Shown here: positions 1-39,592 of the stretch, one piece after another | Numbering within the stretch: the first letter of the stretch is position 1 | Layout of the letters: each line of letters starts with the position of its first letter | From: Alphaproteobacteria bacterium | GTDB lineage: Bacteria; Pseudomonadota; Alphaproteobacteria; UBA9219 | Length of the DNA stretch: 39,592 bases | Direction: 5' to 3' | Assembly (NCBI GenBank): GCA_028866275.1 | Contig: JAGWIK010000018.1 | Location: 1-39,592, forward strand | Program-made: the position numbers and the translations under genes | The notes under the pieces: model-generated | Told to the model about the DNA's origin: nothing | The model's input: only the letters and a program-made list of their open reading frames with translations | The model's database searches: none

Positions 1-107
1 TCGCCCGATTTTGTTTTTTGCACACCGGCATAGGCCTTGTTTTTTGGCATTTTTAACGGCTTGCGGCGGATTATTCCATATTATTTTTTCACCTGCGGCG
101 AGTCTTC

Positions 108-1475
108 ATGCCTTTGCAAGCACCTTCGACCCCCCTGCCCGCGCCGGATGCCGACACCATTACGGATATGGGCGCGCTGGCATCGTTGCTGGGGGCGGCG
201 GCAACGCCTGCCGGCCAGACCCGCATTCGCTGCGCCGTCGAGGCGTTTCCCTATCGTTTATCGACACAGGGGCCGGTCGGGTATGACGAGGCGCAGGGAT
301 TGCTGGATTTCATGGCGGGGATGCATGCGTTCGGCTGGCGCCCCATGATCGAAGACAATGTCACCATCGGCATCCGCCGCGGCATGTCCGTGCTGCGGCT
401 GGAGGAAGGCATGCGTTTGCGCATTTGCTGTACCGAGGCGTCGACCTTGCACGAAACCGCGGCCGATCTGGATACGATATTGATCGAGATGAATCAGGTC
501 GGCGCGGCGATGGATATCGGATTTCTGGGCATGGGGTTTCATCCGACGGCGAAGCCCGAAGACTGCGCCGACCCGCCCGGCGCGCGTTTTCGCGTTATGG
601 AGGAGGCGTTGGATCAGCCTTCGCTGAACGACAGGCGGCGCAGCTGCGCCACGCAGGTCGAATTGAACTATACGGACGAAGCCGACATGGTGCGCAAATT
701 CCGCGTCACCACGGCGTTGCAACCCGTCGCCACGGCGTTGTTCGCCAATTCGCCTTTCGTCGAAGGCGCGATCACCGACAGCCACAGCGCGCATATGGCC
801 CGGCGCGTTCAGGCCGAAACCCGCGAAGACGCCTTGCTGGCGCGCGTATTCGCCGACGGTTTCGGGTATCAATCTTTCGCCGAATGGGTCGCGGAACAAC
901 CCATGCTGTATGCGCAACGCGAAGGCCGGTGCGTCGGCGCGCAGGGCCGTTCGTTCCGCGACCAGATTCCATCCGGCGTTACGTCCGGCGATTGGCAGGC
1001 GCATCTGCGCGAGACAATGGCCGAGGTCACCCTGAATAACGGCATTGTCATGCAAGGCGCGGATGCCGGGCCTTGGGAAATGGTGTTGGCGTTAACGGCT
1101 TATTGGACCGGGATTGTGTACGATAAAACCGCGTTGGAAAGCGCGTGGAACCTGATCCGGGGATGGACGCCGGGCGATATTGCCCAATTCCGCCGCGACG
1201 CGCCGCGATTGGGATTCAACGCCGAAATCGCCGGGCGCAGCGTCGGCGACATCGCGCGCGACACGCTGAAGATAGCCATGCAGGGCCTGCGGCGGCGCGC
1301 GCATCGTTTATATGGCGGGGCGGACGAAGGCCGGTATTTGCAGGTATTGTTCGATTATGTCGACAGCGGCCAGACGAGGGCCGACAGTTTCCGCATGCAA
1401 AAGGATTATTTGTCGGATTTCGACATGAAACAGGTGTTCGACACCTGCCGGTTGCAGGCCCCGGATAGGTTATAG
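108..1475 (+). CDS. Glutamate-cysteine ligase-like protein (GCS2/plant-type family), diverged active site
   Basis: A 455-residue protein that follows the alphaproteobacterial/plant-type glutamate-cysteine ligase (GshA) fold along most of its length. Recognisable blocks are SCATQVELNYTDEADMVRKFR (about 179-199), ALQPVATALFANSPFVEG (203-220), GRSFRDQIP, QGADAGPW, and RDAPRLGFNAEIAGRSVGDIARDTL near the end. Family members normally carry IGTEHEKFGFRL and SLEPGGQFELSG near the N-terminus to hold Mg-ATP and substrate. Here the matching stretches are IRCAVEAFPYRL (40-51) and EEGMRLRICC (99-108), so several acidic and basic ligands are lost. This is my alignment from memory of the family. It may be a pseudoenzyme, or a ligase with a different substrate, rather than the cell's main GshA. 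The ATG at 108 is the only sensible start; its ribosome site is weak. A yejB-type gene follows after 53 bp, probably in one transcript. Confidence 0.8.
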   Translation: MPLQAPSTPLPAPDADTITDMGALASLLGAAATPAGQTRIRCAVEAFPYRLSTQGPVGYDEAQGLLDFMAGMHAFGWRPMIEDNVTIGIRRGMSVLRLEEGMRLRICCTEASTLHETAADLDTILIEMNQVGAAMDIGFLGMGFHPTAKPEDCADPPGARFRVMEEALDQPSLNDRRRSCATQVELNYTDEADMVRKFRVTTALQPVATALFANSPFVEGAITDSHSAHMARRVQAETREDALLARVFADGFGYQSFAEWVAEQPMLYAQREGRCVGAQGRSFRDQIPSGVTSGDWQAHLRETMAEVTLNNGIVMQGADAGPWEMVLALTAYWTGIVYDKTALESAWNLIRGWTPGDIAQFRRDAPRLGFNAEIAGRSVGDIARDTLKIAMQGLRRRAHRLYGGADEGRYLQVLFDYVDSGQTRADSFRMQKDYLSDFDMKQVFDTCRLQAPDRL

Positions 1476-1528
1476 CTTTTCATCGCCGCGGTTTGTAGAC
1501 TGGGGGCTTCGCTGTCCGGGGCTTTTCC

Positions 1529-2644
1529 ATGCTTGCCTATTTCCTGCGCCGCCTGCTTTTGATCATACCGACATTGTTCGGCATTATGGTTTTGAATTTC
1601 TGCATTATTCAGGCGGCGCCCGGCGGGCCTATCGAACAGATTGTCGCCAAATTGCACGGCACGGGGGTGTCGGCCACCGCGCGGTTCGGCGGGTCGGGCG
1701 GCGGCGATACGGCGGCGCCGGCGGGACAGATGGCGCAAATGGCCGACAGCGGCGTGACGTCGCGTTATCCCGGCGCGGAAGGCGTCGATCCGGAATTGAT
1801 CAAGGAGCTGGAACACCAGTTCGGATTCGACAAACCGCTATACGAACGTTTTCTGATCATGATGAACAACTACCTGCATTTCGATTTCGGCAAATCCTAT
1901 TTCCGCGACGAAAGCGTGTTTCGTCTGGTCGTCAGCAAGATGCCGGTGTCGATTTCGCTGGGGCTGTGGACGACGCTGCTTGTCTATCTGATTTCCATCC
2001 CGTTGGGCATTCGCAAGGCCGTCAAGGACGGCACGCCGTTCGATATATGGTCGAGCGCGGCGATTATCGCCGGTTACGCCATACCCAGTTTTTTGTTCGC
2101 CGTTCTTCTGATCGTCGTGTTCGCGGGCGGACGTTATTTGCAATGGTTCCCGCTGCGCGGATTGGTATCCGACAATTGGCATGATATGGATTGGCCGCAT
2201 CGCATCGTCGATTATTTCTGGCATATCGCCCTGCCCGTCACGGCGATGGTGATCGGCGGTTTCGCCAGCCTGACGATGCTGACGAAAAATTCGTTTCTCG
2301 ATGAAATTAACAAGCAATATGTTTTGACCGCGCGCGCCAAGGGTTTGACCGAAACCCGCGTTCTGTACGGCCATGTGTTCCGCAACGCGATGTTAATCGT
2401 GATCGCCGGATTTCCCAGCGCGTTTATTTCCATTTTATTCACGGGGTCGTTGCTGATCGAGGTTATTTTCTCGCTCGACGGCATGGGGCTTTTGGGGTTT
2501 GAATCGGCCATCAACCGCGATTATCCGGTGATGTTCGGTACATTGTATGTTTTTACCTTGCTGGGGCTGGTGATGAATATTCTGGGCGACGTCGCCTATA
2601 TGCTGACCGACCCGCGCATCGATTTCGAAACGCGGGAGGGATAG
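1529..2644 (+). CDS. yejB: Peptide ABC transporter permease, YejB type
   Basis: A 371-residue inner-membrane permease of the oligopeptide/microcin C (Yej) branch of ABC importers. It starts with the typical first helix ([20 protein letters not shown]), has a Gly/Ala-rich periplasmic insert (about 45-85), then the YejB-like block [21 protein letters not shown]. The C-terminal half holds five more membrane segments and the permease-ATPase coupling loop near [24 protein letters not shown], and it ends in [37 protein letters not shown]. YejB normally works with YejA (binding protein), YejE (second permease) and YejF (double ATPase). Neither yejE nor yejF is in the window, and a yejA-type gene lies at 19091, so the system is split. 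The next gene, a Zur homologue, begins directly after the stop codon, which implies co-transcription and probably translational coupling. Confidence 0.88.
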
Positions 2645-3088
2645 ATGGCCAAGGCGAAAAAACACGCGCCGGAATGCCGCCACGGCGCGGACTGCGCGAT
2701 GGGCGTCAACGAAACCCATGTGCGCGAGGTGCTGGCTGCCAGCGACAAACCGTTATCGGCCTATGACATCATTCCCGTGCTGGCCAAAAAACTGGGTCAT
2801 GCCATAGCCCCGCCCACGGTGTACCGCGCGTTGAAACATTTGTCCGACCATGGCGTGGTGACGCGCATCGAAAGCCGGAACGCCTATGTTTTGTGCCAGC
2901 ATCCGCACGAGGCGCATGATTGTTTGTTTTTTATCTGCCGGTCGTGCGGGTCGGCGACCGAAGCCCCCGACAGCAAGATCAGCAAATTATTGCGCCGCGA
3001 AGCGGAAACGCTGGGGTTCGATGTCAGCCGGCAGATTCTGGAAATCGTCGGGCTGTGCCGCGATTGCGCGGCGCACAAACCGGCTTGA
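2645..3088 (+). CDS. zur: Fur-family transcriptional regulator, Zur-like zinc sensor
   Basis: A 147-residue Fur-superfamily repressor. The N-terminal winged helix includes VREVLAASDKPLSAYDIIPVLAKKLG and the recognition region APPTVYRALKHLSDHGVVTRIES. The C-terminal half has CQHPHEAHDCLFFICRSCG and CRDC, giving the two CxxC pairs that bind structural zinc and the His/Cys-rich sensor site of the Zur type. The wording CQHPHEAHD is much closer to Zur than to Fur or PerR. An extra Cys/His cluster at the N-terminus (PECRHGADC) could add metal binding. It starts immediately after the yejB stop with a strong GGGAGGG ribosome site inside the yejB end. A Zur-box-like palindrome lies 30 bp after the gene in front of the TonB receptor, supporting zinc as the signal. 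It would repress uptake genes when zinc is sufficient. Confidence 0.88.
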   Translation: MAKAKKHAPECRHGADCAMGVNETHVREVLAASDKPLSAYDIIPVLAKKLGHAIAPPTVYRALKHLSDHGVVTRIESRNAYVLCQHPHEAHDCLFFICRSCGSATEAPDSKISKLLRREAETLGFDVSRQILEIVGLCRDCAAHKPA

Positions 3089-3113
3089 CACAGCCCGTCC
3101 CTTTGCTTACGAG
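3085..3113 (+). promoter_or_regulatory. Candidate promoter of the TonB receptor gene
   Basis: A perfect -35 hexamer TTGACA (3085-3090) overlaps the zur stop codon. After 17 bp comes a weak -10, TACGAG (3108-3113). The expected transcription start falls on the palindrome at 3118-3129, a suitable position for repression. The -10 match is poor, so the exact promoter is uncertain. Confidence 0.4.
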
Positions 3114-3132
3114 TGTTATGTTATAACATTTC
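3114..3132. promoter_or_regulatory. Zur-box-like operator
   Basis: The core ATGTTATAACAT (3118-3129) is a perfect 12-bp palindrome, within the wider TGTTATGTTATAACATTTC. It closely resembles the published proteobacterial Zur operators built around GTTATAAC with flanking ATTTC. It sits between zur and the receptor start, 17 bp ahead of the ATG at 3146. A zur homologue directly upstream makes autologous zinc control of the receptor the natural reading. Confidence 0.7.
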
Positions 3133-3145
3133 GGAGCCTTGCCCC

Positions 3146-5503
3146 ATGAAACGCGCCGTATTTGCCGCCGCCTTGCTGTTTTCGCCTTTGTGCGCCCTGC
3201 CCGCCTATGCCGCCGATGCCAGCGTCGACGGCATGTTGCGCGGCGCGGACGGCCAGCCGTTGGCGCAGACGCAGATCAAATTGCAAGACGGGCGCGGCAG
3301 GATCGCGCAAAGCGCCATAACCGACGCGCGCGGCCATTACGCCTTTACCCATGTGCCGGTCGGCAGCTATGTGCTGCTGGCGATGCAGAAAGATGCCGTT
3401 CTGGGATCGTCGCATGTGTCGGTTTATGCCGGTCAACCCGCGCATCGGGACATCGACCTTGCCCGGAAACAGGAAATGAACGTCGTCATCGGGCAACCGG
3501 CGCCGACATTCCAGAACAGCCTGTCGCCGACGACGGGGACGAATTCCTACAAAATGGACGCCAAGGCTATCGCGGCGTTGCCGCAAGGCGACGACACGCC
3601 GTTGGACAAAATCCTGTTGCAGACGCCCGGCGTCGCCGAGGATTCCGCCGCCAGCGGCAGCCTGCACATCCGCGGCGAACATGCCAATGTGCAATACCGG
3701 TTGAACGGTATTTTATTGCCGGACGGCATCGACGGTTTCGGCGAGATGATCGACCCGCATATTATCGAAAGCGCCACGCTTCTGGACGGCGCGCTGCCCG
3801 CGCAATACGGGTTCCACACGGCGGGCATTGTCGATATCGACACCAAGACGGGTTTCGAAAATGGCGGCACGGCGGAAATCATGGGCGGCAGCAACGGCAC
3901 GTTGCAGCCGTCGATAAGTTATGGCGGCACGACGGGCGACGCCGATTATTTTCTGGCTGCCAGCCATCTGTCGTCCGATCTCGGCATCGAAAATCCGACA
4001 TCGGGGCATAATGCCATTCACGACCACACCGAACAGGACAAGCAGTTTGGCTATGCGTCCTATATGATCAATTCGATGCAGCGGCTTGAGCTTATCGCGG
4101 GCAATTCTATCAGTTATTTCCAGATTCCCAACAACCCGAACCAGCCTGCCGCCTACACCATCGCAGGCGCCAACGGCATGAATTCGGCGTCGGTCAACGA
4201 CCGCCAGTTCGAAAGCAACCAGTTCGCGACCGCCGCGTGGCAGGGCCAGAATGACGGCGTCACGATGCAGATCGCGCCCTATATCCGCAATTCAGAAACG
4301 CATTACCGTCCCGATGTGGCGGGCGACCTGACCTTCAACGGCGTGGCGTCGGACGTGCAATATACCGATCTTGCCACCGGTTTGCAGAACGACAATAGCT
4401 GGCGCGTCAATCGCGACCATACGCTGCGCGCCGGTTTCACCGTGCAGAACGACCACATACAGGACAACAGCAATTCTATCGCCCTTTTAACCGGCGCCGG
4501 CGGCGCGGTTCTGACCGATGGCAGCGGCAATGCCATCGAATCCGCCCCCATTGTCAACAATCACAGCAAGGACGGGCAGTTATACGGCCTTTACCTGCAG
4601 GACGAATGGAAGATCAACGACAAACTGACGGTGAATTACGGCGCGCGTTTCGACGATATGGAACAATATGTCAGCGCCAACCAGTTAAGCCCGCGCGTCG
4701 GGTTGGTTTACAAGGCGACCGACACCACGACATTCCATGCCGGTTATGCGCGGTATTTCACCCCGCCGCCGATGGAGTTGGTATCGAACGGCGATATCGC
4801 CGGTTTTGCCAATACCACAAACGCCCCCGCCATTACGCAAAACGACGCCGTCAAACCCGAACGGTCGCATAATTTCGATGTCGGCGTGACGCAGAAACTC
4901 GGCGCGCATTGGGAAATCGGCAACGATGCCTATTACAAGCTGGTGCATGATCTGCTCGACGAAGGGCAATTCGGCCCCGCGCTTATTCTGACGCCGTTCA
5001 ATTACCAGCACGGCTATATTTATGGCGACGAAATCACGGCGAATTATACCGGCGACCGGTTGAAGGCCTATGCCAATTTCGCGTTCTCGCGCGCCATGGG
5101 GGAAAATGTCGTGTCGTCGCAGTTCAATTTCACCGACCCCGCCGAATTGGCCTATATCGGCGACCATTACGTGCATCTGGACCACGACCAGACCTATACC
5201 GCGTCGGCGGGCGCAACCTATGACATCACCGGCGACGATCAGGCCGGTATCGACGGCCATTTCGGCAGCGGGTTGCGCGACGGCTTCGCCAACACCAGCC
5301 ATTTGCCGCCTTATGCCACTTTTGACCTGAGCGCGGAGCACAAAATGCATTTCTTCGAACATGACGAGACCGCCGTGCGCTTGAGCGTCATTAACGTCAT
5401 GGATAGCGCCTATGAATTGCGTAGCGGCACGGGGATTGGAGTCGGCGCACCGCAATGGGGTTCCCGTCGCGGATTCTTTATCGCCGTGTCGCAGAAGTTC
5501 TAG
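3146..5503 (+). CDS. TonB-dependent outer-membrane receptor with N-terminal carboxypeptidase-regulatory-like domain, probably Zur-controlled
   Basis: A 785-residue outer-membrane receptor. The ATG at 3146 is preferred because it opens a clean signal peptide (1-22, ending AYA) and lies downstream of the operator. After cleavage comes a carboxypeptidase-regulatory-like Ig domain (about 27-100: SVDGMLRGADGQPLAQTQIKL and DARGHYAFTHVPVGSYVLLA). Next is a plug domain (about 125-240) with LDKILLQTPGVAEDS, LHIRGEHANVQYRLNGILLPDG and GALPAQYGFHTAGIVDI, then a 22-strand-type barrel. The last strand is RRGFFIAVSQKF with the terminal Phe needed by the BAM complex. Loops contain His/Asp clusters such as HNAIHDHTEQD and HYVHLDHDQTY that could bind metal. 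Together with the Zur-box this suggests zinc or zinc-chelate import (ZnuD-like role), but the substrate is inferred. The codons of the last 14 residues are repeated twice downstream. Confidence 0.88.
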   Translation: MKRAVFAAALLFSPLCALPAYAADASVDGMLRGADGQPLAQTQIKLQDGRGRIAQSAITDARGHYAFTHVPVGSYVLLAMQKDAVLGSSHVSVYAGQPAHRDIDLARKQEMNVVIGQPAPTFQNSLSPTTGTNSYKMDAKAIAALPQGDDTPLDKILLQTPGVAEDSAASGSLHIRGEHANVQYRLNGILLPDGIDGFGEMIDPHIIESATLLDGALPAQYGFHTAGIVDIDTKTGFENGGTAEIMGGSNGTLQPSISYGGTTGDADYFLAASHLSSDLGIENPTSGHNAIHDHTEQDKQFGYASYMINSMQRLELIAGNSISYFQIPNNPNQPAAYTIAGANGMNSASVNDRQFESNQFATAAWQGQNDGVTMQIAPYIRNSETHYRPDVAGDLTFNGVASDVQYTDLATGLQNDNSWRVNRDHTLRAGFTVQNDHIQDNSNSIALLTGAGGAVLTDGSGNAIESAPIVNNHSKDGQLYGLYLQDEWKINDKLTVNYGARFDDMEQYVSANQLSPRVGLVYKATDTTTFHAGYARYFTPPPMELVSNGDIAGFANTTNAPAITQNDAVKPERSHNFDVGVTQKLGAHWEIGNDAYYKLVHDLLDEGQFGPALILTPFNYQHGYIYGDEITANYTGDRLKAYANFAFSRAMGENVVSSQFNFTDPAELAYIGDHYVHLDHDQTYTASAGATYDITGDDQAGIDGHFGSGLRDGFANTSHLPPYATFDLSAEHKMHFFEHDETAVRLSVINVMDSAYELRSGTGIGVGAPQWGSRRGFFIAVSQKF

Positions 5504-5723
5504 CCGCCATCTATCCTGATGTCCTGCGATTCACGTCCGGCGAAGCCGCCGGACGACCGCAGGACGGGGGTTCCCGCCGCGGGTTCTTTATCGCCGTATC
5601 ACAGAAGTTCTAGCCGCCATCTATCCTGATGTCCTGCGATTCACGTCCGGCGAAGCCGCCGGACGACCGCAGGACGGGGGCTCGCGCCGCGGATTCTTCA
5701 TCGCCGTGTCGCAGAAATTTTAG
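5459..5723. repeat. 110-bp tandem array of receptor C-terminal tail codons plus palindromic spacer (2.4 copies)
   Basis: Units lie at 5459-5568, 5569-5678 and 5679-5723 (partial), period exactly 110 bp. Each unit begins with 45 bp encoding GSRRGFFIAVSQKF and a TAG stop, followed in the first two by an identical 65-bp spacer. Tail 1 is the real end of the receptor gene; tails 2 and 3 are out of frame with it and lie beyond its stop. The three tails differ at 4, 6 and 8 positions in pairwise comparison, and all changes are synonymous. The spacer carries a nested palindrome at 5521-5565 and again at 5631-5675. Confidence 0.95.
5521..5565. repeat. Nested palindrome in the array spacer (copy 1; copy 2 at 5631-5675)
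   Basis: Outer arms GTCCTGCG (5521-5528) and CGCAGGAC (5558-5565) enclose inner arms GTCCGGCG (5535-5542) and CGCCGGAC (5547-5554) around AAGC. Both stems are perfect 8-mers separated by a 6/3-nt internal loop. It could fold as a transcript terminator-like hairpin, but no T-run follows, and its form is closer to a REP-type palindromic unit. Confidence 0.85.
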
Positions 5724-5741
5724 GGCCGGAAGCGGGCCTTC

Positions 5742-6668
5742 TTATTCCGGCGTGGCGAATTCGATCGCGCCGCCTTTATGTTTTTTGGCGCGATACATCG
5801 CCGCGTCGGCGCGGCGCAGTAAATCTTCGCCTTCCGGATCGGCATTGCCGTTATGGCTGACGGCAATGCCGATGCTCGCGCCGACCGTCATTTGCCGCGC
5901 GCAGGCGATGACGGGGCGTTGGATCATGTCCACCAGTTTGCGCGCAATCGCGGCGCAGGCGGCGTTCGATTCGGCGTTTTCGATCAATATGGTGAATTCG
6001 TCGCCGCCGAAACGACCGGCAAGGTCATAGGGGCGCAGGCATTGCGGAATGCGGCGACCGATTTCCCGCAAAACCGCATCGCCCGCGGCATGGCCGTGCC
6101 TGTCATTGACGGATTTGAACCCGTCGAGATCGATCATCATCAAGGCGACGGGCTGACCCGACCGGTCGTGCCGCGCCATGGCCGCCGCCAGCCGTTGCTG
6201 GAAAAAATAGCGGTTCGCCAGCCCCGTCAGCGCGTCGTAATGCGCCAGGGCCTGCATCGATTTTTCGCGCTTCTTGCGTTGCATCGCGTAGCGCAGGCTG
6301 CGGCGCAGGCTGTTGCGGTCTATCTTGTCCTTCAACAAATAATCCTGCGCGCCGCCGGCCACGGCCTGTTCGGCCACGGCCACGTCGTCGCGCCCGGTCA
6401 GGATGATGACCGGCACATGAGGCGCGACGGATTGCACATTCTGCAGGCCGCTGAGTTCTTCGGTGTCGGGCAGCATAAGATCCAGCATCACGGCATCGAT
6501 CGGTTCGCCGGAAAAAAGCGGCAACGCGCTTTTCAACGTCGGCGCGTGCCGGATATGGAAAATGTCGCCGTCATCGCCGGCGAGATAGGATTGCACCAGC
6601 GCGGCATCGCTGTCGGTGTCTTCGATCAGGACAAGATTGGTGGCCGCGGCGTAAGGCGATGCGGTCAT
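5742..6668 (-). CDS. Response regulator with GGDEF output (diguanylate cyclase)
   Basis: A 308-residue protein with a receiver domain (about 10-130; phosphoacceptor Asp63 in VMLDLMLPD, acidic Glu16-Asp17, Lys113 in YLLKDK) and a GGDEF domain (about 140-305). The signature GGDEF is intact at 221-225, and the inhibitory I-site RxxD is present as RPYD (212-215), exactly five residues before GGDEF. It should therefore be an active, product-inhibited cyclase making c-di-GMP from two GTP when phosphorylated. It is the last gene of a minus-strand operon: its ATG overlaps the stop of the upstream kinase by ATGA. It is the only recognisable output domain among the signalling genes at 5742-12188, so it is the likely end point of the island. 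Confidence 0.93.
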   Translation of the reverse strand: MTASPYAAATNLVLIEDTDSDAALVQSYLAGDDGDIFHIRHAPTLKSALPLFSGEPIDAVMLDLMLPDTEELSGLQNVQSVAPHVPVIILTGRDDVAVAEQAVAGGAQDYLLKDKIDRNSLRRSLRYAMQRKKREKSMQALAHYDALTGLANRYFFQQRLAAAMARHDRSGQPVALMMIDLDGFKSVNDRHGHAAGDAVLREIGRRIPQCLRPYDLAGRFGGDEFTILIENAESNAACAAIARKLVDMIQRPVIACARQMTVGASIGIAVSHNGNADPEGEDLLRRADAAMYRAKKHKGGAIEFATPE

Positions 6669-7435
6669 GGGGCGGATTCCCCGTGGCCCTTGGGCAGCGT
6701 CAACACGACCGTGATGCCCGCATCGCCGCCGGGCAGAATACCGATGGCCCCGCCGTGGCGTTCAACGATGCGGCGCGCTACGGCCAGCCCCATGCCAATT
6801 CCCGGCGGCGCATCGTCCCCGCACAGCCGGGTAAAAATATCGAACGCTTTTTCCATTTGCGCGGGCGGGATGCCGCGCCCGTTGTCGCGGATATCGATGC
6901 GCCAGCAATCGCCGATTTCCTGCGCCGTGACGTCGATTGCCGGCGTGACGCCGGGACGGCGATAGGCCAGCGCATTGCCGATAAGGATGGCAAAAAGCTG
7001 GCGCATTTGTTCTTCGTCCCCCCATATGACGGGCAACAGGCCGCAATGCAGGTCGGCATGCATGTCGATGATCGCTGCGTCCAGATCGCAACGCACGACC
7101 TCCATCACATCGGACAGGGCCACAAACGAAAACGGTTTCGCCTGTGTCATGACGCGCGAATAATGCAACAGGCCCGTCAGCATTTTTTGCGCCCGTTCGC
7201 CGCCCTGGGAGATGAAGTTCAGGTAGCTGCGCCCCTTGTCGTCGAGGACATGCGCGTATTTTTCCTGAATGATGGCGGAAAAACCCGTCACCGCCCGCAG
7301 CGGCGCGCCCAGATCGTGCGAAATGACGTAGACCAGATCCTGCATCGCCCGTTGCGTTTCTTCGAGCTGTTGCTGCAGGATATCGGCGGAAACCGGAGGG
7401 ACAGGAAGCGCCGGTTGTTTGCGTATAGCGGACAT
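6665..7435 (-). CDS. Cytosolic sensor-less histidine kinase
   Basis: A 256-residue soluble kinase with a short N-terminal coiled-coil-like stretch (QQQLEETQRAMQDL) and no sensor domain. The HisKA H-box VISHDLGAPLRAV places the phosphorylated His at 40. The ATPase half has an N-box (LFAILIGNALAYRR), G1 (DNGRGIP), an F-box (FDIFTRL) and G2 (GIGMGLAVARRI). The H-box style (HDL.xPLR) is that of phytochrome-like kinases, but no photosensory module is attached. The start at 7435 is chosen because AAAGGA lies six bases upstream; an ATG at 7450 lacks a ribosome site. It lies between a lone receiver gene (22 bp upstream) and the GGDEF regulator (ATGA overlap), so these three are probably a phosphorelay. 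Confidence 0.92.
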   Translation of the reverse strand: MSAIRKQPALPVPPVSADILQQQLEETQRAMQDLVYVISHDLGAPLRAVTGFSAIIQEKYAHVLDDKGRSYLNFISQGGERAQKMLTGLLHYSRVMTQAKPFSFVALSDVMEVVRCDLDAAIIDMHADLHCGLLPVIWGDEEQMRQLFAILIGNALAYRRPGVTPAIDVTAQEIGDCWRIDIRDNGRGIPPAQMEKAFDIFTRLCGDDAPPGIGMGLAVARRIVERHGGAIGILPGGDAGITVVLTLPKGHGESAP

Positions 7436-7457
7436 GGGATTTCCTTTCATATAAATG

Positions 7458-7928
7458 TCATGATGCGGCTTTGACGTCGCCGTGCCTCGCATCCACGGCC
7501 CGTAACACATTGGCAAGCGACGCGCGGGTCAGTGGTTTGGACAGGCAGGCATGAATGGCGGGGCATTTATCCGTTCGCGCGTCTGGCGACGGCACGGGCG
7601 GCGGCGCGCCGGACAGCAAAAAAACGGGAATGTCGATTGTTTCCGCATGCGCGCCGAGAATGTCGGCGATTTCGATGCCGCTTTTCCCCGGCAGATTGAT
7701 ATCGACGAACACGATGTCCGGCATGACGGCGTCGCGATATTTTCCGCGCCGAAAGATGAAGTCGAGCGCGTCTTCGCCGGAGCAAACGACATTCACCACG
7801 CCCTGCATCCAGGTTTGCGCGAAAAAATACCGCATCAATTCGGCATCGCATTCGTTGTCTTCGACAAGAAGAATGTTGAGGCCCGCATCCGGACGTTCGG
7901 CGGTTTGATGATTTGCTGCGTTTTGCAT
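7458..7928 (-). CDS. Single-domain response regulator (receiver only)
   Basis: A 156-residue receiver protein. Acidic pair Glu23-Asp24 (LLVEDNECDAE), phosphoacceptor Asp76 (VFVDINLPGKSG), Ser/Thr switch (VFLLSG) and Lys near the end (CLSKPLT) are all present. It resembles the Rcp1-type receivers that accept phosphate from phytochrome-like kinases. The start at 7928 gives a natural N-terminus ahead of the domain and has AAGG upstream; a longer in-frame reading to 8318 runs back over the divergent gene and is rejected. It is first in the operon 7928-5742 and lacks an output domain, so it may shuttle phosphate or act by protein contact. Confidence 0.9.
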   Translation of the reverse strand: MQNAANHQTAERPDAGLNILLVEDNECDAELMRYFFAQTWMQGVVNVVCSGEDALDFIFRRGKYRDAVMPDIVFVDINLPGKSGIEIADILGAHAETIDIPVFLLSGAPPPVPSPDARTDKCPAIHACLSKPLTRASLANVLRAVDARHGDVKAAS

Positions 7929-8148
7929 CGGGATCGCCTTGCTGTTTTTCGCGCGCGTTTTATCTTCGGCCCCAAACCGTGAATTTTGATATAATCCAAA
8001 CCATACCGTTTTATGATTTATGCGCGCGCCGCGGCGTGTGCATACCGAAGCGTGCAATATGCGTCGCAAGAATTTTTGTGCGGCAATTTTAATAAAATTT
8101 TCGCCTGTTCGTTTTATGATTGCCCCATTCAATATCAAGGAGGCATTC

Positions 8149-8631
8149 ATGTCGCAGCAAAAGACTTCCGAACAATATGCCGGCATCCACGCGTGGATGC
8201 CGGCGATCCCCGCGATATGGCCCCTGGCGGAATCGCGGCGGCAGGGATGGCATATGTTGTTGGTCGAGGACGAGGCCAGCGACGTCGCGCTGGCCGCGAC
8301 GATGCTGGATAAAAGCATGCCCGATTACGCGTGGCAGATTCTGGACCGCCCCAGCCTGTCCGCGGCGATCGGCATGCTGCAACGGGTAAAATTCGATATG
8401 GCGTTGGTCGATTTGTCGCTGCAGGACGTCGCGGGCGTGGAAACCGTGTCGATTTTGCGCGCGGCCGCGCCGGAACTGCCCATCGTGGTGTATAGCGGGT
8501 CAAGCAATATGGATCTGTTGAACGAAGCCATCACGGCGGGCGCGCAGTTTTGCATCGAAAAAGGGCTGACCGACGCCAAATTGGTGCGCGCGATGATTCA
8601 ATGCGCGATGGATTCCGGATTGGCGCATTAA
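8149..8631 (+). CDS. Single-domain response regulator carrying a palindromic repeat in its N-terminal extension
   Basis: A 160-residue receiver protein. The domain starts around residue 35 (HMLLVEDEASD), with phosphoacceptor Asp88 (MALVDLSLQD), a switch Ser (VVYSGS) and Lys (FCIEKGL). ATG 8149 is well supported by AAGGAGG at 8137-8143. The preceding 34-residue extension holds AGIHAWMPA (11-19), encoded exactly by a 26-bp perfect palindrome. It is transcribed opposite to its neighbours: divergent from the 7928 operon and tail-to-tail with the 10215 gene, 9 bp apart. No output domain is seen. Confidence 0.9.
   Translation: MSQQKTSEQYAGIHAWMPAIPAIWPLAESRRQGWHMLLVEDEASDVALAATMLDKSMPDYAWQILDRPSLSAAIGMLQRVKFDMALVDLSLQDVAGVETVSILRAAAPELPIVVYSGSSNMDLLNEAITAGAQFCIEKGLTDAKLVRAMIQCAMDSGLAH
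8179..8204. repeat. 26-bp perfect palindrome inside a coding region
   Basis: Each half is GCCGGCATCCACG and its exact complement follows with no spacer. It begins on a codon boundary and encodes AGIHAWMPA. Strings of the HAWMPA type recur in alphaproteobacterial genomes where dispersed palindromic repeats are translated, so an in-frame repeat insertion is likely. Confidence 0.85.
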
Positions 8632-8640
8632 AGCACGCGG

Positions 8641-10215
8641 CTAGCCGGCGCTGCGCCGCAACGATGCGCCCGCGGCATTGCGCACGACGCGCACGGAACC
8701 GACGCTGTTCAGGATGGATTCCAGTTCGGCAAAACGGAACGGTTTTGCCAGATACCCTATGCCGCCCAGACGGGCCGCGCGGCGAACGTCCCTGTCATCG
8801 TTGGATGTCGAACACATCACCACATGCGGCGCATCCGCAGGTTTATGCGCGTGCAGCCGCGTCAGAAAGTCGAATCCGTCCATAACCGGCATATTGATGT
8901 CCAGCAGAACCAGATCGATGCTGGCGCGGCTTGCGTCATCTTCGCCCAGACGGGCCAGCGCTTCGGCACCGTTATGCGCCGTTTCGATCCGGCAGGCAAT
9001 TCGGTGTTTTTCGACGATTTCATGCCGGATCAATTCGATATCGGCCGCGTTATCATCGACCAGAAGAACCGTTGCCATGGAACCGGATTCCATACCGGCA
9101 TCATATTGGCTATCCTGCCGCGATGCCTGCGCGACGCCATCGTCACGTTGCGCCTTGAGGGTAAAGGAAAAGCACGCGCCGCGCGGCGACGCGGGCGCGC
9201 AGGATATCGTCCCGCCTTGCGATTCTGCAATTTTGCGGCAGATCGCCAGCCCCAGCCCGAGGCCTTGGTGATGTTTGGGATTCAATCGCTTGAACGGTTC
9301 GAAGATTTTTTCCAAAAATTCCGGCGCAACCCCGGGCCCGTTGTCCCGCACCGACACCACCCAGTCATCGCCTTCGCGACATGCCGACACATGGATAACC
9401 GGCGCGGTGTCGCAATGGTTGATGGCGTTGGCGACAAGATTTTGCAGCAATTGCGTTATCCGCACTTTATTGGCTTTTACGACGGGCAGCGCATCGGCCG
9501 TTACAACCGCGCCGCGTTCGGCGATCAACGCGGTAAGATTTTCAATCGCCGCTTCATAGGCTTTGCCCACATCGCAATCGGGACACAAACCGTCGGCGTC
9601 ATCGCCGTCGACCTGCATATAGTGGTAAACTTCGTCGATAAGGAACCCCATACGTTCCGCCGCCTGACGGACATAGGCGAAATATTGCGCGGTTTTTTCC
9701 GGCGTCACATTGTTTTGCGCGATGATATCCAGAAACGACCGGATCGTGCGCACGGGTTCTTTCAGGTCGTGCGCCAACGCGCGGGTAAAAAGTTCCAGCG
9801 AAGCCTGTTGGTCCGCGATGCGGCGGCGCATGGCGCAATGTTCGATCGCCATGCGGATGCCGCGCCCCAGACTTTCCGGCGTTATTTGCGATTTGACGAT
9901 GTAATGCTGCGCGCCTTCCTGAATGGCGGCGACGGCGATCGTTTCGCTGCCCTGCCCCGTCAGCACCAAAACGGGGGTAAAGGGAAAACCGGCGCGAATG
10001 CGTTTCAGGACTTCGATGCCGTTGCGCCCCGGCAGCGAGTAATCCAGCAAAACGCAATCGGGATTTTCGGCATCGATGCAGGCGACGCCGTCTTCGCCAT
10101 TTTCGCGTTCGATGACGCGCCACGCGTCGTCGCGCCCGCACCCCAACGCGCGTTTATACAAGAACCTGTCGTCTTCGCTGTCGTCGATGATCAGGATTGT
10201 CGGCGGCGACGGCAT
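8641..10215 (-). CDS. Hybrid REC-HisKA-ATPase-REC signalling kinase
   Basis: A 524-residue cytosolic protein. Receiver 1 (about 5-125) has Asp11-Asp12, phosphoacceptor Asp58 (VLLDYSLPGRNG) and Lys108. The HisKA region has LAHDLKEPVRTI with His149. The ATPase has an N-box (LLQNLVANAINH), G1 (DNGPGV, 291-296), an F-box (IFEPFKRL) and G2 (GLGLGLAI). Receiver 2 (about 381-505) has Asp387-Asp388, Asp439 (LLDINMPVMDG) and Lys in YLAKPF. A short acidic linker (356-380) joins kinase and receiver 2. The N-terminal receiver suggests that kinase activity is controlled by another kinase. The gene starts 4 bp after a lone receiver gene, in the operon 12188-8641. Confidence 0.93.
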   Translation of the reverse strand: MPSPPTILIIDDSEDDRFLYKRALGCGRDDAWRVIERENGEDGVACIDAENPDCVLLDYSLPGRNGIEVLKRIRAGFPFTPVLVLTGQGSETIAVAAIQEGAQHYIVKSQITPESLGRGIRMAIEHCAMRRRIADQQASLELFTRALAHDLKEPVRTIRSFLDIIAQNNVTPEKTAQYFAYVRQAAERMGFLIDEVYHYMQVDGDDADGLCPDCDVGKAYEAAIENLTALIAERGAVVTADALPVVKANKVRITQLLQNLVANAINHCDTAPVIHVSACREGDDWVVSVRDNGPGVAPEFLEKIFEPFKRLNPKHHQGLGLGLAICRKIAESQGGTISCAPASPRGACFSFTLKAQRDDGVAQASRQDSQYDAGMESGSMATVLLVDDNAADIELIRHEIVEKHRIACRIETAHNGAEALARLGEDDASRASIDLVLLDINMPVMDGFDFLTRLHAHKPADAPHVVMCSTSNDDRDVRRAARLGGIGYLAKPFRFAELESILNSVGSVRVVRNAAGASLRRSAG

Positions 10216-10219
10216 CGCG

Positions 10220-10669
10220 TTATCCGTCCTTGGGCAGCAGCGCGATTTCGAACCAATATTCTTTCAATTGCTTGATCGCGTCGATAAGGCCGTCGAAGCT
10301 GACCGGTTTCTGGATATAGGTATTCGCGCCCATTTGATAGCAATCATTGACGTCGCGTTCGTCGGACGATGTCGTCAGGACGATAACGGGGATGCGCCGC
10401 AAAACCGCATCGGCCTTGATAAAACCGAGAGTCTTGCGCCCGTCCAGCCCCGGCATGTTGAGGTCCAGAAGGATGACGCCGGGCAATTCGCCGGTGTTTT
10501 TCTTTCCTTCGCTATGCAGGTAATCAAGCGCGATCTGTCCTGACCGGCACCATTTGACGGGATTGCGCATGTTCGATTTGTGGAACGCGCGCATCGTCGC
10601 TTCGTAATCGTCTTCGCTGTCTTCAACCAGCAAGATGGGCTGCGGGCTGATTTTGTTCGATGCCGCCAT
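10220..10669 (-). CDS. Rcp1-like single-domain response regulator
   Basis: A 149-residue receiver with Glu16-Asp17 (ILLVEDSEDDYE), phosphoacceptor Asp69 (VILLDLNMPGLDG), Thr in VIVLTTSSDERD and Lys in YIQKPVSFDG. The motif set (LDYL.SEG, DLNMPGLDGR, TSSDERDV..CY..GAN.YI.KP) is typical of Rcp1-type receivers paired with phytochrome-like kinases. The first 47 bases overlap the 3' end of the upstream kinase gene in another frame. No later Met could start an intact receiver, so the overlap is real. It is likely the direct partner of that kinase. Confidence 0.93.
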   Translation of the reverse strand: MAASNKISPQPILLVEDSEDDYEATMRAFHKSNMRNPVKWCRSGQIALDYLHSEGKKNTGELPGVILLDLNMPGLDGRKTLGFIKADAVLRRIPVIVLTTSSDERDVNDCYQMGANTYIQKPVSFDGLIDAIKQLKEYWFEIALLPKDG

Positions 10670-12188
10670 AATATTCCGCCTCCTGTCCGAGATTAAAATA
10701 GAATGTCGTGCCTTCGCCCGCCCTGGATTCCAGCCAGATGCGGCCCTTGTGGCGTTCGATGATTTTCTTGACGAATGTCAGCCCGACGCCCGTGCCGCCG
10801 TCATTTTCATTGTCGTTGCCCAAACGCTTGAACAGCCTGAAAATTTCCGAATGAAATTCGGGCGCGATGCCGACGCCGTTATCGCGCACGTAAAAAACGT
10901 TTTTTTCCGTGCCTTGCGGCGCGTCGACCTCGCTCAGGAACCCGATTTCCACCGTCTTGCGCGGCTTGTCGTTATATTTGACGGCATTGGTGATAAGATT
11001 GCGGAACACCTCGGTAATGCGGGGTTTGTCGCACATCACCGACGGCATCATCGACAGGATGACGATGCGCGCGCCGCGTTCGCGCAACATGGATTCCATC
11101 ATGCGCCCGATATCGCACACAATTTCGTTGGGATTTGTGATCTGCACCGCCTGTTGCCCACGGCCGAGGCGCGAAAAATACAAAAGGTCGTTGACGAGCT
11201 GTTCCATGCGCTGCGCCAAATACAAAAGCCGGTTAAGGCGGCGCACGCCTTCTTCGTCCAGCACGTCGCGATAGTCTTCGAGCAGGAACGACGCGTGGTT
11301 GAACAGCCCGCGCAACGGTTCTTTCAGGTCGTGCGACGCGATATAGGCGAAGTCGTCGAGATCCTGATTGCTTTGCTCCAGTTCTTTCATATAGCGCATC
11401 AGGTCGGCTTCGGCCTGTTTGCGCGCGGTAATGTCGCGCAGGATGCCGGAAAAATGCTGCCGGCCATCCAGAAAAAAACCGCTGATCGACAAATCCATCG
11501 GGAATATCGAACCGTTTTTCCGCCTGGCCCTGACTTCGCGGCCCGCGGTGCCGATGATCGCCGCTTTGCCGGTTTCATTGTAGCGTTTAAGATAGCCGTC
11601 ATGCTGGCTGTGGTCGGGTTCGGGCATCAGCATCGCGACATTGCGCCCCAGAACTTCTTCGGCATGATAGCCGAAGATTCTTTCGCATGCCGGATTGAAG
11701 CTTTCGACCACGCCTTTATCGTTGATCGTGATCAGCCCGTCGATGGCGTGGTCGACGATGGCGCGCAATTGTGCCTGCCCGCTTTGGCGTATTTGTTCGT
11801 TCAGCGCTTCCAGTTCGGCATAGGCGTGGCGCAGCCTTTCCTTGGCGGCCACGGCTTCGGCGGTTTGCTGCCGGCGCAAGTCGTTGGCGCGGTGTTCCGC
11901 GCGCCATTGCCGCACAACCAGCCCTGACAGGCCGAGCTTGGCCGCGTAAAGAATGGCGATCAGGCCCAGCGCCGTGATGACATCGGTGCGGGCGGATGCC
12001 AGATTATCCAGCGTTTGCGCATCGACTCCGGCGTGGGCGGCCGCGTCATAGGCTTTGCCCAATAAGGCGTCCTGATGCAGCAACATGCCGGCCGCCACCC
12101 CCGCAAGCGCGGTAATAAGAACGACGCTGCATACCAGCAAGGCGCGCACCGACAAAAAGGAACCATACGAGGTGTTTTGTTCTGCCAT
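10623..12188 (-). CDS. Membrane PAS-domain histidine kinase
   Basis: A 521-residue inner-membrane kinase. Two membrane helices (about 16-38 and 70-92) bracket a short periplasmic loop of some 30 residues. A coiled coil follows (about 97-138), then one PAS domain (138-257: IVDHAIDGLITINDKGVVESFNPACERIFGY, then a PAC-like end GILRDITARKQAE), a second coiled coil, and HisKA with His286 in ASHDLKEPLRGL. The ATPase part has an N-box (VFRNLITNAVKY), G1 (DNGVGI), an F-box and G2 (GTGVGLTFVKKII). The PAS wording is close to FixL/redox-type sensors (FGYHAEEVLGRNVAMLMPEPD), but no haem-binding residue can be assigned with confidence. It is first gene of the operon 12188-8641 and overlaps the following receiver gene. 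Confidence 0.92.
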   Translation of the reverse strand: MAEQNTSYGSFLSVRALLVCSVVLITALAGVAAGMLLHQDALLGKAYDAAAHAGVDAQTLDNLASARTDVITALGLIAILYAAKLGLSGLVVRQWRAEHRANDLRRQQTAEAVAAKERLRHAYAELEALNEQIRQSGQAQLRAIVDHAIDGLITINDKGVVESFNPACERIFGYHAEEVLGRNVAMLMPEPDHSQHDGYLKRYNETGKAAIIGTAGREVRARRKNGSIFPMDLSISGFFLDGRQHFSGILRDITARKQAEADLMRYMKELEQSNQDLDDFAYIASHDLKEPLRGLFNHASFLLEDYRDVLDEEGVRRLNRLLYLAQRMEQLVNDLLYFSRLGRGQQAVQITNPNEIVCDIGRMMESMLRERGARIVILSMMPSVMCDKPRITEVFRNLITNAVKYNDKPRKTVEIGFLSEVDAPQGTEKNVFYVRDNGVGIAPEFHSEIFRLFKRLGNDNENDGGTGVGLTFVKKIIERHKGRIWLESRAGEGTTFYFNLGQEAEYYGGIEQNQPAAHLAG

Positions 12189-12273
12189 GACGGATTATCG
12201 GCAAAGGAAATCCGCAAAGTAAAAGCCAAACCGCCAAATGCCACGCGCCGGTGTGGAAAGCCGCCTTTTGTCA

Positions 12274-13032
12274 TTATTCAGGTATGCGGGGATGCATGCA
12301 TTGCAATGGCATGGCGTCGCGCAAAACCGAATCAGCCTCTGCCGTATAGCGGCCATCGGCGGCGTGGAGCGTCACGCCTTTGTTTTCGCGCACGGCGGAC
12401 GGGCCGCCTTTACGCGCGCACAGGATGATGCGTTTGGCGGGCGTGTCCGGTTTCGTCAATAACGGCAGAATTTCGACATCACCGAATGAGTGTGCCAATA
12501 CCGCCAGAATGTCGGTGCGCCGGTCGGCGCGATGGATGAGCGTCACGATGCCGCCCGGTTTCAACGCGGTGGCGGCGGATGAAATCCACAAGGCCAGATC
12601 GCCGCTTTTTTCCGTATTGGCGGTTTTTTTAACGATGTCGGACGGCGCGTCATGGCTGGCTTCGTCATGATAAGGCGGGTTGGCGATGACATGGTCGAAC
12701 GCGCCGGCAAAACCGGTCGGCAGGTTGGCGGCATCGGCGATTTGCGCCGACAGGCCCGCGGCAAAATCATTGCGCGCGATGTTGCGGCGGCACAGGTCGA
12801 TCAAGGCGGGCTGGATATCGATGCCGATGCCGGTGATGCCCGGAACGCGGCAGGCCAGGGCCAGCATCGCCCCGCCGACGCCGCAGCCCATATCCAGCAG
12901 CCTGTCGCCCGGCAAGGCCGGCGTCGCCGCCGCCAGAAAAACCGTATCGACGGCGACGCGATAGCCGGAACGCGGCTGTTCCAGCGCCACGCGGCGGTTA
13001 AGCAATCCGTCAAGGGTTGTGGTGTCGTGCAT
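12274..13032 (-). CDS. trmN6: tRNA1(Val) A37 N6-methyltransferase-like (TrmN6/YfiC family)
   Basis: A 252-residue SAM-dependent methylase. It opens with LLNRRVALEQPRSGYRVAVDTVFLAAA, the usual start of this family. It has the SAM motif LLDMGCGVGGAMLALA (about 45-60), the acidic loop GIGIDIQ and the N6-adenine signature NPPY (about 118-121). Family members methylate A37 of tRNA1(Val) or similar adenines. The ATG at 13032 gives a full-length N-terminus. It is transcribed away from the small secreted-protein gene and lies downstream of nothing obvious, so regulation cannot be stated. Related small methylases share the fold, hence some uncertainty on the substrate. Confidence 0.82.
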   Translation of the reverse strand: MHDTTTLDGLLNRRVALEQPRSGYRVAVDTVFLAAATPALPGDRLLDMGCGVGGAMLALACRVPGITGIGIDIQPALIDLCRRNIARNDFAAGLSAQIADAANLPTGFAGAFDHVIANPPYHDEASHDAPSDIVKKTANTEKSGDLALWISSAATALKPGGIVTLIHRADRRTDILAVLAHSFGDVEILPLLTKPDTPAKRIILCARKGGPSAVRENKGVTLHAADGRYTAEADSVLRDAMPLQCMHPRIPE

Positions 13033-13080
13033 TTTTTCACGGTAACATGACGTTAACCGGTGATTCCATATGGTTTATCC

Positions 13081-13377
13081 ATGAAGCTGCCCTTTTTTAT
13101 CTTTGCCCTTATCGTGGCCGCGCCGGTTCTGGCGGCGGCGCCGGCGCGCGCGGATCAGCCCGAAGCGGGCGAGATCGCGCGCAACAACAACTGCCAGCCC
13201 AGCAAGATCGACGTTTATCAGGTTATCCCCGGCAGCATGGGATCCACGATTTATCAGGTTACCTGTAACCTGCCCAAGGCGGTCGAGCCCAACGCGCCCG
13301 CCGGGCCGAACGGGCTGTTGATCGAATGCGACCAGAGCCTGTGCGCCCTGCTGCGCCCCATCACCTTGAAAAAATAG
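13081..13377 (+). CDS. Small secreted protein with four cysteines, unknown function
   Basis: A 98-residue protein I do not recognise. The ATG at 13081 starts a clear Sec signal peptide (MKLPFFIFALIVAAPVLAAAPARA, cleavage near 24). The mature part of about 74 residues has four Cys (in NNNCQPS, QVTCNLP, LIECDQS and SLCALL), which could form two disulfides in the periplasm, and a Pro/Ala/Asn-rich centre. An upstream in-frame ATG at 13060 would put seven extra residues before the signal peptide and is less likely. No strong ribosome site is visible. A promoter-like sequence and the mgtA leader follow. Confidence 0.65.
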   Translation: MKLPFFIFALIVAAPVLAAAPARADQPEAGEIARNNNCQPSKIDVYQVIPGSMGSTIYQVTCNLPKAVEPNAPAGPNGLLIECDQSLCALLRPITLKK

Positions 13378-13396
13378 ACGAAACAGAAACAGGCTG

Positions 13397-13426
13397 TTGA
13401 CTTGTTTATGGGGCCGCGTGTAGAGA
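13397..13426 (+). promoter_or_regulatory. Candidate promoter of the mgtA leader
   Basis: TTGACT (13397-13402) and TAGAGA (13421-13426) are 18 bp apart. The -35 is good, the -10 weak. Transcription from here would give a 5' leader of about 170 bases before mgtA. Confidence 0.4.
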
Positions 13427-13551
13427 CTCGCAGGCAACCATGCGCGGTGCGTGGATTCTTATGCAAAGAGAGAACAATGGACGGCGACAGTAGGTGCAAC
13501 GCCTCGGTTTCGACAAGTTGCACAAATGTTTCCAGCGTTTTGGCTGTCTGA
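13408..13551 (+). CDS. Possible upstream open reading frame (47 codons) in the mgtA leader
   Basis: An open frame from ATG 13408 to TGA 13549-13551. A second in-frame ATG at 13477, preceded by GAGAGA, would give a 24-residue peptide, MDGDSRCNASVSTSCTNVSS followed by VLAV. The first ATG would lie upstream of the predicted transcript start, so only the second is compatible with the promoter proposed here. In enterobacteria mgtA is controlled by a translated leader peptide; this peptide lacks the Pro/acidic pattern of that one. It could equally be chance. Confidence 0.2.
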   Translation: MGPRVETRRQPCAVRGFLCKERTMDGDSRCNASVSTSCTNVSSVLAV

Positions 13552-13569
13552 GGTCTAGCCCTTCGGGCT
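13494..13569 (+). promoter_or_regulatory. Two hairpins in the mgtA leader
   Basis: GTGCAAC (13494-13500) pairs with GTTGCAC (13517-13523) around a 16-nt loop. AGCCCTTCGGGCT (13557-13569) forms a 5-bp stem with triloop TTC, followed by TTATCTT, which looks like a weak intrinsic terminator 36 bp before the mgtA start. Such a layout could serve Mg2+-dependent attenuation. I could not match it to a known riboswitch class. Confidence 0.45.
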
Positions 13570-13604
13570 TTATCTTCCGACGGTAAACCGCCCGGGAGGT
13601 AACA

Positions 13605-16304
13605 ATGACAATATCCCCTTTCACCGACAAAATCGTCGCCGCGGTTATGCGCCGTTTCGGCGCGCCGCAACCCGTATCGCCGCAGGCCGTCAAAACGGCG
13701 GATATCCTGAGCGACATCGCGCGGTTATCGGCGGATGACGCGCTGGCGCGCCTGAAAACCACGGCGGACGGGCTGAGTGCGGAAGAAGCCGACGCGCGCA
13801 CCGAATTATACGGCCCCAATCAGGTCGCCCGCGAAGACAGCAAGAGCGTGCCTGAACAGCTGTTGCGCCTGTTGCTGAACCCGCTGAACATCATGTTGTT
13901 GGTGCTGGCGGTCGTGAATTTTGTGTTTCTGGGCGATTTTGAATCCGGCGGCGTCGTGACATTGATGGTCGTGCTGTCGGTCGGATTGTCTTTCGTGCAG
14001 GAAAACCGGTCCAACGACGCCGCGGCCAAATTGCGCGATATGGTCAGCACGACGGCGTCGGTGATGCGCCGGGGCGACGATGCGGCCTCCGGCGTCGATG
14101 CGCGCAAATCCGTGCGTCACGAGCTGCCCATCGACGAGCTGGTTCCCGGCGATATCGTATGGTTGTCGGCGGGCGATATCGTCCCCGCCGATTTGCGCAT
14201 TCTGTCGGCGCGCGATCTGTTCGTGAACCAGTCGGCCCTGACCGGCGAGGCGATGCCGGTGGAAAAATTCCCCGTCATGACGGGCGACGCCAATGTCGGA
14301 TTGCTGAGCATGCCGACGCTGGCCTTTATGGGCAGCCACATCACCAGCGGCACGGCCAAGGCCGTGGTCGCGGCGACGGGGACGCAGACTTATTTCGGGT
14401 CGTTGGCCAAATCGATCGTCGGCGCGCGGCCGCAGACCAGTTTTGAAAAAGGCGTGACGCGCTTTACGTGGTTGATGATCCGTTTCATGCTGGTGATGGT
14501 GCCGCTGGTTTTCCTGATCAACGGCGTGACCAAGCATGATTGGACCGAGGCGTTTATTTTCGCCATGTCGGTCGCCGTCGGGTTGACGCCGGAAATGCTG
14601 CCGATGATCGTGACCGTCAATCTGAGCAAGGGCGCGCTGGCGATGTCGCGCAAGAAGGTCATCGTCAAGCGGTTGAATTCGATTCAAAATTTCGGCGCGA
14701 TGAACATCCTGTGCACCGACAAGACCGGCACCTTGACGCAGGACAAGGTCATTATGAAAAAGAGCGTCGATTTGCAGGGCGAGGAAAACGACGCCGTTTT
14801 GCAATATGCGTACCTGAACAGTTTTTACCAGTCGGGGCTGAAGAACCTGCTGGATGTCGCGGTGCTTGACCATGTCGATATCCGCAAGGATTTGCATATC
14901 GACGATCAGGCCTATGCCAAGATCGACGAAATCCCGTTCGATTTCGTGCGCCGCCGCATGTCGGTCGTGGTGTCGCGCAATGCCACGCGCGAACATATTT
15001 TGATCTGCAAGGGCGCCGTCGAGGAAGTGTTGAATTCCTGCGTCAAGGGCGAGCTGGACGGCAAGCCGTTCGACATGACGCTGGCGCACCGCGCCGAGAC
15101 GCTGAAACTGGCGCAGGATCTCAATGAAGACGGATTCCGCGTTATCGCCGTGGCGCACAAGGATATGCCGCCCGAACAGACCGTTTATGGCGTCGCGGAC
15201 GAATGCGACATGACGTTGATCGGGTTCATCGCCTTTCTCGATCCGCCCAAGGAAAGCGCCGCCCCTGCCATCGCCGCGCTGGAAAGCCACGGCATCAAGG
15301 TGAAAATCCTGACCGGCGACGGCGACATTGTGGCCTTGCGCGTGTGCAAGGACGTGAATTTGAAAGTGGAAGGCGTTTTGCTGGGCAATGATTTGTCCAA
15401 CATGACCGACGACGAGCTGGTGCGGAAAGTCGAGCACACGACCTTGTTCGCCAAGCTGTCGCCCGCGCAGAAAGCGCGCGTTATCGGCGCGCTGCATACC
15501 AACGGGCATGTCGTCGGATTTTTGGGCGACGGCATTAATGACGGGCCGGCCTTGAAAGCCGCCGATGTCGGCATTTCGGTCGATACCGGCGCCGACATCG
15601 CGAAAGAATCTTCGGACATCATCCTGTTGGAAAAGAGCCTGATGGTTCTGGAAGAAGGCGTTCTGGAAGGCCGCAAAGTATTCGGCAACATCACCAAATA
15701 CATCAAAATGGGCGCGAGTTCTAACTTCGGCAATATGTTCAGCGTGCTGGGTGCCAGCGCGTGGCTGCCGTTTTTGCCCATGCTGCCGATTCAGGTTCTG
15801 ACCAACAACCTGTTGTATGATTTTTCGCAAACCACCATTCCGACCGACAATGTCGACGAGGAATATCTGACAGCGCCGCGCAAATGGGACATCGGCCATA
15901 TCGCCCGTTTTATGGTTTTCATGGGGCCGGTCAGTTCCATTTTCGATTACATGACCTTTGCCGTGATGTATTACGGCTATGGCGCGAACAGCGACGCCCA
16001 TGCCGCCTTGTTCCAGACCGCATGGTTCGTGGAATCCATCGTCACGCAGACGCTGATCATCCATGTCATTCGCACCGGCCGCGTGCCTTTTGTGCAAAGC
16101 CGCGCCAGCTGGCCGTTAATCCTGACCACGGTCGCGATTTGCACCATCGGCATCGCTTTGCCTTTCTCGGTCATTGCGCATAGTTTGGGTTTTGTGCCTT
16201 TGCCGTGGACGTTCTGGCCCGTGCTGGCCGTTATCATCGCCGCCTATATGACGCTGGCGCATCTGGTCAAGGTGTGGTTCATCCGGCGATATGGGTGGAA
16301 TTAA
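13605..16304 (+). CDS. mgtA: Magnesium-importing P-type ATPase
   Basis: An 899-residue P3B-type ATPase, the usual length for MgtA/MgtB. Family-specific features are the N-terminal GLSAEEADARTELYGPNQVA, the actuator LTGEAMPVEK, the MgtA hallmark VGLTPEMLPMIVTVNLSKGALAMSRKKVIVK before the phosphorylation site, CTDKTGTLT with Asp372, and the hinge GDGINDGPALKAADVGISVDTGADIAKE. Ten membrane helices fit the hydropathy, with the last pairs at LPFLPMLPIQVLTNNLLYDFSQ and after FMVFMGPVSSIFDY. It imports Mg2+ down its electrochemical gradient using ATP in the inner membrane. The start at 13605 follows GGGAGG. The unusually structured leader ahead of it suggests post-initiation control by Mg2+. Confidence 0.95.
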   Translation: MTISPFTDKIVAAVMRRFGAPQPVSPQAVKTADILSDIARLSADDALARLKTTADGLSAEEADARTELYGPNQVAREDSKSVPEQLLRLLLNPLNIMLLVLAVVNFVFLGDFESGGVVTLMVVLSVGLSFVQENRSNDAAAKLRDMVSTTASVMRRGDDAASGVDARKSVRHELPIDELVPGDIVWLSAGDIVPADLRILSARDLFVNQSALTGEAMPVEKFPVMTGDANVGLLSMPTLAFMGSHITSGTAKAVVAATGTQTYFGSLAKSIVGARPQTSFEKGVTRFTWLMIRFMLVMVPLVFLINGVTKHDWTEAFIFAMSVAVGLTPEMLPMIVTVNLSKGALAMSRKKVIVKRLNSIQNFGAMNILCTDKTGTLTQDKVIMKKSVDLQGEENDAVLQYAYLNSFYQSGLKNLLDVAVLDHVDIRKDLHIDDQAYAKIDEIPFDFVRRRMSVVVSRNATREHILICKGAVEEVLNSCVKGELDGKPFDMTLAHRAETLKLAQDLNEDGFRVIAVAHKDMPPEQTVYGVADECDMTLIGFIAFLDPPKESAAPAIAALESHGIKVKILTGDGDIVALRVCKDVNLKVEGVLLGNDLSNMTDDELVRKVEHTTLFAKLSPAQKARVIGALHTNGHVVGFLGDGINDGPALKAADVGISVDTGADIAKESSDIILLEKSLMVLEEGVLEGRKVFGNITKYIKMGASSNFGNMFSVLGASAWLPFLPMLPIQVLTNNLLYDFSQTTIPTDNVDEEYLTAPRKWDIGHIARFMVFMGPVSSIFDYMTFAVMYYGYGANSDAHAALFQTAWFVESIVTQTLIIHVIRTGRVPFVQSRASWPLILTTVAICTIGIALPFSVIAHSLGFVPLPWTFWPVLAVIIAAYMTLAHLVKVWFIRRYGWN

Positions 16305-16344
16305 CTATAAGTCGTTGTTTTGCAGCTTTTTCTTTTTTAGAAGC

Positions 16345-16373
16345 TTGACGCGGCATCCGGATACAAATAAAAG
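16345..16373 (+). promoter_or_regulatory. Candidate promoter of the orphan gene
   Basis: TTGACG (16345-16350), 17 bp, then TAAAAG (16368-16373). It lies in an AT-rich gap after mgtA and would start transcription around 16380, consistent with a GTG start at 16411. Confidence 0.45.
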
Positions 16374-16410
16374 GTATCTTATTGCCTTATTTGGTTTTTA
16401 TGGTGCGATT

Positions 16411-17028
16411 GTGAAAAAGAAATTTAAGAACGCCGCCGCGCAGAGCCTGACGGATATCCGGATAAGGAGTGCGCTTTTTTCCACCCACACTTATCGTCTT
16501 GATGTCCCGATTACCGGCAAAAAGCTGGTTGTCGACTATTACGCGTTTCGCGGCAGTCAGGATGTCGAGCCCGTCATGATGGAACAGCATTACGCCGCGG
16601 AAACCTATCAGCAGGATTACACCTATGCCGTTATGCCCTTGATGGGCGGCCACGAACAGCGATTCAAGATCGTGCTTCTGAAACATTCCACCGTTCCCCC
16701 GAATTCGGCCTATAGATTCCCGAACGGATGCCAATCGCTGTCGGAACAATTTGTTCAAAGAAATCAGGAAACGGGCAAACCAACCTTTACCCTGCACGAG
16801 GCGATCGCGTTCCTGCGCGGCATTGAAGTTAAAGATGCCAAAACCGGTTTTCGCCTTAACACGCCGTTATTAACCGAGGCGGTGTTGATTCAAGAAAATA
16901 CGGACAAGCATTGGCAGGCAAGAACCGGCAACGGGCGCGGACGGAATCGCGGAGCCACGGTCTTTGTGATGGAAACGGCCAAGCGCGCCCCCATGTCCGG
17001 CGCGTACCGGACGATGGTTCCCGCATAA
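16411..17028 (+). CDS. Hypothetical protein, no recognisable family
   Basis: An open frame of 205 residues from GTG 16411. The frame stays open back to 16291, overlapping mgtA, but the upstream part is Phe/Ser-rich and lies before the predicted promoter, so the GTG start is preferred. The protein is soluble and basic, with no signal peptide or membrane helix from this start. Visible stretches are THTYRLDVPITGKKLVVDYYAF, YAVMPLMGGHEQRFKIVLLKH, a central FTLHEAIAFLRGIEV and a Gly/Arg-rich patch RTGNGRGRNRGATVFVME. I do not recognise it. Composition is less GC-rich at the 5' end than in its neighbours, which may point to recent acquisition. Confidence 0.55.
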   Translation: MKKKFKNAAAQSLTDIRIRSALFSTHTYRLDVPITGKKLVVDYYAFRGSQDVEPVMMEQHYAAETYQQDYTYAVMPLMGGHEQRFKIVLLKHSTVPPNSAYRFPNGCQSLSEQFVQRNQETGKPTFTLHEAIAFLRGIEVKDAKTGFRLNTPLLTEAVLIQENTDKHWQARTGNGRGRNRGATVFVMETAKRAPMSGAYRTMVPA

Positions 17029-17073
17029 TATTACGCTTGATAGCCCGGGATATCGGGGCGTTTGCCGAACCGG

Positions 17074-18231
17074 CTATGCATCTGCGCGTTTCTCAACCAC
17101 CACGCGCCGGCCCTTCAATCCCAGAACGACTTCGCCGCGTTTGAGCGCAAGGGCGAGGTTGCCGAACAATTCCCGCCGCCAGCCATGCAGCGCGGGCACG
17201 TCGGCGGCGTCATTGGCGGCAATATCTTCCAGATCGTCGGTATGGGCGATCAGCTTGGCGGCAACGCCGTGTTCTTCGCTGACTTGCTTCAACAGAACCT
17301 TCAGCAGATCGACCACCGGCCCCAGCCCGCCGGGCAGGTTCCGGCGTTCATCGCCTTTCGGGCATTGGTCGACCGGCAAAGCCAGCGCGCGCGCCACCGC
17401 GTCGATCAGGTCGCGCCCGCCGCGGCTTTCGGCAAAACCGTTGCCCACGCCGCGAATACGCGCCAGTTCCGCCGCGTCCTGTGGCGGGTGGTGAATGATT
17501 TCCAGCAGGGCTTCGTCGCGCATCACGCGGCCGCGCGGCACGTCGAGCCGTTGTGCTTCCAGATCGCGCCATGCCGCCACTTCCTGCGCCAGCGCGCATA
17601 AACGCGGTTTGTCGCTGCGCAGTTTCAGACGCCGCCACGCGTCGCGCGGGTCGGCGGCATAGGTCGACGGCGCAGTCAAAAACGCCATTTCTTCGGCGAC
17701 CCATGCCGTGCGGGCGTTTTTATCCAGCATGGTTTTCAGCTTGCGGTAAACCTCGCGCAAATGGATGACGTCGCCCAGCGCGTAGTCGATCTGCTTGTCC
17801 GACAAGGGACGGCGCGCCCAGTCGGTAAAACGGCTGGATTTGTCGATTTTCGCGCCCGCCAGCGACGTCGCCAGCGTTTCATAGCTGGCGGATTCGCCAT
17901 AGCCGCAGACCATCGCCGCCACTTGCGTGTCGACCATCGGCGCGGGCACGCGGCCCGTCAGGTTATAGAAAATTTCGACATCCTGCCGCGCGGCGTGGAA
18001 AACCTTCAATACATTCGGGTTGGCCAGCAGGTCGAATAAAGGCGCGAGGTCGATGCCTTCGGCCAGCGGGTCGATGGCAACGGATTCATCGGCGCCGCCG
18101 ACCTGAACAAGGCACAGTTTCGGCCAGAACGTGCGTTCGCGCATGAATTCGGTATCGACGGTAATGAATGCGGCGTTTTGCTGGCGGTTGCAAAAATCGG
18201 CAAGCGCGGCGGTCGTGGTGATCAGGGACAT
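17074..18231 (-). CDS. rnd: Ribonuclease D
   Basis: A 385-residue 3'-5' exoribonuclease, the standard length. The DEDD exonuclease motifs are FITVDTEFMRERTFWPKLCLVQV (Exo I), KVFHAARQDVEIFY (Exo II) and KQIDYALGDVIHLREVY (Exo III, Tyr-type). One or two HRDC domains follow (about 205-290 and onward), with LDVPRGRVMRDEALLEI and RIRGVGNGFAESRG. The enzyme trims 3' ends of tRNA precursors and other small RNAs. The start at 18231 (MSLITTTAALADFC) is the normal alphaproteobacterial N-terminus; the longer frame to 18465 runs across the divergent gene. It is divergent from the SapC-family gene, 113 bp away. Confidence 0.95.
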   Translation of the reverse strand: MSLITTTAALADFCNRQQNAAFITVDTEFMRERTFWPKLCLVQVGGADESVAIDPLAEGIDLAPLFDLLANPNVLKVFHAARQDVEIFYNLTGRVPAPMVDTQVAAMVCGYGESASYETLATSLAGAKIDKSSRFTDWARRPLSDKQIDYALGDVIHLREVYRKLKTMLDKNARTAWVAEEMAFLTAPSTYAADPRDAWRRLKLRSDKPRLCALAQEVAAWRDLEAQRLDVPRGRVMRDEALLEIIHHPPQDAAELARIRGVGNGFAESRGGRDLIDAVARALALPVDQCPKGDERRNLPGGLGPVVDLLKVLLKQVSEEHGVAAKLIAHTDDLEDIAANDAADVPALHGWRRELFGNLALALKRGEVVLGLKGRRVVVEKRADA

Positions 18232-18344
18232 AAAACAAACTTTGGTCAATGGAACAGGCCGCAAGGCTACAACCTTACCGGCCTTGCCACAACCCCACCC
18301 GTGCCATATAAAACAAGCGACATTTTCATCGAGGGATTCCCGCC

Positions 18345-19091
18345 ATGACATCATCCGCCGCCGCCACGCCCGAAGCCGCCATGCCGATGTTTTACACCGC
18401 GCCGCGCCCCCTTGACCGCGTGCGCGACGCCAAGACGAAGTTGAGCCGCCCGACGGATTTTTCATTCGCCGCCAAGACCAACGCCATTCCGTTGCTGGTC
18501 GATGAATTCCCGATGGCGGCCGCCTATTACCCCATTGTGTTCGCCGACGGCCCCGTGCCGGTTCCGGCGGCGGTGGTTGGATTGAAAAACGATCAAAATC
18601 TTTTCATCGGCGCGGACAAAACCTGGATGGGCGGCGCGTATCTGCCCGCCTATGTGCGCCGCTATCCGTTCATTCTGATGGACGACGCCGATAACAAGCA
18701 ATTCGTTTTGTGCATCGACGAAGGCAGCGGCATGCTGGGCGAAACCGGCGAATTTTCCCTGTTCGACGGCGAGGAGCCCAGCGCCTTCACCAAAAGCGCG
18801 ATGGAATTCTGCGCCGCGCTGCGCCAGCAGGGCGACAGCACCGACGAATTCGTCAAGGCGTTGAAGGAATATGATCTGTTGATGCCCAATAACGCCGAAA
18901 TCGCCGCGCGCGACGGCAGCCGCGTGCAGCTAAGCGGCTTTCTGATCGTCGACCCGAAGAAATTCGACGCCCTGCCCGACAGCGTCGTTTTGCAATGGCG
19001 CAAGAAAGGCTGGCTCGGCCTTGTTTATGCCCAGCTGCTGTCGTCGCATCGCTGGCAGAATCTGGTCGATCTGATGCACAGGGCGGCGTGA
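18345..19091 (+). CDS. SapC family protein
   Basis: A 248-residue soluble protein matching the SapC family (named after an S-layer locus in Campylobacter; biochemical role unknown). Typical features are the N-terminal NAIPLLVDEFPMAAAYYPIVF, the central GAYLPAYVRRYPFILM, and FVLCIDEGSGMLGETGEFSLFDGEEPS, then LSGFLIVDPKKFDALPDSVVLQWRKKGWLGLVYAQLLSSHRW at the C-terminus. No signal peptide is seen. Its TGA overlaps the ATG of the yejA-type gene by one base, so the two are translationally coupled. That coupling suggests a functional or regulatory link with peptide uptake that I cannot specify. Confidence 0.85.
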   Translation: MTSSAAATPEAAMPMFYTAPRPLDRVRDAKTKLSRPTDFSFAAKTNAIPLLVDEFPMAAAYYPIVFADGPVPVPAAVVGLKNDQNLFIGADKTWMGGAYLPAYVRRYPFILMDDADNKQFVLCIDEGSGMLGETGEFSLFDGEEPSAFTKSAMEFCAALRQQGDSTDEFVKALKEYDLLMPNNAEIAARDGSRVQLSGFLIVDPKKFDALPDSVVLQWRKKGWLGLVYAQLLSSHRWQNLVDLMHRAA

Positions 19092-20902
19092 TGCTGCGCG
19101 CGCTTGTTTTCGCCCTCGCCCTGCTTGTCGCGGCGCCGGCCTTGGCCCAGACCGCGCAAGACGGCATCGCGCTGCATGGCGCGCCGAAATACCCGCCCGG
19201 CTTTACCCATTTCGATTACGTCAATCCCGACGCGCCCAAAGGCGGCACGCTGCATCTGGCGTCGATCGGCACCTTCGATACCGTCAACCCCTTTACCCTG
19301 AAAGGCGTGGCGGCCGACGGCGCGGGGATGGTATTCGACACGCTGATGACGCAATCGATGGACGAACCGTTCAGCGAATACGGCCTTCTGGCGCAAAGCG
19401 TCACCGTCGCGCCCGACCATACATGGGTTTCGTATAAACTTCGCCCCGAAGCGCGGTTTCAGGACGGCAAGCCCGTAACCGCCGACGATGTGATTTTTTC
19501 GTTCAATACGTTGCGCGACAAAGGGCATCCGTTTTATCGCAGCTATTATAAGGACGTCGTCAAGGCCGAGAAGACCGGCCCCGAAACGGTCAAATTTACC
19601 TTCCGCGACGGCACCAACACCGAATTGCCCCTGATTATGGGGCAATTGCCGGTATTCGAGAAAACGGACTGGAAGAATAAGGATTTTGCCGCCACCACGC
19701 TGACGCCGATTATCGGCAGCGGCCCGTACAAGATCGAAAGCATGCAGCCCGGGCGCAGCATCACCTATGTCCGCGTCAAAAACTGGTGGGGCGCGAACCT
19801 GCCTGTCAACAAAGGCCGGTATAATTTCGACCGCATCGCTTATGATTATTATCGCGACTCGACCGTCGCGTTGCAGGCTTTTTTCGCGGGCCGGTATGAT
19901 TTCCGCGCCGAAAATATCGCGAAAAACTGGGCGTTGGCCTATAATACGCCCGCCGTGCAGCAGGGGCTGATCAAGCGGCAGGAGATCAAAAACGAACTGC
20001 CCGCCGGCATGCAGGGTTTCATTTTCAACATCCGCCGCCCGTTATTTCAGGATGTGCGCGTGCGCGAAGCGTTGAACGACGCGTTCGATTTCGAATGGGC
20101 GAACAAAAATCTGGCCTATGGGGCGTACAAACGCACCACCAGTTATTTCGAAAATTCGGAACTTGCCGCCACCGGTTTGCCGTCGCCCGCGGAATTGAAG
20201 CTTCTGAACCCGTTCCGCGCGCAATTGCCGCCGGAATTGTTCACCAAGCCTTTCGCCCTGCCCGTCAGCGACGGCAGCGGCGAGAACCGCGACAATCTGC
20301 GCGCCGCCGCGGCTTTGCTGAAACAGGCGGGGTGGACCATTCAGAACGGCGTTCTGGCCAATGCCAAGGGGCAGCCCTTTACCTTTGAAATCATCGACGA
20401 CGAACCGGCATTCACCCGCTGGATCGAGCCGTTCCTGAGCAATCTGAGACGGCTGGGCATTCAGGCGACGTTCCGTATTGTCGATACGTCGCAATACCAG
20501 AACCGGCTGGACAATTTCGATTTCGACATGACGGTGTCGGTGTTCCCGCAATCGCTGTCGCCGGGCAACGAGGAATTCGATTTCTGGGGATCGTCGCGCG
20601 CCAACCAGAAAGGCAGCCGGAATTTGATCGGCGTGCATGATCCGGTCGTCGACGCCCTGCTGCAGAAACTGGTGCATGCCGACAGCCGCGAGGATCTGGT
20701 GACCGCGTGCCGCGCGTTGGACCGCGTGTTGTCGTGGCAATATTACCTGATCCCGAACTGGTATATCGGGTCGTTCCGTATCGCCTATTGGGATAAATTC
20801 GGCCAGCCGAAGATCGCGCCGCCTTATGGGTTGGCGGTGGCCGATACGTGGTGGGTCGATCCGGCCAAGGCGGCGAAGATCGACGCCGCGCAGGGACGGT
20901 AA
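19091..20902 (+). CDS. yejA: Periplasmic peptide-binding protein, YejA type (family 5 solute-binding protein)
   Basis: A 603-residue binding protein with a Sec signal peptide (MLRALVFALALLVAAPALAQ) and the YejA-like start GIALHGAPKYPPGFTHFDYVNPDAPKGGTLHLAS. The SBP_bac_5 core covers residues about 100-500, with YKLRPEARFQDGKPVTADDVIFSFNTL, RVKNWWGANLPVNKGRYNFDRI and QGFIFNIRRPLFQDVRVREALNDAFDFEW. The C-terminal SLSPGNEEFDFWGSSRANQKGSRNLIGVHDPVVDAL is characteristic of YejA. It should deliver oligopeptides or microcin-C-like peptides to a Yej permease. The ATG at 19091 overlaps the SapC-family stop. The only Yej permease in view is at 1529, on the same strand but 16 kb upstream. Confidence 0.9.
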   Translation: MLRALVFALALLVAAPALAQTAQDGIALHGAPKYPPGFTHFDYVNPDAPKGGTLHLASIGTFDTVNPFTLKGVAADGAGMVFDTLMTQSMDEPFSEYGLLAQSVTVAPDHTWVSYKLRPEARFQDGKPVTADDVIFSFNTLRDKGHPFYRSYYKDVVKAEKTGPETVKFTFRDGTNTELPLIMGQLPVFEKTDWKNKDFAATTLTPIIGSGPYKIESMQPGRSITYVRVKNWWGANLPVNKGRYNFDRIAYDYYRDSTVALQAFFAGRYDFRAENIAKNWALAYNTPAVQQGLIKRQEIKNELPAGMQGFIFNIRRPLFQDVRVREALNDAFDFEWANKNLAYGAYKRTTSYFENSELAATGLPSPAELKLLNPFRAQLPPELFTKPFALPVSDGSGENRDNLRAAAALLKQAGWTIQNGVLANAKGQPFTFEIIDDEPAFTRWIEPFLSNLRRLGIQATFRIVDTSQYQNRLDNFDFDMTVSVFPQSLSPGNEEFDFWGSSRANQKGSRNLIGVHDPVVDALLQKLVHADSREDLVTACRALDRVLSWQYYLIPNWYIGSFRIAYWDKFGQPKIAPPYGLAVADTWWVDPAKAAKIDAAQGR

Positions 20903-20914
20903 CCGTTTCGACGG

Positions 20915-23900
20915 CTACGCCGCCAGCAGGGCCAGTTCTTCCAGAATCTTTTTGACGCCCGCCGGACGCAACGCGGCGTCGCCCCATGCGCGCAGGACAA
21001 CCAGTTTCTGGTCGGGACGCACCTTGACCGTGCCCGCCTGCGCGCCGATCCACGGCAGCAACCTGTCGGGCCGCGCGAAGCTGTCTTTATGAAAGGCGAT
21101 GACAGCGCCTTTATCCCCCGCGTCGATTTTCGCCACGCCCGCGCGGCGGCATAATTGCTTGATCGCCACGGTTTGCAGCAGGTTTTCGACTTCGGCGGGC
21201 AAGGGGCCGAAACGGTCGATCATTTCCGCCGCCACGGTTTCGATGTCGGCATCGTCGGCTATGTCCGACAGGCGACGATACAGCCCCAGCCGCACATTCA
21301 AATCCGCGACATAGGCGTCGGGGATCAGCACCGACAGGCCCAGATTGATTTGCGGCACCCATCTGTCTTCGGACGGCTCCGCGCCCCCTGCCCGCGCCGA
21401 GGCCACCGCGTCTTCCAGCATTTGCTGATAGAGTTCGACCCCGACTTCGCGGACATGGCCCGATTGTTCTTCGCCCAGCAGGTTGCCGGAGCCGCGGATG
21501 TCCATATCGTGGCTGGCGAGCTGGAACCCCGCGCCGAGCTGTTCCAGCGTCTGGATGACTTCGAGCCGCTGCAGGGCCGTCGGCGCCAAAGGCGCGCCCG
21601 CGCCATAAGTCAGATAGGCATAGCCGCGCAATTTGCCGCGCCCGACGCGCCCGCGCAATTGATACAGGCCCGCCAGCCCGAACCGGTCGGCGCGATGCAG
21701 GATAATGGTGTTGGCGTTGGGAATGTCGAGGCCGGATTCGACGATATTGGTGGCCAGCAGAATGTCGAATTGCCGCGCGTCGAACGCGGTCATGATGTCG
21801 TCGAGCTGCGTCGGCGTCATGCGCCCGTGGGCCATGACGAGTTTGACTTCGGGCACGAGTTCGCGCAACGCGGCCGCGACGCTGTCCAGATCTTCGATAT
21901 GCGGGCAGACGTAAAAACACTGCCCGCCGCGATAATGTTCGCGCATGATGGCTTCGCGGATCACCAGCGGGTCGTAAGGCAGCACGAAGGTGCGCACCGC
22001 CAGACGGTCGAGCGGCGGCGTGGCGATCAGGCTGAGTTCGCGCACCCCCGCCAGCGCCAGTTGCAGCGTGCGCGGAATGGGCGTCGCGGTCAGGGTCAGG
22101 ACATGGACTTCGGCGCGCAATTGTTTCAACGCTTCCTTTTGCTTGACGCCGAAATGCTGTTCCTCGTCGATGATCATGAGGCCCAGATTTTTGAACGCGA
22201 CGTCCTTGCCCAGAAGCGCGTGCGTGCCGACGACGATGTCGACGCGGCCTTCGCGCGCGTCTTCTTTCGTGCGTTTGGCCTCGGCCGCCGGAACCATGCG
22301 CGACAATTGCGCCACGCGCACGGGAAAGCCGCGGAAACGGTTGCTGAAATTGTTGAAATGCTGGCGCGCCAGCAATGTCGTCGGCACCACCACCGCGACC
22401 TGTAGCCCCGCCTGCACGGCGGCGAAGGCGGCGCGCAACGCGACTTCGGTCTTGCCGAACCCGACATCGCCGCACACCAGCCTGTCCATCGGTTTGCCGC
22501 TGGCCATGTCGGCCAATACTTCGGAAATGGCTTTTTCCTGATCGTCGGTTTCGGCGTAGGGAAACCGCGCGGCGAATTCCTGATAAGCGCCTTCGGGGAC
22601 TTCGACCACTTCGCCGGTTTTGATCGCGCGTTCGGCGGCGATTTTCATCAGCGCGTCGGCCATGTCCTTCAGCCGTTTTTTCACGCGCGATTTGCGCGTC
22701 TGCCAGCCGAGACCGCCGAGTTTGTCGAGCACCGCGCCCGTTTCCGCCCCGCCATAGCGCGTCAGGAGGTCGAGATTTTCCACCGGCACGAATAATTTGT
22801 CGCCGCCGTCATAAATCAATTTGACGCAATCATGCGACGTGCCCAGCACCGTCAGCGTTTCGATGCCTTCGTAACGCCCGATGCCGTGTTCGCCGTGCAC
22901 GACGAAATCGCCGGGATTGAGGGAGCCAAGTTCCATCTGGAATTGCTTGGCGGCGCGGCGTTTGCGCGGGCTGCGCACCAGACGGTCGCCGAGGATATCC
23001 TGTTCGGTGATGATCGCGAGGTCGGGCGACACGAAGCCGTGTTCCAGCCCCAGAATAACGAGGCCGACCAGCTTGGTGTCGAGCTTGCGCAGCGCGTCGT
23101 ACGATTCCACGCCGGATTGCGCCGACACGCCGTGCGCGCGCAGCAACCCCGCCAGCCGTTCGGCGGAACCCTGGCTGTAACAGGCGATGGCGACGCGGCG
23201 GTTTTGTTTCTGTTCGCCGTCGATATGGTTTTGCAGTTCGGCATAAATATCGGCTTCTTTGCCCGACAATCTGGCGGCGGCGAAATCGCGCCCGCGCCGG
23301 CCGCGGCAATCGATCTGCGCCGCGCTGTCTTCGACGGCCGCGAAGGGCGACAAGCCCCCTGCCGCGCGCGCGGCCAGCCCCGCGTCGATATCGCCTTGCC
23401 CCAGATACAGGCTGGCGACCGGGGCGGGTTTATAGGGCACGCTGCCGTCGTTTTTCTTGGCGCGTTTGGCGGCCTGATACAGGCCAAAGCGCGATTGATA
23501 AAAATCGTCGATTTGCTGCAGCCGCGCGGCTACGGCTTCGTCGGCCTGATGATCCAGAATGGCCGGCGCGTCGGGCAGATAGTCGAACAGGCTGTGCAGG
23601 CGCGGATAAAACAGACCCAGCCAATGTTCGACGCCGGGGAATTTGCGCCCCTGCGACACGGATTCGTACAAGGCGTCACTGTCGGTCACCGCGCCGAACA
23701 GGGCGCGATAGGCCGACCGGAAATGCGCGATGCTGTCGTCGGTCAGAATCGCTTCGGAAATGGGGCCCAGATGGAAGCGGTCGATCTTGCCGGTCGTCGT
23801 CTGACTTAACGGGTCGAACACGCGGATGCTGTCGATATCGTCGCCGAAGAAGTCGAGCCGCAACGGCGCGTCGTAACCGGGCGGGAACAAATCGACGATG

Positions 23901-24403
23901 CCGCCGCGCACGGCGAATTCGCCCGCTTCGCGCACCGTGCCCGCATTGACATAGCCGTTTTGCGCCAGAAAATGCCGTAATTTTTCCACCGGCAGCGTGT
24001 CGCCGACGCCGGCATTCAGGCTGGTTTGGGCAAGGACATCGGGCGGCAGGGTTTTTTGCGTCACCGCATTGACGGTGGTCAAGACCACGCAGGGCTTGGT
24101 AAAGCCGCCGCGCAGGCGCGACAAAGCGGCGATACGCTGGGCCGCGATGTCGCTGTGCGGCGACACGCGGTCATAGGGCAGGCAATCCCATGCCGGAAAC
24201 GAAACGATTTCGATATGCGGGGCAAAGAACCCCAGCACATCCGCCACCACCGCGGCGCGGGTATCGTCGGTCGCGATATAAATGACGGGCTTGCCGTGCG
24301 CGCGTCCGGCAATTTCGGCCAGCACGCGGGCGTCATGCCCCGGCGGCGCGGCGGCCAGCGTCACGCGGTTATTGTTATTTATATCCCAATGAGTTGCGAA
24401 CAT
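20915..24403 (-). CDS. mfd: Transcription-repair coupling factor Mfd
   Basis: A 1162-residue translocase of normal length. The N-terminal UvrB-homology part includes RHFLAQNGYVNAGTVREAGEFAVRGGIVDLFPPG. The RNA-polymerase-interacting module carries GDFVVHGEHGIGRYEGIETL. The RecG-like motor has Walker A GDVGFGKTEVALRAAF (about 643-658), motif II DEEQHFG (about 746), LTATPIPRTLQLAL and the TRG-like region. The C-terminal TRCF domain (AEMIDRFGPLPAEVENLL) closes it. Mfd removes stalled RNA polymerase from damaged DNA and recruits UvrA; uvrC is also in this window. Its ATG lies 3 bp after the sdhE stop, so both are in one operon. Confidence 0.97.
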   Translation of the reverse strand: MFATHWDINNNNRVTLAAAPPGHDARVLAEIAGRAHGKPVIYIATDDTRAAVVADVLGFFAPHIEIVSFPAWDCLPYDRVSPHSDIAAQRIAALSRLRGGFTKPCVVLTTVNAVTQKTLPPDVLAQTSLNAGVGDTLPVEKLRHFLAQNGYVNAGTVREAGEFAVRGGIVDLFPPGYDAPLRLDFFGDDIDSIRVFDPLSQTTTGKIDRFHLGPISEAILTDDSIAHFRSAYRALFGAVTDSDALYESVSQGRKFPGVEHWLGLFYPRLHSLFDYLPDAPAILDHQADEAVAARLQQIDDFYQSRFGLYQAAKRAKKNDGSVPYKPAPVASLYLGQGDIDAGLAARAAGGLSPFAAVEDSAAQIDCRGRRGRDFAAARLSGKEADIYAELQNHIDGEQKQNRRVAIACYSQGSAERLAGLLRAHGVSAQSGVESYDALRKLDTKLVGLVILGLEHGFVSPDLAIITEQDILGDRLVRSPRKRRAAKQFQMELGSLNPGDFVVHGEHGIGRYEGIETLTVLGTSHDCVKLIYDGGDKLFVPVENLDLLTRYGGAETGAVLDKLGGLGWQTRKSRVKKRLKDMADALMKIAAERAIKTGEVVEVPEGAYQEFAARFPYAETDDQEKAISEVLADMASGKPMDRLVCGDVGFGKTEVALRAAFAAVQAGLQVAVVVPTTLLARQHFNNFSNRFRGFPVRVAQLSRMVPAAEAKRTKEDAREGRVDIVVGTHALLGKDVAFKNLGLMIIDEEQHFGVKQKEALKQLRAEVHVLTLTATPIPRTLQLALAGVRELSLIATPPLDRLAVRTFVLPYDPLVIREAIMREHYRGGQCFYVCPHIEDLDSVAAALRELVPEVKLVMAHGRMTPTQLDDIMTAFDARQFDILLATNIVESGLDIPNANTIILHRADRFGLAGLYQLRGRVGRGKLRGYAYLTYGAGAPLAPTALQRLEVIQTLEQLGAGFQLASHDMDIRGSGNLLGEEQSGHVREVGVELYQQMLEDAVASARAGGAEPSEDRWVPQINLGLSVLIPDAYVADLNVRLGLYRRLSDIADDADIETVAAEMIDRFGPLPAEVENLLQTVAIKQLCRRAGVAKIDAGDKGAVIAFHKDSFARPDRLLPWIGAQAGTVKVRPDQKLVVLRAWGDAALRPAGVKKILEELALLAA

Positions 24404-24406
24404 ATT

Positions 24407-24673
24407 TTAATCTTGTTTCTTGGCATAATGATGGGCGCAAAGCAGACGCATCACCGTATCATCCTGTTCCGCGGGCACGGGTTTGACGCCCGCGACCCAG
24501 TCGTAAACATCGGGGTCGGACAGGTTCAGAATCTGTTCATAGCGGTCAAGCTGGGCGGGGGTAAAGCCGTCCAGTTGCGCATCGGCGAAACTGCCCATCA
24601 ACAGATCCATTTCGCGCGTGCCGCGATGCCAGCTGCGAAACCGCAGGGCGCGGCGACGGTTATCGTCGGTCAT
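24407..24673 (-). CDS. sdhE: FAD assembly factor SdhE
   Basis: An 88-residue protein of the SdhE/YgfY family that helps attach FAD covalently to succinate dehydrogenase flavoprotein. The key motif RGxxE is present as RGTREMD, followed by the small helical bundle ending FTPAQLDRYEQILNLSDPDVYDWVAG. The start at 24673 (MTDDNRRRALRFRSW) matches family length and has GGGGGAT and GGAA upstream; an ATG at 24718 would add a 15-residue extension overlapping a hairpin and is less likely. It is the first gene of sdhE-mfd, divergent from recG, an arrangement well known in alphaproteobacteria. Confidence 0.92.
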   Translation of the reverse strand: MTDDNRRRALRFRSWHRGTREMDLLMGSFADAQLDGFTPAQLDRYEQILNLSDPDVYDWVAGVKPVPAEQDDTVMRLLCAHHYAKKQD

Positions 24674-24748
24674 TTCCAATATCCCCCAGAGCCTTTTCCG
24701 GATAGGCAGAACCGGCATTCGCCGGAAAAGCCTCTGTTTTTTTGTTTA

Positions 24749-24811
24749 AGACCGGCGATTCACCGTTAATGTGGAACCATAAAATGGTTCCACATTAACG
24801 GATCGCGGTCT
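24749..24811. repeat. 63-bp inverted repeat with an 18-bp perfect stem between sdhE and recG
   Basis: Arm CCGTTAATGTGGAACCAT (24763-24780) is matched exactly by 24784-24801 across a 3-base loop AAA. Outer arms AGACCG.CGAT (24749-24759) and ATCGCGGTCT (24802-24811) extend it with one bulge and a small internal loop. No T-run flanks it on either side, so it is not a standard terminator. Its right arm overlaps the expected -35 region of recG. Confidence 0.95.
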
Positions 24812-24829
24812 AATTTACGGGCAAAGCTT

Positions 24830-24835
24830 TATAAT
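24830..24835 (+). promoter_or_regulatory. Candidate -10 element of recG
   Basis: A perfect TATAAT, 25 bp before the recG ATG. At 17 bp upstream there is no consensus -35 (GGTCTA at 24807-24812), and that stretch belongs to the inverted repeat, so a bound factor or the repeat itself could set promoter activity. Confidence 0.45.
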
Positions 24836-24860
24836 AAATCGGCCCCCAACACCAGAACCC

Positions 24861-26954
24861 ATGCGCCCGCCCGTCCTTTACCCTCTTTTCGCCCCTATTA
24901 CCGCGCTGAAAGGCATCGGTGCGCGGACGGGCGCGCTGTACAAGAAATTGTGCGGCGAGCATGTCGTTGATCTGCTGTGGCATTTGCCGGCCGGCGTTAT
25001 CGACCGCAGTTACAAGTCGCAATTGAAATATGCCGACCGCGACCGCGTGGCCACCGTCACGGTCAAGGTTGTCGAACACAACCCGCCGCCCAAGCCGCAT
25101 ATGCCCTATAAAATCGTGGGCACGGATGGCACCGATCAGATCGTCATTACTTATTTCAATGTCAAAGGCGATTATCTTTCCAGCCTGTATCCCGCCGATA
25201 AAAACGTCACGATCAGCGGATTGCTGGAACGTTACCGCGCGTCGTGGGTGATGAACCACCCCGACTATGCCGTGCCCGCCGAACGCGCGGGTGAAATCCC
25301 GACGCATGAACCCGTATACCCGATGACGGCGGGGCTTGGCGGCAAGGGATTGCGCAAAACCATCGAGCAGGCTCTGGCGCGCGTGCCGGACCTGCCCGAA
25401 TGGAACGACCCGCATTTGATGGCGCGCGAAAAATGGCCGGCATGGAAAGCGGCGGTGAGGATCGCGCATCATCCGGCACCGCAGGCGCCCGACAGCACCG
25501 CCCCCCTGCCCGCGCGGCGGCGGCTGGCTTATGACGAATTGCTGGCCGACCAATTGTCATTGTCGATCATCCGCGCGCATCACAAAACCATCGGCGGGCG
25601 CAGCTTCGCGGGCACGGGCGCATTGACGCGCCGAATGGAATCCGCATTGCCTTTCACGCTGACCGGCGGACAACGGCAGGCCATCGCCGAAATCGCGGGC
25701 GATATGGCCGCGCCCAAACGAATGCTGCGCCTGTTGCAGGGCGATGTCGGCGCGGGCAAGACCGTGGTGGCGTTGATGTCGATGCTGCAGGCGGTCGAAG
25801 CGGGCGCGCAGGCCGCGTTGATGGCGCCCACCGAAATTCTGGCCAAGCAGCATCACGCCAAATTGCAGAAAATGCTGGCGCCGCTGGGCATCGCGATCGG
25901 GCTTGTCGTCGGGCGCACCCGCACGACGGGCGGGCAACGCAAGGAAACGCTCGACGCGCTGGCCGACGGTTCGTTGCAACTGGTGGTCGGCACGCATGCC
26001 CTGTTTCAACAGGATATCGCGTTTCACAATCTGGGTCTGGCCGTCATCGACGAACAGCATCGTTTCGGCGTCAACCAGCGTCTGACTTTGTCGGACAAAG
26101 GGCGCGGCGTCGATATTCTGGCCATGACCGCGACGCCCATTCCGCGCACGCTGGCCCTGACCGCCTATGGCGATATGGATGTGTCGCGCCTGACCGACAA
26201 ACCGGCGGGGCGGCAGACCATCGACACCAGCCTGATCGACATGGCGCGGCTGGATGAAGTCGTCACGGGCATCGGGCGGCAAATCGCCAAAGGCGCGCAA
26301 ATTTACTGGGTGTGTCCGCTGGTCGAGGAATCCGAAACCATCGATCTGGCCGCCGCCACCGAACGCGCGTCGCTGTTGCGAAAATTTGTGGGCGAGGATG
26401 CCGTCGGGCTTGTCCACGGCCGCATGAAGACGGACGATAAAGACCGCGTGATGCAGGATTTCGCCGCCGGGAAGATAAAAATTCTGGTCGCCACCACGGT
26501 GATCGAAGTCGGCGTCGACGTGCCGCAAGCCACGGTGATGGTCGTCGAACATGCCGAACGTTTCGGGCTGGCGCAGCTGCATCAGCTGCGCGGGCGCGTC
26601 GGGCGCGGGCAGGACAAATCGCATTGCCTGTTGATGTATCACGGGCCGTTGGGCGAAACGGCGAAGGCGCGTTTAAAAATGCTGCGCGACACGCAGGACG
26701 GTTTTAAAATCGCCGAGGAAGATCTGCGCCTGCGCGGCGCGGGCGAAGTGCTGGGCACGCGGCAAAGCGGGGCGCGCGAATTCCGTCTGGCCGATTTGTC
26801 GCGCGACGGCGACCTGATCGATATCGCGCATGACGACGCCGCGTTGATTTTGTCCCGCGACCCGGAATTGAAAAGCGAACGCGGACAGGCTTTGCGTACC
26901 CTTTTATATTTGTTCAACCGGGATGCCGCCGTGCCGTTGTTGCGGGCGGGATAA
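24861..26954 (+). CDS. recG: ATP-dependent DNA helicase RecG
   Basis: A 697-residue branch-migration helicase, normal length. The N-terminal wedge/OB part begins PLFAPITALKGIGARTGALYKKL and contains YFNVKGDYLSSLYPADKNVTISGLLERY. The motor has Walker A GDVGAGKT (about 294-301), motif II DEQHRFG (about 396), motif III MTATPIPRTLALTAYGDMD, and C-terminal QLHQLRGRVGRG with the RecG tail RLRGAGEVLGTRQSG. It reverses stalled replication forks and processes Holliday junctions and R-loops. ATG 24861 gives a full N-terminus but lacks a clear ribosome site, suggesting low translation. It is divergent from sdhE-mfd. Confidence 0.97.
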   Translation: MRPPVLYPLFAPITALKGIGARTGALYKKLCGEHVVDLLWHLPAGVIDRSYKSQLKYADRDRVATVTVKVVEHNPPPKPHMPYKIVGTDGTDQIVITYFNVKGDYLSSLYPADKNVTISGLLERYRASWVMNHPDYAVPAERAGEIPTHEPVYPMTAGLGGKGLRKTIEQALARVPDLPEWNDPHLMAREKWPAWKAAVRIAHHPAPQAPDSTAPLPARRRLAYDELLADQLSLSIIRAHHKTIGGRSFAGTGALTRRMESALPFTLTGGQRQAIAEIAGDMAAPKRMLRLLQGDVGAGKTVVALMSMLQAVEAGAQAALMAPTEILAKQHHAKLQKMLAPLGIAIGLVVGRTRTTGGQRKETLDALADGSLQLVVGTHALFQQDIAFHNLGLAVIDEQHRFGVNQRLTLSDKGRGVDILAMTATPIPRTLALTAYGDMDVSRLTDKPAGRQTIDTSLIDMARLDEVVTGIGRQIAKGAQIYWVCPLVEESETIDLAAATERASLLRKFVGEDAVGLVHGRMKTDDKDRVMQDFAAGKIKILVATTVIEVGVDVPQATVMVVEHAERFGLAQLHQLRGRVGRGQDKSHCLLMYHGPLGETAKARLKMLRDTQDGFKIAEEDLRLRGAGEVLGTRQSGAREFRLADLSRDGDLIDIAHDDAALILSRDPELKSERGQALRTLLYLFNRDAAVPLLRAG

Positions 26955-26982
26955 CGCCTTTGTTTTCAAGCCATTAGAATCG

Positions 26983-27011
26983 TTGTTTTACCGTGCCACG
27001 CCTGCTATAAG
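26983..27011 (+). promoter_or_regulatory. Promoter of purC-purS
   Basis: TTGTTT (26983-26988), 17 bp, then TATAAG (27006-27011): a good sigma-70-type match. It lies 49 bp before the purC ATG and 29 bp after recG. Confidence 0.6.
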
Positions 27012-27059
27012 ACAAGCTGTCCCGCGCCGAGAGCCCGGGTTTTCCCCTGCGAGAACGAG

Positions 27060-27830
27060 ATGAACATACGCATGAGCCGCCGCCGCCGCATTTACGAAGG
27101 TAAAGCCAAGGTTCTGTTCGAAGGGCCGGAGCCCGGAACCCTTGTGCAATATTTCAAGGACGACGCCACGGCGGGCAACGGCGCGAAACATGGCACCATT
27201 ACCGGCAAAGGCGTGTTGAACAATCGCATTTCCGAATATCTGATGACCAAATTGGGTGAAATCGGCGTGCCGACCCATTTCATGCGCCGCCTGAACATGC
27301 GCGAGCAACTTATTCGCAAAGTTGAAATTATTCCCATCGAAGTCGTCGTACGCAACATTGTGGCCGGGTCGCTGGCCAAGCGTTTGGGCATTCCCGAAGG
27401 CACGGTGTTGCCACGCTCGATCGTCGAATTTTATTATAAAAGGGATGATCTGAACGACCCGATGGTGTCGGACGAGCATATCACCGCCTTCGGCTGGGCC
27501 AGCCCGCATGAGATCGACGAGATCATGTCTCTGTCGCTGCGCGTCAACGATTATCTTTCCGGCCTGTTCCTCGGCATCGGCCTGCGTCTGGTCGATTTCA
27601 AGCTGGAATTCGGCCGTTTGTGGGAAAATGACGAATTGCATATCGTGCTGGCCGACGAAATCAGCCCCGACAATTGCCGTTTGTGGGACATCCGCACCAA
27701 CGAAAAAATGGACAAGGATCGGTTCCGTCAGGATCTGGGCCGCGTCGAAGAAGCCTATCAGGAAGTCGCCAAACGTCTGGGCATCATGCCCGAAACCGCC
27801 AATGCCCCCGATAACAGCGAGAAATTGTGA
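27060..27830 (+). CDS. purC: Phosphoribosylaminoimidazole-succinocarboxamide synthase
   Basis: A 256-residue SAICAR synthetase. Diagnostic stretches are [35 protein letters not shown] near the start, [41 protein letters not shown] (substrate loop), [23 protein letters not shown] and [20 protein letters not shown] at the end. It ligates aspartate to CAIR with ATP in purine synthesis. ATG 27060 follows GAGAACGAG; a second ATG at 27072 gives the usual family start M-S-R-R-R-R and cannot be excluded. Its TGA overlaps the purS ATG by one base. Confidence 0.96.
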
Positions 27831-28069
27831 TGAAACTGCGCGTCGATGTCATGTTGAAGAACGGTGTTCTCGACCCTCAGGGCAAGGCGATTGGCCATGC
27901 GCTGGGCAATCTGGGTTTTTCCGGCGTGGGGGAAGTCCGCGTCGGCAAGGCCATCGAATTGGAACTGGATGAACCCGACGTCGCCAAAGCCGTCGAAACG
28001 GCCAGAAAAATGGCCGAAAAGCTGCTTGCCAACCTCGTGATCGAGGATTTTAAGGTCACACCGCTGTAA
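27830..28069 (+). CDS. purS: FGAM synthetase subunit PurS
   Basis: A 79-residue protein forming the small PurS subunit that bridges PurL and PurQ in the split FGAM synthetase. The family pattern is clear: MLKNGVLDPQGKAIGHALGNLGFSGVGEVRVGKAIELEL, then EKLLANLVIEDF. It is coupled to purC by overlapping stop/start codons, although a GTG three bases earlier could also serve. The expected next gene, purQ, is absent: a 58-bp gap and a lipoprotein gene follow, so purQ and purL must be elsewhere. Confidence 0.95.
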   Translation: MKLRVDVMLKNGVLDPQGKAIGHALGNLGFSGVGEVRVGKAIELELDEPDVAKAVETARKMAEKLLANLVIEDFKVTPL

Positions 28070-28127
28070 AACTCTATAAACTCCGCCTTTTTGATAACCA
28101 AGCGTTAATATCTTCGACTCATTATCC

Positions 28128-28466
28128 ATGGGCATGAAAACCGTTGCTTTACCCCGCCTGCTCTGTGCCTTGACCGCTATGGTCGCGCTGCCCTTTTTCC
28201 TGACGGGCTGCAGCGACACGGACAATGACGTCGCGCCATACTGGCAGAGCGACGAGCCTCCGCCCGCGCCGCAATTCGAAACGCGCCCCGAACTCGACCC
28301 GCGCACGCAGATATGGATCCCCGGCTATTGGGGCCTGAGCAACGCCAAATTCTATTGGGTGTCCGGCAAAGTCATCGCCCGCCCCGACCCCACCGCCGTG
28401 TGGGATGCTGCGCGTTGGGTGCACCACATGTATGGATGGTCGTTCCAGCAGGGCCATTGGGAATAA
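28128..28466 (+). CDS. Small lipoprotein with WxxGxW-type repeat
   Basis: A 112-residue predicted lipoprotein. The signal sequence ends in a lipobox LTGC (Cys at about 28). The mature part is Pro/Asp-rich, then carries aromatic repeats of the WxxGxW kind: WIPGYWGLSNAKFYWVSGKVIARPDP and ending WSFQQGHWE. Proteins with such repeats are often small envelope lipoproteins of unknown role; the repeat usually wraps as short beta-hairpins. ATG 28128 or 28134 could be the start. It stands alone between purS and the Ohr gene. Confidence 0.75.
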   Translation: MGMKTVALPRLLCALTAMVALPFFLTGCSDTDNDVAPYWQSDEPPPAPQFETRPELDPRTQIWIPGYWGLSNAKFYWVSGKVIARPDPTAVWDAARWVHHMYGWSFQQGHWE

Positions 28467-28553
28467 CGCGGGCGTCTTGCGATTTTCCGACATATACCTT
28501 TGTCATTCGTTCTGCTAGAAAACGGCTTCATCTTTTCATAAAGGAGAACCGTC

Positions 28554-28997
28554 ATGGCCGCCTACACCATCAAACCGCTGGTCACCGCCGTCGCCACCAA
28601 CACCGGCGGCCGCAATGGCCATTCCGAAACGACCGACCATTCGGTCAGCGTCAATTTATCGGTGCGCAAGGAAATGGGCGGCCCCGGCCTGCCCGACACG
28701 ACGACGCCCGAACATCTGTTCGCGGCGGGCTATGCCGCATGTTTCGGCGGCGCGCTGGAATTCGTCGCGTCGCAACACAAAAAGAACGTCGCAGGCAGTT
28801 CCGTGACCTGCGAAGTTGCCGTCGGCCCCCGTGAAGGCGGCGGTTTCGGCATCGCGGTTAAAATGCACGTTAAAGTGCCGACATTGCCGACGGCCGAAGC
28901 CGAAGCTTTGGTCAAGGAAACGCATGACAATATCTGCCCCTACAGCCATGCGACGCGCGGCAATATCGACATGCAGATCGAAGTTCAGGGCCAATAA
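28554..28997 (+). CDS. ohr: Organic hydroperoxide resistance protein (Ohr/OsmC family)
   Basis: A 147-residue thiol peroxidase. Ohr-type signatures are TPEHLFAAGYAACFGGALEFVA with the peroxidatic Cys63, and NICPYSHATRGNIDMQIEV with the resolving Cys128, plus the early GGRNGHSETTDHSVSVNLSVRKEMGGPG. It reduces organic and lipid hydroperoxides, usually with lipoylated partners. A strong AAAGGAG lies nine bases before ATG 28554. No ohrR regulator gene is adjacent, so local control is not visible. Confidence 0.93.
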   Translation: MAAYTIKPLVTAVATNTGGRNGHSETTDHSVSVNLSVRKEMGGPGLPDTTTPEHLFAAGYAACFGGALEFVASQHKKNVAGSSVTCEVAVGPREGGGFGIAVKMHVKVPTLPTAEAEALVKETHDNICPYSHATRGNIDMQIEVQGQ

Positions 28998-29058
28998 ACG
29001 GGTGCGGCCGCTTCCGGTCTTTGACAAACCTGCCGCGGGCCGGTAAACCTCACGCCGC

Positions 29059-29814
29059 ATGAAAACGCCGCCCGTCATTATTCTGGTCGAACCGCAGCTG
29101 GTCGAAAATATCGGCATGACGGCGCGCGCCATGATGAATACCGGCCTTTGCGAATTGCGGCTGGTCGACCCGCGCGATCCATGGCCGCTGGGCGAGGTGC
29201 ATCGGCAACGCATGGCGGCGGCTTCGTCCGGCGCGGACGAGATTTTGCATAACGCCAAAATCTTTGCCACCCTGCCCGACGCCATCGCCGATTTACAGTA
29301 TATCTATGCCACCACGGGCCGCACGCACGACATGGTCAACCGCATCATGACGCCGCGCGCCGCCATTCCCGACATGATCGCCCGCGCCGGAAACGGCGAA
29401 AAGGTCGGCGTGATGTTCGGGCGCGAACGCACGGGGCTGGTCAACGATCATATCGTTCTGGCCAACGCCAAGATCACCATTCCGCTGAACCCCGTTTTCG
29501 CGTCGTTGAACCTCGCGCAGGCCGTGCTGTTGATCGGCTATGAATGGTATCAGGCGCAGGACGCGACGCCCGCCGATTATGTCCATCTGGGCGGCAGCGT
29601 TCCGGCGACGCGCGAAGATTACCTGAATTTCTTTCGCCGTCTTGAAGCCGAGCTCGACGCCGGCGGTTTTTTTGTCAGCGAGGAAATGAAGCCGTCGATG
29701 CTGCGCAGCCTGCAAAACACGCTGCAGCGCGCGGCGATGACGGAACAGGAAGTCCGCACATGGCATGGCGTCCTGACGGCGCTGGCCGCCGGCAAACGCA
29801 AAGGTTCGGCATGA
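29059..29814 (+). CDS. trmJ: tRNA (cytidine/uridine-2'-O-)-methyltransferase TrmJ
   Basis: A 251-residue SPOUT methylase that modifies the 2'-OH at position 32 of tRNAs. It begins PPVIILVEPQLVENIGMTARAMMNTGLCELRLVDPRDPWP (motif 1). It has the knot motifs GVMFGRERTGLVNDHIVLANAKITIPLNPVFASLNLAQAVLLIGYEW and a C-terminal helical extension with FFRRLEAELDAGGFF. Its stop overlaps the folB start by ATGA, giving a trmJ-folB-folM-like operon. Confidence 0.93.
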   Translation: MKTPPVIILVEPQLVENIGMTARAMMNTGLCELRLVDPRDPWPLGEVHRQRMAAASSGADEILHNAKIFATLPDAIADLQYIYATTGRTHDMVNRIMTPRAAIPDMIARAGNGEKVGVMFGRERTGLVNDHIVLANAKITIPLNPVFASLNLAQAVLLIGYEWYQAQDATPADYVHLGGSVPATREDYLNFFRRLEAELDAGGFFVSEEMKPSMLRSLQNTLQRAAMTEQEVRTWHGVLTALAAGKRKGSA

Positions 29815-30212
29815 CGCAAAACACGCATCCCCAAACCGCCCGCATTTTTATCCGCGATTGCCGCGTCGACCTTCACATCGGCCTGAACCACGGCGAACAT
29901 GGCGCGCCGCAACAGGTGGTGATTTCGGTCGATGCCGATTACGCCCCCGGCGCGTCGTTTCCCGATATTCGCGAAAACAGCCGCGCGCGCATCATCGATT
30001 ACAGCGCGATTTACACCTTCATCACCCGCGACCTGCCCGCCATGGGGCATATCTTCCTGCTGGAAGCCGCGGCCCAGCAAATTCTCGATTTCTGTTTTTC
30101 CGACCCGCATGTGCGCGCCGCCGGCGTGCGCATCGAAAAAACCGCCATCTTTACCAACGCCGCCGGTGCGGGCGTCGAGATGCGCCGCACCCGCGGCGGG
30201 GACGCGTCATGA
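29811..30212 (+). CDS. folB: Dihydroneopterin aldolase
   Basis: A 133-residue FolB-family protein: IFIRDCRVDLHIGLNHGEHGAPQQVVISVDADY at the start, a DYSAIYTFI stretch with the pterin-binding region, and LEAAAQQILDFCF carrying the conserved Glu. C-terminal VRIEKTAIFTNAAGAGVEMRR matches the usual end. It converts dihydroneopterin to hydroxymethyl-dihydropterin in folate synthesis; some FolB paralogues act as epimerases. Start 29811 overlaps trmJ (ATGA) and its TGA overlaps the next start the same way. Confidence 0.9.
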   Translation: MTQNTHPQTARIFIRDCRVDLHIGLNHGEHGAPQQVVISVDADYAPGASFPDIRENSRARIIDYSAIYTFITRDLPAMGHIFLLEAAAQQILDFCFSDPHVRAAGVRIEKTAIFTNAAGAGVEMRRTRGGDAS

Positions 30213-30880
30213 AAGGCTGGGCCCTTGTTACCGGGGCGGGCCAGCGTATCGGTCGCGCCATCGCGCTCGACCTTGCCGCGCACGGATGGGATATCATCGT
30301 GCATTATCATCAATCGGCGAAAGAAGCCGAACAGACGGCCCGCGACATCGACGCGATGGGCCGCGCGGTATGTCTGGCCGAAATCGATTTATCGAAGCCG
30401 GAAATGGCGGAAAACCTGATCCCTTCGCTGGCCGAGGAAACCGGCATGATCGATGCGTTGATCAACAATGCCGCCTTGTTCGAACCGGACGATTCCGATC
30501 CCGATGGCGCGCGCCATTGGGCCGTCAATGCCGAAGCGCCGCGCATTTTATCAAAAGCATTCCGCGACCATATGCCGAAAAACGAACGCGCCGCGATTGT
30601 GAATATTCTGGATTCATCGCCCGTCGCCGCGCATTTCACCGCCTATGGCAAGAGCAAGGCGTTTTTGGAAACGCTGACGCGTAACACGGCGAAATCTTTC
30701 GCCCCGCAGGTGCGCGTCAACGGCGTCGCGCCTGCTTTCGTGCTGCCCAGCCCGCGCCAAACCGAAGAAGCGTTCCGCAAAATGGCCGGCGGCAAGGTCA
30801 CCCCGCCGGAACAGGTCGCCGCCGCCGTGCGCCGGTTGCTGGACGACCCCGCCGCCAATGGCGAGATCGTTATTCCATAA
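30209..30880 (+). CDS. Short-chain dehydrogenase, pteridine/dihydromonapterin reductase-like (FolM/PTR1 type)
   Basis: A 223-residue SDR enzyme. The NADP-binding motif is TGAGQRIG (8-15), that is TGxxxRxG with Arg in place of the usual second Gly, a hallmark of PTR1 and FolM pterin reductases. NNAA is present (LINNAALFE), and the active site is Tyr146-x3-Lys150 (AYGKSKAF). It is slightly shorter than the family norm, ending AANGEIVIP. Its ATG overlaps the folB stop, so a pterin substrate is a natural inference: reduction of dihydropterins such as dihydromonapterin or dihydrofolate. A general SDR role cannot be excluded. Confidence 0.85.
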   Translation: MKGWALVTGAGQRIGRAIALDLAAHGWDIIVHYHQSAKEAEQTARDIDAMGRAVCLAEIDLSKPEMAENLIPSLAEETGMIDALINNAALFEPDDSDPDGARHWAVNAEAPRILSKAFRDHMPKNERAAIVNILDSSPVAAHFTAYGKSKAFLETLTRNTAKSFAPQVRVNGVAPAFVLPSPRQTEEAFRKMAGGKVTPPEQVAAAVRRLLDDPAANGEIVIP

Positions 30881-31238
30881 GTACGCGTTTTTCCGGCGTG
30901 GAACGTCAAACATACAATCGTCAACTAACAAATTTTAGTAAGCGTCAAACTTTGTGCCTTGACTCACTCCCCTGCATGTCGCAGAGCCAAAGCCGGTTTG
31001 TGCACACCCGCATCGCGGGGCATGCATACAAGCTTTAAAAGCCTGAATTTGTCCTGTTTTCACTTTTTAGCCACAAATATGTTATTTAAAAACAACAAGT
31101 TGTTTTGTCTGCCTGTTTTTTGTGCAGCGTGGTCAAAGCGGGCCATTTTCAGGCTAAAAAGGACACTGGGTGGAATTTATCGACAAACTTATCCACAGCT
31201 TTGGGGGATAAGCTTTTACAGGATATAACAGGCACGAT
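30881..31238. other. 358-bp gene-free AT-rich region before uvrC
   Basis: Unlike its surroundings this gap is AT-rich. It contains three CGTCAA repeats (30904, 30919, 30943), the near-palindrome AAAACAACAAGTTGTTTT (31089-31106), a small hairpin CCCGCATCGCGGG, and a DnaA-box cluster at its right end. No credible gene or RNA was recognised. Confidence 0.7.
31177..31211. other. Cluster of three DnaA-box-like 9-mers
   Basis: TTATCGACA (31177-31185, 8/9), TTATCCACA (31189-31197, perfect consensus) and, on the minus strand, TTATCCCCC (31203-31211, 7/9) lie within 35 bp, 28 bp before the uvrC ATG. The first two are in the same orientation 12 bp apart. Confidence 0.7.
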
Positions 31239-33194
31239 ATGGCGCATTCAACGGGATCGGCGGAAACGAAAAAGAGCAAACGCGGCGCGACGAGCTATGA
31301 CCGCGGCGCGGCGATGCTGCGCGCGCAAATCAAGACCCTGCCCGCGCAGCCCGGCGTGTACCGCATGATCGGCCATGACGGCACGCCTTTATATGTCGGC
31401 AAGGCCAAGGATTTGTCGAAACGCGTGGCGTCCTATACCCAGCGCGCGCGCTTGCCGGTGCGGCTGCAACGCATGGTCGCGCTGGCGCAAAATCTTGAAA
31501 TCACCGTCACGCGCACGGAAACCGAAGCCTTGTTGCTGGAAGCCAATTACATCCAGAAATTCCTGCCGCCTTTCAACATTCTGCTGCGCGACGATAAAAG
31601 CTATCCCTATATCCTGATTACCCGCCCCCCTGCGCCAAGGCTTCGGGGGGCAAGCGATCACACGCTAAAATCCACCAAACCGGATTTCGAAGATTTCCCG
31701 CAGATCGCCAAGCATCGCGGCGCGAAAAACCGCAAGGGCTGGTATTTCGGGCCTTTCGCGTCGGGCGCGGCGGTGACGGAAACGCTGACGCTGCTGCAAC
31801 GCGGGTTCATGCTGCGCAATTGCAGCGACAGTTATTTTGCCAACCGGTCGCGTCCTTGCCTGCAATATCACATCAAACGCTGCACCGCCCCTTGCGTCGG
31901 CAAGGTCGGCAAGGAAGAATATGCCAAGCAGACCGCCGACGCCGTCGATTTTCTGAAAGGCCGCAACCAGGATGTGCAGCACAAGCTGGCAACACAGATG
32001 CAGGCCGCCAGCGACGCGCTGGATTTCGAAACGGCGGCGCGGCTGCGCGATCGCATTAAAATCCTGACATCCATACAGGCGAAGCAAAGCATTCATGTCG
32101 AAGGCCTGCGCGACGCCGATGTTATCGCCTTACATCAAAATAGCGGCAAAACCGCGGTGCAGGTGTTTTTCTTCCGCGAGGGCCGCAATTACGGCGCGCG
32201 GGTTTTTTATCCGGCGCATGATAAGACCGACAGCGCCGCCGACATTATGGCCGCGTTCATCGCGCAGTTTTATGCGGGCAAGCCCGCGCCTTCGCTTCTG
32301 CTGCTGGATCGCGCGCCGTCGGATGCCGAATTGCTGGCGGCGGCTTTGTCGGAACAGGCGCAGCACAAAGTCCACATTACCGTGCCGCAGGCCGGCGATA
32401 AAAAACGCCTGATCGACATGGCGCAGCATAACGCGCAAGAGTCGCTGGCCCGCACGATGGCCGAACGCGACGAACAGGTGCGGTTGATGAACCGCGTCGC
32501 CGAGATTTTCGGCATGGCCGCACCGCCCAAACGGATCGAGGTCTATGACAATTCGCATATTCAGGGCAGTTTCGCGGTCGGCGCGATGATCGCGGCGGGG
32601 CCGGAAGGGTTTTTGAAAAAGACCTATCGCAAATTCAATATTCGCCACGCGCAAAGCAACGACGATTTCGGCATGATGCGCGAAGTTCTGACGCGGCGGT
32701 TCCAACGGCTGATGACCGAAGACCCCGAGCGGGGAACCGGCTTGTGGCCCGATCTGTTGTTGATCGACGGCGGCGCCGGACAGCTGGGCAAAGTCGCCGC
32801 CGTAATGGATGAAATGGGCGTGGGCGATATTGCCGTTGTCGGCATCGCCAAAGGGCCGGACCGCAATGCCGGCCGCGAACGGTTTTTCGTGCCCGGGCGC
32901 GAACCGTTTACCCTGCCCCATGACGATCCGGCCCTGTATTACCTGCAACGGTTGCGCGACGAAGCCCACCGTTTCGCCATCGGCACGCATCGCGCCCGCC
33001 GCGCCAAAGCCATCGGCCAGTCGCGGCTGGACGAGGTTCCCGGCATCGGCGCCAGCCGGAAACGCGCGCTTTTGCATCATTTCGGGTCAGCCAAGGCGGT
33101 CGAGGCGGCGGATATCGAAGCCCTGACCCGCGCCCCGGGCATCAGCCGCGCCGTGGCGCAAAAAATCCATGATTATTTCCGCGAAGGCCGCTAA
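31239..33194 (+). CDS. uvrC: Excinuclease ABC subunit C
   Basis: A 651-residue nucleotide-excision-repair nuclease. The GIY-YIG domain (about 35-115) shows PAQPGVYRMIG and LYVGKAKDLSKRVASYTQ. Then come RDDKSYPYILIT, the Cys-rich FeS-like region RPCLQYHIKRCTAPCVGK, a UVR motif (about 245-280), the RNase-H-like endonuclease with IEVYDNSHIQGS and PDLLLIDGGAGQL, and C-terminal helix-hairpin-helix motifs (DEVPGIGASRKRALLHHFGS). It makes both incisions around damage with UvrAB. Between ILIT and DFPQIAKHRGAKNRKGWYFGPFA there is an extra stretch of roughly 20 residues (about 129-148) that family members normally lack. Its DNA includes a palindrome. Confidence 0.96.
   Translation: MAHSTGSAETKKSKRGATSYDRGAAMLRAQIKTLPAQPGVYRMIGHDGTPLYVGKAKDLSKRVASYTQRARLPVRLQRMVALAQNLEITVTRTETEALLLEANYIQKFLPPFNILLRDDKSYPYILITRPPAPRLRGASDHTLKSTKPDFEDFPQIAKHRGAKNRKGWYFGPFASGAAVTETLTLLQRGFMLRNCSDSYFANRSRPCLQYHIKRCTAPCVGKVGKEEYAKQTADAVDFLKGRNQDVQHKLATQMQAASDALDFETAARLRDRIKILTSIQAKQSIHVEGLRDADVIALHQNSGKTAVQVFFFREGRNYGARVFYPAHDKTDSAADIMAAFIAQFYAGKPAPSLLLLDRAPSDAELLAAALSEQAQHKVHITVPQAGDKKRLIDMAQHNAQESLARTMAERDEQVRLMNRVAEIFGMAAPPKRIEVYDNSHIQGSFAVGAMIAAGPEGFLKKTYRKFNIRHAQSNDDFGMMREVLTRRFQRLMTEDPERGTGLWPDLLLIDGGAGQLGKVAAVMDEMGVGDIAVVGIAKGPDRNAGRERFFVPGREPFTLPHDDPALYYLQRLRDEAHRFAIGTHRARRAKAIGQSRLDEVPGIGASRKRALLHHFGSAKAVEAADIEALTRAPGISRAVAQKIHDYFREGR
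31624..31651. repeat. 28-bp imperfect palindrome inside uvrC
   Basis: Arms GCCCCCC (31624-31630) and GGGGGGC (31645-31651) enclose a second stem GCC-AA-GGC separated by symmetric 3-base loops. It encodes part of the extra segment PPAPRLRGAS of UvrC. Confidence 0.75.
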
Positions 33195-33218
33195 AATAGC
33201 GCAGACGAGGAAACACGC

Positions 33219-33512
33219 ATGCAGTTCATCGCCCTGACCCGCCGCAAGACGGAAACATTCACCGATGCGCAGTTCGCGCCTTTGCTCGATGCCGAAGCCG
33301 AGCAGGTGCGCGCGCTGTATGCGCAGGGATTCATCCGGCAGGTTTGGTCGCGCGGCGATGTTGCCGGCGCGTGCCATTTGATCGAGGCCGGCAGCGAACA
33401 GGAAGTCCGCGACACGCTGCATCACCTGCCGTTGCATCAGGCCGGCATGCTGGAACTGGTCGCGCTTGTTCCCCTGAAACCGTTCCGCGCTTTTTGCCCA
33501 CCCCCAAAATAA
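33219..33512 (+). CDS. Muconolactone-isomerase-like small protein
   Basis: A 97-residue protein with the fold pattern of the muconolactone delta-isomerase/YciI-type ferredoxin-like barrels: MQFIALTRRKTETFTDAQFAPLLDAEAEQVRALYAQGF, then IRQVWSRGDVAGACHLIEAGSEQEVRDTLHHLPLHQAGMLELVALVPLKPF. Such proteins are common in alphaproteobacteria without the rest of the beta-ketoadipate pathway, so catabolism is not implied. It lies between uvrC and pgsA, 24 bp after uvrC, probably co-transcribed. Confidence 0.7.
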   Translation: MQFIALTRRKTETFTDAQFAPLLDAEAEQVRALYAQGFIRQVWSRGDVAGACHLIEAGSEQEVRDTLHHLPLHQAGMLELVALVPLKPFRAFCPPPK

Positions 33513-33523
33513 CGAAACAAAAA

Positions 33524-34072
33524 ATGGCAACATCGCTTCCCAACAAATTGACATGGTCGCGGATCATCATCATCCCTGTCATTCTCATCCTGCTGGCCGT
33601 GCCCCATGCCTGGGCCGCGTGGGTGGCGCTGGCCCTGTTCGCGGCGGCGGGGGCCACCGATTATCTGGACGGTTATCTGGCGCGGCGCGACAATGAAGTG
33701 TCGACGATGGGCCAGTTCCTCGACCCCATCGCCGACAAGCTTCTGGTCGCGTCCGTTATCCTGCTTCTGGTCTATAACGGCCAGATCAGCGGCATGACGG
33801 TTTTGCCCGCCGTCATCATTTTGCTGCGTGAAGTCGCGGTGTCGGGGCTGCGCGAGTTTCTGGCCGGTTTGCGCATCAGCGTGCCGGTCAGCGCATTGGC
33901 GAAATGGAAAACCACGCTGCAATTGCTGGCGCTGGGTTTTTTGATCGTCGGGCGTTACGCGCCGTCTTTCATTCCGTCCACTTTAATCGGCGATATCGGG
34001 CTGTGGGTCGCGGGAACATTGACGCTGGTGACCGCGTGGGATTATTGGCGCGCCAGCCTGAAACATTTCTGA
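33524..34072 (+). CDS. pgsA: CDP-diacylglycerol-glycerol-3-phosphate 3-phosphatidyltransferase
   Basis: A 182-residue membrane enzyme of the CDP-alcohol phosphotransferase family. The full signature DG(x2)AR(x8)G(x3)D(x3)D is present at about 47-69 (DGYLARRDNEVSTMGQFLDP and on). Hydropathy gives five to six membrane segments. It begins LPNKLTWSRIIIIPVILI, typical for PgsA. It makes phosphatidylglycerol phosphate, the precursor of PG and cardiolipin. ATG 33524 lies 11 bp after the previous gene; the uvrC-pgsA order is common in alphaproteobacteria. Confidence 0.94.
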   Translation: MATSLPNKLTWSRIIIIPVILILLAVPHAWAAWVALALFAAAGATDYLDGYLARRDNEVSTMGQFLDPIADKLLVASVILLLVYNGQISGMTVLPAVIILLREVAVSGLREFLAGLRISVPVSALAKWKTTLQLLALGFLIVGRYAPSFIPSTLIGDIGLWVAGTLTLVTAWDYWRASLKHF

Positions 34073-34281
34073 GACAGTAAAGCTTCACTTTCACATTCAC
34101 CCGCAACCGATTGCGATGCTTTCTTTTTATGCGTTTTTGCGGGTTTCAAATCGCCTAAATCCCTGAAATTTCTGATTCTTGGCGCGGGTTTTTGTTGCGC
34201 GAATCAAAGGAAAGGATTCATATATCCGACATCAGCAGTCCCGCGCCTTTTCGCGCCATACTTTATCCGGAGGTTCTTTCC

Positions 34282-36069
34282 ATGATCGATTTGTCGATGG
34301 CCGATCCCGAACACAATCTGCGTCCCCGTCTGACCGTCATGGGTGTCGGCGGCGCGGGCGGCAACGCCATCAACAATATGATCCGTTGCCAGCTTGAAGG
34401 CTGCGACTTTATCGCCGCCAATACCGACAGCCAGGCTTTGGCCCTGTCGCTGGCCAGCCGCAAGATCCAGCTGGGCGTCAATATGTCGCGCGGTCTGGGC
34501 GCAGGGTCGAAGGCCGATATGGGCCGCGCCGCCGCCGAGGAACAGATCGGCGATATCATGGCCGTGCTGGAAGGTTCGGACATGCTGTTCGTCACGGCGG
34601 GTATGGGCGGCGGCACGGGTACGGGCGCGGCCCCTGTGATTGCGCGCGCCGCGCGCGACAGCGGTATCCTGACCGTCGGCGTCGTGACCAAGCCGTTCCA
34701 TTTCGAAGGAAACAACCGCATGCGTCAGGCCGAAGCCGGCATCGCGGAATTGCAGCAATATGTCGATACGCTGATCGTCATTCCCAACCAGAATCTTTTC
34801 CGCATCGCCAACGAGCGCACGACATTCGCCGAGGCTTTCCGCCTTGCCGACGAAGTGCTGCATTGCGGCGTGCGCGGCATTACCGATCTGATGGTCATGC
34901 CGGGTTTCATGAATCTCGACTTCGCCGACGTCAAGACGGTGATGGGCGAAATGGGCAAGGCGATGATGGGCACCGGCGAAGCCGACGGCGACAACCGCGC
35001 CATTCGCGCCGCCGAGGCCGCCATTTCCAATCCGTTGCTTGACGATGTGTCGATGAAGGGCGCGCGCGGCGTGTTGATCAACATCACCGGCGGCATGGAC
35101 ATGACGCTGTTCGAAGTCGATCAGGCCGCGAACCGCATCCGCGAGGAAGTCGACCCCGAAGCGCAGATCAAGGTCGGTTCGACGCTGGGCGACAATCTGG
35201 AAGGCAAGATCCGCGTGTCGGTTATCGCCACCGGCATCGATGTTGCCGCATCGACCCGCGCCACCACCACGGTGTCGACGGCAACCGGTTCGGGCCGCAT
35301 GGCGCCCAAACAAGCCGCGCCGCAACAACAAGCCTATCGCGCCGCCATTCCGCCGCAAAACAGCCAACCGCAGAACATGCCGCAGAATGTGGTGACCCCG
35401 TCGGTCAGCGCGCAGACCAATTATTTCACTATGCAGCAGCCGCAACCGGCGCCGGTGCACGCGGCCCCCGCCCCGGAAGCCATCGCGCCACAGCGTCAAT
35501 CCGCGCCCATCGAGGAAGAAGCGGCGTATGACGACGCCCCCGCACAGGAAGTGGAAACAGTCGCCGTTTATGCGGAAGAGTTGGACATTGCGCCGGCGCC
35601 GCAAGCCAAGGCACCGGCACCGCAGCCCCGCGCGGCGCAGCCACAATCACAGCATCAGCCGCAGCATCAGTCTCAGCATCAACCGCAGGCGCGCGCCACG
35701 GCTCCGGCGTCGGGCATGACCACGCGCAGCGCGCAGCCCAGTTCGTCCACGCCGTTCGACATGCGTATGACGCAACTGACATCTGCCGCCGCGCCGCAAC
35801 AGTCGTCGTCGCAATCGGGCGGCGGGGCGGAACAACGCCGCCAGCGCCGCGCCGAATCCCTGTTCACGCGTATCACGGGTTTCGGCATGGTGCGGCCGTC
35901 GTCGCAGCATCACGAAGACGATCTCGATGAAAGCCAGTTGCCCGACGAACGTCTGGCCGACCAGCAACATCTGGGCGTCAACCCGTCGGATCGTCCGACC
36001 CTGTCGGCGGAACAGCCCGAAGATTTGCTGGAAATCCCGGCTTTCCTGCGGCGTCAGAACAACCATTAA
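34282..36069 (+). CDS. ftsZ: Cell division protein FtsZ
   Basis: A 595-residue tubulin homologue. The GTPase domain runs to about residue 325: [17 protein letters not shown], the tubulin signature [13 protein letters not shown] (about 110-122), [17 protein letters not shown], and the T7 region NLDFADVK. A long disordered linker (about 325-575) rich in Gln, Pro, Ala and His follows, including short QxQHQPQ-type repeats. The conserved tail is [11 protein letters not shown] for binding FtsA-type partners. ATG 34282 is fixed by CCGGAGG eight bases upstream; an earlier in-frame start at 34192 has no such site. The linker makes it longer than in E. coli, as is usual in alphaproteobacteria. A strong terminator follows. 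Confidence 0.97.
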
Positions 36070-36103
36070 CGTCATAGCGGAACAGATTGTGTCCGAACAG
36101 AAG

Positions 36104-36130
36104 GGGCGGTGCGAAAGCGCCGCCCTTTTT
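36104..36130 (+). terminator. Intrinsic terminator after ftsZ
   Basis: A 9-bp GC-rich stem (36104-36112 with 36117-36125, one G-T pair) closed by a GAAA tetraloop and followed by TTTTT. It ends ftsZ transcription 35 bp after the stop codon. Confidence 0.9.
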
Positions 36131-36277
36131 CATAAAAACCTTTATATTCCAATATATTACATCCGTAACAATGCGTAAGAATGCTTGTCTTTTGTTGCGC
36201 CACGGCAAGGACTACACATAATTCATCGATTCAGGGCGTCCTGCGCCCGTATTTTCAGGTTCTTGCCAAGGTTCGTT

Positions 36278-37237
36278 ATGCATATCGCCCCCGCCCCTGT
36301 TGATGCCACACCGGTTACCCTTGCCGCTTTGCCGCAGGGCAGTTCCGCGCCGCGTCAACGCACATTGGCCAAACCGGTCGAATGTTCCGGCATCGGCGTA
36401 CATTCGGGCGAACGCGTCAATATGCGCATCAGCCCCGCCGGTGAAAACAGCGGCATCACCTTTATCCGCACCGATCTGTTCAACGGCGCGCGCGCCATCG
36501 CCGCGCGGTGGGACAATGTCATCGACACGCGCATGTGCACCGTGATCGGCAACGACCATGGCGGCAAAGTGGCGACGATCGAACATCTTATGGCCGCGCT
36601 GGCGGCATGCGGCGTCGACAACGCCAATATCGAAATCGACGGCGGCGAAGTCCCCGTCATGGACGGCAGTTCGGAATCTTTCGTATTCCTGATCGATGTC
36701 GCCGGCACGGTCGCGCAAAACGCGCCGCGCCGCACGCTTGAAATTCTGTCGCCGGTTGCCGTCAGCCATAACGGCAAAAGCGCGGCGCTGACGCCCTATG
36801 ATGCCGCGCGTTACAGCGTGACGATCGATTTCGATCGCGCGCCGATTTTGACGCAGAGCTGCGACATCGCCCTGTCGCGCGAGACATTCAAAAACGACAT
36901 CAGCCGCGCCCGCACTTTTGGTTTTTTCGAAGAAGTCGACCAGATGCAGAAAGCGGGGCTGGCGCGCGGCGGCTCTCTGGACAACGCCATTGTCATCAAG
37001 GGCAACGAAATCCTGAACGAAGGCGGGTTGCGCTATAACAACGAATTCGCCCGCCACAAGGTTCTGGATGCCATCGGCGATCTGGCGCTGGCCGGCATGC
37101 CGATTCGCGGCCACTTTACCGGCCATTGCTGCGGCCACGCCCTGAACAACCGCCTGTTGCACGCGCTGTTCGCCGACAAATCGGCGTGGCGCATCGTTGA
37201 AACCGGCGCGGCCGGCGACGCACGCGCGGCTGTTTAA
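36278..37237 (+). CDS. lpxC: UDP-3-O-acyl-N-acetylglucosamine deacetylase
   Basis: A 319-residue zinc deacetylase, the committed step of lipid A synthesis. Zinc ligands are His103 (VATIEHLMAAL), His260 and Asp264 (HKVLDAIGDLAL). The catalytic His region reads GHFTGHCCGHALNNRLLHALF. The N-terminal CSGIGVHSGERVNM and the DGSSESFVFLI motif also fit. It starts at ATG 36278 with AAGG upstream. About 20 residues precede the conserved start. Its presence shows that the organism makes lipopolysaccharide. Confidence 0.96.
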   Translation: MHIAPAPVDATPVTLAALPQGSSAPRQRTLAKPVECSGIGVHSGERVNMRISPAGENSGITFIRTDLFNGARAIAARWDNVIDTRMCTVIGNDHGGKVATIEHLMAALAACGVDNANIEIDGGEVPVMDGSSESFVFLIDVAGTVAQNAPRRTLEILSPVAVSHNGKSAALTPYDAARYSVTIDFDRAPILTQSCDIALSRETFKNDISRARTFGFFEEVDQMQKAGLARGGSLDNAIVIKGNEILNEGGLRYNNEFARHKVLDAIGDLALAGMPIRGHFTGHCCGHALNNRLLHALFADKSAWRIVETGAAGDARAAV

Positions 37238-37290
37238 TCCGTAAAAAACCGTGCTATAAGCGGGGACGTCAAATGTTCCGGCTGATTCCC

Positions 37291-38085
37291 ATGCGTTTAT
37301 CATTCCCCGCTTCCGCTTCCAAATTGGCCGCCGTCACGGTGATGGTGGCCCTTGTTGCCGCCTGCGCGGGCGACAAGAACAAAGACGCCCTGCCCCCCGA
37401 TCAGCCCGTCAACGCCTTGTACGCGCAAGGCGACGACGCCCTGAACGGCGGCAACTTTAAAGAAGCCGCCAAGCAGTTTGCCGAAGTCGAACGCCAGCAT
37501 CCCTATTCGCCATGGGCGACCCATGCGCAGATTATGGAAGCCTATGCCTATTACCTGAATATGGATTATGACGAATCCATCAAGGTTCTGGACGAATTCA
37601 TCGAATTGCACCCCGGCAACACCGACACGGCCTATGCCTATTACCTGCGCGGCCTGTGCAATTACGAACGCATCAGCACCGTCGACCGCGACCAGACCGC
37701 GACGCGCGACGCGCTGAAGGATTTTCAGGCCGTTCTCGACCGCTATCCGGAAACCGCCTATGCCAAGGATGCCGTGCTGAAAATAGGCCTTATCAATAAC
37801 CAGCTGGCCGGATCGGAAATGACCGTGGGCCGGTGGTATCTGGGCCAGCATCTTTATATCGCGGCCATCGGGCGGTTCCGCGCCGTTATCGACAAATATC
37901 CGACATCGGCCAATGTGCCCGAAGCGTTGGAACGGCTGGTCGAATGCTATGTTGCGCTGGGCATTATGGACGAAGCCAAGAAAAATGCCGCCGTGTTGGG
38001 GTATAATTACCCGGGCAGCGACTGGTACGCGGACGCCTATGATCTGCTGAAATCGCGCGGCGTTCTTATGGATGAAAAGAAATAG
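37291..38085 (+). CDS. bamD: Outer-membrane assembly lipoprotein BamD
   Basis: A lipoprotein of 264 residues from this start, part of the BAM complex that inserts beta-barrel proteins (including the TonB receptor in this window). The signal sequence ends VALVAAC with the lipidated Cys. Five TPR-like repeats follow: NALYAQGDDALNGGNFKEAAKQFAEVERQHPYSPWATHAQIMEAYAYY, YDESIKVLDEFIELHP, and FQAVLDRYPETAYAKDA among them. A TATAAG at 37255 would start transcription near 37267, which makes ATG 37291 better than the earlier in-frame ATG at 37273. Confidence 0.94.
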   Translation: MRLSFPASASKLAAVTVMVALVAACAGDKNKDALPPDQPVNALYAQGDDALNGGNFKEAAKQFAEVERQHPYSPWATHAQIMEAYAYYLNMDYDESIKVLDEFIELHPGNTDTAYAYYLRGLCNYERISTVDRDQTATRDALKDFQAVLDRYPETAYAKDAVLKIGLINNQLAGSEMTVGRWYLGQHLYIAAIGRFRAVIDKYPTSANVPEALERLVECYVALGIMDEAKKNAAVLGYNYPGSDWYADAYDLLKSRGVLMDEKK

Positions 38086-38087
38086 CC

Positions 38088-39592
38088 ATGCTGACGCGCC
38101 TCGTCATCCGCGACGTCGTGCTGATTGAAAAACTGGCCGTGCCGTTCGAACGCGGATTGAACGTGTTCACGGGTGAAACCGGCGCGGGGAAATCCATCTT
38201 GCTTGACGCGCTGGGGCTGGCTCTGGGCGGGCGCAGCGATGCCGGATTGATCCGCGCGGGCGCGGATCAGGCATCCGTATCCGCCGCCTTCGAACTTGAC
38301 GGCGGGCATGCCGTTTTCGCGCTGGCCGCCGAACAGGGGCTGGACGCCGAAAATCCCGTCATCCTGCGCCGCGTCGTCGGCAAAGACGGCAAGAGCCGCG
38401 CTTTTTTCAACGATCAGCCGATCAGCGTCGGCTTGCTGAAACAATTCGGCGAAAGCCTGCTGGAAATCCACGGGCAATTCGAAACGCACGGGCTTTTGAA
38501 CGCCGCGACGCATCGGGGATTGCTGGATGCGTTTGCCGGGCTGGAGGGATTGCGGCAAAAAACCGCCGCCGCCCACGACGCGTGGAAAGCCGCTGCCGCC
38601 GCGCTGGAAACCGCGCGCGCGACCGGCGCGCGGGCGCGTGCCGAGGAAGATTTTCTGCGCGCCGCCGTGGCGGAACTGGAAGAACTCGCGCCGCAGGAAG
38701 GCGAAGCCGACAAACTCGCGGAGCAGCGCGGCCAGTTGCAACACCGCGAAAAGCTTGTCGACGCGCTGAACGCCGCCGCGCAGGCTATCGACGGCGACCG
38801 CGGCGCGGTGTCCGCATTGGCGCAGGCCGGCAAGGCCGTGGCGCGCGTGGCCGACAAAGCGCAGGCATTGCCCGACATTCTGGCCGCGATCGACCGCGCC
38901 GCGCATGAAAGCAACGAAGCCAGCCATATGATCGCGCGGTTTTTGTCCGCGCTGGATGCCGACCCCGACGCGTTGCAGCATATCGAGGAACGCTTGTTCG
39001 CGCTGCGCGCCGCGGCGCGCAAACATAATACGCAGCCCGACGCGTTGCCCGGCCTGTTGCGCGACCTGACCGCGCGGCTTGATCTGCTGGCCGATGCCAG
39101 CGGGCAGATCGCGCAATTGGCGGAACAGGCGGCCAAAGCGCGGCACGCCTATGTGAAATCAGCCGAAGAGTTAAGCCTGAAACGCAAAAACGCATCCGAA
39201 AAACTGGCCAAGGCCATCGGCAAGGAATTGCCGCCGCTGAAGCTCGACCGCGCCGTCTTTGTCGTCGATGTCGCGCCGCTGGCCGAAGAGCAGTGGAACG
39301 CCGACGGTATCGACCGCGTTACTTTTCTGGCCGCCACCAATATCGGCACCGCGCCGGGGCCGTTGCAGAAAATCGCGTCGGGCGGCGAGCTGGCGCGTTT
39401 CATGCTGGCGTTGAAAACCGTTCTGGCCGCGGCCGACCCTGTACCGGTTCTGGTGTTCGACGAAGTCGATACCGGCATCGGCGGCGCGGTGGCATCAGCC
39501 GTCGGCGAAAGGCTGGCGCATCTGGCCGGACAGGTTCAGGTTCTGGTCGTGACCCACAGCCCGCAAGTGGCCGCGCGCGGACGCCATCATTT
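38088..39592 (+). CDS. recN: DNA repair protein RecN, truncated by window edge
   Basis: 501 codons of an SMC-like ATPase, open to the last base. Walker A GETGAGKS appears near residue 30 in MLTRLVIRDVVLIEKLAVPFERGLNVFTGETGAGKSILLDAL. A long coiled coil follows (about 160-360). The ATPase signature is ASGGELARFMLALK, Walker B is VPVLVFDEVDTGIGG, and the last visible part is VLVVTHSPQVAARGRHH. About 50-60 residues are missing at the 3' end. RecN holds broken DNA ends in double-strand-break repair and is usually SOS-induced, but no LexA box lies directly upstream: it begins 3 bases after bamD, so it is read with it. Confidence 0.96.
   Translation, partial: MLTRLVIRDVVLIEKLAVPFERGLNVFTGETGAGKSILLDALGLALGGRSDAGLIRAGADQASVSAAFELDGGHAVFALAAEQGLDAENPVILRRVVGKDGKSRAFFNDQPISVGLLKQFGESLLEIHGQFETHGLLNAATHRGLLDAFAGLEGLRQKTAAAHDAWKAAAAALETARATGARARAEEDFLRAAVAELEELAPQEGEADKLAEQRGQLQHREKLVDALNAAAQAIDGDRGAVSALAQAGKAVARVADKAQALPDILAAIDRAAHESNEASHMIARFLSALDADPDALQHIEERLFALRAAARKHNTQPDALPGLLRDLTARLDLLADASGQIAQLAEQAAKARHAYVKSAEELSLKRKNASEKLAKAIGKELPPLKLDRAVFVVDVAPLAEEQWNADGIDRVTFLAATNIGTAPGPLQKIASGGELARFMLALKTVLAAADPVPVLVFDEVDTGIGGAVASAVGERLAHLAGQVQVLVVTHSPQVAARGRHH

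Follow-up and report, generated by a model that had tools for sequence, protein, structure and literature searches.

When a bacterial gene is replaced by that of a relative, the border is rarely visible. Certain integrative elements restore the gene end at their att site, as phage 21/e14 does in icd and SXT does in prfC. Here, we describe six loci, in three genomes of a single genus, at which a hairpin separates an intact gene from a truncated copy of its own end. Like the att-site elements, these loci have a recoded gene end supplied and the displaced native end beyond it. Unlike them, they lie at unrelated target genes, and at five of them no integrase gene or cargo lies between the copies, only a short spacer and a hairpin (49-93 nt, hairpin included).

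Gene ends are also displaced in the Rhs C-terminal arrays, for which recombination with circular intermediates was proposed (PMC2935791), and in the T6SS effector arrays of Vibrio, for which homology-facilitated illegitimate recombination was proposed (PMC5361080). As the available portions of these two papers describe them, the incoming end precedes the resident one and the displaced ends follow behind in the same orientation, an arrangement that we also find, with displaced ends beyond the intact gene and in its orientation. There, however, distinct toxin or immunity modules are displaced, whereas here the displaced ends comprise 12-23 codons of nearly the same peptide, with no differing toxin module among them (0-1 residue changed at five loci, 3 in a decayed miaB remnant). 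The loci here also differ from what those portions describe in affecting ordinary genes, 5' ends too, beside a single hairpin family. Rhs C-terminal and T6SS effector displacement appear to be the closest working resemblance, and we keep our loci apart from them rather than count them as members. Homology-facilitated illegitimate recombination has one homologous and one illegitimate end, as we propose below, but in the parts of the reports available to us the joint has no tie to a palindrome (PMC3240628, PMC5361080), while here it would lie at the hairpin. REP elements, in turn, are short dispersed palindromes, and their CGTC super-family is given as typical of Alphaproteobacteria in the text at hand (PMC3733652).

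Three synonymous tails at the end of a TonB-dependent receptor gene

The window, as we call the whole 39,592-nt stretch that was analyzed, carries an intact TonB-dependent receptor gene on the forward strand (3113-5503), with CarboxypepD_reg, Plug and beta-barrel domains by Pfam. As an earlier note on this DNA had correctly read, its in-frame C-terminal 14 codons and stop (T1, 5459-5503) recur twice downstream on the same strand, as T2 (5569-5613), which lacks a gene body, and T3 (5679-5723), with start-to-start steps of 110 and 110 bp. All three tails encode the peptide GSRRGFFIAVSQKF followed by a stop. T1 and T2 differ at 4 positions, T1 and T3 at 6, and T2 and T3 at 8, over nine variable codons, and every difference is synonymous and falls at codon position 3. 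The 65-nt spacers between them (spacer 1, 5504-5568; spacer 2, 5614-5678) have no difference at all; each contains a hairpin core, GCGATTCACG...CGACCGC (5526-5560 and 5636-5670), flanked by the outer arms GTCC/GGAC. Beyond T3, the flank leads to a convergent response-regulator/GGDEF gene on the reverse strand (5742-6668), whose end is 19 nt away. Tandem Repeats Finder reports five rows for the 39.6 kb window; the tail array leads with a score of 471, ahead of one with 71, and additional short tandem repeats lie at 32869-32918, 34598-34631 and 35636-35688. A terminator scan of 5400-5800 found none after T3.

The earlier note had also argued that this was not an old duplication drifting freely, and simulation bears this out. 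Under free drift the peptide was kept with P = 1e-4 for the 6 changes between T1 and T3; for the 8 between T2 and T3, none of 20,000 trials kept it. A softer model, with one fifth of the changes pre-assigned as synonymous, gave P = 0.004 and 7e-4, respectively. For T1 and T2 alone, the values were 0.004 under free drift and 0.027 in the softer model. The pattern in the window is unlike that of a duplication that merely drifted, and the tails look like formerly selected sequences.

If the tails had been copied from receptor paralogues under selection, as the earlier note suggested, then other receptors should be their source. The look of selection held up, and the paralogues did not: the receptor protein gives a single match in the window's own genome (G000), where the whole array, used as a nucleotide query, turns up no further tail locus. 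Among the six displayed 3' ends of receptor homologues (L020, L023, L024, L009, L010 and L011; L022 and L025 lie outside this comparison), all encode peptides other than the window tail. Since all tails encode one peptide, swapping them would change no residue. In one of these homologues (L020, from G006), a large inverted repeat with arms of ~33 nt (GTTGTTCGGTAGCGCGGGG...), unlike the window hairpin, comes after the receptor stop at 3840.

A dispersed family of covarying hairpins

The palindrome that the earlier note placed at the joint folds strongly (z = -4.7 as DNA and -4.2 as RNA), and the spacer hairpin is a member of a covarying family, GCGATTCA...GATCGC. In the window's genome, CCTGCGATTCACGTC has seven mismatch-free occurrences, of which the window holds two, the end of contig C14 three and the end of C55 two. 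More broadly, the pattern GCGATTCACG-N8..36-CGAYCGC is present in 12 of 96 genomes, the window's own included, and the reversed control pattern has 0 matches in all 96; some lone matches, being short (G036, G088), could have arisen by chance. The core GCGAT-TCA-CG / CG-A(T/C)-CGC is common to ten short copies that were aligned. Compensatory change marks their inner stem, where both sides have changed in 20 cells, compared with 7.1 for shuffles and with none of 500 shuffles reaching that count; two of the five covariation measures are weaker (16/500 for pairs changed on both sides, 380/500 for pair types). The outer arms pair in 78.9% of the cells of their helix, with exceptions. A covariance model recovers at least 62 copies in four of ten genus genomes (11 in G000, 10 in G002, 8 in G007 and 33 in G005); these counts are lower bounds, with 150 candidates scored per genome and both a shrunken copy on C11 and the C50 copies missed.

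In the broad sense, the hairpin counts as a dispersed REP-like palindrome: it occurs in many copies, and changes in one arm are compensated in the other. It resembles REP elements of the GTAG and CGTC super-families in being short and dispersed but, judging from its sequence, lacks their unpaired GTAG or CGTC tag: across the ten short copies GCGATTCACG and CG-A-CGC are invariant, and CGTC appears in some copies only and is paired there. It has instead the core GCGAT-TCA-CG / CG-AY-CGC with a TCA bulge, and duplicated gene ends form no part of the REP description in the available text (PMC3733652). Rfam gave 0 matches in the locus L001 and, in nine further loci, only two microRNA matches far below the gathering score. 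The Y1/RAYT transposase family PF01797 has no match in G000, G002 or G007 and one in G005, and we set RAYT transposition aside as a source on the grounds that the window's own genome has no Y1 match. In a viral collection, the pattern has three matches, two of which are one identical stretch inside a coding frame. None reads as a hairpin by sequence, and 5400-5760 has no plasmid match; on these viral and plasmid searches, a phage or plasmid origin was rejected. In the open-access papers searched, judged by title, nothing related was found for the GCGATTCACG core, and PMC12306157 contains neither of the hairpin motif terms looked for.

The window holds a second, long member of the family (24747-24814, forward strand, 68 nt) that ends in TAAGACC/GGTCTAAT, has no repeated flanks and is preceded by another inverted repeat and a T-run (~24688-24746). 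A similar copy in the same genome, C28:103451-103518, has the same kind of left block. Other alphaproteobacteria are rich in the same hairpin core, with 19 copies by pattern in G060 (L048, L059, L071, L076) and 70 in G076 (L064, L070, L075), several of which end in CTAG.

Repeated gene ends at six hairpin loci

Two of the six loci concern 3' ends, those of the receptor and of an ABC-transporter ATPase, and four concern 5' ends, of an hscB-like gene, a gspF-like gene and, twice, a miaB-like gene. Pfam supports the receptor, GGDEF, ABC, T2SSF and radical-SAM (UPF0004, TRAM) proteins; the hscB name rests on HSCB_C above the cut-off and DnaJ below it; and miaB, plsC, gspE, iscS and UDP-glucose dehydrogenase are names that we take from our own reading. 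The ATPase locus, in the window's genome, was read by eye across two contigs with the gap between them left open. On C14, the gene end is followed by hairpins in a 57-bp array, and C55 starts in the same array before a second gene end, the last 13 codons and stop, with 1 synonymous difference. As both contigs (L016 1-145, L015 1-131) end within this array, they are probably neighbours in the genome. In the same genome, C69 (L094) repeats an hscB-like start over 33 coding nt with 0 differences and a different ribosome-site region, and C11 (L168) repeats 14 codons of a miaB-like start beside a shrunken hairpin, with 5 differences, 3 of them residue-changing. The other miaB-like start, of 23 codons, is on C104 of G005 (L077) and has 9 differences and 1 changed residue. 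The gspF-like start (T2SSF), on C6 of G002 (L072), forms two 113-bp units with 3 synonymous differences, including CGC/AGA.

All six loci follow the same rules. The hairpin is oriented with the intact gene on its left and the truncated remnant on its right (6/6), and no more than a few nt (0-2 as we read the joints) separate the right outer arm from the start of the remnant. Likewise, at 6/6 loci, the similarity between copies ends at or within ~15 bp of the coding boundary: at the stop codon for the window, 4 nt downstream of it for C14/C55, and before the start by 0-1 nt in both miaB cases, 7 nt in gspF and ~14 nt in hscB. With such edges, the copies resemble orthologous gene ends with different flanks, not a blind target duplication. 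Taken together with the near-all-synonymous differences at five loci, this suggests that the copies behave like orthologous gene ends from diverged lineages. The decayed miaB remnant of G000 shows that an abandoned remnant can lose its peptide, and the synonymous-only remnants thus look like young copies of already diverged sequences. Copy-to-copy spacing is 91-163 bp at five loci, the C14/C55 gap standing outside this range estimate. By eye, the stretches from gene end to hairpin have no sequence common between loci. Several gene junctions read as tight: the miaB start overlaps the upstream stop in G002 and in the G005 remnant, 6 bp lie ahead of gspF, and ~9 bp separate the convergent stops at C55. 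With the six joints set side by side, without donor sequence, no microhomology of a few bp is evident.

Most tested hairpins lack a displaced end. In a self-comparison over 128.8 kb, direct repeats no shorter than 30 bp and no more than 600 bp apart numbered eight, each of them at a hairpin locus; 6 of its 8 stretches hold such a locus, chosen for it or given, and it missed the known C55 array and is thus incomplete. In G000, 4 of 9 known hairpin loci have a remnant (the window, C14/C55, C69 and C11), and the hairpins at C54, C50, C28, C2:24747 and C23 have none; in G005, a remnant lies beside 1 of more than 20 tested hairpins. In a flank test of 95 distinct strict-pattern sites with at least 25 nt of flank, the seven rows scoring at least 20 all fall at the window, C55, L072, L077 and L094, followed by L149 (G076) at 13 and then by 11. 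Among the tested sites outside the genus, the top flank score is 13, versus 20-72 at remnant loci. Another 42 GCGATTCACG sites in the genus were examined, many of them plain coding matches, and yielded the miaB locus of the window's own genome. Further flank checks covered 17 hairpins (six also among the 42 sites), C50 of the same genome and four G007 matches, one with 34 nt on one side; C35 of G007, C226 of G005 and part of the G076 (70 by pattern) and G060 (19) copies stood outside the flank tests. When the right flanks of 55 hairpins were compared with the rest of their locus, mostly 0.6-1.5 kb per side, only short matches appeared beyond the known loci, and no larger element between copies.

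Proposed origin of the displaced gene ends

The data are best read as a displacement of gene ends linked to the hairpin, which recurs at six loci and in three genomes of the genus. Import is what we infer to lie behind it, and we give about an even chance to the array being a recombination scar, in which a relative's gene end was brought in and the resident end left behind. DNA of a diverged relative would have been taken up, bringing the receptor gene (whole or only the 3' portion), the 3' flank native to that gene and a hairpin of the GCGATTCA/GATCGC family. The gene side would have been exchanged via homologous recombination. On the other side, an illegitimate joint would have linked the hairpin base to the resident gene, ~45 bp short of where that gene ends. 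In this way the incoming gene would be complete, and the last codons of the displaced resident gene would persist as the fossil T3. The identical spacers and differing tails need two later steps, a tandem duplication of the tail and spacer unit and a further allelic replacement at T1. The duplication would account for the two identical spacers, and ordinary recombination at the gene-side tail for the difference between T1 and T2. Spacer 1 would have stayed unchanged because a donor without the array is homologous only up to the stop codon.

Several observations speak against import. A nucleotide search and the relatives' receptor ends gave no donor with the window tail or spacer, the lineage signal in the G005 miaB copies is weak, the gspF copies tell no lineage apart, microhomology is not evident at the joints, and most tested hairpins lack a remnant. 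Import also gives no reason why the joint ends at a hairpin, and illegitimate joining is described as rare in the portion of the Vibrio report available (PMC5361080). ComEC is present, but equally so in the E. coli of the control set, and so does not demonstrate competence. The GCGATTCA/GATCGC hairpin may itself be an active end of gene exchange, as a folded single-strand end that is cut or protected at its base and through which relatives' DNA could be spliced in beside gene ends; we find this doubtful. If it is true, genes would be swapped between species at palindrome-marked borders, with both neighbour genes intact.

Mobile palindromes offer two other accounts. In one, which we consider unlikely but worth serious thought, the palindrome inserted with a long target duplication (40-70 bp) that spared tightly packed genes on both sides, and diverged alleles later took the place of the gene-side copy through ordinary recombination. 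The hairpin is indeed a dispersed covarying family, several sites read as tight gene junctions, and tandem duplication and T1 replacement are required under any reading; yet a target duplication has no reason to stop at the coding boundary at all six loci, most tested hairpins lack the flanking repeat, and, by eye, the segments linking gene end to hairpin have nothing in common from locus to locus. The similar copy spacing at five loci, the constant polarity and the intact host gene could also reflect a selfish palindrome that spares its host by carrying a ready-made, recoded gene end as an adaptation. Such an element is improbable: each locus has its own gene's end, so recombination would be needed to bring it, the window's own genome has no Y1 transposase match, and none of the three viral pattern matches reads as a hairpin.

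An old tandem duplication that then drifted is compatible with the drift-like miaB remnant of G000, and the C14/C55, hscB and gspF pairs differ at too few positions to rule it out, but at the window tails and at the G005 miaB pair (P = 0.004 and 0.003 in the softer model) too few residues have changed, and the window spacers are identical while the tails differ; we give pure drift very little credence. Assembly from mixed strains could produce artefacts at a palindromic repeat, and both C14 and C55 terminate inside the hairpin array, G005 is listed with 7% contamination, and G002 is probably a metagenome bin. That the arrangement occurs at six loci in three genomes, with the G002 locus ~100 kb inside a 365 kb contig, makes this quite improbable. 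As for the cassette-like store of spare barrel-terminating strands proposed in the earlier note, the tails are intact and in one orientation, but they all encode one peptide, their paralogue source was not found, and the same layout recurs at the ABC-ATPase 3' end and at hscB-, gspF- and miaB-like starts, which leaves it scarcely credible.

Were displacement by import confirmed in strains, palindrome and fossil gene end would mark a replacement border to the base, at several unrelated genes. They would offer a readable record of inter-lineage exchange and a testable recombination role for dispersed palindromes, beside termination and transposition.

The miaB and gspF copies allow comparison across lineages. 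The intact and remnant miaB starts of G005 differ at 9 of 69 nt, and those of six other genus genomes (G003, G007 and G009 being left aside) have 8-19 differences among themselves. The intact start is closest to G006 (5 differences) and the remnant to G000 (7), with G006 next at 8. Taken whole, the G005 gene falls in with G000 (support 0.815); the resemblance of the intact copy to G006 is limited to roughly its first 60 codons (23 versus 33 differences). These distances suggest that the two copies are as far apart as different lineages, with a weak signal as to which. Both gspF copies differ from G005 at 3 positions, as they do from each other, and so no lineage is told apart. In G007, a miaB match (L171; C185, 13129-14391) and the sequence itself begin at codon 24, the cut point of the G005 remnant, possibly because a repeated miaB start interrupted the assembly at that point.
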